Source: a virus. Taken from it: a stretch of 34,358 nt of DNA. Below are positions 1 through 34,358 of the stretch, one piece after another (within the stretch, counting starts at the first letter, position 1; the number at the start of each line of letters is the position of its first letter). The position numbers and the translations under genes were made by a program. The notes below the pieces were generated by a model. It saw only the letters and a list, made by a program, of their open reading frames with translations, did not search any database and was not told where the DNA came from. The stretch lies in the IMG/VR virus record IMGVR_UViG_3300030012_001209, positions 1 to 34,358 of that record; one strand, written 5' to 3'.

Positions 1-1259
1 CACATATTAGAAATGTGATGTATATAATTACCCATGTGTGCATGACTACTGCATTGGTAATATAAGAGATTGGGTGTGTATTCATCTACTTGTATTTGTG
101 TGTATGCTCCACTTGTACCTGGTGTGCCATTAGTTGTTACGTTAGTTGTATAAGCTGTCGTTTTGTCTGCTTTTAAATAAAATCTTAGTGGGTGTCCATC
201 GTTACTAGCATCTGATTGGTCAAATCTATAATAGTAAGTTTTGCCTGTATCTGCACCATCAAAGTTTAGAACTGCACCCTCAACGCCATCTATTGTGTAT
301 GCGTTGCTTGAACCTACTCCTGTGTATGGGTGTGCTGATGTTTTAGTAATTACTTTGACTTCAAACGATATAGGCGAAGATGAGCTTCCCCAATCTGACT
401 TGTAATCTTTACCTCTTGTTCTTTCAACAGTTCCAGCTTGTCCTGATGTATTCTGTGTGCCTGTTGCATTGACACCAGGTAAATCAATGTTTGCTGTGCC
501 ATCGAAAGATACACCACCAATGTTTCGTGCAGTCTGCAAAGCTGTTGCTGTTGCTGCGTTTCCTGTGGTAGAGCCTGATGTGCCACTTACATTTCCTGTT
601 ACATTGCCTGTAATATTTCCTGAAAATGTACCTGACAATACGTCTGTGCTTGAATTGAAAGTTAGACCTGATGCTGTCTTTGGTCCTAAGTCCCCAGTCG
701 CTGCTGTTGCAAAAAGTGGAAAACAGGTGGTATCTGACGACTCATCTGCCACTGTAATAGTGGTCGGTACATAACTTGAAGAAGCCTTGCCATCCAACTG
801 CGTCTGTATGTTTGAGGAAACATTATTTAAATGACCAAACTCTGTATTTGATACAGTGCCATCGTGTATCTTTGTCGCATCTATTGCTGCACTCGTATTG
901 ACATCTGCATTGACTATAACGCCTGTGCCGATAGCCGATGTGCCTGTAACATTACCTGAGCCATCAAAACTTGCTGATGTCCATGTAACATCGCCAGTCA
1001 TGCCAATAGTTCTGCCTGTTGCTAGAGCCGTTGCAGTGCTTGCATTTCCAGTAACATTTCCTGTTAGATTTCCTGAAAATCCACCTGTCGCTGTAATCGC
1101 ACCTGATGCAGTAATGCTTGTTGCAGTTAGCTCAGGCATGTTAGCTGCTATATTAGCTAGTGTAACTTTTAAGTTTGAACTAGATTGTACTATTGGAAAT
1201 ACTGCACTACTCGATGGTGTTGTTGTTTCTGTAAAATCTGTTATTTTTTTGGTTGCCAT
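1..1259 (-). CDS. Tail fibre-like protein with C-terminal cupredoxin-like motif (3' end cut by window edge)
   Basis: The frame is open from an ATG at 1259 to the window edge (419 codons). It begins one base after the stop of the upstream gene, so it belongs to the late operon. Residues about 20-270 carry shaft-like repeats rich in NVTGN, NLTGN and GNAxTATAL, typical of marine phage fibres and probably trimeric. The last 90 residues are a separate beta-rich domain: His356 in DGHPLRF, then 47 residues later YYQCSSHAHMGN, giving Cys403, His406 and Met409. C-x2-H-x2-M has the spacing of amicyanin, and the 47-residue His-to-Cys distance equals that of plastocyanin (His37, Cys84). Fibre identity is family-level recognition; copper binding is inference. 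The true C-terminus lies outside the window. Confidence 0.8.
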   Translation of the reverse strand, partial: MATKKITDFTETTTPSSSAVFPIVQSSSNLKVTLANIAANMPELTATSITASGAITATGGFSGNLTGNVTGNASTATALATGRTIGMTGDVTWTSASFDGSGNVTGTSAIGTGVIVNADVNTSAAIDATKIHDGTVSNTEFGHLNNVSSNIQTQLDGKASSSYVPTTITVADESSDTTCFPLFATAATGDLGPKTASGLTFNSSTDVLSGTFSGNITGNVTGNVSGTSGSTTGNAATATALQTARNIGGVSFDGTANIDLPGVNATGTQNTSGQAGTVERTRGKDYKSDWGSSSSPISFEVKVITKTSAHPYTGVGSSNAYTIDGVEGAVLNFDGADTGKTYYYRFDQSDASNDGHPLRFYLKADKTTAYTTNVTTNGTPGTSGAYTQIQVDEYTPNLLYYQCSSHAHMGNYIHHISNM

Positions 1260-1469
1260 TTATTGTACTGTCCAGGTTGTTGTAGATACTGCTGGTGCAT
1301 CTTGCCAGTTACCAGGTGCTATATCTGTTCTATCTTCTTGTTGTATCAATTCGTTATTTTCTGTTGCTATCAAAAATAAATTGTCTTCTGTTTCAACATA
1401 TCCTTGTGCAGTTTCAGGTATGTCAGTCCATGTAGTTGAGCTTGCACTGACAGGTGTCCAAGTAGTCAT
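1260..1469 (-). CDS. Small virion-associated protein, 69 aa, unknown
   Basis: The 69-residue product is rich in Trp, Thr and acidic residues. It starts MTTWTPVSASSTTW and ends STTTWTVQ, so a Thr-Trp motif recurs at both ends. Its ATG overlaps the stop of the adaptor gene by one base (TAATG), and its own stop directly abuts the fibre start, so all three genes are probably translationally coupled. The position between adaptor and fibre suggests a small tail or fibre-attachment component. No family is recognised, and the functional suggestion rests only on position. Confidence 0.7.
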   Translation of the reverse strand: MTTWTPVSASSTTWTDIPETAQGYVETEDNLFLIATENNELIQQEDRTDIAPGNWQDAPAVSTTTWTVQ

Positions 1470-2095
1470 TAATAAACTCCTGAATCAATCCTTGTTGTAG
1501 GTGCTACTCCTGAATGTCTATCTCTTTCGTTTGATGAAATAATATCTTGTTTGGCTCTGTCATAAAAACCTGCCCAAGTTTGTATTCTTTTATCGTTTTG
1601 TAAATAAGGTTCTGCTTCTACTAATGCTGCGTAAAGGTAAGCATCAGGATGAAATGTCAGCATATCATTAGTTGTATTAGAGTCTGATAATGCAGTAAAG
1701 TATTTAAAGTAGAGCATTTCTATTTCATATATTGAGTCAGGGATTGGTCTTAACTGAAAATTATTTCCTATAATAGAATATGCTTTAGGTTTGCCTGTAT
1801 TGCTGCCTGCTTTTACTCTATCCATTTGCTCAGGGGTTAAGTATTCTAAAGATGTTTTAGGGTCTGTGTTTAATTGAATATTTCTCATAGCTACATAATT
1901 ATCAGGCAGAGAATAATATTCAGTATTAGCAATAGTATTTGCTGTTACTCTAGTTTCCATCCTTCTTATTTTAAAATCCCTTCTATGTCTTGCTTCTGCA
2001 AGTGCTATAAATTCAGGAATCTTATCATCAAGGTCTGTTCTGTCTAGCCAGTTAGCTACTGCTGTTTTAAGTTCTGAGTATGTAGTGATTGCCAT
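1469..2095 (-). CDS. Head-tail adaptor (connector) protein, P22 gp4-like
   Basis: This 208-residue protein begins MAITTYSELKTAVANWLDRTDLDDKI, a helical N-terminus typical of podovirus adaptor proteins that form a ring under the portal. It continues with a conserved-looking FIALAEARHRRDFKIRRME segment, a YYSLPDNYVAMRN segment and a C-terminal FHPDAYLYAALVEAEPYLQ helix. Length and motif order fit the phage adaptor family near P22 gp4. It lies downstream of capsid genes in the late operon, as expected for a protein added after DNA packaging. Its start overlaps the end of the preceding gene by one base. Family assignment is by recognition. Confidence 0.75.
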   Translation of the reverse strand: MAITTYSELKTAVANWLDRTDLDDKIPEFIALAEARHRRDFKIRRMETRVTANTIANTEYYSLPDNYVAMRNIQLNTDPKTSLEYLTPEQMDRVKAGSNTGKPKAYSIIGNNFQLRPIPDSIYEIEMLYFKYFTALSDSNTTNDMLTFHPDAYLYAALVEAEPYLQNDKRIQTWAGFYDRAKQDIISSNERDRHSGVAPTTRIDSGVY

Positions 2096-2394
2096 TATAT
2101 TTTTCTGTTAGTTGTTTTTAAATATTTATATTCAGGACTGTTAATTAATTTTTTAACACCCTCTTTGTGATTAGGATTAAATAAATCAACCCCATATTTA
2201 CTTTTCCATTCGTAATACACAGTCATAGGAATCCTCGCAGATAACCTAAAATCATCTTTTATGTGATGGTCTTCTTGTTGTAATCGTTTGTTAGAGTCAA
2301 TAAGGGGTTGAATATCCTGCACATGCTCAATAGCCATTTCTTTAGTTGGTTCGTGCCAATGAAAGATTTGACCATCATCAAGTTTGCGTCTCAT
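2095..2394 (-). CDS. Conserved-looking small virion-region protein, 99 aa
   Basis: The product is basic and helical, 99 residues, starting MRRKLDDGQIFHWHEPTKEMA and ending with a segment like KEGVKKLINSPEYKYLKTTNRK. I recognise the style of this C-terminal segment from other marine phage proteins next to adaptor genes, but know no function. It overlaps its upstream neighbour by four bases (ATGA, 2391-2394) and abuts the adaptor downstream, so it is probably co-translated with virion genes. It could be an assembly factor or a minor head protein. Confidence 0.65.
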   Translation of the reverse strand: MRRKLDDGQIFHWHEPTKEMAIEHVQDIQPLIDSNKRLQQEDHHIKDDFRLSARIPMTVYYEWKSKYGVDLFNPNHKEGVKKLINSPEYKYLKTTNRKI

Positions 2395-2672
2395 TCGCTT
2401 AACTCGTCTATGTATAGATTTGCTGTGCCTGAAGCAACAATAGCTGCTACTTTCATACCACCATCAATTTTAAATATCTCATCATTGTTTGCTGCAAGAT
2501 AAGTTGAGCTGGTAGTAGCAGTAGGGTTTGCACCAAATGCAACGTGAACTCCATTAGTGTCAGCTATAACTCTGATATATTCTGTTGCAGCATTTGTTGC
2601 AGCAGTTTGTGCCGAGGTATCGCTTACAGTTCTTTTGATTGTATTGGTTACTCTTAGACCATAATTAGCCAT
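2391..2672 (-). CDS. Small beta-rich virion protein, possible head decoration
   Basis: The 93-residue product is rich in Thr, Ala and Asn, with alternating hydrophobic stretches (YIRVIADTNGVHVAFG, KVAAIVASGTANLYIDEL) suggesting an all-beta fold. It sits shortly downstream of the major capsid gene, with a similar small beta-rich protein upstream. In many phages this position encodes capsid decoration or stabilising proteins. That function is inferred from position and composition. The start has an AGGAGATAA-type ribosome site shortly upstream, and the end overlaps the next gene by four bases. Confidence 0.65.
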   Translation of the reverse strand: MANYGLRVTNTIKRTVSDTSAQTAATNAATEYIRVIADTNGVHVAFGANPTATTSSTYLAANNDEIFKIDGGMKVAAIVASGTANLYIDELSE

Positions 2673-2674
2673 AT

Positions 2675-3022
2675 TTATCTCCTGATTACAAATGTTACTA
2701 ATAATTTTTTAGTTCCTGTAGAACCACCATCTGTAATCATTTCGATAGTTCCGTCTTCTTCGACTCGATTAGCTGCCGTAGGCACTGCTGAATCAACTGT
2801 ACCTGCTGCTGAACCTGAGTGTGCAACTGTAATGCCACCACCTGTTACAGCAGTACCACCAATCTCAAAACTAATTGCAGCATTGCCACCACTTATAGCA
2901 CCCTGTAGTGCTGTTATGATTTTTATAATATTGCCACCATCAGGAACTGGTACAAATGTACTCGATGCAGTAGATATATCTTCTATCTCTGCTGTTATAA
3001 AATAATCGTTTAATGTTCTCAT
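2675..3022 (-). CDS. Small beta-rich virion protein, possible capsid decoration
   Basis: The 115-residue product starts MRTLNDYFITAEIEDIS and is rich in Gly, Ala and Thr, with predicted beta strands and loops (GGGITVAHSGSAAGT) and a basic end (LLVTFVIRR). It is the first gene after the terminator that follows the major capsid gene and is two bases from the next small virion gene. A decoration or capsid-stabilising role is likely from position but not shown by any motif I can name. A GGAGAAA ribosome site precedes the ATG. Confidence 0.65.
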   Translation of the reverse strand: MRTLNDYFITAEIEDISTASSTFVPVPDGGNIIKIITALQGAISGGNAAISFEIGGTAVTGGGITVAHSGSAAGTVDSAVPTAANRVEEDGTIEMITDGGSTGTKKLLVTFVIRR

Positions 3023-3093
3023 TAAATTTCTCCATGTTAATAACCCTCGTTCCGAAGCGATACCTTCTTCAAGGTCATTATTAATTTGGTATC

Positions 3094-3133
3094 AAAAAGT
3101 GGGGGAGGAAAACTTTGGATAAAACCTCCCCCC
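3094..3133 (-). terminator. Rho-independent terminator after the major capsid gene
   Basis: On the minus strand an eight-base GC stem (GGGGGAGG with CCTCCCCC) encloses an AT-rich loop that can extend the stem, and is followed by ACTTTTTG. It lies 20 bases beyond the capsid stop and before the next small virion gene. It would cap or attenuate the abundant capsid transcript while letting some read-through reach the adaptor and fibre genes. Confidence 0.8.
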
Positions 3134-3153
3134 ATAGTATAAGGACCTATGTT

Positions 3154-4095
3154 TTAAGATGTAGTCAAGTCTGCGATAGTCGCTGAACTTGCTTCGTTTT
3201 TAGCAACAAGTGTCCACTCAGTTAAGAGTAGTCTCTTTTCTGCATCTCCAGTCTTTGCTAATTCCATTGTTTGAAATGGTCTTAGATACCCAGTAGCAAA
3301 CATTTCTGTTTCAACTAATAAGGCACTTCTACCTGAAGAACGAAGGAATCTATCAGCAACCACTCTTACTTCTCCGAAGTCTGAAACATAAACATCAATA
3401 GTGGCAACTAGCCTTCTATCTTCTGCCATGTCCATACGAGTTTGATTACCAGTAAATCCTGATATTTTTTGTTTGTTGAATGAACCAACTAGCAATAGGT
3501 CAGGATTACCACCATTATCAAAACAGTTTTTAATTTCTGTTTTAAGTATGGTTTCGGTCAATGCTCTTTGTGTGCCATCTGTAACATCGCCTGATGAGTT
3601 TGAACCACCTGAGCCATAAGCATTATTGGTTACTGTCCAAGATTCAAAGCCCCTGGACTTTCTTGCAGCTCCACCATTACCTGAACCTGCTGTTGCATTG
3701 GTTTTACCAGTAAGGTCTAGCTCCATATCTCTTTTGAGTTCTTTACCAGCTTTAGCTATTTGATAAGCTAACTCTGAATTAACTCCAGCATGTACGACTG
3801 TTTCTTGTGTGCCTGAAACCATAACAGGTTTGTATGAAATCTGTGTATAGTTGAGAACACGAGTAGTAGCCGACATAGCTGCTGATGGAGAATCATCTCC
3901 TTCTATTTGTGCGTTTGAAGATGCTGCTGCTAGTGAGTCAGTTTGCCACTCATGTTTAGTGAAACTAGCAGTGCCAGTTCCTATGCTAGACATAAATGGT
4001 GTGTCTGTTGGAGAGATATCATAAATTACATTTTGTAAGTCTTCTCTATTTCCCACAGCATCATAAGTTTCAAAAGTATTACTTAATTGTGCCAT
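3154..4095 (-). CDS. Major capsid protein, SU10/DUF5309-like HK97 fold
   Basis: This 313-residue protein begins MAQLSNTFETYDAVGNREDL and shows hallmarks of the SU10-type major capsid family: DISPTDTPFMSSIG near residue 30, a Thr-Lys-His-Glu-Trp-Gln-Thr-Asp segment near residue 50, NYTQISYKPVMVSGTQE near residue 85, and a C-terminal LRPFQTMELAKTGDAEKRLLLTEWTL block. It forms the icosahedral shell around the scaffold. It lies directly downstream of the scaffold gene, and its length suits a small head. A ribosome site (AGGTAATCAAA) precedes the ATG and a strong terminator follows. Confidence 0.92.
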   Translation of the reverse strand: MAQLSNTFETYDAVGNREDLQNVIYDISPTDTPFMSSIGTGTASFTKHEWQTDSLAAASSNAQIEGDDSPSAAMSATTRVLNYTQISYKPVMVSGTQETVVHAGVNSELAYQIAKAGKELKRDMELDLTGKTNATAGSGNGGAARKSRGFESWTVTNNAYGSGGSNSSGDVTDGTQRALTETILKTEIKNCFDNGGNPDLLLVGSFNKQKISGFTGNQTRMDMAEDRRLVATIDVYVSDFGEVRVVADRFLRSSGRSALLVETEMFATGYLRPFQTMELAKTGDAEKRLLLTEWTLVAKNEASSATIADLTTS

Positions 4096-4122
4096 TTTGA
4101 TTACCTGTGTTAAAAGTTAGTA

Positions 4123-5166
4123 TTAAATTAAACCCTCAATCATTTTAGCTGCATCGCCTACTTTGCCTGAAGTTTTTAATTTAGCTCGTTGTTGCTTTAC
4201 TTTCTCTGTATCCTTTTCTGCTTTTGAAACACCAGCTCCTGGTTTAGTAACCTTTGGAACTGTTTTGACTTTCTTTTTAGCTATTTTAGCATTGAGTAAG
4301 TTTTCATATTTCATAGCATTATTTAACACTTCGATACTTCTTGCATCAATTAACATATTTATTTCCTGTTCTGTAAAACCCTTGGCTAAAGCAAAACTCT
4401 TTATATCTTGTTTGAGCTTTGGTCCTTTAGTTGGGTCTGTCCAATCAGGCAATCTTTCTGATAATAATTTAAGTTGTTCATCTCTGTGTTTTAACATATT
4501 GGCTTTATATTCTTTTTCCTGTTGCTCTTGTAATTTTTGCTTTTCTGCATTTATTTTATTCTTGCTGTCTTGCAAATCTCTAAGAGCATCTTTCTGTTGA
4601 ATATATGCCATAGGGTCATCTGCTTTAAGTTTATTCCAATCTACATCTTTGAATTGATTAATTTCAAAATCAGTAGAATCTCCTAATTGTTCTAAAGCAT
4701 GAGAGTATCGCTGTCTTTCTTGTTGAGTCGCTGAGAGTTCATCATCCATCTGTTTGCGTTGCTCTGCCAATACTTGACTTTTTCTAGTGTAATCAGCTTG
4801 TCTACTATAACCTGCCTGTAGTTCTTCGAGAGTAACCTCAACATCTTTACCATCAACTTTGACAGTATAACTTTGTGGTGTCTCTGTTTCTTCAGATTGA
4901 TTATCAGCATCCAAATCATCAACAGTTAATTCATCTGAATCTTCTGCTTGTGTTTCAACTGATTCGGCAACTTCTGTCGCCTGTTCAGAAGTATCTTCTA
5001 CTTCTGATTCTAATACTTGCTCTACAGGTTCTTCCGTTGCTGGAGCTTGTAATTGAGCTTGTATTGCTGCCTGTGCTGATGCTACATCAGTTACAGGAAT
5101 TCCTTTGTGTGTGCTTTCTTTTGTAGGAATATTATTTCCTGGAGTAGCTTTTTTTATTTTAGCCAT
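4123..5166 (-). CDS. Capsid scaffolding protein
   Basis: The 347-residue product is strongly acidic in the first third (Glu, Asp, Gln, Thr, Ala). It then carries YTVKVDGKDVEVTLEELQAGYS followed by RQADYTRKSQ, a short region common to scaffold proteins of marine podoviruses. A long coiled coil of Gln, Lys and Glu follows (about residues 130-230), ending in a basic C-terminus that would dock to the capsid shell. Its position directly upstream of the capsid gene fits. The start overlaps the preceding gene by eight bases. No protease motif was seen, so the scaffold probably exits or is retained rather than self-cleaving; that last point is inference. Confidence 0.85.
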   Translation of the reverse strand: MAKIKKATPGNNIPTKESTHKGIPVTDVASAQAAIQAQLQAPATEEPVEQVLESEVEDTSEQATEVAESVETQAEDSDELTVDDLDADNQSEETETPQSYTVKVDGKDVEVTLEELQAGYSRQADYTRKSQVLAEQRKQMDDELSATQQERQRYSHALEQLGDSTDFEINQFKDVDWNKLKADDPMAYIQQKDALRDLQDSKNKINAEKQKLQEQQEKEYKANMLKHRDEQLKLLSERLPDWTDPTKGPKLKQDIKSFALAKGFTEQEINMLIDARSIEVLNNAMKYENLLNAKIAKKKVKTVPKVTKPGAGVSKAEKDTEKVKQQRAKLKTSGKVGDAAKMIEGLI

Positions 5167-5422
5167 TTGATTTAACCTCCTGCTTTCTTTCTTCTTCTAA
5201 CAACTTACCATTTTCCATAGTATTAATTAGAACTTGTTTAAATTTTAAAGCTGCAATCTGTTGATGATATAAAGACTCTCTTAGGTCTTGTTCTTCAGCT
5301 TTAGTCGAAAGCCATTTTTGGTATGTCTCATTCAGTATTGAATTGAAAGCACCAATAACTAATGGGTTTTCTAAAATAAGTTTGGCATCTTGCCCATCTC
5401 TTATTTGTTCCTCTTTACTCAT
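5159..5422 (-). CDS. Small helical protein before scaffold, 87 aa
   Basis: The 87 residues are highly charged and helical (KLILENPLVIGAFNSILNETYQKWL, then LYHQQIAALKFKQVLINTMENGK). Proteins with a similar ENPL...AF...L..WL pattern often lie between the portal and scaffold genes in marine podoviruses, although their role is unknown to me. It overlaps the upstream HTH gene by eight bases and the scaffold by eight, implying tight co-expression. A role in capsid assembly or initiation is a positional inference. Confidence 0.75.
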   Translation of the reverse strand: MSKEEQIRDGQDAKLILENPLVIGAFNSILNETYQKWLSTKAEEQDLRESLYHQQIAALKFKQVLINTMENGKLLEEERKQEVKSNG

Positions 5423-5615
5423 TGTCTTCTCCTATCTGTTTGATTCTATCCACTAAACTTGTGGGTATAGTTCTTCTCCCAGTGAGATATCCCTTAATTT
5501 TATTAACAGGTATTCCTGTTTTAAGAAATAACTCATTGATTGAAACTCGGTGTTTCAACATTAGTTGTTGTAAATCGTGTTTTGTAATTTTATTTTTTTG
5601 CAAATGTCCGTACAT
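5415..5615 (-). CDS. Small HTH (XRE/Cro-like) protein inside the head operon
   Basis: The 66-residue product has one apparent helix-turn-helix of Cro/XRE type: a helix TKHDLQQLMLKHRVS, then INELFLKTGIPVNKIKGYL, then TGRRTIPTSLVDRIKQI. It would bind DNA, perhaps as a dimer. It lies between capsid-assembly genes, overlapping the upstream basic protein gene by 26 bases and the downstream gene by eight, which is an unusual place for a regulator. The ribosome site is weak (AGGA 13 bases upstream), so expression may depend on translational coupling. Late-gene autoregulation or control of early promoters is possible. Confidence 0.6.
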   Translation of the reverse strand: MYGHLQKNKITKHDLQQLMLKHRVSINELFLKTGIPVNKIKGYLTGRRTIPTSLVDRIKQIGEDNE

Positions 5616-5841
5616 TTTTTGGTTTAGGTCCTGTGTTACCTGCTGCTCTTTTTCTCGATACAGCAGACCTTATCTGAGATGGAGACATTTTTCTTGCTTT
5701 AGCTATTGGTACACATTTAGGATATTTTCTACCACTACCTTTAGCACGACCACAAGGTTGAAACTTGCCGTTCTTTTTTGGCGAGCCTATATCAACCCAT
5801 CTCTCTTTAACCCATTCTCTAAGCCCTTTTTTTCTTGCCAT
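5590..5841 (-). CDS. Small basic protein, DUF5872-like
   Basis: This 83-residue, very basic protein has the segments LREWVKERWVDIG, then CGRAKGSGRKYPKCVP and SPSQIRSAVSRKRAAG. I recognise the pattern from small DUF5872-type proteins seen in marine phages and giant viruses, sometimes fused to enzymes. Two Cys residues flank the Lys/Arg/Gly loop. The gene overlaps the preceding tiny basic gene by 23 bases in another frame. Nucleic-acid binding is a reasonable guess from charge; no function is established. It is one of four consecutive basic proteins after the portal. Confidence 0.75.
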   Translation of the reverse strand: MARKKGLREWVKERWVDIGSPKKNGKFQPCGRAKGSGRKYPKCVPIAKARKMSPSQIRSAVSRKRAAGNTGPKPKNVRTFAKK

Positions 5842-5962
5842 TTTTCTTTGGTTTTATTCTGCCTGAGCATACACCTGATGCGTACATGTTTGCATATGCA
5901 CTAGGATACACTTTAAATTTTCTTTTTGCTGCTGCCTTACCTTTTGCACATAGCTTTGCCAT
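5819..5962 (-). CDS. Tiny basic protein, 47 aa (KLCAKGKAAAKRKF family)
   Basis: Starting at ATG 5962 the product reads MAKLCAKGKAAAKRKFKVY, then PSAYANMYASGVCSG, and ends in a run of Lys and Arg. The pattern C-x-KGKAAAKRKF-VYPSAYAN-YAS-VC recurs in marine phages as I remember them, but I know no function for it. The two Cys could pair or bind metal. The start overlaps the upstream stop (GGATAATGG) and the end overlaps the next gene by 23 bases. Strong overlap, high charge and conserved pattern make it a real gene despite its size. Confidence 0.75.
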   Translation of the reverse strand: MAKLCAKGKAAAKRKFKVYPSAYANMYASGVCSGRIKPKKNGKKKRA

Positions 5963-6132
5963 TATCCCCTCGCTACCTTTTTTGATTTAGCAGATAAGTC
6001 TTTAAAATGAAAAACTCGTTTAGACGATGCAGTGTGCGTTTTGCCTGTATGAATTTGACCGTTGGGCATTTTATGCACAGCACCTTTAAACTCTCTGCCA
6101 TCTCTAAAATAATGTTTAGTGCCAGCTCCCAT
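5962..6132 (-). CDS. Tiny basic protein, 56 aa, unknown
   Basis: From ATG 6132, which overlaps the upstream stop as TAATG, 56 residues begin MGAGTKHYFRDGREFKGAVH, then KMPNGQIHTGKTHTASSKRV, and end FKDLSAKSKKVARG. It is basic and His-rich, and its own TAA overlaps the next ATG in the same TAATG manner. Such chained TAATG junctions imply re-initiation of the same ribosomes along this cassette. The YFRDG-EFKG-H-MPNG pattern looks like a short beta hairpin. Function unknown. Confidence 0.7.
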   Translation of the reverse strand: MGAGTKHYFRDGREFKGAVHKMPNGQIHTGKTHTASSKRVFHFKDLSAKSKKVARG

Positions 6133-6266
6133 TATGCCATCCTTTTCTTTTTCTTAGATGCTAGAATTTTTTTCTTCAAAGCAACTGGCAGGTTTTTTTG
6201 TTTACCTTTAAGTTTTTTAGATGGTCTGCCTTTCATAGACCCATATGTTCCTTTACCCATTGGCAT
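6132..6266 (-). CDS. Tiny Lys-rich protein, 44 aa, unknown
   Basis: From ATG 6266, with a good AGGAGAAAC ribosome site just upstream, the product starts MPMGKGTYGSMKGRPSKKLK and continues with a Lys-dominated tail ending in KKKKRMA. It opens the cassette of four tiny basic proteins that follows the portal gene. Extreme positive charge suggests binding to DNA, RNA or acidic proteins such as the scaffold's acidic N-terminus; this is inference. The GKGTYGSMKGRP start resembles short proteins in other marine phages, but I cannot name a family. Confidence 0.7.
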   Translation of the reverse strand: MPMGKGTYGSMKGRPSKKLKGKQKNLPVALKKKILASKKKKRMA

Positions 6267-6297
6267 GATGTTTCTCCTGTTAAAGTTAAATAATTCT

Positions 6298-8340
6298 TTA
6301 GTTTCCTATTTTGACTGGTCGTTCTTGCACAGTTTCAAGTGCAATCTCCATTTCTCCTTGGTCTACTTTTTGTTTCTTAATTTCAAGTTCTTGTTGTTTG
6401 ATTAAGAAATCAACTTGTGCTTCTCGTTTTTTCAATTCAAGTGCTTGCTGTTTGAGTTTAGTATCAAGTTCAAGCTCGGCAGCTTGTAGTTGTAGCTTGG
6501 TTAATTCTATTTGTGCTTTTTGTGCAGCAACTTTTTCATCCATGGATGGCTCAGCTGGTTGTGGTGGTGGCATCATCTCAGGGTTAGATATAAAAGCATC
6601 TGCATTTTTATATCCTGACTGTGCTATAAACTCACTTACTGCGTTATATAAATTTTGAGGAGTAACCAATGTACCCATTCCACCTTGTTGTACTAAAACA
6701 TTGAGGATATTCATAATGCTTGACATAGTTTGCATTTTGTTTTGTTGGTTTCCACTACCAACACCTACATTGACAATACAGTTTAGCTTCTCTTTCCAAC
6801 GAGATACATCTATCGGAACAAATTTATTATTTAAAAATACTATTTTCTGTCTATCTTCATACCTTTGTACTAACTGGTAGATACATCTGAAGACGTCTTT
6901 GATACCAGTTTCAGCAAATATGCGAGCAATCAGCTCAACTCTTTGCATAGCTGACTCTGTTGCTGCTGATATTGCACCTGCTGTTACATGCGAAGTTAGA
7001 ACATCAGGATTTAATCCTTGCGACATCTTAGATACACCACTTCTTTCTTCTCTTATTTGGTCTAAATACCTAACCATATTGAAAGCATCAGGTGGCATCT
7101 GTGGTGTAGGCAGTGGTGTTACTGCATTTGGACTACGCATACGCACAATCCCACCAGGTCTTGAAGTAAGTAGGTCATCTAACTCTACTTGCCCTGCTAA
7201 TACTGCATATCTTGAATTATTGGTAAGATACATGTTATCAAGTATGTTTCTAACCACTGTTGATTTGATAAGTTGTATGTCTTTGACTGTATCAGCTACC
7301 GACATGCCGTAAAACTTATGTGGTATGGGTAATGGACAGATAGCTGAGAAAGGAATGTAGTCAATCTCAACATTATCCAGTATTGTATTACCACCTTTAG
7401 TAATTTTTCTTAACTCTGCTATACCATCGCCATCAAAATCTATGCGTGTATAACACTCGTCTAGCCAAACCTGTCTATTTGCACCCATTCCCTCATCAGG
7501 TGGCACTGAATCATCGTCATAACTAAACCTTGCAAGCCTTTCTTCGTTCAATTCTGCCTGAGACTGAGAATAACTGGGTAGTGATTCTACTAATGCAGGG
7601 TCAAATCCCTCAATAATTAACTCGCTTACTGTTTTTTTTACCCTATGACAGATAAATTGTGCAGATTCTATGTCTGTTGCTCGTCTTGATATTAAAAATT
7701 CTTCAGGTGGAACAGACATTACCTTAACTTGTCCATGAGTTTTGTTATTCACTACAGTTACATCGTGTGAAACCGACTTAGGTTTTACAAGATTTCCTAA
7801 ATCATCTAGTATTTCTTCGTTTACTACGTTCTCTGTATGCTCAATAACTTCTAAATCATCATTTGCTAATATAGATTGGTACTCTATGTCTGTAAGTTTC
7901 CTGTAACTTTCTTTAACTGGGTCTTTTCTCTGTTCCCAATAATGTTTGATGATGCCAGTCTTGCTTATCAAAGCGTCCTTAAAGGCATCGTAGAGGACCT
8001 TAAAGCCGTTATTTTGGCGATTAAATACATAATTGACATAATCAGTAGCCTGCTTTGCCATTTGCACATCTTCAGGTCCTTCAGGCTCAAACTCCACCAT
8101 ATTGTTGTGCGTGGTAAAGATACGCATAAGCGATGGCATGATATATTCAACTGTATCTCTCACATCAGTAGTTACAATCTCTGACCTGCCATCTATCTCA
8201 TTGCCAAACTTCTCGCCAAGATAATACTTCATAGAGTCTTCTCTTTGACTAGACAGCTCACTGTTCATATGACCTGTTGCGTTTTGTATCTCTGCTTCTA
8301 AGTGTGCAGCTAATTCGCTTTCTGTTTTTATATCTGCCAT
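6298..8340 (-). CDS. Portal protein (head-tail connector), podovirus P22-like
   Basis: The 680-residue size is usual for P22-like portals. The N-terminal part has REDSMKYYLGEKFGNEIDGRS and VRDTVEYIMPSLMRIFTTHN, followed by a YVNYVFNRQNNGFKVLYDAF segment; these are hallmarks of this portal group. The middle holds the stem/clip region (DYIPFSAICPLPIPHKFYGMS, then DTVKDIQLIKS). The last 110 residues are a long Gln/Lys/Glu coiled coil, consistent with a barrel helix. Twelve copies would form the DNA channel to which terminase docks. The gene begins seven bases after terL, as in most tailed phages, and ends 31 bases before the basic-protein cassette. Confidence 0.9.
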   Translation of the reverse strand: MADIKTESELAAHLEAEIQNATGHMNSELSSQREDSMKYYLGEKFGNEIDGRSEIVTTDVRDTVEYIMPSLMRIFTTHNNMVEFEPEGPEDVQMAKQATDYVNYVFNRQNNGFKVLYDAFKDALISKTGIIKHYWEQRKDPVKESYRKLTDIEYQSILANDDLEVIEHTENVVNEEILDDLGNLVKPKSVSHDVTVVNNKTHGQVKVMSVPPEEFLISRRATDIESAQFICHRVKKTVSELIIEGFDPALVESLPSYSQSQAELNEERLARFSYDDDSVPPDEGMGANRQVWLDECYTRIDFDGDGIAELRKITKGGNTILDNVEIDYIPFSAICPLPIPHKFYGMSVADTVKDIQLIKSTVVRNILDNMYLTNNSRYAVLAGQVELDDLLTSRPGGIVRMRSPNAVTPLPTPQMPPDAFNMVRYLDQIREERSGVSKMSQGLNPDVLTSHVTAGAISAATESAMQRVELIARIFAETGIKDVFRCIYQLVQRYEDRQKIVFLNNKFVPIDVSRWKEKLNCIVNVGVGSGNQQNKMQTMSSIMNILNVLVQQGGMGTLVTPQNLYNAVSEFIAQSGYKNADAFISNPEMMPPPQPAEPSMDEKVAAQKAQIELTKLQLQAAELELDTKLKQQALELKKREAQVDFLIKQQELEIKKQKVDQGEMEIALETVQERPVKIGN

Positions 8341-8347
8341 TGTATTC

Positions 8348-9772
8348 CTAAACTATTGCAACATCAGGTCCTAGCCTACCTTTGCTATTCCACTTTGATG
8401 TTTCTGTGGTTGAATGTCTGAGACTCATAACTGCATATCGTGTTGCACTCATAAGGTCGTCTTTTATTTTTACTATCTTTCCGTCTTTGCGATGATACAA
8501 TCTAAACTCCTCAAACCAATCATACATCGTGTTAAATACTCTAAACTTGCCTTGTTCCATTTTGGTAAGCATATCCATAATCCCTGTCTCAACACTTAGG
8601 TTGCCCTTCTTCTCGCCCAGTGCTGGTGGGTTTTCAAAATGAAACGGCAGCATATTGACGTGTGCGTGTCTGTATTGTTCTGCCAAAGTTATACCTGAGC
8701 CTTTGTCATGCTGGTAGCCATCGTGAGGAAAAGCTATTGGAATGTAATGACTACCTTCTCGTTGATTGATATGAGTTGCATGATAATCAGGTGTTTGTTT
8801 TGCCATTTTGTAGCAATCGTAAATGTAAACTATATCTTCATCTCTATCCCAAGCAACCCATACTACTGCTGTTGGGTGGTCGTAACCAAAGTCAAGACCT
8901 GCGATGCGTGAAAAATGTGGTGGTATCACGAAGGGTTCGCAGGTCAAGCTGTCCTCTGAGACAGGAAAAACCAGTCCACTACCAATCATTGGGATACCTT
9001 TAGACCTCATGTCTCTTTCGTGTGGTGGTAGAGCAGAAAGGATTTGTTCTTTCATGCTTTCTGTCAAATGGTCTGCATCCGACCATCCTGCTGTGATAAG
9101 TGCTTGTCCAGGTCGTAAATCGTTTGTAAAGTTCTGTACTACCTCAGTCATGCCTGATTCAGGTGTGAAGGTTAAGTAAACCATACCTGCCTTATCCAAT
9201 GTTCTTGTGATACATTGAGAGTAGATATCTTGGGGTGGTTCTTCATCGAGCCATATCAAGTCGATACTCTCCCCCATAAATTTTTCGCTACCCATTTCAT
9301 AAGCCTTGAAGGCAACCCTTGACCAACCCCCTGTTTTGTGTTTTACAAGGACTGATGAGTGTGCATTGGGAACACCAGGTTTCCTTGTCGTTTCTCCAAT
9401 GAGATGTTTCGGTATCGAACCTTTACCTTTATCTCTAGGGTTATCAGGTTGCCCAAATAATTCTTTTTGACAAATATCTCTTGTGGTCTCGTTGCTTGCA
9501 CCACATACCCAGGCTTTGATTGGCTTATCAAACTTCCTACCTTGCCACCACTCAGGATACTCCCCTGTCAAATGTATCGCCATCTCCATCGCACCCACAT
9601 AGGATTTGCCAACCCTGTTTGCTGCCATCAACAATCTTTGGTTAGCTTCTAGTGAAGTCTGATGAAATCGTTTTTGGAAATCGTAGGGCTTGTAGTAATT
9701 TAATTTGTTTTCTTCTGTGCGTTTATTGAGGGTTTTTTGTAGTTCCTCAATACGTTGTAATTCAATAGACAT
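8348..9772 (-). CDS. terL: Terminase large subunit (packaging ATPase and nuclease)
   Basis: This 474-residue protein has a Walker A of the terminase form ANRVGKS (residues 51-57), a Walker B DLIWLDEE (171-178), and the coupling motif YLTFTPE (about 199-205). The C-terminal RNase H-like nuclease is marked by LDFGYDHPTAVVW (Asp294), a central region near IAFPHDG, and a late acidic KIKDDLMSATRYAVMS motif. It packs DNA through the portal and cuts concatemers. It is the first gene of the minus-strand late block, so its promoter must lie in 9773-10500. The small subunit is not next to it but at 20510-21001. Confidence 0.95.
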   Translation of the reverse strand: MSIELQRIEELQKTLNKRTEENKLNYYKPYDFQKRFHQTSLEANQRLLMAANRVGKSYVGAMEMAIHLTGEYPEWWQGRKFDKPIKAWVCGASNETTRDICQKELFGQPDNPRDKGKGSIPKHLIGETTRKPGVPNAHSSVLVKHKTGGWSRVAFKAYEMGSEKFMGESIDLIWLDEEPPQDIYSQCITRTLDKAGMVYLTFTPESGMTEVVQNFTNDLRPGQALITAGWSDADHLTESMKEQILSALPPHERDMRSKGIPMIGSGLVFPVSEDSLTCEPFVIPPHFSRIAGLDFGYDHPTAVVWVAWDRDEDIVYIYDCYKMAKQTPDYHATHINQREGSHYIPIAFPHDGYQHDKGSGITLAEQYRHAHVNMLPFHFENPPALGEKKGNLSVETGIMDMLTKMEQGKFRVFNTMYDWFEEFRLYHRKDGKIVKIKDDLMSATRYAVMSLRHSTTETSKWNSKGRLGPDVAIV

Positions 9773-9920
9773 AGTTATCCAATTCCCAGTCTACCATTTT
9801 TTTAAATGTACGCAATAGTAAATGTGCTATTAGGGTCTAGTGTTTACAGGTTTATTTATCCGAATAATGTGTGTAATAGAGATATATTTGTACGCACGCA
9901 TGCACAGGGGGGTTCGGGTG

Positions 9921-9970
9921 TCTAAATTTTGTACAATTTTGAATTGTTCATTTTTTGAACAATTTATGAC
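9921..9970 (+). repeat. Direct repeat copy 1 (iteron-like)
   Basis: This unit has two boxes: TAAATTTTGTACAATTTT at 9923-9940 and TGTTCATTTTTT at 9945-9956, followed by GAACAATTTA. The same arrangement recurs at 10017-10065, with a third, shorter copy at 10098-10123. Repeated units in front of replication genes are typical of initiator or repressor binding sites. Confidence 0.7.
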
Positions 9971-10016
9971 AAAAGACCCTAGCACATTATGCACTAAATG
10001 TCCAAACATTTATGTG

Positions 10017-10065
10017 TATAAATTTTATACAATTTTAAGTGTTCATTTTTTATACAATTTTATTT
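10017..10065 (+). repeat. Direct repeat copy 2 (iteron-like)
   Basis: The unit reads ATAAATTTTATACAATTTTA and then TGTTCATTTTTT (10040-10051) followed by ATACAATTTTA. It matches copy 1 over nearly 48 bases, with a few substitutions and one base less between the two boxes. The start-to-start distance of the TGTTCA boxes is 95 bases. Confidence 0.7.
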
Positions 10066-10097
10066 CATGGGAGTGTGCGAACATAGGGACGTTTCAC

Positions 10098-10123
10098 TGT
10101 TCATTTTTTAGACAATCTTATTA
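10098..10123 (+). repeat. Direct repeat copy 3 (half unit)
   Basis: TGTTCATTTTTT (10098-10109) is followed by AGACAATCTTATTA, matching the second half of copies 1 and 2. It lacks the preceding GTACAATTTT box. It lies 58 bases after the TGTTCA of copy 2. Confidence 0.65.
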
Positions 10124-10432
10124 CAAGTCTACAACTAAAATTATTATCATCTTTATACCCTTATATATAAACATTATCCACGTTTTGATTCGGTGAAAAT
10201 CTAAAATTAAAAAGTGTATAAAAAACGTACAATTGTACAAAATTTGTACAATTTAAAAATCCGTTATTGAGCCGATTAGAGCCTTATATAGGGTATTTCA
10301 ATATCTGATACCCTACATCATTATCAGAATAAAAAGCTTATTTTGGGGTAAATTTGGCGTATATAGTGTTTTGCTTATATAGTTATAAGTTATTGATTTT
10401 AAAGGATATTTTTTTTTGTGATTTTGTAAAAT

Positions 10433-10453
10433 ATTGTATATTTTTTATACAAT
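10433..10453. promoter_or_regulatory. Operator-like inverted repeat ATTGTATA-N5-TATACAAT
   Basis: A perfect 8-base inverted repeat with a five-T spacer lies about 43 bases upstream of the early promoter -35 box. Its half-site is the same TATACAAT that recurs in the upstream direct repeats. The symmetry suggests a dimeric regulator, possibly the HTH protein encoded at 5415-5615 or 16788-17024; the pairing with a regulator is inference. Confidence 0.55.
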
Positions 10454-10495
10454 TTATTGGATAAAATATTTTTTTATTTTTTTTTATATTTCCCC

Positions 10496-10524
10496 TTGAC
10501 ATTAACGATACGTTCACTTATCAT
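10496..10524 (+). promoter_or_regulatory. Early promoter, sigma70-like
   Basis: TTGACA at 10496-10501, a 17-base spacer and TATCAT at 10519-10524 give a near-consensus host promoter. Transcription would begin near 10531 and read through the structured leader into the early genes from 11079. The sequence around the -10 (TCATTAACAATATAG) resembles that at the second early promoter near 17299, where TTAATATAATGTTAATG occurs. Confidence 0.75.
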
Positions 10525-10530
10525 TAACAA

Positions 10531-10910
10531 TATAGTCAATAACCTGATGACTTTTGACTTAAAGCATATAATTCAGCACAGACGCATAAGGCACTTTATA
10601 TATACGGAGAAGTATCAAAAAAGCGAATAGAGTGAAAGACGACAAATGCAGTCGATTGACCTTATAGGGGAGAAATTGTGCCCTAAGAGAAGCAAGTAAA
10701 GCACGTCCACCATACAGGAAACTATGTAATCGGTTTCGTATTCTAGGTATGTCTAGCTTGTGATATAGACGAGATTTATGAGTAATTTTAGGCAGACGGT
10801 TTGAATGTCTAACGTGGGACTGGATGCTGAAATAATATCGATATTGAGTAGATAACTACTAGCAAGGCAAGTGGCGTATCGATACCATGAAAGCGTTAGA
10901 AGCTAGAAAA
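10531..10910 (+). ncRNA. Candidate structured noncoding leader RNA, about 380 nt
   Basis: No gene fits here, yet the base composition is more balanced than the flanks and short helices are dense. Examples: CGAC/GTCG (10640-10654), TAGGG/CCCTA (10664-10684), CATA/TATG (10711-10725), GTCTA/TAGAC (10751-10770), AGAC/GTCT (10794-10809), AGTAG/CTACT (10848-10860), and long-range CTAGC/GCTAG (10859-10863 with 10902-10906). Alternative pairings ATAAGG/CCTTAT and GGCAC/GTGCC overlap the TAGGG helix and could form pseudoknots. It lies immediately after the promoter, so it should be transcribed. I do not recognise an Rfam family; it may instead be an origin structure. Confidence 0.45.
10834..10885. repeat. 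Pair of TATCGATA palindromes
   Basis: AATATCGATATT (10834-10845) and GTATCGATAC (10876-10885) are perfect palindromes sharing TATCGATA, 42 bases apart, at the 3' end of the structured leader. They could be paired protein-binding sites, such as for an initiator, or kissing/dimerisation elements in the RNA. Confidence 0.5.
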
Positions 10911-10968
10911 AGAAACCTAAAATAAAAATAAATTAATGTAAATTTTCATAATAATATTTATCTTCATA

Positions 10969-11055
10969 TGGACGATGTGCAAGTTTTGTGCATCGTCCCT
11001 GAGTCCGTTCTAGGATGTGCGTCCTAGCCGATGATTGCAAAAGCATGAAACGGAA
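10969..11055 (+). promoter_or_regulatory. Two strong hairpins in the 5' leader of the first early gene
   Basis: The first hairpin pairs GGACGATG with CATCGTCC (10970-10998), with further wobble pairs inside. The second is a branched element: outer CCGTT/AACGG (11005-11052) encloses CTAGGA/TCCTAG (11010-11027) and a small TGC/GCA loop. No T run follows, so they are not typical terminators. They end about 25 bases before the ATG at 11079 and could protect the mRNA 5' region, act as a regulatory leader, or be part of the origin. Confidence 0.5.
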
Positions 11056-11078
11056 ATAATTAATATGAGGTAAATAAT

Positions 11079-11330
11079 ATGAAAAATAATACTATATCAG
11101 AGCAAGTGCTAAATGAGTATCTAGCATTAATCGGAGACTTAGACACTAGACAAGCTAAAGCTATCAAATTTGTTGAAGATGATATTAGGCATTGGTGCGA
11201 ACAAACTGATATATCCAATGCAAAATGGGATGATTGTCTTTACTGGATGACTGGCTTCACTACTAGCGTGTTTGACTGCACCGAGTTTGAGACGATATTT
11301 AACTATGTTGCTGAGGACTATTATTTCTAG
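11079..11330 (+). CDS. First early gene, acidic 83-aa protein, unknown
   Basis: The 83 residues are acidic and helical with several aromatic residues (DDIRHWCEQTDISNAKWDDCLYW, ending FNYVAEDYYF). The ATG has a GAGG ribosome site eight bases upstream, in the same sequence context (AATATGAGGTAA) that precedes ardC. It is the first gene after the early promoter and structured leader, so it is probably expressed immediately on infection. A terminator-like hairpin follows it. Small acidic early proteins often inhibit host enzymes or mimic DNA; here that is only a suggestion. Confidence 0.75.
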   Translation: MKNNTISEQVLNEYLALIGDLDTRQAKAIKFVEDDIRHWCEQTDISNAKWDDCLYWMTGFTTSVFDCTEFETIFNYVAEDYYF

Positions 11331-11340
11331 TAACTATACT

Positions 11341-11367
11341 AAATGACATCATTCATGGTGTCATTTT
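11341..11367 (+). terminator. Terminator-like hairpin after the first early gene
   Basis: An eight-base stem AAATGACA/TGTCATTT with a ten-base loop ends in TTTT, ten bases after the stop at 11330. The stem is A/T-rich and therefore weak, so partial termination is more likely than a full stop. Confidence 0.5.
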
Positions 11368-11401
11368 GCATAGCATCTAGCTATGAGGTAGATATTGGAC
11401 T

Positions 11402-11470
11402 TTGAATCATCTAACAGATAGCAAACCAGTGGACACGTTGAATCATCTAACAGTTAGAAACCACTGGACA
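11402..11470 (+). repeat. Tandem 33-34-bp repeat in the ardC leader
   Basis: Two adjacent copies of TTGAATCATCTAACAG followed by (A/T)TAG-AAACCA-TGGACA lie at 11402-11435 and 11438-11470. The copies differ by a one-base indel and two substitutions. One substitution turns CCAGTGG (11426-11432) into CCACTGG (11461-11467), which are exact reverse complements and can form a stem around copy 2. Copy 2 also contains CTAACAGTTAG, an inverted repeat. The region 11331-11520 holds no gene. Confidence 0.7.
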
Positions 11471-11520
11471 AGAACAGGTTATCCGTATCTATTTGAACAA
11501 AACAATATGAGGTAATTATT

Positions 11521-12435
11521 ATGACTAAGAAAATGAAGGAACGCATTGACGGAATAGTGTCAAGTTTAATTGACACTATGAAGCAACACGGTACAAGCTG
11601 GACAAAGTGCTGGAAAGGTGGTATTAGACCAGTAAATCTAGTAACTAAGTCAAGCTATCGTGGTATCAATGTACTTCTGCTAATGTATGCGAGTCTGAAA
11701 CGAGGTTTCACGTCTCAACACTGGGCAAGCATGAAGCAGTGGAACGAAAAGGGATACATGGTAACTGGCAAATCTGAATCTATAATCTTCTTCAAACAGG
11801 TATCAAAAACCAAAACTGACGAGGTTACAGGCGAGGAAATGCAAGGCGATGTTTACTGGGTACATAGATACTACAATGTATTCAACGGAAGCCAAGCTAT
11901 CAACAAAAGCTATCTGTCATGGATAACCAACACATACAGATACACTGATGGCGATGAGAAGGCTAAGACTTCTAAAGTCGTAGACATAGAAGCCGTAGAC
12001 AAATACATCAACAACACTAAGGCAGACATCAGACATGGTGGAGATAAAGCATTTTATACTCCTACAGGCGATTTCATTGGTATGCCGAACAAGTCATCAT
12101 TCATAGATACTGATGACGCAGACGCAACAGGTAATTATTATGGAACTAAGCTACACGAACTTGCTCACTGGACAGGTCATAAGACTAGGCTTGATAGATT
12201 CGGAAAAGCCCCAGCGTCATTCGGAGATGACAAGTATGCATATGAGGAATTGGTAGCAGAGATATCTTCAACTCTATTAAGTATTGAGTTAGGTGTAGAT
12301 GCAGAGCCAAGGGCAGACCATGCAAAGTATCTGAACAACTGGTTGAAGGTGTTAGAAAATGATAGCAAGGTGTTGATAAGTGCTTCAACAAAAGCAACGC
12401 AGGTACTTGATTACCTGAATGAATTGCAAGAGTAA
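11521..12435 (+). CDS. ardC: ArdC-like antirestriction protein with zincin metallopeptidase domain
   Basis: The 304 residues fit the ArdC family. The N-terminal ssDNA-binding domain (about 1-130) has SWTKCWKGGIRPVN, the SYRGINVLLLM motif, an HWASMKQWNEKGYMV region and a SIIFFK strand. The C-terminal domain (about 150-300) has the zinc motif HELAHWTGH (His212, Glu213, His216, His220) and a later Glu in EELVAEI near residue 243. ArdC proteins from plasmids protect incoming DNA from host restriction; here it is encoded early, as expected. A GAGG ribosome site precedes the ATG. Codons for residues 105-118 are duplicated in the next gene. Confidence 0.9.
   Translation: MTKKMKERIDGIVSSLIDTMKQHGTSWTKCWKGGIRPVNLVTKSSYRGINVLLLMYASLKRGFTSQHWASMKQWNEKGYMVTGKSESIIFFKQVSKTKTDEVTGEEMQGDVYWVHRYYNVFNGSQAINKSYLSWITNTYRYTDGDEKAKTSKVVDIEAVDKYINNTKADIRHGGDKAFYTPTGDFIGMPNKSSFIDTDDADATGNYYGTKLHELAHWTGHKTRLDRFGKAPASFGDDKYAYEELVAEISSTLLSIELGVDAEPRADHAKYLNNWLKVLENDSKVLISASTKATQVLDYLNELQE
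11833..11874 (+). repeat. Donor copy of a 42-nt duplication (inside ardC)
   Basis: This segment, encoding EEMQGDVYWVHRYY within ArdC, matches 12620-12661 at 40 of 42 positions and in the same reading frame. The only differences are G/A and T/A at two codons. Confidence 0.85.
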
Positions 12436-12457
12436 ACAAAATACTAGAGGAAATGAA

Positions 12458-12670
12458 ATGTCGAAAGAAGAAATAAAAAAGAAAATTAAATACTGTAAAG
12501 CCAAGCTAGACTGGTATGCAAAAAATGTAAGACCTGAAGTTATGGCAGATAAAAATGATAATATTCATATCATTATTGGCGAGTATCGTTTTCATCTAGC
12601 TATGTTTGAGAGAATGTTAGAGGAAATGCAAGGCGATATTTACTGGGTACAAAGATACTACAGCGAATGA
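12458..12670 (+). CDS. Small helical protein whose C-terminus is a copy of an ArdC segment
   Basis: I choose ATG 12458 because AGAGG lies eight bases upstream. The product has 70 residues starting MSKEEIKKKIKYCKAKLDWY and is helical and charged. Residues 55-68, EEMQGDIYWVQRYY, repeat ArdC residues 105-118 with two changes, and the underlying DNA is 40/42 identical. The gene then ends after two more codons (Ser, Glu). The C-terminus was therefore probably overwritten by a local duplication from ardC. Function unknown; it may interact with ArdC or compete for its partner. Confidence 0.75.
   Translation: MSKEEIKKKIKYCKAKLDWYAKNVRPEVMADKNDNIHIIIGEYRFHLAMFERMLEEMQGDIYWVQRYYSE
12620..12661 (+). 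repeat. Recipient copy of the ardC 42-nt duplication
   Basis: This lies at the 3' end of the gene at 12458-12670, 787 bases downstream of the ardC copy. Both boundaries are sharp: left of TAGAGGAAATG and right of TACTACA the similarity disappears. Confidence 0.85.
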
Positions 12671-12698
12671 ACAGTAAACAAATAACAGGAGATATATT

Positions 12699-12902
12699 AT
12701 GAGTAAAAAAATGACAAAACAAACATATGCAATCGTAAGAAGATATAGAGAGAGTGAGCAATCATCAACCTATAGAATAGTTGATAGCAAACTCTACGAT
12801 GATATTAACCTTGCAAACAGTCTTTGCTCTGATTTCGTTAACAGAGAAGACAGTAAGAGAATATCGTTTACAGTTGTACCTATGCCTTTCAATCACATCT
12901 AA
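12699..12902 (+). CDS. Small unknown protein, 67 aa
   Basis: The ATG follows an ACAGGAGATATATT ribosome site, the recurrent leader used in this operon. The 67 residues are basic, with pattern YAIVRRYRESEQSSTYRIVD then LANSLCSDFVNREDSKRIS and FTVVPMPFNHI. Alternating hydrophobic residues suggest a small alpha/beta fold. No family recognised. It lies between the ArdC-derived small gene and a membrane protein. Confidence 0.7.
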   Translation: MSKKMTKQTYAIVRRYRESEQSSTYRIVDSKLYDDINLANSLCSDFVNREDSKRISFTVVPMPFNHI

Positions 12903-12934
12903 GGCATAAATTAAAAGAGAGGAGATATAAAAAA

Positions 12935-13117
12935 ATGGATGAGATAGATATGATTTTTTATATATGGTTTTACTTAGCATTGTTCTGTGTAATCGGATTG
13001 ATAGCTGGAATACTAACTTATTTGACGGAGTTATGGAGATTAGGACATGAGGAATTTGTTTTATTTTGGTCATGTTCTATTGCCCTTATCGTCATGGGAA
13101 CAATAATAATTATATAA
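12935..13117 (+). CDS. Small two-helix membrane protein, 60 aa
   Basis: The 60 residues contain two hydrophobic segments: IFYIWFYLALFCVIGLIAG (about 7-25) and FVLFWSCSIALIVMGTIIII (about 41-60), joined by a polar loop with a Glu-Leu-Trp-Arg motif. It would sit in the inner membrane as a hairpin. It has an AGAGGAGATATAAAAAA leader. Early expression argues against a holin; superinfection exclusion or host membrane effects are possible. No family recognised. Confidence 0.7.
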   Translation: MDEIDMIFYIWFYLALFCVIGLIAGILTYLTELWRLGHEEFVLFWSCSIALIVMGTIIII

Positions 13118-13144
13118 ACAATAGACAACAAAGAGGAAACTAAA

Positions 13145-13657
13145 ATGATGAGAGATAAAATCAAAAGACGTATGGATATGTCCAGTTATATTAACTATGA
13201 CTGGGCTCAAAGAAAAACTGATGGCTATGAGACTATACACGACTTGTTATGGTCTAGAGTGCCAGTATGTGGAGAAGTGCCTGACGCTAAAGGTTCTAAC
13301 AAGAAGCTAGAACGTTTTAGGATGGCGAATAAGCTTATTTATGATTTATTTAATAATGGCTTATGCAACAGACGTAGCCACTTCATGTCATTCTTTAAAG
13401 CACACCTTTCTAAAATAGGAAGGATACCACAATACCATGAGAGACCTTCTAGTGCTACATGGGACCGTATCGAACGTGGGCTAGGAATAGTCTACCAAGA
13501 CATAGTGTTGGACGCTTTGAAGGAACAATATCCTGAGCTTTATTACAGCTCGTTTGACTCTAAGCTTATATCTAAACAATGTAACGCTATATTGTCGAGG
13601 GGTCAGCACAAGGTACTCGATGTTCCTGAGAACGAAAGAGTTATGAGTGAGCAATAA
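13145..13657 (+). CDS. Unknown early protein, 170 aa
   Basis: The 170-residue soluble protein starts MMRDKIKRRMDMSSYINYDW and contains RRSHFMSFFKAHLSKIGR and ATWDRIERGLGIVYQDIVLD. It is mostly helical with many aromatics and basic residues. Two adjacent ATG codons are possible starts; the GAGGAAAC ribosome site fits the first. No catalytic motif stands out. As one of the larger unknown early genes in a run of small ones, it may act in host takeover or counter-defence. Confidence 0.7.
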   Translation: MMRDKIKRRMDMSSYINYDWAQRKTDGYETIHDLLWSRVPVCGEVPDAKGSNKKLERFRMANKLIYDLFNNGLCNRRSHFMSFFKAHLSKIGRIPQYHERPSSATWDRIERGLGIVYQDIVLDALKEQYPELYYSSFDSKLISKQCNAILSRGQHKVLDVPENERVMSEQ

Positions 13658-13680
13658 CATAAATTAACAGGAGATATAAA

Positions 13681-13863
13681 ATGGAAATAGAAAAAGTTAA
13701 TTGGTATGACCATAAACCTAGTGATGACAACAAGGGATATATCTATGGCATATATTATATACAAGATGAAGAAATCGAAGAAGTCCAATGGTTCAAGAGC
13801 AAAGCAAAAAGAGATAAAGACTTCAACGAATGTATAAAACTAGGATATAAACCAATAAATTAA
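13681..13863 (+). CDS. Small unknown protein, 60 aa
   Basis: The 60-residue product begins MEIEKVNWYDHKPSDDNKGY, continues IYGIYYIQDEEIEEVQWFKS and ends with a charged helix. Two antiparallel strands rich in Tyr and Trp followed by a helix are likely. The start has the operon's typical TTAACAGGAGATATAAA leader. Its end is 12 bases from the next gene. No family recognised. Confidence 0.7.
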   Translation: MEIEKVNWYDHKPSDDNKGYIYGIYYIQDEEIEEVQWFKSKAKRDKDFNECIKLGYKPIN

Positions 13864-13875
13864 CAGGAGATATAA

Positions 13876-14085
13876 ATGAGTACAAAAATCATAAGAGTTT
13901 ACAAAGACTATAAGGTCGAGATAGATGATGCTGAACTTAAAGAATGGAAAGATAGTATGGAGAAATATCCCGAAAATGGATTTACAATGGATGACTTTTA
14001 TGAGATTTGTCTTACAAAAGTTCGAATGGAAGAAAGGGAAGATAACATGAAATGGCAACCATATAAATATGAAATAATAAATTAG
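13876..14085 (+). CDS. Small unknown protein, 69 aa
   Basis: The 69 residues begin MSTKIIRVYKDYKVEIDDAE and continue with LKEWKDSMEKYPENGFTMDD. A strand-strand-helix start and acidic middle are visible, ending MKWQPYKYEIIN. The start has the repeated TTAACAGGAGATATAA leader. Its opening resembles the neighbouring small genes in size and style but not in sequence. Function unknown. Confidence 0.7.
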   Translation: MSTKIIRVYKDYKVEIDDAELKEWKDSMEKYPENGFTMDDFYEICLTKVRMEEREDNMKWQPYKYEIIN

Positions 14086-14095
14086 GAGAACAAAT

Positions 14096-14368
14096 ATGAC
14101 TAAGACAACTAGCACAACTATAACCAATCTCAAAACTGGTAACACTTGCAGTCAAGAACAGTTCAATGAAATCGTGGAAAGTTTGATAAATGGTAAGTTT
14201 AATCGAGCCGTTAATTTGGTAATCGAATATGATTTTTATGCCCAAGACATAAAAGTATTTGTTGGTAATACCGAATGGTGTCATAACCATAAATATTTTG
14301 ACAGTGAAGATTTATATGAAGTGATAGAAAGAGCAACGGAAATAAGAACTGAAAAAGAATGTTTATAA
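14096..14368 (+). CDS. Small unknown protein, 90 aa
   Basis: The 90 residues start with a Thr-rich stretch (MTKTTSTTITNLKTGNT), then a helix (QEQFNEIVESLINGKFN), then AVNLVIEYDFYAQDIKVFVG and an acidic helical end. The AGGAGAACAAAT ribosome site is well placed. This is a compact alpha/beta domain with no active-site motif I can name. It belongs to the early co-directional string with gaps of only 10-15 bases on either side. Confidence 0.7.
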   Translation: MTKTTSTTITNLKTGNTCSQEQFNEIVESLINGKFNRAVNLVIEYDFYAQDIKVFVGNTEWCHNHKYFDSEDLYEVIERATEIRTEKECL

Positions 14369-14382
14369 AACAGGAGACATAA

Positions 14383-14877
14383 ATGAAGAACGAATCTAAT
14401 CGGAAAAGATTACTTTCATACTTCAAAGATGTAAGCGAAACACCTGAAGATATACAAGACTTGATACTCAGGATACTAATACATGACGGATATGGTACTG
14501 AAGAATTTTGTGGGTTAAGAAATAAAAAGAACACTATAGTGGTAACTCACAAATCAAATTTACTAAAGTATCTAAGATATGTATTTCCAAGATTCAAGTC
14601 TTACAGAAATGGCAAGGTCAAAGACCAAGCTGATTCACAAATCAACAGACAGTTAAACAATTTAATTACATCAGGAGTATTGGAAGTTGTTGATATTAAA
14701 AGGAAGAAGTGTATAATGAGAGGAAGAATGTGGGAAAATCGTGTTAATAAAATCAATAAAATGTTCAAAGAGATGAGCTATGGGGAACTACTGGTCAAGG
14801 TTTGCATGGGCGATTTACCACACGCAAGAGCAAAGTTTATTGAAGACAACAGCTCAATAGCTGATGTCGATATGTAG
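14383..14877 (+). CDS. Early basic protein, possibly winged-helix DNA binding, 164 aa
   Basis: The 164-residue product is basic. Residues about 20-110 show helices DIQDLILRILIHDGYG and KSNLLKYLRYVFPRFKSY, then DSQINRQLNNLITSGVLEVV followed by DIKRKKCIMRGRMWE. The last part looks like the recognition helix and wing of a winged-helix domain, which suggests nucleic-acid binding. An ACAGGAGACATAA leader precedes the ATG. It may be an early regulator or anti-host factor. Family not recognised. Confidence 0.65.
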   Translation: MKNESNRKRLLSYFKDVSETPEDIQDLILRILIHDGYGTEEFCGLRNKKNTIVVTHKSNLLKYLRYVFPRFKSYRNGKVKDQADSQINRQLNNLITSGVLEVVDIKRKKCIMRGRMWENRVNKINKMFKEMSYGELLVKVCMGDLPHARAKFIEDNSSIADVDM

Positions 14878-14907
14878 GAGGATGTTATTAAAGAGGAAAC
14901 TAAAAAG

Positions 14908-15207
14908 ATGAATAAACTGAAATACCTTATCTTTGAGTATTTATATTTCTGTGGTTGTGCTAAACACCCACACGCAAAGCTAAGACTACAGTCATTTATC
15001 AATAAAAAGATACCAATGTCGGAGAGGTCTTCAAGTAAAGAGGACTGCGAAAGAAAGTTATTTTCGTACTGGTCTTCTAACTCTGACACATTCATGGATA
15101 GTAAAGAGGACATGAGCAAAGAAGCCTGCAAAGGACAACTGGTATTATTGCTTGAAGACATTAAGAAACAAATAAAACATGTTAATCGAGGTAGCTTATA
15201 TGAGTAG
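14908..15207 (+). CDS. Unknown protein, 99 aa, Cys/His-rich start
   Basis: The product begins MNKLKYLIFEYLYFCGCAKH followed by PHAKLRLQSF. A C-G-C-x-K-H-x-H cluster near residues 15-22 might bind metal. The rest is helical and charged. A GAGGAAAC ribosome site lies 11 bases upstream of the ATG. The last eight bases overlap the next gene. No family recognised. Confidence 0.65.
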   Translation: MNKLKYLIFEYLYFCGCAKHPHAKLRLQSFINKKIPMSERSSSKEDCERKLFSYWSSNSDTFMDSKEDMSKEACKGQLVLLLEDIKKQIKHVNRGSLYE

Positions 15208-15409
15208 AACATTTAACAAACAATTCTTTGAAGCCATAGAGGAAATAGAATCTATGGGAGAATCATACAAGAGAGGGCATGCCTTGAAGTTATTGATTGA
15301 TTCAGGATGCAGTCTTGAAGAATCATCAGAGATATTAGATGACATAGAATCTAAGTGGGATGCCATGATTGATAATTTAATAGACCAACAGAGAGAACAG
15401 GAGGATTAA
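15200..15409 (+). CDS. Small acidic helical protein, 69 aa
   Basis: I choose ATG 15200 because GAGG lies eight bases upstream; an ATG at 15179 has no ribosome site. The 69 residues (MSRTFNKQFFEAIEEIESMG onward) form two or three helices rich in Glu and Asp, ending IDNLIDQQREQED. It overlaps the preceding gene by eight bases and stops two bases before the next start. It could be a protein-binding adaptor. Function unknown. Confidence 0.65.
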   Translation: MSRTFNKQFFEAIEEIESMGESYKRGHALKLLIDSGCSLEESSEILDDIESKWDAMIDNLIDQQREQED

Positions 15410-15411
15410 AA

Positions 15412-15681
15412 ATGAAAGTAAGAGTAACACAACAAATAGAAGTCTCAATTGATATGGATTTCACATCAAAAGATATGGAGCAAGACACGGAGCTGGTGTT
15501 TCAAAGAGTATACAACAAAGCAAAGGAGAGAATGGATACTTTAATAAAAAAAGGAATTCAAAAAAGTCTAGGATATGCTGATTATGATATCTCACGAAAT
15601 GTAACTCTAAGACTTGAACCATTATGTGATGAATCATGCATATGGCATGACGAGGAAGATTGGGAAGCGAACAATGCGTAA
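15412..15681 (+). CDS. Small unknown protein upstream of replication genes, 89 aa
   Basis: The 89 residues begin with a strand (MKVRVTQQIEVSIDMDF), then a helix (ELVFQRVYNKAKERMDTLIK), then a strand and an acidic Cys/His end (LCDESCIWHDEEDWEANN). The AGGAGGATTAAAA ribosome site is strong. The last codons overlap a 16-codon mini-ORF that leads into the replication initiator. A regulatory role near the replication genes is possible but not shown. Confidence 0.7.
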   Translation: MKVRVTQQIEVSIDMDFTSKDMEQDTELVFQRVYNKAKERMDTLIKKGIQKSLGYADYDISRNVTLRLEPLCDESCIWHDEEDWEANNA

Positions 15682-15724
15682 AGTTGTAAGAGATATAACA
15701 GTCTCAAACGAAAAAGTAGAATGA
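15674..15724 (+). CDS. 16-aa mini-ORF bridging to the replication initiator
   Basis: ATG 15674 lies in the last codons of the preceding gene, and its TGA (15722-15724) overlaps the initiator ATG at 15721 as ATGA. It encodes MRKVVRDITVSNEKVE. The initiator ATG has no recognisable ribosome site of its own, whereas this mini-ORF has GGGAAG upstream. Translational coupling through the mini-ORF would let ribosomes reach the initiator. The peptide itself may have no function. Confidence 0.4.
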   Translation: MRKVVRDITVSNEKVE

Positions 15725-16185
15725 AATGGTTTAAACACAAAAGTGATAGCCACCAATCATCAAGGCTAAGGTTGGCATGTGAAGATAACTTCTTACAGGG
15801 ATATGGTTTTTACTTTTGCATAGTAGAAATGGTAGCCATGAGAGTAGAGGATGTAGAAAATCCTACAGTTACATTTCAAACTAGCTATATAAAAAGCATG
15901 CTGGGTGGTATCAATCAAAGAACTTTGTCAAAACTTTTGAAAAACTTTGAGCAAAGTGGATTACTTGTAAGCAAAGATTTAGGTAAAAGTATTGAAATCA
16001 CAGTGCCAAAACTAAAGGAAATACAAGACAATTATAGTAGGGCAGTACGCAGAAACAACGCATCTACTGATAATAATGTACGCACTAGATTAGATAAGAA
16101 TAGATTAGATAAGAATAGAACAGATAAGTCTGTTGCTGATAAGGAAGCAGACAGAATAAGGTTGATGAAAAACAATGATGAATGA
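15721..16185 (+). CDS. Replication initiator (replisome organiser), DUF4373-like
   Basis: This 154-residue protein begins MKWFKHKSDSHQSSRLRLAC and continues QGYGFYFCIVEMVAMRVED, matching the DUF4373/Lin1244-type N-terminal domain of phage replisome organisers. The central KSMLGGINQRTLSKLLKNFEQSGLLV is a winged-helix-like part. The basic Asn/Arg/Lys tail has a short repeat (LDKNRLDKNRTDKS). It would bind the origin, probably in the 9.8-10.9 kb region, and recruit the helicase loader encoded by the next gene. The pair resembles lambda O/P. No phage polymerase or helicase is present, so host machinery is used. Confidence 0.75.
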   Translation: MKWFKHKSDSHQSSRLRLACEDNFLQGYGFYFCIVEMVAMRVEDVENPTVTFQTSYIKSMLGGINQRTLSKLLKNFEQSGLLVSKDLGKSIEITVPKLKEIQDNYSRAVRRNNASTDNNVRTRLDKNRLDKNRTDKSVADKEADRIRLMKNNDE

Positions 16186-16600
16186 TAAGGATATTGGTAG
16201 CTTCTTTGTAATGATGAATAGTCTATTCGGACACAAATTTAAATCATCATATGGCAGTGCAGTAGATGACAAAGGAAAGTTATCTATGACGGCAAAGGTA
16301 TGGAGGAGAACTCTAAATCAAGTGCCACACATTGACAAAGTGCTAGTGGATTTGTTTTCAATAGACAGTCCACTCATGGAAAGCAAAGAGTGGTGTCCTG
16401 ATTTAAGGGAGATAGTACAGATGTGTAAGGAGTTATCAGTCAAGTATGTAAGAGAGGAACGATATAAAAATCAAGCTCATCTACTACCAAGAGACAAACC
16501 AACAGTGGTGGTAGATGAAAAGGTTAGAGATGAAAATAGGAAAAAAGTTGAGAAACTTTTGAAAAGTTTTGGAAAAACAAAGGAGGAAACAAAATGGTAG
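16175..16600 (+). CDS. Helicase loader-like protein (lambda P-type role)
   Basis: The 141 residues include FFVMMNSLFGHKFKSSYG near the start, AKVWRRTLNQVPHIDKVLVDL in the middle and EWCPDLREIVQMCKEL at about 75-95. This order (short N-domain, W-R helix, then a P-x-FR-CxE helix) resembles lambda P and related DnaB loaders. It would deliver host DnaB to the initiator. It overlaps the initiator gene by 11 bases. Two adjacent ATGs are possible starts and neither has a strong ribosome site, consistent with coupling. Assignment is from pattern and position. Confidence 0.65.
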   Translation: MMNDKDIGSFFVMMNSLFGHKFKSSYGSAVDDKGKLSMTAKVWRRTLNQVPHIDKVLVDLFSIDSPLMESKEWCPDLREIVQMCKELSVKYVREERYKNQAHLLPRDKPTVVVDEKVRDENRKKVEKLLKSFGKTKEETKW

Positions 16601-16791
16601 ACGTAGATAAACATATGGCAGAACTTAAAAGAGCAAAAGAGATTGTTGCAGAAGTTACTGATGAAATAAAAGATGAACTGCTATATGACTTTAACAGAAT
16701 CATAATCAAATATAAAGCAAAAGTACAAGTCGAATTGATGGACAGGCTAGGAACATTCAAACTAGATAACGAACAGGAGGAAACAAAATGA
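16594..16791 (+). CDS. Small helical protein, 65 aa
   Basis: The product (MVDVDKHMAELKRAKEIVAE onward) is a charged amphipathic helix protein, probably a coiled coil. The strong AAAGGAGGAAACAAA leader, repeated almost exactly before the next gene, drives it. It overlaps the loader gene by seven bases and the HTH gene by four. It may be an accessory of the replication module. No family recognised. Confidence 0.65.
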   Translation: MVDVDKHMAELKRAKEIVAEVTDEIKDELLYDFNRIIIKYKAKVQVELMDRLGTFKLDNEQEETK

Positions 16792-17024
16792 CTTTTGTAG
16801 AAATGAAACAAAAGAAAAAAACAAAATCAGCTAAGGTGTTAGAACATCTTTATAAGTATGGATATATAACAACTTGGCAAGCAATAACAAAGTATAAGGC
16901 AACAAGATTGTCGGCAATTGTATTTAACTTCAGACAGAAGGGATATCAAATAGAGTCTATCGAGAAGGAGGGCAAGGAAGGTAGGTATGTTGAGTATCAT
17001 CTACTAGAGAAGCGAGTAAAATAG
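16788..17024 (+). CDS. Winged helix-turn-helix protein (HTH_39-like)
   Basis: The 78 residues contain KSAKVLEHLYKYGYITTWQA, then ITKYKATRLSAIVFNFRQKG and YQIESIEKEGKEGRYVEYHL. This is a compact winged helix resembling phage HTH_39 domains, where helix 3 follows R-L-x-A and a Gly-Tyr turn leads to the wing. It would bind DNA as a small early regulator. The ATG overlaps the preceding stop as ATGA and follows an AGGAGGAAACAAA site. It ends one base into the next gene. Confidence 0.75.
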   Translation: MTFVEMKQKKKTKSAKVLEHLYKYGYITTWQAITKYKATRLSAIVFNFRQKGYQIESIEKEGKEGRYVEYHLLEKRVK

Positions 17025-17302
17025 TGAAGCCGAACAAAGCGACAAGAGAATATTATCAGAGACTTGTATCTCTTGGATGTATTGTCTGTCGCCTGGTGTA
17101 TGGAATACATAGCGACCCATGCGTGCATCATGTCAGAACTAAAGGACTAGGCATGGGTCAAAAGAGCAAGGATGCTCTACCTCTCTGCTGGGAACACCAC
17201 CAAGGCAGAGATGGTATACATACCAATACAAAGAAGTGGGAAGAAAAATATGGAACGCAGGAAGAATTGTTGAAGATAGTAAATGATTTACTTAATGATT
17301 GA
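17024..17302 (+). CDS. Ref/HNH-like recombination nuclease
   Basis: From a GTG that overlaps the previous stop by one base (TAGTG), the 92 residues contain CIVC near residue 20, then CVHHVRTKGLGMGQKSKD and PLCWEHHQGRDGIHTN, ending in a KKWEEKYGTQEELL helix. This HH...G-GMGQKS-D...LC-HHQG-D-IH pattern is that of the P1 Ref/DUF968 group, RecA-dependent HNH nucleases with a zinc site from Cys and His. It probably makes cuts for recombination alongside ERF and YqaJ encoded just downstream. Its stop overlaps the next promoter -35. Confidence 0.8.
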   Translation: MKPNKATREYYQRLVSLGCIVCRLVYGIHSDPCVHHVRTKGLGMGQKSKDALPLCWEHHQGRDGIHTNTKKWEEKYGTQEELLKIVNDLLND

Positions 17303-17327
17303 CAAATACTTCTTGTTAATATAATGT
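17299..17327 (+). promoter_or_regulatory. Second early promoter before the recombination genes
   Basis: TTGACA at 17299-17304 is followed by TATAAT at 17320-17325 (15-base spacer) or TAATGT at 17322-17327 (17-base spacer). It would give extra transcription of the ERF-YqaJ segment. The start would be near 17333, just ahead of the GGAGG site of the ERF gene. Confidence 0.65.
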
Positions 17328-17355
17328 TAATGAATAGATAACTTTGGAGGAACGA

Positions 17356-17886
17356 ATGAGTAAACTAACGGATGCTTTGTGTAAGTTTCAAAAGATGAAC
17401 GCAAAAGCAAGAAAAGACGGAACAAACCCTGCTTTCAAAAGCAGTTACGCAACAGTAGATGAGGTTATAGAAGCACTACAACCTGCTTCTGAACTAGGCA
17501 TATCATACACACAAGTGTATGACTATGAGCTTAAAGAATCTAATGGAGTGTTACACAAGATTCCTTTCTTAAAAACAACCCTGTATCATCAAGACGATAA
17601 AGATAACGAGCATGTAATCGAATCAAGATATCCGATGCAGGTTGATGAGCAAGCAAGGAATAAAAACCATGACTTCGGTTCAGCGAGTACATACGCAAGG
17701 AGGTATTCGCTAGTATCAGCTTTTGGTCTTGGACTTGACGATGATGGAAATGCGAGTGGCAACACTAAAGCTACCAACAAACCAGTCAATGAAAAACCTA
17801 AGACGGAAAAAAGTAAAATAGATATTAGTGCAGATGTAGAAAAGTTACGAGAAAAACTTAAAAAAGAATCGTTAGGAGATAAGTAA
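17356..17886 (+). CDS. ERF-family single-strand annealing protein
   Basis: I choose ATG 17356 because GGAGG lies directly upstream; the open frame extends to a TTG inside the ribosome site. The 176-residue product has hallmarks of ERF: NPAFKSSYATVDEVIEALQP near residue 25, then the central strand region, and FGSASTYARRYSLVSAFGLG at about 108-127 followed by LDDDGNA. It anneals complementary ssDNA during recombination-dependent replication. The tail is Lys/Asn-rich and disordered, as usual. The partner nuclease follows immediately. Confidence 0.9.
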   Translation: MSKLTDALCKFQKMNAKARKDGTNPAFKSSYATVDEVIEALQPASELGISYTQVYDYELKESNGVLHKIPFLKTTLYHQDDKDNEHVIESRYPMQVDEQARNKNHDFGSASTYARRYSLVSAFGLGLDDDGNASGNTKATNKPVNEKPKTEKSKIDISADVEKLREKLKKESLGDK

Positions 17887-17887
17887 C

Positions 17888-18523
17888 TTGGCTACAGTTT
17901 ATAATTTAAGAGCAAGCATGATATCAAGAGTAGTAGGGACTGACCCCTACTGCTCTAGGCAAAGATACTTCAGTATACTTATTGGCGATGTAGAGGAGAA
18001 GCCAGTTAATCAGGAATATGTAGAACACGGCATCTATTGTGAGGGTTATGGTATTGCAGAAGTAATGAAGCATACAAAAATGATAGTTAAAAATTGTGGT
18101 ATAGGCGACTTAGGAGAGCAGATTAACACAGAAGCTGACTACATTAGGAATGATGAAGATTCTGTTATATTATCTTGCACACCTGATGGGTACATAGGAG
18201 ATAAAGATTTGGTTGAAGTTAAAGCACCATACTTTGTTCAAGATAATCCTGTAGAATATATACAGAAATATTTACCACAAATATATTTTCAACAATATCT
18301 AACAGGCAAGCAGGGAACTTATGCCTGCGTTTATCAAATGAATAATCCAAAAGTAATGTATATACCTAAGAACGAAAAATACTTACATGAATTTATGTTG
18401 CCTAAGATATTTGAGTTTGCTAGCTACCTATTAAAAGGAAAGCTAGATAGTGATTTTAAAACAAAAAGAACTCACAAGAAGTCTTTTATATATGAGGGAG
18501 AGTTAGATGTTCAAGTTACCTGA
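17888..18523 (+). CDS. YqaJ/lambda-exonuclease-like recombination nuclease
   Basis: The 211-residue product starts at a TTG (17888) supported by AGGAG eleven bases upstream. The PD-(D/E)XK core is visible: Asp100 in CTPDGYIG, Glu110 and Lys112 in LVEVKAPY, with the same D-10-E-x-K spacing as lambda exonuclease. Upstream HGIYCEGYGIAEV supplies the helix with the conserved Glu, and a Gln-Tyr motif (QIYFQQYLTG) follows. It would resect dsDNA 5' to 3' to give ssDNA for ERF. The end overlaps the next gene by 17 bases. Confidence 0.85.
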   Translation: MATVYNLRASMISRVVGTDPYCSRQRYFSILIGDVEEKPVNQEYVEHGIYCEGYGIAEVMKHTKMIVKNCGIGDLGEQINTEADYIRNDEDSVILSCTPDGYIGDKDLVEVKAPYFVQDNPVEYIQKYLPQIYFQQYLTGKQGTYACVYQMNNPKVMYIPKNEKYLHEFMLPKIFEFASYLLKGKLDSDFKTKRTHKKSFIYEGELDVQVT

Positions 18524-18863
18524 CATAGAGTTAGAGCAAGCATTGGATTATCACGACAAGCTAACAGAAATGAAAGCTAAGGCTACTGCTGATGTATATA
18601 AATACACTGAAAAAAGAAAGATTGCGTATTCGATAGCTATGATAAATACTGCTGACCTAAAGGCTACGCAGTCAATGAAAGACTCAATAGCAAATTCTGA
18701 TGTAGATGTAATTAAATATGTAGATATGATTGCAGATGCTAAAGAAAAAGAGTCTTTATACACTGGAAAAATAAATAACTTAGAACACAAGTTGCGTTTG
18801 TTTCAAACACTAAGTGCAAATGAACGCAGGGAAAAAGGGTTCTATCAACAGAATGGAGGATAA
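18507..18863 (+). CDS. Helical protein after the exonuclease, 118 aa
   Basis: This 118-residue protein starts MFKLPDIELEQALDYHDKLT and is predicted almost entirely helical and coiled coil, with many Lys, Ala and Glu. GAGGGAGAG precedes the ATG. It overlaps the exonuclease by 17 bases, implying coordinated synthesis, so it may be a small accessory of the recombinase. No family recognised. It ends one base before the next start. Confidence 0.7.
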   Translation: MFKLPDIELEQALDYHDKLTEMKAKATADVYKYTEKRKIAYSIAMINTADLKATQSMKDSIANSDVDVIKYVDMIADAKEKESLYTGKINNLEHKLRLFQTLSANERREKGFYQQNGG

Positions 18864-18864
18864 C

Positions 18865-19113
18865 ATGAGAATACTTATGTATTATGCAGATGTAAATAAA
18901 AAAGGAGTGCTTGATGTTTCTATGTCAAGCAAGAGAGAAAGAAGGCTAGCTCATAAACTTGCTGAGTGTCATCAGATTGCAGAGGGTGTAGCAGGTACTA
19001 ACACTACAGAAATAATAGATAGTTTTTGTAAACATTATATTTCTAACTTTGAGTACATTGGTCGTATTGATGAGAGAGTATCAGTAGTTCCTAATAAAAA
19101 TGAGATACACTAA
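18865..19113 (+). CDS. Small basic protein, 82 aa
   Basis: ATG 18865 is chosen because GGAGG lies nine bases upstream. Product: MRILMYYADVNKKGVLDVSM, then KRERRLAHKLAECHQIAEGV and a short beta end. It is basic with a central helix. No family recognised. The stop lies one base before the next start at 19115. Confidence 0.65.
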   Translation: MRILMYYADVNKKGVLDVSMSSKRERRLAHKLAECHQIAEGVAGTNTTEIIDSFCKHYISNFEYIGRIDERVSVVPNKNEIH

Positions 19114-19114
19114 T

Positions 19115-19462
19115 ATGAGTTGGAAATCTATTAAAGGTGCTACATCAGCTTACACTTGTACTGTTTCTATTGAACACAAACTAACTTTGGAGTGTAGAAA
19201 AGTAAAGTTGGCAGACGAAAATACAATGGTGTGGCAGATAGTTATAAATGGGTCGGCAATAGCTAAAGGTAAAAAGGTAATTGCTACCCATATAAACAAA
19301 GAGAAAGCCAAAGAGATAGCTCACACTTGGCTAGAAGAAAGATTAACGGATAAACTTTGGCAAGACTTGATGCCAATAACATCAAATCAACAGCAGAGAA
19401 ATTACATACAAGCATTAATTAGAGGAGAAAGAAATGGAAAAGCCAAAAAAAGCATCAATTAA
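19115..19462 (+). CDS. Unknown protein, 115 aa
   Basis: An ATG at 19115 directly follows the preceding TAA; another in-frame ATG at 19100 lacks any ribosome site. The product begins MSWKSIKGATSAYTCTVSIE and has alternating strands (VWQIVINGSAIAKGKKVIAT) and a long helix (KEKAKEIAHTWLEERLTDKL). It looks like a compact alpha/beta domain followed by a basic tail. It overlaps the next gene by 29 bases. Function unknown. Confidence 0.65.
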   Translation: MSWKSIKGATSAYTCTVSIEHKLTLECRKVKLADENTMVWQIVINGSAIAKGKKVIATHINKEKAKEIAHTWLEERLTDKLWQDLMPITSNQQQRNYIQALIRGERNGKAKKSIN

Positions 19463-19709
19463 ATTATTCTTTGATAACAAATACAAAGATATTGTTGATG
19501 TTCTTATAAGACAGTTGAAGATACATGCTGAAACTGAGCAAACTAACCCTGCACCTATTGCAAGTAACAATAAGTTTACTGCTTATGATGACTTTCATAT
19601 TGAAAAAGGTGTAACATACGATGTGTCTTTATGGGGAAAGTATGATGACGAAGAAGGAGTGCAATACAATTCAGCTAATTTACAAATAAAAAAATCAGAT
19701 AGACAATAA
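19434..19709 (+). CDS. Unknown protein, 91 aa
   Basis: ATG 19434 has an excellent AGAGGAGAAAG site inside the preceding gene. The product, MEKPKKASIKLFFDNKYKDI onward, has a helical first half and a beta second half (YDDFHIEKGVTYDVSLWGKY). It is mixed alpha/beta without known motifs. An unusual 29-base out-of-frame overlap with the previous gene suggests compact coding rather than misprediction, since both frames have ribosome sites. Confidence 0.65.
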   Translation: MEKPKKASIKLFFDNKYKDIVDVLIRQLKIHAETEQTNPAPIASNNKFTAYDDFHIEKGVTYDVSLWGKYDDEEGVQYNSANLQIKKSDRQ

Positions 19710-19728
19710 AAGGAGAGTATAAAACAAG

Positions 19729-19953
19729 ATGAAAATATTGATAGAGAAAGATGTAAAAGATACAGGAAGAACAAGCAAGTATCAGCAATACATTGACACA
19801 GTAACTGATATGGGAATAGGGGATTCTTTTGTTGTCGATGATTTTCAAATCGTAGATGCACTAAGACACTATGCTTGGAGACAGGGTTACAAGGTAACTT
19901 ATAGAACCTTAGACAAAGATAAGTATAGAGTTTGGAAAAGAAAAGATAAATGA
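19729..19953 (+). CDS. Small unknown protein, 74 aa
   Basis: The 74-residue product begins MKILIEKDVKDTGRTSKYQQ and has VTDMGIGDSFVVDDFQIVDA, then LRHYAWRQGYKVTYRTLDKD and a basic end. The pattern G-SF-V-D-....A.R.YA-R-GYK-T-R--DK resembles small phage proteins with a helix packed on a short sheet. Family not identified. AGGAGAG lies 15 bases upstream. The stop overlaps the antiterminator ATG as ATGA, so the two are probably co-translated. Confidence 0.65.
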   Translation: MKILIEKDVKDTGRTSKYQQYIDTVTDMGIGDSFVVDDFQIVDALRHYAWRQGYKVTYRTLDKDKYRVWKRKDK

Positions 19954-20513
19954 AGCTAGAACTTATGTCGATTCTTTTCCCCAAGTCTATCGACATGGAG
20001 GGAATAGGAACGAGCAAGTCTCACGATGCTATAACTGCTTCTGATGTGCAGACTATTCTTTCTTATAAAAAATTAAAAGAAGAAGAAGTAAACTTAATAC
20101 TAGCTAAATATTTTGACGATAATTCTGCAAGAACATGGTTGTTAAAATACATGGAGTCTCGCACACTAGAACAGTCAGAAGTATTTATTAGCGAACAAGC
20201 CGTAAATCCTGGTTTTATATTAACCTTTGAAGAACACTCTAGTTTAGCTATGTGCTTGTGGTTAGAAACTCTTTTACATGCTTGCCCTACTTGTAATGGT
20301 GTTGGCATTATAAAGCTGAGTGGTTATATTACAAATGGTATTATTAAATGCGAGGACTGTGTAGCAGGTGTTTATGTTTGGAGTGATAAAGTAAGACAAC
20401 GCATCTCAGGTCTTAACAAAGACAAATACAAAAAAGCAAAGTCCTTTTATAACCAAATCATAGATGGCATTAACGACATAGAAACAAACGCATTAGAAAA
20501 AATACAAAACTAA
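19950..20513 (+). CDS. Lambda Q-like late antiterminator
   Basis: The 187-residue product aligns by eye with lambda Q: both start M-(K/R)-L-E and have F-x-PKS-x-M, followed by SD-V in similar places. Both then have a zinc finger: here Cys112-PT-Cys115-NGVG and Cys134-ED-Cys137 (Q has C-x2-C-x-GxG and C-x2-C-x-GxG with similar spacing). Q binds promoter-proximal DNA and RNA polymerase so that polymerase ignores late terminators. As in lambda, it is the last early gene. Here, unusually, the late genes are on the opposite strand. The assignment is recognition-based. Confidence 0.75.
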   Translation: MKLELMSILFPKSIDMEGIGTSKSHDAITASDVQTILSYKKLKEEEVNLILAKYFDDNSARTWLLKYMESRTLEQSEVFISEQAVNPGFILTFEEHSSLAMCLWLETLLHACPTCNGVGIIKLSGYITNGIIKCEDCVAGVYVWSDKVRQRISGLNKDKYKKAKSFYNQIIDGINDIETNALEKIQN

Positions 20514-21001
20514 TGTGCTAATGTTTTCTCTTTGTCCTTGGCAGGCTTAGAAGATTCTTCTGCGATAGATTTAGATTCAGACTCGAAGTTAAGTTTAGTC
20601 TTAAATCCAGGAACTTTATTTATAAGCTCATTAAGTTCAGCTATTAACTCATCATCAGTTTTATTCTTTGTGTCATCTACAGCTATATTGATATTCTGAG
20701 AACTATAATTACCTAGTTCTAATAACAATTTTGCTGTATTCATTTTGACAGAATCTTGTTCTGAGTTAATCATCAGGTACTTTAATGTATCAATAGCCAA
20801 GCTAGACGTGGATGTTATTTTGGTTTCGTTAATACTTCTAATTTCTTTTTCGTATTTCTTTCTCAACCAATACCCATGCTGACTAGGATTTTTAGTATAC
20901 CCTGCCTTTTTAGCAGATGCAGTTGCATTTGATGCAGTGCTGCCGTCTGTAAAATAGTCTATGAACTTTTGTTCTTTTTCAATATCGCTTCTTCTTGCCA
21001 T
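20510..21001 (-). CDS. terS: Terminase small subunit-like protein
   Basis: ATG 21001 is chosen over an upstream start because GGAGTAAGC lies immediately before it. The 163 residues begin MARRSDIEKEQKFIDYFTDG and show the small-terminase pattern: a helix-turn-helix (STASNATASAKKAGYT) for DNA recognition, then GYWLRKKYEKEIRSI, a helical middle and a charged tail. It would bind packaging-start DNA and load the large subunit. It lies about 11 kb from terL in window coordinates and at the end of the late minus-strand block. Its stop overlaps the antiterminator's stop by three bases. Confidence 0.65.
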   Translation of the reverse strand: MARRSDIEKEQKFIDYFTDGSTASNATASAKKAGYTKNPSQHGYWLRKKYEKEIRSINETKITSTSSLAIDTLKYLMINSEQDSVKMNTAKLLLELGNYSSQNINIAVDDTKNKTDDELIAELNELINKVPGFKTKLNFESESKSIAEESSKPAKDKEKTLAH

Positions 21002-21003
21002 GC

Positions 21004-21069
21004 TTACTCCAATATATATAGATAACAAAGCGATATAATCGCTGTTGCTACCAGTGCTTCTAGTATCAT
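21004..21069 (-). CDS. 21-aa single-span membrane peptide
   Basis: ATG 21069 overlaps the TGA of the preceding gene as ATGA, and its TAA ends inside the ribosome site of terS. The product MILEALVATAIISLCYLYILE is almost entirely one transmembrane helix. Its fit between two genes, overlapping upstream and ending two bases before the terS start, suggests a real coupled mini-gene. It may be a small lysis or membrane-regulating peptide; that is inference. Confidence 0.5.
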   Translation of the reverse strand: MILEALVATAIISLCYLYILE

Positions 21070-21293
21070 TGTGATAAAGGATTAGACTGTTTTTTGATAA
21101 GCTCGTTTAGGCGTGTTTCAAGCACGGCTATCTCTGCTTTCATAACAGCAATATCTCTCTCCATTGGTTTAATATCAACTGATTTCTTTTGCTCTAAGAC
21201 ATCAACTCTTTCGATAAGCTGCCCTTGAAAAACAAACAAACCAGCTATCGTGATTACAAGACCTATGCCTGTAGCTATAGTTTTAATATCCAC
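21066..21293 (-). CDS. Membrane-anchored coiled-coil protein, 75 aa (holin- or spanin-like topology)
   Basis: It starts at GTG 21293 with an ideal AAGGAGG site six bases upstream. Residues about 4-23 (KTIATGIGLVITIAGLFVFQ) form a transmembrane helix. The rest is a charged coiled coil (ERVDVLEQKKS, then KAEIAVLETRLNELIKK), giving the general plan of an i-spanin or XhlA-like protein. It lies next to the exported protein gene and two other lysis-like small genes. An i-spanin partnered with the lipoprotein at 23025-23153 is plausible, though Rz proteins are usually longer. Confidence 0.6.
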   Translation of the reverse strand: MDIKTIATGIGLVITIAGLFVFQGQLIERVDVLEQKKSVDIKPMERDIAVMKAEIAVLETRLNELIKKQSNPLSQ

Positions 21294-23028
21294 GAATCCT
21301 CCTTAAATGTTCTTCTGCTTTAATTCTTTCTTCTACAGCATCCTCAATTTCTTCATGATGTTTCGTAACATTATCTTGATAGATGTTTTGACTGAAAGCA
21401 TAAATATTTCTAGTGTCAATATAGTTTCTTGTTTCATAATAGTCTCCCCCATCAATCACAGGTTGGTCTTGAAAGATGCCTTGATTGACAGAATTGTATG
21501 TATCTAAAATTTTATCATTTGACATAGCTTTAGCAACAATAAGCGATGTTGCAATAAGTCTTTGGTCTACTCTTTGAATAGTTTGATTGACTCTGCGTTC
21601 AATGTTTTCTACTGAAATCGTTGTATCAACTGTTCCAGGACTTTCACTATCCCTGCTTTCTTCCACCTGAGCATTACTGCTTTCGGTATCTTGCCCTCCT
21701 GTACTAGCGACTTCAGTTCCCTCATCTCCTTGTTCACTTTCCACTGTTTCTGTTTCTCTGTCAGTTTCATTTACTTCTTCAGAAGCGACCTCAGTTTCTC
21801 TTTGATTCGATGAATCATCGTTTGCAACCATGCTTTCGCTTTCAACAGTTTCATTCCCAAGCTGTTCTCCATTTGATGATACTCCTGTGCTGCTCTCTTG
21901 CTCAGACTCTGCAACAACTGATGTTTCGTTTCCTGTTGGTGGAGTTCCATTTCCTTCTCGATTAATTTCTTCTCCGATATCTCCCTCTCCTTGTCCTCCA
22001 ATTCCTTCTTCTGTGCTAGGGATTGGCTCAACTTCTCCCCCAAAGTCGGTGGTTTCGTAGATGGTCTGCCCTGCTTCTGCAAAGGATTCTGTTTCAAACT
22101 CTCCCCCAAAGTCTTGGGTATCGAATTGTTCTTGGACAAATTCTGTTGTTTGGCTTGGTTCGATTCTTTCAACTGCTTCAAAGCCGACTTCTTCGATTTC
22201 GATTTCTGTTGCGACTTCTTCGATTTCCTGCGTATTGTCATACATTATCTCCTGAAATATCTCAACAACACCTGTGTTTATATCATCTATTATGTCAGTT
22301 TCATAAGCCATATCATCTAACATAACGAGGTCAAACATCTGTTGGTCGTCTATTTCAATAACAAATTCTTGTATTTCCTCTATGGGTGCAAACTCTATAG
22401 TTTGTATTTCTTGCTCTACAATATCGTTTACTGTCTCATTGATAAGCGATATTTCTGTTTGCTGTGTCTGTGATAACAGACTGTGTTCTATAACCAGTGT
22501 TGGATTCTTTAAATCAATGGCTCTATGAGATGTAGATTGTGATGCTTCTGAAAAATCAAACCTTGCCTTGATAGTATAATTAGTTTGATTGTTAATGCCC
22601 TGAGTATAGCTATCTGTATAAGTAGCATATCCACCACAGTTCCAACCACTACAACCTGGTATTTCAACATCTCTAATCTGCGTAGTTACTGTACCATCTG
22701 CACCTGTAATCGTTTGAGTCATGCGAATCTCTTGGTCGTATTGATTCCAACCCCACATATCAGCACCCAATGTTGATGTCCAACCACCATTGATTTGACT
22801 CTGATTGAGAGTATCGCCAAGCGATATAGTATTTTCTATGAAATCGCCATGCACAGCAGCGACAATACTGTTGCCATGATTATGACTAGGGTCTGTGCAA
22901 TTCCAACCATTGTGCTGTTGATTGTTGTTAAAAAACTGTTGAGGAAGCAAGTTCCCTGTGGTTTCTGCCATCAGGGAACTCATAGTAATAATATGAAAAA
23001 TAATTATTTGGTATGTAAATTTTATCAT
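21283..23028 (-). CDS. Large exported acidic protein with signal peptide, 581 aa, unknown
   Basis: Residues 1-21 are a signal peptide with hydrophobic core YQIIIFHIITMSSL and likely cleavage after SLMA. Residues 22-190 are a beta-rich domain with NGWNCTDPSHNHGN and GGWTSTLGADMWGWN, Cys at 44, 126 and 131, and RFDFSEASQ. Residues about 190-480 are a disordered, highly acidic Glu/Gln/Ser/Thr/Gly segment. The C-terminus (480-581) is helical and charged, ending EEHLRRIRGY. The start overlaps the lipoprotein stop by four bases. I know no function. It could be a lysis factor, surface protein or exclusion factor; the cluster context supports a membrane or envelope role. Confidence 0.75.
   Translation of the reverse strand: MIKFTYQIIIFHIITMSSLMAETTGNLLPQQFFNNNQQHNGWNCTDPSHNHGNSIVAAVHGDFIENTISLGDTLNQSQINGGWTSTLGADMWGWNQYDQEIRMTQTITGADGTVTTQIRDVEIPGCSGWNCGGYATYTDSYTQGINNQTNYTIKARFDFSEASQSTSHRAIDLKNPTLVIEHSLLSQTQQTEISLINETVNDIVEQEIQTIEFAPIEEIQEFVIEIDDQQMFDLVMLDDMAYETDIIDDINTGVVEIFQEIMYDNTQEIEEVATEIEIEEVGFEAVERIEPSQTTEFVQEQFDTQDFGGEFETESFAEAGQTIYETTDFGGEVEPIPSTEEGIGGQGEGDIGEEINREGNGTPPTGNETSVVAESEQESSTGVSSNGEQLGNETVESESMVANDDSSNQRETEVASEEVNETDRETETVESEQGDEGTEVASTGGQDTESSNAQVEESRDSESPGTVDTTISVENIERRVNQTIQRVDQRLIATSLIVAKAMSNDKILDTYNSVNQGIFQDQPVIDGGDYYETRNYIDTRNIYAFSQNIYQDNVTKHHEEIEDAVEERIKAEEHLRRIRGY
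21771..22241 (-). CDS. Candidate overprinted gene, 156 aa, basic, nested in the exported protein gene
   Basis: In a second frame on the same strand, an ATG at 22241 has AGGAG seven bases upstream, matching this phage's preferred AGGAGATA leader. It opens 156 codons: MTIRRKSKKSQQKSKSKKSA, a long Lys/Gln/Ser region, then a coiled coil (KELEDKEREISEKKLIEKEM) and a basic amphipathic end (WLQTMIHRIKEKLRSLLKK). The host frame is acidic here, so stops are rare in other frames, including opposite-strand ones; the open length alone is therefore weak evidence. The ribosome site is the main support. Confidence 0.4.
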   Translation of the reverse strand: MTIRRKSKKSQQKSKSKKSALKQLKESNQAKQQNLSKNNSIPKTLGESLKQNPLQKQGRPSTKPPTLGEKLSQSLAQKKELEDKEREISEKKLIEKEMELHQQETKHQLLQSLSKRAAQEYHQMENSLGMKLLKAKAWLQTMIHRIKEKLRSLLKK

Positions 23029-23153
23029 CTTTTCTCAGGTACGTCTATTTTAATCTCGTTGTTTCCATATACTTCCATCTCCCCAAGTATTACTCGATGT
23101 GAAGTACAGCTAGTGAGTATGACCATCATGGTTAGTGTGAGTATCTTTTTCAT
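23025..23153 (-). CDS. 42-aa lipoprotein, possible Rz1-like outer-membrane spanin
   Basis: ATG 23153 has AGGAAAG five bases upstream. The product begins MKKILTLTMMVILTSCTSHR: a short Lys start, a hydrophobic helix and the lipobox L-T-S-C (Cys16). The mature part of 27 residues ends NEIKIDVPEKR. The first 44 bases overlap the end of the preceding gene in another frame, and the stop overlaps the next ATG as ATGA. Overlap with an export gene, tiny size and a lipobox recall Rz1. A Pro-rich segment typical of Rz1 is absent, so the name is tentative. Confidence 0.65.
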   Translation of the reverse strand: MKKILTLTMMVILTSCTSHRVILGEMEVYGNNEIKIDVPEKR

Positions 23154-23775
23154 TAATCTTTCCTGATGGCACAGGTTTATTATTCCATGTCATGCTTGGT
23201 TTGGTGGTTTCGTTTCTCAACTCGCCTTTTCTTTTCTCAATCCATCTTGCTTTTGCTTTCTCGCCTATCAATCCATCAATAGGACAGGGTGTTCCTGCGT
23301 CCATCATGGCTTTCCATACGTTTTCATCTTGACACATCAATGCTATTGCTGCGACTTTCATGCCAAGTTTTGCCATAACTGCTACAGATTTTCGCCTTTC
23401 ACACTCCTCATCTACCATATATGAACCAAATGAGCCTGAAAAGCCAATAACGGTTATTCCTGCTGCAAGTGGTATAACACAGCTATCTTGCCCATAAACA
23501 CTCATACTGGGTGCATTAGAGGGGTTTACTGCTGTCTTAGCATTGGTCGTGTTGTTAGTCTCATTATTAGTGGTAGAGTTACTAGAAGAACCTGATTGAT
23601 AAGTCGTGCTTGATTCGTAACCACCTGTAATCGCTGTGTTACTACCAGCATTATTGCTTTGGGTGTTGGTGGTAGAGCCTGAGCTGGTTACATCAGATAC
23701 AGCACTCTCAATACCTAACAATATTACCATAATAATTAATATGTATATTGCTTGTTTAACTCTTAACACTTCCAT
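23110..23775 (-). CDS. Exported protein with signal peptide and His-rich tail, 221 aa
   Basis: Residues about 8-25 (QAIYILIIMVILLGIESA) are a signal or anchor helix. Residues 28-80 are a low-complexity Ser/Thr/Asn/Gly stretch, then a compact helical domain with Cys in DSCVIP, EECERR, ALMCQDE and GTPCP, probably disulfide-bonded in the periplasm. The tail ends KDTHTNHDGHTH, with five His, and is encoded where the lipoprotein gene overlaps. It starts inside the previous gene (13-base overlap). I have the impression of similar proteins in other marine phages but know no function. Confidence 0.7.
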   Translation of the reverse strand: MEVLRVKQAIYILIIMVILLGIESAVSDVTSSGSTTNTQSNNAGSNTAITGGYESSTTYQSGSSSNSTTNNETNNTTNAKTAVNPSNAPSMSVYGQDSCVIPLAAGITVIGFSGSFGSYMVDEECERRKSVAVMAKLGMKVAAIALMCQDENVWKAMMDAGTPCPIDGLIGEKAKARWIEKRKGELRNETTKPSMTWNNKPVPSGKINEKDTHTNHDGHTH

Positions 23776-24014
23776 TTTCTTAGTGATTTATTTATTCTGC
23801 TATTTGGGTCGTTTGCTGTTTTTGCTGAAGTCAATTTTTTTTTCATTCCCTTCATTCTCGCACAAAAACTTTTACGTCTTGCTGCTGCCTTTGAGCCTTT
23901 AGGTGCTTTGCCTGTTACAGGTGCTTTAAGATTAGAGCCTTGTTTTCTTTTGAAGTATGCTCTGCCTGCTGCGTTAAGTCCACCACTTGGGTTTTGATAT
24001 TTTTTAGCTACCAT
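23763..24014 (-). CDS. Small basic protein, DUF6321-like
   Basis: The 83 residues start MVAKKYQNPSGGLNAAGRAY and continue FKRKQGSNLKAPVTGK, the NP-GGLNAAGR--F-R--GSNLK-PV signature of the DUF6321 group as I remember it, seen in marine phages. The rest is Lys/Arg-rich with RKSFCARMKGMKKK and a CysTrp-type end (RKWKC). It is probably nucleic-acid binding. Its start overlaps the holin-like gene stop by one base (TAATG), and its end overlaps the next by 13 bases. Function unknown. Confidence 0.75.
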   Translation of the reverse strand: MVAKKYQNPSGGLNAAGRAYFKRKQGSNLKAPVTGKAPKGSKAAARRKSFCARMKGMKKKLTSAKTANDPNSRINKSLRKWKC

Positions 24015-24445
24015 TATTTTCTAGTCAAAGACCCTCCAAAATAAAGTCCGATAATCGAGAATATAGTGTGTGATTGTAAGTTTGTAATATAAATGGTATT
24101 GCCTTCTTCAAAGTATGATGTCTCGTAGGTTGAGCCAAATATCCACCAACCACTATCTGCTTCCGTTACGATTTGATATGCAATATTTACATCAGAGAAA
24201 ATTGGAGCAACGATTGGTACTACAATAATAGAGAATACGCACATCAATGCTATCCATCTTCTTGTATGTTTTGTGTGTGGGTCAGAAACTTCTCTAGCTT
24301 TATCGGTTTGTTTTGCTGCAAAACCTGCCCTAGCCATCAACATCTTTTGTCGTTCTGCTTCGGCTTGTCCTTTCTGTGCCATGATAGACATAATCCCACC
24401 GAGTACAGTAGAAGCTAACATTGACAATAATTCCATCGGTATCAT
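24014..24445 (-). CDS. Three-helix membrane protein, holin-like
   Basis: The 143 residues have hydrophobic segments at about 4-22 (MELLSMLASTVLGGIMSIM), 64-84 (WIALMCVFSIIVVPIVAPIF) and 127-140 (TIFSIIGLYFGGSL). A charged loop and a DPHTKHTRRW segment precede TM2, similar to 3-TM holins of the gene-transfer-agent type. It starts by ATGA overlap with the large virion protein gene. A holin role fits its position at the junction of virion genes and the exported-protein cluster, but it could be a structural membrane protein. Confidence 0.65.
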   Translation of the reverse strand: MIPMELLSMLASTVLGGIMSIMAQKGQAEAERQKMLMARAGFAAKQTDKAREVSDPHTKHTRRWIALMCVFSIIVVPIVAPIFSDVNIAYQIVTEADSGWWIFGSTYETSYFEEGNTIYITNLQSHTIFSIIGLYFGGSLTRK

Positions 24446-27400
24446 TCTCTCTCCTTTATATCATCTAATGCTTCTTTTAAATCTAGTTTCAAAATCTGTA
24501 CTTCTTCCAGGTACTCATCGTAACTTATTTTTCCTTTCATTCTATCGTTATTTAATTTTTTTCTTTTAGCACTAAAATCTGATTGCAGTCTAATCATTTC
24601 TGCTGATGTAAACCTGCGTAATCTATTTATATCTGCTGTGTTTATTTTAAAGCCGAATGAATTCAACCATGCTTCTGTCGTTGTAAGTGGGTCATCAAGT
24701 GTGTTGTAATTTGGACCATCCTCTTTTGCTCTCTCGTATGCTCTGTTTATTTTATCCGTAGAAAAACTGCCTGGAAATCCTGGTATGTTTGGAATAAAAT
24801 CTTTTAAAATTTTACTTGCTCTATTTAATCCTACTTCTGTCCTACTCATACCTGCTTCATCTGTTTGTGTACTTCTTAATGTAAATGGGTCAATACCCAC
24901 TGCTCTTAATACTGAACCATATGCAGGACCACCTGGTTGTACAAATCTTGGTAGATATGGAACTTCTCCTGGTGTTGCACCACCTACCATAAACACATCT
25001 CCACCTGGCAACATTCTGCTAAAGTTAAGATATTTAGGTTTATCGCCACCTTTAATTCTTATATTAGCTTCAGGCATTGCTCCTAATCCAAACATATTTT
25101 GTTTGTTGTATTCTTGCATGAATTTTCTTTCTCTTTCTACTTCATCCCTCGTTGCACCTGTTGCCATTCTTCCTATGTCATTTGCTGCGTAACCCAATGC
25201 TGCAATAACAGCTACTTTCTCAGGATGTTTGACACCTATTTCAGCAAGTCTTGGTATTATCCTGTAAGAGTATGACAAGAAAGGCACAAATGTTGCTCTA
25301 GTTGCGTTTATAAATTTTGATTTTATATTGTAATCTACAAATTGTTTGATAGCATCGCTTGCTGCTTCATCTCTAGTGTATTTAACACCTGTTGCTGGAT
25401 TGACTTGGTTAAGTCTACTTCTATACAAAGCTACTCTAAATAACCTATCTTCAAGTTGATATAGAGCAGATACTTTTTCATCTAATATGCTGCCAACTTT
25501 TTTACCTCCCTTTATTACAGGATTAAAAATTTTTGCTTTGCTTACTTGATTGTCAATTGTGTTAATAGCATCTGATAACCAGTTGCCGTTTACTTCAGCA
25601 TTTTTTACTTTAAACAATTTTGCTATTTGTTCTGCTTCGTTTGCTTTTAATTCTGCTGATATCAAATCTCTACCAAAAACAGCGTTGTTATACATGTGTT
25701 TGAGGTCATCATCTAAATCATCCCATTTAACTACACCTCTTTCGAAACCAAGAATTTGTCCTATCGTTCCATCTACATGCACTTTACCTAATTGTTTCCA
25801 TGCACCATTACCACCATAATATAGTGCATAATTCGAAAAATAATTGTTTACATGGACAGTAGGGTTATAAACTGTTTTTGTTTTTTTCCAAAAACTATTT
25901 AATTTAAAAAATCCTTCGCCAATTAACCTTGAACCATCATTTTCTCTTAATGATTTAAGTAACTGCATATCTAAGTATTCTTGTTTGCGTACTAATGTTC
26001 CGTTGAGTTTGCCATAAGTTGGAATACTTGTTCCTCCTTCGCCACCTATTTTTGTTACTGCTTTGCCTGTTCCTGTTGGGTCAGGCTCTGTCGCTTTTGG
26101 AACATACACAAAATCTTCTGTTATTTTACTTCCGTCTGCTAAAGTTATTTCTTTAGGAAAAGGGTTATCGACTGTTGCATTTTTAAACTTTGCTTCATTT
26201 TCTTTTTGTATTTTTAAATATTCTTTGTATGCTGCGTCTTGTTTTTCTGTTAGTTCTTTTTGTAATTTTGCGTATCTTCCTTGATTAATATATGGAAAGC
26301 GACCTAATGGTTGTCCATACGCATCTTGACCAGTTCTAAGTCTTTCAGGAAGTGTAGGGTCTTGTGTTCTAAGTGCTAACATTTGTTGTTTAATAGCAGC
26401 AGTTTCTGCCGTATCAACTATAGGTCTGCCATTTTTACCAGCACCTGTGCCAACAGTAAGTCCTTTACGATTTAATTCTTGTAACAAAGATGTGTTCGAG
26501 TCTAAAACGAAACCTTTGTTTATACCTTGCTCATAAAGTGAAGCATAAAATTTACCTATGCCAGCAGTGGTTCTAAGTTCTAATGCTGTCTTAGCTAGTG
26601 AAAAAGCAACATCTTCTGTTTCTTGAAAAAATTTTCTTTGCTCTTTTGATAGCTGAGTTATAATTTCATATTCTTCAGGTTTATCTTTACTCTTTCTTAT
26701 GACTACACCAAAATTAGATGCTTGTTTCCCAGGTGTAAGTGCCTTGTTGTATTGTGGGTCAGCTACATCGTCAATCCTGTTCAGTATATTTCCTTGATTA
26801 TCTTTTATTTTTCCATATGTTTGATTGATTCTATAGTCATATTTTCTTTCTGCTCTAAGAGCAGGAACAATATCGACCAGTTCATCTTTAGTGAAAGTAG
26901 CTTTGTTTCCTAAATTATAAACAACCCCTCTACTAAATAAACCATCTCCTTTTATTTTATCTAGGGTAGAGGTTATTTTGTTAGCTTTTGTTGGTCCAAG
27001 TATTTGATTCCATCCATCATAATTCCTGCTGATAAATGTATCTATGTTGGTTTTATATGTCGCATCATCTATAAGTCCTGATAATCTTAAATCTTCTCCT
27101 ATCTCTTTCATTATTTGGACTTGCTCGTCTTTCATTTTTAATAATTTATTTGTTTCAACTGGTAAACCTATGCCTAAAAAATCAAATATATTTTTATTTT
27201 CCATTTGTTTATTTTTAAGTGCTAGTTGTTCTGTTCTTGAAAGCTGTGATATTTCTGATTTAGTCCAAGGTTTTTTTGTTTTTGGATTTATGTCTCCGAT
27301 GACTCTTTGCTGCCTGCTTATCATTTCATTTTTTGATAAAGCTAGTAACTCATCTCTGCCTAAATCTCCACTCATAAGATTGTATAATATTTTTTTATCG

Positions 27401-28503
27401 CCATCATTTAGCTTACTAACATCATTACTAAGACTTGCTAATCTTGTATGATATGAAGCTACTCTGCCGTCAAGTTGTCTTGCAGCTTTCAACAGGTCAG
27501 GGTGCATCCTGCTGTCAGGAGCTATACCATGAATAGCTTTATTTACAAATTCTGTTCTATTTAATAAGTCTCCTGTTTTTTTACCTGCTGCTATGCCAAC
27601 AGTTACCAATGCAACATTTCTTAAAAAATCTGTCGATGTTTGTTGTTGTTCTTCAGGTATTAAATCGAGCATATCGTATGCAACAAATCCACCAGTTGCC
27701 ATACCTATTGGTCTCATAGGATTTCTTACCCATGCTTCCCATGTAGGCAAAGCTACATTTTTTTTATATGATTGTATTGCTGTAAGTTTTTCTTCTGTAG
27801 ATGTAAGTCTTGCTATTTCAGCATCTTGTCTTCTTAATCCTTTTGTTCTTTTTTGTTCTATTTGAAGACTACCACTTGGCAGTTCAGCTAATTGTTCTTT
27901 TCTTGTTACAGCAGGAGTGTCGAATCCTGCCCATCTTCTAGCAGCTAAACCTAGTGTGCCTGTTATAGCTAGACCACCTATCGCACCTAATCCTGCTTGT
28001 TCCAATCTTGTAAGACCCATGTCCTCATCAACATAAGATGCAGCACCAAGTCCTGTTCCGTATGCAACACCTTGTTTGACCAGTGATGCAACAGATTTCG
28101 CTTTTGCTAATGGTATAACCCATCCAGCAGGGTCGGCAATAATACCACCCATATAAGTTGCAAATGCTTTTCCACCATAATCTTTGTTCGCAAATATTGC
28201 GTTAAGTTTTTTTTGGTCCATTCGCATCTGTTCTTCATCAATATTAAAATATTGTTTAATACCTCTGTAAGTATCTAACATTCCCATAGTTCCTGCAAAA
28301 GCCATAGCTTCTCTTTCATTAGATATGCCAGGAACATTGTTTGGGTCAGTGCCAATTTTATCATTTATAATAGTTTCATATTGACCTGCATTTATTCTAT
28401 CGTATAATTCAACATCACTTGGGTCTACAACGGATTTACCTGGAGTAACTGTATTGTTTATAGTATTAAATAACTCTATATCTTCTTTTGATATTTCTGC
28501 CAT
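24442..28503 (-). CDS. Large internal virion (ejection) protein with LPD38-like domain
   Basis: The 1353-residue protein opens MAEISKEDIELFNTINNTVT and has hydrophobic Gly/Ala-rich helices at about 130-190 (GYGTGLGAAS-type), typical of proteins that leave the head and form a channel in the envelope. The region about 880-1080 has TVYNPTVHVNNYFSN, KQFVDYNIKSKF and ATFVPFLSYSYRIIPR, resembling the LPD38 polyvalent domain. The end is a charged helix (DLKEALDDIKERE). It is probably ejected with the DNA. No lysozyme or transglycosylase motif (E-x8-D-x5-T or G-x-S-x-G-L) was seen, so wall digestion must rely on something else. Confidence 0.8.
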   Translation of the reverse strand: MAEISKEDIELFNTINNTVTPGKSVVDPSDVELYDRINAGQYETIINDKIGTDPNNVPGISNEREAMAFAGTMGMLDTYRGIKQYFNIDEEQMRMDQKKLNAIFANKDYGGKAFATYMGGIIADPAGWVIPLAKAKSVASLVKQGVAYGTGLGAASYVDEDMGLTRLEQAGLGAIGGLAITGTLGLAARRWAGFDTPAVTRKEQLAELPSGSLQIEQKRTKGLRRQDAEIARLTSTEEKLTAIQSYKKNVALPTWEAWVRNPMRPIGMATGGFVAYDMLDLIPEEQQQTSTDFLRNVALVTVGIAAGKKTGDLLNRTEFVNKAIHGIAPDSRMHPDLLKAARQLDGRVASYHTRLASLSNDVSKLNDGDKKILYNLMSGDLGRDELLALSKNEMISRQQRVIGDINPKTKKPWTKSEISQLSRTEQLALKNKQMENKNIFDFLGIGLPVETNKLLKMKDEQVQIMKEIGEDLRLSGLIDDATYKTNIDTFISRNYDGWNQILGPTKANKITSTLDKIKGDGLFSRGVVYNLGNKATFTKDELVDIVPALRAERKYDYRINQTYGKIKDNQGNILNRIDDVADPQYNKALTPGKQASNFGVVIRKSKDKPEEYEIITQLSKEQRKFFQETEDVAFSLAKTALELRTTAGIGKFYASLYEQGINKGFVLDSNTSLLQELNRKGLTVGTGAGKNGRPIVDTAETAAIKQQMLALRTQDPTLPERLRTGQDAYGQPLGRFPYINQGRYAKLQKELTEKQDAAYKEYLKIQKENEAKFKNATVDNPFPKEITLADGSKITEDFVYVPKATEPDPTGTGKAVTKIGGEGGTSIPTYGKLNGTLVRKQEYLDMQLLKSLRENDGSRLIGEGFFKLNSFWKKTKTVYNPTVHVNNYFSNYALYYGGNGAWKQLGKVHVDGTIGQILGFERGVVKWDDLDDDLKHMYNNAVFGRDLISAELKANEAEQIAKLFKVKNAEVNGNWLSDAINTIDNQVSKAKIFNPVIKGGKKVGSILDEKVSALYQLEDRLFRVALYRSRLNQVNPATGVKYTRDEAASDAIKQFVDYNIKSKFINATRATFVPFLSYSYRIIPRLAEIGVKHPEKVAVIAALGYAANDIGRMATGATRDEVERERKFMQEYNKQNMFGLGAMPEANIRIKGGDKPKYLNFSRMLPGGDVFMVGGATPGEVPYLPRFVQPGGPAYGSVLRAVGIDPFTLRSTQTDEAGMSRTEVGLNRASKILKDFIPNIPGFPGSFSTDKINRAYERAKEDGPNYNTLDDPLTTTEAWLNSFGFKINTADINRLRRFTSAEMIRLQSDFSAKRKKLNNDRMKGKISYDEYLEEVQILKLDLKEALDDIKERE

Positions 28504-28509
28504 AAAACA

Positions 28510-29070
28510 TTAACTTCCTAAATTCCTAATTATATTGTAAGTGTTAAAACTTTCTTCCCATGTTGGACCTTCTTGTCCTCGTTCTCGTGCTGTTTTTGTT
28601 TGACCTTTATGAAATTCAAAATATGCTTCCATCTGCCCTGTGTCTCCTAAAAAGTATTGTTCTGTAAATAAATTATTTTTAAAAAACTCTTGTGTAGGTG
28701 GTGTTATTTTTGCTGTCATAAAATCTTGTCTTAATTGTGTTAAAGCACCAGTAAGCTCATCAGGTTGATAAAATAATTTTCTATATGCTGTTTGTGCTTT
28801 ACCTGCTTCTGTTGATAAATCTTTTGTTTTTGTTCCTTTTCCTTTTTGTGCTTCTTGCAATAATTTAACTTGGTCTGCTGCACCTTTTGCAACTTCGCCT
28901 ATTCGAGTGAAGGCAGACTCTCCTGCTCTCATATCAGTTTGCAAACCTATGCCAAGCCTAATAAGAGATGCGTTTCTTATTGCTTGTAACATTTTTGCTG
29001 GGTCATCAATTAAAGTTGTAGGTGCGACTAAGCCACCTAAAGTTTTTACTATGTCATCTTCTTTTGCCAT
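28510..29070 (-). CDS. Internal virion protein, 186 aa
   Basis: The product (MAKEDDIVKTLGGLVAPTTL onward) is helical, with DPAKMLQAIRNASLIRLGIG, AADQVKLLQEAQKGKG and FHKGQTKTARERGQEG. It lies between two other ejection-like genes. A good AGGAG precedes the ATG and the stop is seven bases from the next start. Its length and composition fit an internal virion or core protein. No named family. Confidence 0.6.
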   Translation of the reverse strand: MAKEDDIVKTLGGLVAPTTLIDDPAKMLQAIRNASLIRLGIGLQTDMRAGESAFTRIGEVAKGAADQVKLLQEAQKGKGTKTKDLSTEAGKAQTAYRKLFYQPDELTGALTQLRQDFMTAKITPPTQEFFKNNLFTEQYFLGDTGQMEAYFEFHKGQTKTARERGQEGPTWEESFNTYNIIRNLGS

Positions 29071-29071
29071 A

Positions 29072-29878
29072 TTAACTCCTAAACATCGAATACAAATCTT
29101 CTCTTGGTCTACTTAATAAACCACTATTAACTACAGCGACTGGCAAAGGTGCAAGTCTCGTATTGTTGCTGCCAAAACCTTTTGCAACTAAAGGAAGAAA
29201 ACTCATTAAATTAGCCATGTTATTAAAGCTACTACCCATAACAGGTTTTGCAACACCAGGTCCACCATTCTGAATATCAAACATACTTACTATATTTTCT
29301 GCTGCTTGTGGGGTTATAGGATTTGTGTCCGTTGTAAGATTTTTTATTTGTTCTGCTATTGCAGGTGTGTATGGTTCTGCTGTTAATGCACTAACCAAAT
29401 CAGCTCCTTCTTTGCCTGCTGTGTTATCAATCGTATAAACAGTATTGTCTCCCCTAAATTTAGACTGTTTATTATTTTCCTGTATAAAATTACTAACAGC
29501 ATTTATATTATCAGGTGTAATTGTTGTTTTTTTAAAGCTCGTTCCACTTAAAGTTTTGCCTTCTCCTATACGATATATTGGTTCGCCACTTGCTGATTCC
29601 GTTTCATATATATCATCTGTAACATTTATAACATTGGGTCTCATAGACTTAACATTACCAATATAATCTGTAACTGTTATTGTGTTTGGGTCATAGTTAG
29701 GTGTATTAAAATTAGGGTCATTAGTGTAAGCAGTCCTTAAATTATCCATATTAGATTGATTCAATAAACCTATGTTCCTTTGCATGTTTTGTTCGAATAA
29801 TTTAGTTTCTTCTTCTTTATCTCTAAAGATGCTTGTAAAAAAATTTAAATAATTTTTACCTAAAAAAGTATCTGACAT
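29072..29878 (-). CDS. Internal virion or tail protein, 268 aa
   Basis: The 268 residues include a charged N-terminus (MSDTFLGKNYLNFFTSIFRD), an Asn/Thr/Asp-rich central region and a Gly/Ala-rich hydrophobic stretch toward the end (MSFLPLVAKGFGSNN). The mix recalls ejection proteins that sit behind the portal. The previous gene stops 16 bases upstream, and the ATG follows GGAGATATT. No family recognised. Confidence 0.6.
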   Translation of the reverse strand: MSDTFLGKNYLNFFTSIFRDKEEETKLFEQNMQRNIGLLNQSNMDNLRTAYTNDPNFNTPNYDPNTITVTDYIGNVKSMRPNVINVTDDIYETESASGEPIYRIGEGKTLSGTSFKKTTITPDNINAVSNFIQENNKQSKFRGDNTVYTIDNTAGKEGADLVSALTAEPYTPAIAEQIKNLTTDTNPITPQAAENIVSMFDIQNGGPGVAKPVMGSSFNNMANLMSFLPLVAKGFGSNNTRLAPLPVAVVNSGLLSRPREDLYSMFRS

Positions 29879-29894
29879 AATAATATCTCCTTAA

Positions 29895-30800
29895 TTAATC
29901 AAACATACTAGCTAATGCTACTGCTGCTGCTATTGCCATGCCTTGTGGTGTTGTCAATAATGGTTGCACAGGACCAGCTGCTCCTACTGTGTTAAACGCA
30001 CCTGCTGCATTTAATGCACCATAAGTTCCAGTCCCAAGTAAACCTGCACCTGCTAGTCTTTGCCCAAAGCCAGGTTCAGAACCTGATGTTGTTTGTGTTC
30101 CAGGCAATACTGTGCCTTGTACAACACTAGTGTAGTCTCTTAATGCTTGACCTGGTGCTTGTTGTGCAAATTCAAATCTTGCTCTTGCATCATCAATAGC
30201 TTGTTGTTGTCTAGCTTGTTCCATAGCTCCTACAGATGCTAGTGTTTGAGAAGGAACTAGAGATGTTTGTATTGTTTGTGGTGCTAGTGCTAATGCTCTT
30301 AGTTGATTTTGTTGTCCTTGTTGAAAAGCATCCCCATAAATTCTTGCTGTAACATCTCCTGCTTGTTGCAAAAAGTTTCCTATAACATTACTTTCAAGTA
30401 TTGCTTGCCTATCACTTCCTAGTTGTCCTGCACCTGTTGCATCCCTTCTAGCTTGTTGCAATAATCCCTCTGTTTGTGAAAGCAAAGGTCTTAGTGCTGC
30501 TGTTGTTGCATCTGCTAAAAATGGATTACTAGCTATATTTTGTGGAGACATCAAACTATAATTTTGTGCTGCTTGTATGTTTCCTGCTAGTTCTGTTTGT
30601 GGTCCTAACGCAGTTTGCGTAGCCATCTGTTCTGCTGTTAGCTGTTGCTCAGTCGGTGCAGCAAATGTCCTGTCAGGGAAAAATTGCATTGGACCTTGAT
30701 TAAATAAATTTTGTGCTTGTTGATATGTATCAACTAAAAAAGGTCGTTGCCCTTCATAAGGGTCTGCTTTTTGTACCGTTGTTCCTCCACCTTTACTCAT
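29895..30800 (-). CDS. Virion protein, Gln/Ala-rich, probably ejection protein
   Basis: The 301 residues begin MSKGGGTTVQKADPYEGQRP and are rich in Gln and Ala with repeated helices (FLQQAGDVTARIYGDAFQQG, MEQARQQQAIDDARARF). The last 70 residues are Gly/Ala-rich and hydrophobic (LAGAGLLGTGTYGALNAAG, AIAAAVALASMFD), a membrane-active style. The AAPTEQQLTAEQ and Q-G-P-FFP-T motifs recur in proteins of marine podoviruses beside internal virion genes, as I remember. Ejection is likely. Confidence 0.65.
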   Translation of the reverse strand: MSKGGGTTVQKADPYEGQRPFLVDTYQQAQNLFNQGPMQFFPDRTFAAPTEQQLTAEQMATQTALGPQTELAGNIQAAQNYSLMSPQNIASNPFLADATTAALRPLLSQTEGLLQQARRDATGAGQLGSDRQAILESNVIGNFLQQAGDVTARIYGDAFQQGQQNQLRALALAPQTIQTSLVPSQTLASVGAMEQARQQQAIDDARARFEFAQQAPGQALRDYTSVVQGTVLPGTQTTSGSEPGFGQRLAGAGLLGTGTYGALNAAGAFNTVGAAGPVQPLLTTPQGMAIAAAVALASMFD

Positions 30801-30809
30801 ATATAACCT

Positions 30810-31241
30810 CTAGTGTAGTGTATTTAATTCTTTGCCAAGTATGGTATATGTATGGTCATAACCAAATTTCATTATCTTTTTTGTAAAACCTTTACGACAT
30901 GCTGTCTCTATAGCTTCGCAGTCATTGTCTATTGCCCAAGACTCTATAACATGTAACAGACCTTCGACCCACTCATCTAAATTTTTACCACCAAGTGTTA
31001 CAATTCTACAAGTTTTCTTTTTAGGATATATCATTATCTCTGTAGTCAAACATGCAACAATTTCTGCTTCTTCGTCTTCAAGAACCCAAAGTTGCATATC
31101 TCTATTTATAAGTTTTTCATAAATATCTTCTATGCCCATCTCTTGTCTGCTTTTACTGTTACCCATTTCAATGAAACCTTTAACAGAATCCCAAACATCA
31201 TCTATCCTATCGTTAGGTATACCTGATATAAATGTTGTCAT
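30810..31241 (-). CDS. GNAT-fold small virion protein (T7 gp13-like position)
   Basis: The 143 residues look like a GNAT acetyltransferase fold: strand LWVLEDEEAEIVACLTTEIM, then KKTCRIVTLGGKNLDEWVEG, then LLHVIESWAIDNDCEAIETA and a final GYDHTYTILGKEL strand. The acetyl-CoA R/Q-x-x-G-x-G/A loop is not clear, so it may be structural only, as for internal virion protein gp13 of T7. It overlaps the previous gene by four bases (ATGA) and precedes ejection genes, matching that role. Confidence 0.65.
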   Translation of the reverse strand: MTTFISGIPNDRIDDVWDSVKGFIEMGNSKSRQEMGIEDIYEKLINRDMQLWVLEDEEAEIVACLTTEIMIYPKKKTCRIVTLGGKNLDEWVEGLLHVIESWAIDNDCEAIETACRKGFTKKIMKFGYDHTYTILGKELNTLH

Positions 31242-31495
31242 AGCTTAGTATAGTTACCTGCTGCATTTACAAAATATATACCTTCGCCACTTCCTGGATT
31301 AAAGTTTGTACCATCAGCATAAACAATATCTCCTTGTTTCTTTCTGCCTGGTGTTACGTTTTTAACTTCTATAAAAGTAGTAGGAGTTTCTTCTAACGCA
31401 CCTTGTAACTTTACTAACTCTTGAAGTAAGTATTGTGGCAAGTCTTCAGGGTTATCAGGTACTGGGTTGGGTGTATATCTTGGTGCTTGTGCCAT
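31238..31495 (-). CDS. Small tail-region protein, 85 aa
   Basis: The 85 residues start MAQAPRYTPNPVPDNPEDLP and include QYLLQELVKLQGALEETPTT, then GRKKQGDIVYADGTNFNPGS and a beta end. This Y-P-P-P-DNPEDLP-YL--EL pattern followed by a P-GRK--G-I-YADGT-W-P-G-G-Y segment is common next to podovirus tail genes, as I remember. Function unknown. It overlaps the large tail gene by one base (TAATG) and the GNAT gene by four. Confidence 0.7.
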   Translation of the reverse strand: MAQAPRYTPNPVPDNPEDLPQYLLQELVKLQGALEETPTTFIEVKNVTPGRKKQGDIVYADGTNFNPGSGEGIYFVNAAGNYTKL

Positions 31496-33033
31496 TATCT
31501 TTCTCCTAATACTTCGTATTCTAAATCATATCCATTAAGTTCAAAAGTTGTAGCAGATGTATGTTGAAATCTTACTGCAATATATTTTCCTGTGGCTCTA
31601 GCATCTACTTTATTCTGACTGTTAGGATTGTATTCTTGTGCTGATGTAAATGTATATGTGCCATTAGGCGACATAGAACTACCTATAGATATCTGTGCAG
31701 TTCCTGTTCCTGCAATTTTTGGTGTCAGCTTCCTAACTTGTTTTACTGTATTGGTATTGCCATCAAGAACCAAACCTTTTCTTTCAAGTGTCATGGTAAA
31801 GTTAGCACCTGCAAAATCAAAACCATTGTCTGCTCTAAAAAATTTAGTGTCGTTAGTTCCTGCCATTAATATACTTACCTCTGATGGGTTATATAATCTT
31901 TGTCCCCAAGTAGAAGATGTAGAATAGTTATCCCAGCTTTGTGATTGACCTGACCATACCTCAGTCGATGCACCTGGGTTTACAATGCCTGTTGCAATAT
32001 GTAAAATATCAGGCAAATCTCTAAAACTAAATGCGTTCTTTCTGTAGTTCCAAATCAATGCTTTGTTACAAAATGTTGAACCTACTGTGGGATACGATAC
32101 CCATATTTCATTCTTTTGTTTGTTATGTGTTGCAAATATATTTTTAAAATTAGTAGTGTCTAGTTCATTAAAAAGAGTTCTCTTTACAATATCTGAAGCA
32201 ACCGATTGTTTTGAAACTCCATTGTGTACTATCAAATCTCCTTCTACAACAACAAAGTGTTTGTTATCAAACTCTACTGCACAGTTTCTTGATAGTATAC
32301 CTGTATCATTAAATAAATTTTGAAAGCTAAATACAAGATTGCCACCGATATAATTCATCAACCATGTACTTCTTTCTTTATAGATGATAAATGATTTATT
32401 TAATCTATATCCATCTACTATAAAATCTCCTTCGTCTCCTATAGTTGTGCTACCTGCATCGTTAGTTGCAGATGCAGTCCATGTGCTAGGTACACTTATT
32501 GAAGTGTCTGACCATCTTATTTTGTTAGGAAGGTTAGTTCCTGATTCAGTCATATTAAGAGCAATAAGATAGTTTCCATAAGACCTTATAGATTTGCAAG
32601 TTGAATTAGAAACCCAGTTAGTTAAATCAACAAACTTAGATGAAGAAAAATCAAATAACTGTGGGTCATCAACACCATTATTTAATATAGGATTGCCATT
32701 GAATATTGTGCCAACCCAGTTTCCTACAGTCGTTAGATTCGTTGAGTAATCTCCACCTGATGCTCTAGTAACATCTGTATGATTTGTACCATCTGTTCTG
32801 AATATTTTTGCTGTTCCTGCGTAAAACCAAAAGTTTGATGTGCCTGTTAAATTAATTAAAAAGTAGGGAGCAACTGAAGGATTGGTAAATACTATATCAT
32901 GCCCTAATATTTTTTTAGCAGCACCATCTTCAAATCTTGCGTTCTCTGTATGAGAAAAAAATTCATTTGGAAGTGCTGTTGGGTTTGTATCTTTAGCCAT
33001 TCCTGCTGGAGAACCTACTTGAAATACAGGCAT
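31495..33033 (-). CDS. Large tail protein (P22 gp10-like hub, beta-propeller type)
   Basis: ATG 33033 is preferred over a GTG upstream because it overlaps the preceding stop as TAATG and has AGGA upstream. The 512 residues are all-beta. Motifs include ALPNEFFSHTENARFEDGAA, FNGNPILNNGVDDPQLF, KIRWSDTSI with PSTW, GDEGDFIVDGYRLNKSFI and YKERSTWLMNYIGG. The repeated blades and NG-DDPQ motif match tail-hub/stabilisation proteins of podoviruses, to which P22 gp10 belongs. It would form the tail tube below the adaptor. Moderate confidence in the family name. Confidence 0.75.
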   Translation of the reverse strand: MPVFQVGSPAGMAKDTNPTALPNEFFSHTENARFEDGAAKKILGHDIVFTNPSVAPYFLINLTGTSNFWFYAGTAKIFRTDGTNHTDVTRASGGDYSTNLTTVGNWVGTIFNGNPILNNGVDDPQLFDFSSSKFVDLTNWVSNSTCKSIRSYGNYLIALNMTESGTNLPNKIRWSDTSISVPSTWTASATNDAGSTTIGDEGDFIVDGYRLNKSFIIYKERSTWLMNYIGGNLVFSFQNLFNDTGILSRNCAVEFDNKHFVVVEGDLIVHNGVSKQSVASDIVKRTLFNELDTTNFKNIFATHNKQKNEIWVSYPTVGSTFCNKALIWNYRKNAFSFRDLPDILHIATGIVNPGASTEVWSGQSQSWDNYSTSSTWGQRLYNPSEVSILMAGTNDTKFFRADNGFDFAGANFTMTLERKGLVLDGNTNTVKQVRKLTPKIAGTGTAQISIGSSMSPNGTYTFTSAQEYNPNSQNKVDARATGKYIAVRFQHTSATTFELNGYDLEYEVLGER

Positions 33034-33749
33034 TAGACTGTCCTTTTCCACATATATACTACAATGTATGGTTGCACTAAACTAAATGCAGAACCACTCC
33101 CAGTGCTACTTGTGTTTACATTTGTTGTATTTGTAACATTACCTTGTGATATACCACCTTCATCGCTATCAGATGTTGATGCTGCTATTGTGTGAGTATG
33201 TGCAGGTAGCTCAGAAATACTCAATGTTTTTGTTTTAGAGCCACCAGTTTCTTCTGCTGCATCGAAGTCTGTATCACTAGAATCAATGCCTACCATTACA
33301 CGTCCAGCTCCAAAAGCAACCCATGTCCCAAAACCTAACAATGTTCCAGGGTTGGTAGCAACAGATGCGTTTATATAAATAGAACCTACAGGGTAGACAG
33401 CTTGTAGTGTTGTAGCTGTGTCTGAGCCAATAGTTAGTGTGCCTGATACTGTAAGGTTTCTGATGCCTGTAATATCTTTATTAGCATCTGCTGTTACAGC
33501 TTTTGATGCTTGTGCTGTTCCGAGTGTTGTAATATCAACATAATTTAATTCTGTTGTGTTTGCTGTAACACCATCCAATAAATTTAATTCTGTGTGTGTT
33601 GATGTAACAGCTCCTGATATATTTGGAAAGGTTGCTTTGACTGTTGATTTGACAAGTCTTATGTGGTCATCGCCCTCATTAACAGGGTCTCCTGCTGCTG
33701 GGTTTGAGCTGTTAAGACTGTCTATAAATGTACCTGTTTCTAATCCCAT
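33033..33749 (-). CDS. Tail fibre/collar protein with phage-collar domain
   Basis: The 238 residues start with a podovirus-type N-terminal anchor (MGLETGTFIDSLNSSNPAAG, PVNEGDDHIRLVKSTVKATF) and a shaft of STHTELNLLDGVTA repeats. The C-terminal half is a collar domain: VYPVGSIYINASVATNPGTL, then FGTWVAFGAGRVMVGID, a SELPAHTHTIAAS His motif and QPYIVVYMWKRTV end. The HTH(T) motif typically binds metal at the trimer axis in gp12-like fibres. It is translationally coupled to the tail hub gene downstream. Confidence 0.8.
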   Translation of the reverse strand: MGLETGTFIDSLNSSNPAAGDPVNEGDDHIRLVKSTVKATFPNISGAVTSTHTELNLLDGVTANTTELNYVDITTLGTAQASKAVTADANKDITGIRNLTVSGTLTIGSDTATTLQAVYPVGSIYINASVATNPGTLLGFGTWVAFGAGRVMVGIDSSDTDFDAAEETGGSKTKTLSISELPAHTHTIAASTSDSDEGGISQGNVTNTTNVNTSSTGSGSAFSLVQPYIVVYMWKRTV

Positions 33750-33758
33750 AAAGTTCTC

Positions 33759-34358
33759 CTATATTGCTAAACCTACTGTTCCGTTAGTACCTACTGATGG
33801 AAACTCTGCAAAAGCCATATATAAATATACTGCTCCACTTAAATTTGCTTTACCATCTGTTGTTGCTGGATAAAAACCATGTGCTGTTACATTTACAGTA
33901 CAGTTTGTGTTTGATGAGTTATCACTAAATTTAAGTGTTCTTTTTAATTCTCCATCATTAGCAAGTTGTCCACTATCTACTACCGTTGATTTAACAAACC
34001 AATCTTCTGTTCCGTCCCATTTTTTAATCATTATCCATTTAGGTCTAAAACCACAATGTGTAAATGTTCCTTGTGCATTTCCATTTCCCATATACATTCC
34101 CATTTTGCTAAAACCTTGTACCTCTGCAAAAACATAGGCAACACAAGCTGCTCCATTTGTATTATGATGTGTTTTATTTCCAATAGACCAAACTGTGCTT
34201 GTAGGTTTAGTATCATTCCAACCACCAGTATCATCTTGAAATTGACCTGTAGATGCAAACTGTATTAAGTCTGTTTCAGTATCAGAATAAAATTTAGTAT
34301 CTCCTATATACCAATCTCCTCTATCTGCAAGTGTTGTAGTTTTACCTATAATTACTTT
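33759..34358 (-). CDS. Tail fibre protein, DUF7483-like, 5' end cut by window edge
   Basis: The frame is open from the right window edge to its stop at 33759 (199 codons); the start lies outside. It contains VWSIGNKTHHNTNGAACVAYVF-type sequence, then FAEVQGFSKMGMYMGNGNAQ, then THCGFRPKWIMIKKWDGTE and a YLYMAFAEFPSVG end. The AYVFAEV-GFSK-G-Y-GNG-A-GTF pattern followed by GFRP-WIMIK is the DUF7483 repeat of marine phage fibre proteins. It is therefore the distal part of a receptor-binding or fibre protein. It precedes the collar gene by nine bases. Confidence 0.8.
   Translation of the reverse strand, partial: KVIIGKTTTLADRGDWYIGDTKFYSDTETDLIQFASTGQFQDDTGGWNDTKPTSTVWSIGNKTHHNTNGAACVAYVFAEVQGFSKMGMYMGNGNAQGTFTHCGFRPKWIMIKKWDGTEDWFVKSTVVDSGQLANDGELKRTLKFSDNSSNTNCTVNVTAHGFYPATTDGKANLSGAVYLYMAFAEFPSVGTNGTVGLAI

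Follow-up and report, generated by a model that had tools for sequence, protein, structure and literature searches.

Structured RNAs and hammerhead ribozymes are already known from phages, the packaging RNA (pRNA) of phages is included in Rfam, and the put RNA of phage HK022 modifies host RNA polymerase to pass terminators. Some anti-defence functions of phages have been found among their variable early protein genes. The most abundant transcript of phage ICP1 is a non-coding RNA of about 800 nt (PMC7567579), and in the packaging RNAs of the phi29 type a conserved fold goes with strongly varying sequence (PMC12670572). In phage phiTE, an RNA mimic of a type III antitoxin defeats the ToxIN defence system (PMC3475682). 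Here, in a window of 34,358 nt (the whole stretch of DNA analysed, most of a 36.9-kb virus record), we describe a locus that very probably encodes a real, undescribed and rapidly exchanged immediate-early phage RNA. A search of the open-licence literature found no description of a hypervariable, cassette-exchanged early RNA locus, and a published description elsewhere is possible.

The locus resembles the large phage non-coding RNAs GOLLD and ROOL and the ICP1 RNA in that a long phage RNA carries no open reading frame (ORF). GOLLD and ROOL differ in being much larger and recognisable as families, whereas unrelated RNAs of 110–440 nt are swapped here at the head of an early operon. A preliminary description, made from the DNA letters alone, had compared the stretch with large ornate phage RNAs; the long, ORF-less RNA stands as a likeness, but the comparison is loose, as there is no sequence relation and the locus, unlike the recognisable families GOLLD and ROOL, is hypervariable. 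That description had also recognised no known family, and an Rfam search agrees: at the gathering score, taken as the threshold for membership in GOLLD, ROOL or any other family, no match was found in the window or in 14 related loci, and relaxed E-values brought only sub-threshold, chance-like matches. The tandem short pseudoknot repeats of type III (ToxI-like) antitoxins were not found in 10531–10915, which holds two-copy short repeats only and no repeat array. The phiTE mimic (PMC3475682) is a works-like comparison only, of a phage RNA set against a defence, and we claim no membership: that mimic is a repeat RNA, and the window RNA has neither a repeat array nor a known toxin partner.

The window phage is marine and its genome is podovirus-like, the minus strand encoding terminase and portal and the plus strand carrying an early operon; the RNA lies in a 1.3-kb divergent intergenic region between the terminase and the first early gene (Table 1). 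Among isolates, Pelagibacter phage EXVC032P Baldr is nearest by terminase, with 59% identity (which is not a host assignment), and its gene layout differs from that of the window phage. Terminases of Pseudomonas podoviruses are ~50% identical to that of the window, and phage PaP3 is related to these podoviruses. A weak match to the small terminase family phrog_2538 (E 4e-4) occurs at 20510–21028 on the minus strand, far from the large terminase gene.

Table 1. Features of the early region, in window coordinates.
Feature	Position	Strand	Observation
Conserved non-coding block upstream of cassette	10163–10451		80% identity to L003 2501–2788 (291 columns)
Early sigma-70-type promoter, TTGACA-N17-TATCAT	10496–10524	+	11/12 matches; best in stretch
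Non-coding RNA body, hypervariable allele	10531–10912	+	Position and design as in covarying RNAs of relatives
5' hairpin AGTCAA/TTGACT	10534–10559	+	Counterparts in relatives; followed by TAAAG at 10560–10564
Shared motif ACTTAAAGCATATAA, 15 bases	10557–10571	+	Exact in L124 at corresponding place; one mismatch in L003
Shared motif CCCTAAGAGAAGCAA, 15 bases	10681–10695	+	Exact in L124
Long-range helix TCTAGCTT/AAGCTAGA	10752–10759/10900–10907		Contains CTAGC/GCTAG
TATCGATA palindromes	10836–10843; 10877–10884		No other copy in window
13-bp hairpin after RNA body	10970–10998	+	10960–11080 fold z -4.8; relatives' hairpins in same place, by eye
Hammerhead-type element	11004–11054	+	Three stems and most of core; predicted cut 11009/11010
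Hammerhead stem III	11004–11008/11050–11054	+	
Hammerhead stem I	11010–11016/11021–11027	+	
Hammerhead stem II	11036–11038/11043–11045	+	
Hammerhead core	11028–11034; 11047–11050	+	CCGATGA; GAAA
First early gene, 83 aa	11079–11330	+	L084 homologue 43–45% identical
ArdC-type anti-restriction protein	11521–12435	+	ArdcN and metallopeptidase domains; second gene of early operon, downstream of RNA

The position next to the terminase gene raises the idea of a phi29-type packaging RNA, i.e., a structured RNA that forms a ring on the motor for packaging, and a variable sequence with a conserved structure would suit such an RNA as well. However, the phi29-type pRNA covariance model matches neither the window nor the 14 related loci, the terminase belongs to the ordinary large-subunit kind and there is also the weak small-terminase match, and an RNA that must fit a conserved motor would hardly be replaced between near-identical flanks, as these alleles are. 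We regard a packaging role as very improbable.

Several particulars of the preliminary description were reproduced. It reported no gene in the stretch (the longest ORF of the RNA body has 27 codons), a composition more balanced than that of the flanks (GC ~0.39–0.40, vs. 0.14–0.34 upstream and 0.26 just downstream), a promoter directly before the stretch, a long-range helix and two TATCGATA palindromes, where 0.29 copies are expected in the window and 2/100 shuffles reach two. A small protein product was considered and rejected on the shortness of the ORFs and on stop codons that occur near expectation. The locus, its promoter and its non-coding nature are supported by the sequence and by comparison with relatives, and from the promoter we infer a transcription start near 10531. 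An antisense RNA against the phage's own genome was likewise rejected, as the longest complementary match is 12 nt, taken as chance, and no intrinsic terminator was found at the end of the RNA or between it and the first gene.

The density of the helices fared differently. The preliminary description spoke of dense secondary structure, yet 10531–10915 folds at -78.0 kcal/mol on the plus strand, where shuffled sequences average -78.5 (z 0.10), and with z -0.25 on the minus strand, so that its local helices are no denser than chance. Energies no better than those of shuffled sequence had been named there as grounds for abandoning the idea, and such energies are what the single sequence gives; z is also near 0 for most relatives' alleles. 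Because the window RNA folds no better than shuffles, dense structure alone is no evidence, and we rejected single-sequence folding as an argument for a structured RNA. The region immediately downstream (10960–11080) folds far better than chance. Shuffle-like folding and the failure to detect any homologue of the window RNA beyond short motifs would both be expected if there were no functional RNA here and the stretch were an ordinary, fast-evolving intergenic spacer behind a promoter. Evidence bearing on such a spacer comes from related phages.

Relatives were gathered by terminase, early-gene and ArdC searches. Their layout comprises a long intergenic stretch, 110–440 nt of non-coding sequence, a hairpin and then the first early gene, and most have a recognisable sigma-70-type promoter, directed away from the terminase, at the corresponding place. 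The layout is not universal, as many terminase relatives have other gene orders. The non-coding parts form about eight sequence families (the window with L124 and L003; L110; L125 with L129, L138, L147 and L151; L160 with L196; L084; L199; L194; L148), and the promoters precede unrelated RNA alleles at the equivalent position.

Compensatory changes were found in three of these families. Specifically, the consensus of the L125 family comprises 89 pairs; 95.9% of cells are paired, and in 15 pairs both sides have changed. No partner shuffle out of 500 matches these values, displacing the partners by 1–3 columns leaves only 0–3 doubly changed pairs, and column shuffles give a mean of 3.3 doubly compensated pairs (maximum 8). 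One helix of five pairs is CAGTT/AACTG in L125, against CTACT/AGTAG in the other members. There are 10 doubly changed pairs in L124/L003 (shuffled mean 2.3) and 8 in L160/L196 (2.8), and consensus energies against column-shuffled alignments yield z of -6.0 for the L125 family, -3.5 for L124/L003 and -2.4 for L160/L196, more extreme on the sense strand in all three—values to be read in the light of structures predicted on the same alignments and of small families (n = 5, 2 and 2). These patterns indicate that the RNA fold is under selection in the relatives' families. The earlier proposal of a new structured RNA, which its authors would have dropped had homologues lacked covariation, is therefore backed by compensatory changes in positional homologues, by promoters at the relatives' loci and by the lack of an Rfam match, and we consider a real structured non-coding RNA likely.

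For the window allele itself, compensation extends to the 5' hairpin only. Counterparts of this hairpin occur in L124 and L003 (AGTTTG/CAAACT), L110 (AGTCA/TGACT) and L194 (AGTGA/TCACT), with all variable pairs compensated, and the pattern of hairpin plus AAAG, which was defined post hoc, is present in 5/8 families vs. 1.5 in shuffles. The motifs ACTTAAAGCATATAA and CCCTAAGAGAAGCAA stand in identical order in the window and L124, and the 27 exact matches to CCCTAAGAGAAGCAA in viral contigs include, in a locus of the same type, only copies of the L124 allele. L003 carries another copy of the L124-type RNA, which has diverged. When the window RNA was placed in a three-way alignment with L124 and L003, the consensus was poor (8/28 pairs broken), and we therefore claim only the 5' hairpin for the window. 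Its 3' half has no homologue among the relatives gathered. DNA searches for the window allele returned no significant match in isolated phages (one query stopped short of the L148 and L196 alleles) and, with nhmmer, none in related loci beyond the short motifs.

Pairs of closely related phages bring out how the alleles differ. In L084 and L199, the upstream flanks are 87% identical up to a point ~27 nt short of the RNA, the downstream flanks are 93% identical starting at its last base, and no similarity is detectable in between, where the RNAs measure 254 and 147 nt. The same replacement pattern separates L124 from L194 (flanks 88% and 93% identical) and L110 from L124 (92% and 95–97%); the L160 and L196 RNAs have both ends in common and not the middle, and the window and L003 RNAs share only short motifs despite their 80% identical upstream block. 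This block gives a measure of the conservation of ordinary intergenic DNA. As the neighbouring non-coding DNA is 80–88% conserved and the cassette is not, drift explains the cassette poorly. These comparisons support allele replacement alongside the covariation, and they fit an exchange of promoter-plus-RNA units between phages; we hold an exchanged cassette to be highly likely. The occurrence of unrelated RNAs between near-identical neighbours suggests that an RNA tool is swapped among phages. An ordinary spacer, in turn, would account neither for compensated pairs in three families, nor for a promoter retained before unrelated alleles, nor for a cassette that varies within well-kept intergenic DNA, and we think it quite improbable.

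The same comparisons bear on a replication element, e.g., a primer like RNA II of ColE1 or a folded origin. A long divergent intergenic position with conserved non-coding blocks and repeats would suit one, as would the A+G-rich RNA strand. But hypervariability is not expected of an origin that conserved phage proteins must recognise, the conserved block is found upstream of the RNA and not within it, and base counts place the purine bias close to that of the early genes. A replication element therefore seems improbable.

Downstream of the RNA body, the region of strong folding contains two elements (10970–11054) that the preliminary description did not mention. The 13-bp hairpin is not a typical intrinsic terminator, because it lacks a U tract, and we treat it as a candidate 3' end of a released RNA. 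The hammerhead-type element was judged by three stems and the positions C3 U4 G5 A6 N7 G8 A9, G12 A13 A14, A15.1-U16.1 and H17; all are present save U4, which is C, and the 10.1-11.1 pair is U-U. The strict hammerhead criteria of PMC3088659 would reject this element, while active core variants have been described and a natural U-U at 10.1-11.1 cleaves more than other mismatches (PMC3088659). Like known phage hammerheads (e.g., that of the PaP3 intergenic region), it has stems I–III and most of the core; it differs in the C at core position 4 and in being the downstream neighbour of an RNA. A scan of ~1.44 Mb of collected sequence found this one variant in the window and intact cores in many related early regions, and the window form with stem I closed had no hits in 94 Mb of shuffled sequence. 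Rfam gave no hammerhead match in the window, and an exact scan of viral contigs for a 26-base ribozyme pattern found nothing. A ribozyme-like motif is supported, one that could cut the RNA free of the mRNA; whether it cleaves usefully we consider evenly balanced.

Intact-core hammerhead-type motifs were seen at loci L010, L014, L023, L025, L037, L038, L040, L047, L051, L057, L063, L069, L074, L145 and L196. Where tested, most motifs of related phages score below the Rfam gathering score; the L145 copy, for instance, matches the RAGATH-1 hammerhead at 31.9 bits (E 0.0036), below the gathering score of 56.3. In loci fetched by ArdC, the motifs lie mostly within a few hundred bases of the ArdC gene.

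Most relatives have no hammerhead at the equivalent place between the RNA and the first gene, and we therefore treat it as an accessory feature. This absence, together with an RNA that heads the early operon with no terminator before the first gene, favours the main rival to a trans-acting RNA: a cis-acting leader, for instance one that modifies polymerase to pass terminators or controls the stability or translation of the early operon. A place behind the early promoter would suit a put-like antiterminator. Yet a conserved polymerase or gene target gives no reason for wholesale replacement, L084 and L199 keep a 93% identical first gene and leader hairpin region behind unrelated RNAs, and the window phage itself has a ribozyme-type element between RNA and gene. 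We judge a cis-acting leader unlikely.

Our preferred account is that of an exchanged immediate-early non-coding RNA gene, with action in trans on the host as our best guess, and we hold it as a whole tentatively, at somewhat less than an even chance. From a host-type promoter, a folded RNA some 380 nt long would be made as one of the earliest transcripts after infection. Promoter and RNA act as a single cassette, with unrelated RNAs occupying one spot between conserved flanks in related phages, and compensatory change maintains the fold wherever an RNA family is comparable. The transcript would continue through the 13-bp hairpin into the hammerhead-type ribozyme, where self-cleavage would release from the early mRNA an RNA of ~480 nt that carries a 3' hairpin. 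The freed RNA may then act in trans on the host, whether for takeover or counter-defence, as an inhibitor, decoy or mimic, and an arms race would drive the swapping of RNAs.

The transcription, cleavage, trans action and target of this RNA are inferred. Its place at the head of the early operon, the co-movement of promoter and RNA, the compensated folds and the rapid replacement together point to an RNA with a changing target; an ArdC gene second in the same operon counts in favour of our account, as does the precedent of phiTE, whose RNA mimic overcomes a defence system (PMC3475682). Against it count the shuffle-like folding, the confinement of the window's covariation to the 5' hairpin, the 3' half without a homologue, the lack of a hammerhead at the exact place in most relatives and the C for U4. 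A trans-acting, host-directed function taken by itself is a possibility that we put a little short of even.

A wider generalization, in which an RNA-only accessory locus carries unrelated structured early RNAs as promoter-plus-RNA cassettes that are exchanged between phages, act in trans on the defences or machinery of the host and are in some phages cut free by a ribozyme, is rather doubtful. If true, such a locus would be the RNA counterpart of phages' variable early anti-host protein genes, and an RNA-only locus of like behaviour would indicate phage effectors never listed by gene-finding. Sharply bordered and represented by natural pairs of alleles (L084/L199 and L124/L194), the locus lends itself to tests of RNA function.

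Two further observations concern the surrounding DNA. Several palindromic stretches like TTGTACAA and GTTCATTTTTTGTACAA occur at ~9930–10270 in the divergent intergenic region of the window, and in L084 and L199 too; they resemble operators that a phage regulator might bind. In the gap separating ArdC from the first early gene, 11397–11489 reads GGACTTTGAATC ... GTGGAC ... GGTTATCC with an internal near-repeat of ~31 bases, resembles GGACTATGAATCCAGCGTAAAGCGTGGACAGGTTATCC of the post-RNA hairpin in L196 and L003, and is possibly another structured element.

Follow-up and report, generated by a model that had tools for sequence, protein, structure and literature searches.

Two predicted overprinted genes within an envelope cassette, probably lysis-associated, of marine alphaproteobacterial phages

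Positions 21,004 to 24,445 of the window (the whole stretch of 34,358 nucleotides analysed, positions 1 to 34,358 of the IMG/VR virus record IMGVR_UViG_3300030012_001209) probably constitute a cassette of envelope genes, mobile, late and associated with lysis, in marine alphaproteobacterial phages; its largest gene bears two overprinted genes. The ORFs that the earlier note had named in this cluster are all present on the minus strand, most of them overlapping by a few bases. From the upper end downwards they encode HOL143 (24014–24445, 143 aa), a holin-like small membrane protein; a basic protein of 83 aa (23763–24014) with 24 K/R vs 1 D/E, assigned to DUF6321 (PF19846, Pfam E 1.7e-24); CYS221 (23110–23775, 221 aa), with an N-terminal signal or anchor, of phrog_20531; LIPO42 (23025–23153, 42 aa), a small lipoprotein with the lipobox LTSC; EXP581 (21283–23028, 581 aa), an exported acidic protein with 26 K/R vs 116 D/E; TM75 (21066–21293, 75 aa), with an N-terminal TM segment; and a membrane peptide of 21 aa (21004–21069). 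At one end of the cassette, HOL143 shares 4 bases with the gene of a probable ejection protein of 1353 aa; at the other, the cassette runs on into the small terminase gene.

The earlier note had pointed to a possible nested gene inside EXP581. This ORF, NES1 (21771–22241, minus strand, 156 aa, +1 frame), behaves as a real gene, with selection on the nested frame in 20/20 EXP pairs. A second nested gene that was absent from the earlier list, NES2 (21609–21770, minus strand, 53 aa, same +1 frame), follows in tandem, starting directly after the NES1 stop (TAA-ATG). NES1 has its own ATG and Shine-Dalgarno sequence and a predicted net charge of +22; that of NES2 is +9. In the overlap, EXP codon position 1 collects more mismatches than position 3 in all 20 disjoint EXP pairs, the flanks showing the reverse pattern in 19 of these 20 (Fisher p 4e-44 vs the overlap); the flip begins at the NES1 start and is retained in 15/15 pairs after thinning to 95% identity. 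For these 15 pairs, median dN/dS is 0.23 in the nested frame, 1.13 in the EXP frame of the overlap and 0.18 in the EXP N-terminal flank, and the nested value is lower than that of the EXP frame in every pair (one sequence containing N was left out of the thinned dN/dS and start-motif analyses). For NES2 the flip is seen in 16 of 19 pairs, with 1 against and 2 ties (Fisher p 5.5e-16), and over its region the mean identity among 31 sequences is 0.649 in the nested frame vs 0.523 in the EXP frame. The normal codon-position pattern was obtained in the controls, i.e. CYS (63/63 pairs), HOL (38/38) and the linker of EXP genes lacking NES (15/16).

The NES1 start is likewise conserved. A nested-frame ATG is found in 56/56 homologues, accompanied in 54 of them by an SQQ motif, and a Shine-Dalgarno sequence precedes 52/54 NES1 ATGs vs 209/1660 other ATGs in these genes. 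A separate scan with the single pattern SQQKSK (146/224 pattern matches being unconfirmed) yielded 78 NES1 loci, every one inside EXP in phase +1. NES2 forms its own ORF in 39 of 56 EXP homologues, the remaining 17 having no separate NES2. Synonymous shuffling of the window sequence alone gives p values of just 0.0165–0.027 for the open nested frame, so that the case for genes rests on the comparison between phages. This marginal value, together with the fact that E-rich codons become K-rich ones when read in +1, is what could be advanced for the view that the frames are open merely from linker codons poor in +1 stops, or through RNA structure, and that NES1 and NES2 are not genes. Against the flip in all 20 pairs, the dN/dS contrast, the conserved start with its Shine-Dalgarno sequence and the clean controls, we consider this view extremely improbable. 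Thus, the computation shows NES1 and NES2 to be protein-coding, both under tighter constraint than the EXP frame that they overlap, with products that are predicted ones.

A tblastn search (E 1) of 50,697 phage records with the predicted NES2 of the window and one predicted NES1 (L098) gave no match and no standalone NES, and none lies outside EXP among the loci examined (L042, L068 and L074, with N, were left out of the NES1 profile). Against PHROGs, the sole match of NES1 has E 0.62 and NES2 matches phrog_34227 weakly (E 0.011). Neither shows a signal peptide or lipobox, and the two products of the window are devoid of Cys. The C-terminus of NES1 is predicted to be amphipathic (best 18-residue hydrophobic moment 0.62), and the overlap region of the EXP linker holds 5 K/R and 60 D/E. 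The nesting is likely to have originated by overprinting on a linker that would tolerate almost any acidic sequence.

The predicted ORFs of the cassette are conserved far beyond chance. Over a set of 112 loci, which includes some redundant or truncated ones, homologues were counted for HOL143 (84), DUF6321 (77), CYS (101), LIPO (67), EXP (89), TM75 (71) and the 21-mer (10). The gene order CYS-EXP-TM75 is present in 57/57 testable close loci and 42/46 testable loci of a wider set sharing contigs with the former, a count that left out loci with short flanks (32/78 and 37/102) plus 8 without CYS; a TM75-like gene occurs in 46/46 testable loci of the wider set. The cassette is also found on two unrelated phage backbones (G003 and G005), and the core triad CYS-EXP-TM75 in Pelagibacter phages too, one myophage included; Roseobacter phages retain CYS plus the TM/"NPL" protein. 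LIPO, NES1 and NES2 are absent from the distant isolates read, and no isolate with NES turned up in the collections searched. In bacterial genomes CYS was recovered at 7 loci, all within metagenome-assembled genomes, and plasmids gave one partial match. Thus, the order CYS-EXP-TM75 is kept while the whole cassette moves between unrelated phage backbones.

In agreement with the earlier note, no peptidoglycan-hydrolase motif emerged when most ORFs of the window were compared by hmmscan with Pfam and/or PHROGs, nor did a six-frame search of the full record (36,861 bases) with eight Pfam hydrolase families yield one. Among these, M15_3, Phage_lysozyme, Amidase_2 and SLT were tested in 14 records, and CHAP, M15_4, M23 and GH19 in 4. 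One first-look GH19 candidate in the genome of the window was discarded, giving no match at E 10 where the control phage MW202675 did match; the GH19 profile matched none of 14 control genomes. The earlier note had also allowed for a standard endolysin in the missing segment, but bases 34359–36861 (2.5 kb) contain tail genes only. The record breaks within one tail-fibre gene whose two halves leave ~27 residues when compared with the genome G001, and there is therefore little room for a hidden gene. By its sequence the genome is essentially complete and without a detected peptidoglycan hydrolase; an endolysin of unfamiliar type may be among its unmatched proteins. The 1353-aa protein is one without any match, and in Skadi a lysozyme domain is buried in an internal virion protein.

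One of the exported proteins had been proposed to disrupt the wall, a proposal that finds no support here. The predicted architecture of EXP581 comprises a jelly roll (residues 22–183), a disordered linker (208–471) and a helical C-terminus. Residues 22–183, the sole confidently folded part, within the stretch (22–190) singled out earlier for a structure check, correspond to no known hydrolase fold; the fold search gave Z 14.2 to Fbs1 (157 residues, rmsd 3.0) and 11.8 to CBM16. Although the fold is shared with these sugar-binding jelly rolls, sequence identity is low (10–13%). The modelling thus shows the ordered part of EXP to be a jelly roll of the sugar-binding type, for which glycan binding is predicted. 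Many matches to tail or uncharacterised proteins were obtained in a viral structure library. The EXP N-terminus exists in two alternative versions (one in HTVC202P and S28C10), the C-terminus being conserved. EXP, CYS, LIPO and TM75 were each considered as an exported hydrolase and have no Pfam or PHROG hydrolase match. Nothing useful came from searching the sequences of solved structures with NES1 or with profiles of CYS, EXP and HOL.

As for the smaller proteins, HOL143 is a candidate holin-like protein; its description as a 3-TM protein is not established, because a simple hydropathy scan gives one strong TM segment (residues 65–83). Its homologues in pelagiphages and roseophages are often annotated "peptidase M15". 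No M15 domain was found in them (Skadi4_20 has no Pfam match, and PF08291 is missing across the whole Skadi-4 record), HTVC023P gp49 serving as positive control. The finding points to a wrong label: the "peptidase M15" held responsible for lysis in Skadi-type phages would be a membrane protein. Holins of the GTA_holin_3TM family (PF11351) occupy the same place as HOL143, beside CYS, in Mosig and in loci L163 and L190, and lie near CYS in MW202481; they share with it a short hydrophobic N-terminus, a charged helix, a membrane part and a Y/W-F-G C-terminus. However, the PF11351 profile matches neither HOL143 nor Skadi4_20, and the profile comparison (hhalign) gives HOL143 a probability of 4.3. 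CYS221 contains four invariant Cys (99/125/148/164), a conserved N/S/T/G-rich stretch and the His-rich tail HTNHDGHTH; a model of its Cys domain, which the earlier note had wished to see examined, was made and is too weak to judge the fold (mean pLDDT 55.7). In LIPO42 the lipobox Cys16 is invariant in the alignment and an outer-membrane lipoprotein signal is predicted. TM75 has a charged helical tail after its TM segment and a C-terminal NPL invariant across the family. The position of the 21-mer is taken in some relatives by a TM protein of 58–61 aa with a similar start.

Cassette genes lie beside lysis genes recognised by their domains in other phages: M15_3 in HTVC023P, Amidase_2 in HTVC033P, GTA_holin_3TM in Mosig, and a phage lysozyme domain in MW202481 and in loci L168, L172 and L181. 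The lysis regions of HTVC023P and HTVC033P carry CYS-EXP-TM/NPL in the same order as the window, and nearby they encode a small membrane protein along with an M15 peptidase or Amidase_2; they differ from it in having no LIPO and no NES, and a real endolysin where none was found in the genome of the window. HTVC202P is a counterexample, its M15 peptidase being at 29.1 kb and the triad at 7.3–9.7 kb, and within the flanking DNA examined only some of the distant loci show a recognisable lysis gene. Lysis genes are often near late structural genes anyway, and the neighbourhood is for this reason weak evidence; nevertheless, a true endolysin or holin alongside the cassette in several phages favours a late, lysis-associated envelope module. 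The earlier idea of a new lysis or envelope module is thus supported as far as association with lysis or the envelope is concerned, but not for the wall-disrupting exported protein.

A different role for the triad, to which we give a modest chance, is that of a surface-modification or superinfection-exclusion module: EXP would bind a glycan of the host and, together with CYS and TM75, alter or shield the surface of the infected cell before lysis, the proximity to lysis genes reflecting placement in a late operon. The sugar-binding-type fold agrees with this, as do the two EXP N-terminal versions joined to a conserved C-terminus, as for a recognition domain under diversifying pressure. CYS also matches the superinfection-exclusion family phrog_4980 (E 0.0098), but weakly and over a low-complexity stretch, and holin, amidase, lysozyme or M15 genes repeatedly adjoin in unrelated phages. 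A two-component spanin in separated arrangement, with LIPO42 as o-spanin, TM75 as i-spanin and the rest accessory, appears rather improbable. The invariant lipobox Cys of LIPO42 and the N-terminal TM segment and charged helical tail of TM75, both in one cassette, fit the usual search rule, in which a type II membrane protein is paired with a small lipoprotein (given in the accessible text of PMC6139136). However, many loci, and all distant triads read, have TM75 but no LIPO42, mature LIPO42 would have ~27 residues and the TM75 tail ~50, and the best spanin profile matches to LIPO42 (E 0.058–0.067) cover its first 20–22 residues only. The chance is slim that the cassette encodes virion or genome-entry proteins, i.e. 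minor exported-looking structural proteins beside the ejection proteins: its position between the 1353-aa protein and the small terminase would suit them, but virion proteins of tailed phages seldom have signal peptides or a lipobox, and the triad is common to unrelated virions (podo- and myophage).

In the favoured reading, that of a lysis-associated envelope cassette, the lysis function of the proteins is deduced from gene context. HOL143 would permeabilise the inner membrane as infection ends; TM75 would sit in this membrane with its tail in the periplasm, and LIPO42 in the outer membrane. CYS and EXP would be exported, with the wall or outer membrane as their site of action, and EXP would work through its binding to a surface glycan. 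The basic NES1 and NES2, without signal peptide, would be made in the cytoplasm from the EXP message and reach the envelope only after the inner membrane has been opened.

Two known systems invite comparison with the nested genes. Embedded spanins such as lambda Rz/Rz1 resemble NES1 in being read in a shifted frame from wholly inside the gene of an exported protein in a lysis cassette (the lysis role of the present cassette being putative), and NES1 starts ~0.45 along EXP, most embedded o-spanins starting at 0.4–0.5 of the host gene length (accessible text of PMC6139136). Unlike lambda Rz1, NES1 and NES2 are basic, stand two in tandem and lack both lipobox and signal peptide, and EXP, unlike lambda Rz, is not an i-spanin. 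The PhiKT disruptin is described in the accessible part of PMC12819732 as a short peptide forming an amphipathic helix, with an action like that of LL-37, and NES1 is similarly cationic with an amphipathic, C-terminal segment. The likeness comes from charge and amphipathicity, whereas NES1 is overprinted and usually ~80–170 aa long (a length and charge tally including L068, with a wrong start and 19 aa). A cationic, disruptin-like role of NES would be a guess by analogy. More speculatively still, in a proposal we think doubtful, NES1 and NES2 would form a new class of envelope-breaking proteins, each overprinted in the gene that encodes its polyanionic partner; the acidic linker and the basic NES would bind by charge, which would render NES harmless, and matched in amount, up to the opening of the membrane by the holin. 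Such charge complementarity would be inbuilt in the overlap, because GAA (Glu) read one base on is a lysine codon.

Pelagiphages rank with the most abundant marine viruses, and to our knowledge their exit from SAR11 cells is largely unstudied. Curli genes are reported to have moved between pelagiphage families (Wittmers et al., PMC9599517), and the accessible part of that article showed no link of these genes to the cassette proteins; likewise, no expression data for cassette genes were found in the accessible part of Zhang et al. (PMC12753301). The pelagiphage literature on overlapping genes, spanins and endolysin/holin, as covered by a search mostly outside subscription journals, held nothing evidently on the cassette. 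The overprinted pair is unusually clear for a tailed phage, the hidden genes being more constrained than the visible one, so that the apparent "disordered acidic linker" is largely a shadow cast by two proteins lacking annotation. Genes of this type will be missed by gene callers in which overlaps are forbidden. Moreover, a compact cassette common to unrelated marine phages offers a testable candidate for the exit from SAR11 cells.

A possible nested gene within the gene of the exported protein EXP581 (21283–23028, minus strand), raised in an earlier note on this DNA, is confirmed by comparison between phages. The test was prompted by a +1 frame that stays open over at least 90 codons in the corresponding region of nearly all EXP homologues; in a single sequence this open frame is only marginally unusual (p 0.0165–0.027). 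In ordinary genes the third codon positions change most. Within the overlap with the nested frame, named NES1 (21771–22241, 156 residues), the fewest changes fall on EXP third positions (0.101 mismatches per codon) and the most on EXP first positions, which serve as third positions when the nested frame is read (0.200 mismatches per codon). This flip is observed in 20/20 disjoint pairs, the EXP flanks keeping the ordinary pattern in 19/20. As these pairs include near-duplicates, the set was thinned to 43 representatives. The flip was retained in 15/15 pairs; within the overlap the median dN/dS is 0.23 in the nested frame and 1.13 in that of EXP, the N-terminal flank of EXP having a median of 0.18. 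The controls follow the ordinary pattern: CYS (63/63), HOL (38/38) and the linkers of EXP genes that lack NES (15/16). The nested ATG carries a conserved Shine-Dalgarno sequence in 52/54 cases, compared with 209 of the 1660 other ATGs of the same genes. Scanning with the SQQKSK motif yielded 78 confirmed NES1 loci, every one nested in an EXP reading frame in phase +1.

Along the gene, the flip starts at the nested start and extends about 60 codons beyond the NES1 stop, which led to a second nested gene, NES2 (21609–21770, +1 frame). Of 56 homologues, 39 have such a reading frame, usually of 53 residues, with a start directly after the NES1 stop or a few codons from it; the codon-position test gives a flip in 16 of 19 pairs, with two ties (p 5.5e-16). 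Judged by comparison, it is established with a confidence close to certainty that both are overprinted genes. At three loci (L013, L020, L074) the NES1 product weakly matches the NES2 profile (E 0.0026–0.025), as if the two were fused. The 211 EXP residues of the overlap include 60 acidic and 5 basic ones; the net charges of NES1 and NES2 are +22 and +9. Because all confirmed NES1 loci lie in EXP and some EXP genes (those of S28C10, HTVC023P, Mosig and HTVC202P) lack NES, NES1 and NES2 most probably originated within EXP along a single branch. Neither matches anything in named phage records.

The seven reading frames listed in the earlier note are all present on the minus strand: HOL143 (24014–24445), DUF6321 (23763–24014), CYS221 (23110–23775), LIPO42 (23025–23153), EXP581, TM75 (21066–21293) and a 21-residue peptide (21004–21069). 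The latter is similar to the start of a 58–61-residue transmembrane protein at the same place in relatives, and may be a shortened form of it. Among 112 loci, some redundant and many cut, homologues number 84 for HOL143, 77 for DUF6321, 101 for CYS, 67 for LIPO, 89 for EXP and 71 for TM75; the C-terminal Asn-Pro-Leu of TM75-like proteins is invariant (20/20 aligned). The order CYS, EXP, TM75 is kept in 57/57 close loci whose flanks are long enough, and in 42/46 of a wider set, the two sets having some contigs in common; the remaining four contain CYS and TM75, EXP not being recognised. This triad or its CYS member occurs in Mosig (a Pelagibacter myophage), HTVC023P, HTVC202P, HTVC033P, Baldr and HTVC115P, and in two phages of Roseobacter, CRP-810 and CRP-207, in which EXP is replaced by another protein. 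The cassette is a real, widespread and mobile module, present in two virus genomes, G003 and G005, whose genes otherwise hardly match those of the window (one and two further matches, respectively), HOL143 being relocated to its far end in G003. It is a phage trait: a search of 84,980 bacterial and archaeal genomes with the CYS patterns gave no more than 7 confirmed loci. In G005, two neighbouring membrane proteins lie just upstream of HOL143 (L205:16121–16852, L206:312–1058), with what we take to be histidine boxes as in fatty-acid desaturases. Some relatives have a 342–359-residue protein inserted between TM75 and the small terminase (L008:12390–13418, L037:3806–4885 and others), presumably with phosphoesterase-like motifs.

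The minus strand also encodes the terminase large subunit (8348–9772), the portal (6298–8340) and scaffold, capsid and tail proteins, the plus strand early genes such as the ERF and YqaJ recombinases. An endolysin had been envisaged in the missing part of the genome; outside bases 1–34358, the 36,861-base record holds only tail genes. Its assembly break (bases 1–3 / 36861) falls inside a single tail-fibre gene, whose halves correspond to residues 1–442 and 470–677 of the 678 in the relative G001, about 27 being missing; as they nearly cover that protein, the genome can be regarded as complete in effect. The HOL143 relatives belong to pelagiphages and roseophages, the closest named phage being the uncultured MedDCM-OCT-S28-C10 (87% in HOL143), and the host would probably be a SAR11-like bacterium. 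An ArdC-like gene (11521–12435; ArdcN and MPTase-PolyVal zincin domains, Pfam E 2e-20 and 2e-41) encodes a possible anti-restriction protein. Adjoining the probable small terminase gene (20510–20998), a 187-residue protein (19950–20513) has a Cys-pair zinc-finger-like motif and weakly matches Q-like antiterminators (phrog_127, E 0.0024).

The AlphaFold2 model of EXP581, based on 41 sequences, comprises a confident domain (residues ~22–185), a low-confidence region (208–471) and helices at the end. Since the domain matches the sugar-recognising jelly rolls of Fbs1 (Z 14.2, 157 residues, rmsd 3.0) and CBM16 (Z 11.8), the modelled protein reads as a binder rather than a wall hydrolase, the fold by itself being insufficient to establish sugar binding; a hydrolase among the exported proteins, as the proposed wall-disrupting factor, is unsupported. 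Two versions of the EXP N-terminal domain, that of the window and the 'NLITNGNFETG..GDVQVLNDCC' type of HTVC202P, HTVC033P and S28C10, stand on a common C-terminus (alignment A2), which looks like domain swapping. The structure model of CYS is of poor quality. Its N/S/T/G-rich residues ~30–75 are strongly conserved (T47, I49, Y53 and G62, for example, are invariant in 58 sequences), which argues that this stretch is more than a spacer.

Close to the triad or CYS are found GTA_holin_3TM in Mosig (E 1.6e-5), Peptidase_M15_3 in HTVC023P (1.3e-14) and L167/L179, Phage_lysozyme in MW202481 (2.9e-34) and L168/L172/L181, and Amidase_2 in HTVC033P (9.1e-20). In MW202675 the neighbour is a GH19-like protein that also has a peptidoglycan-binding domain. 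Against such a neighbourhood, the M15 gene of HTVC202P is far from the triad, and many loci contain no known lysis gene within the stretches of DNA examined. HOL143 itself has one strong transmembrane segment, no Pfam match and no profile link to GTA holins, and is best described as holin-like only. Of the lysis or envelope module suggested earlier, a lysis-associated envelope role is favoured but unproven, the exported wall hydrolase being the part that finds no support.

The Skadi phage paper (PMC10504331) credits lysis to a peptidase M15. The Skadi-4 gene so labelled (Skadi4_20; L108:6004–6435, OP131301) is a HOL143 homologue, and HOL143 homologues of Skadi phages, HTVC203P and HTVC024P bear the same label. 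Despite this annotation, Skadi4_20 is a HOL143-like membrane protein that contains no M15 domain; the M15_3 profile, which matches in HTVC023P, has no match anywhere in the Skadi-4 record. Skadi-4 carries its lysozyme domain in Skadi4_10, among internal virion proteins.

Late in infection, HOL143 would open the inner membrane, CYS, EXP and LIPO42 having been exported beforehand; TM75 would be anchored in the inner membrane, and EXP may bind a glycan belonging to the wall or the outer membrane. Having no signal, NES1 and NES2 would meet their exported partners only upon membrane opening. The C-terminus of NES1 is basic and amphipathic, and would suit a membrane-active protein of the disruptin kind described in PMC12819732.
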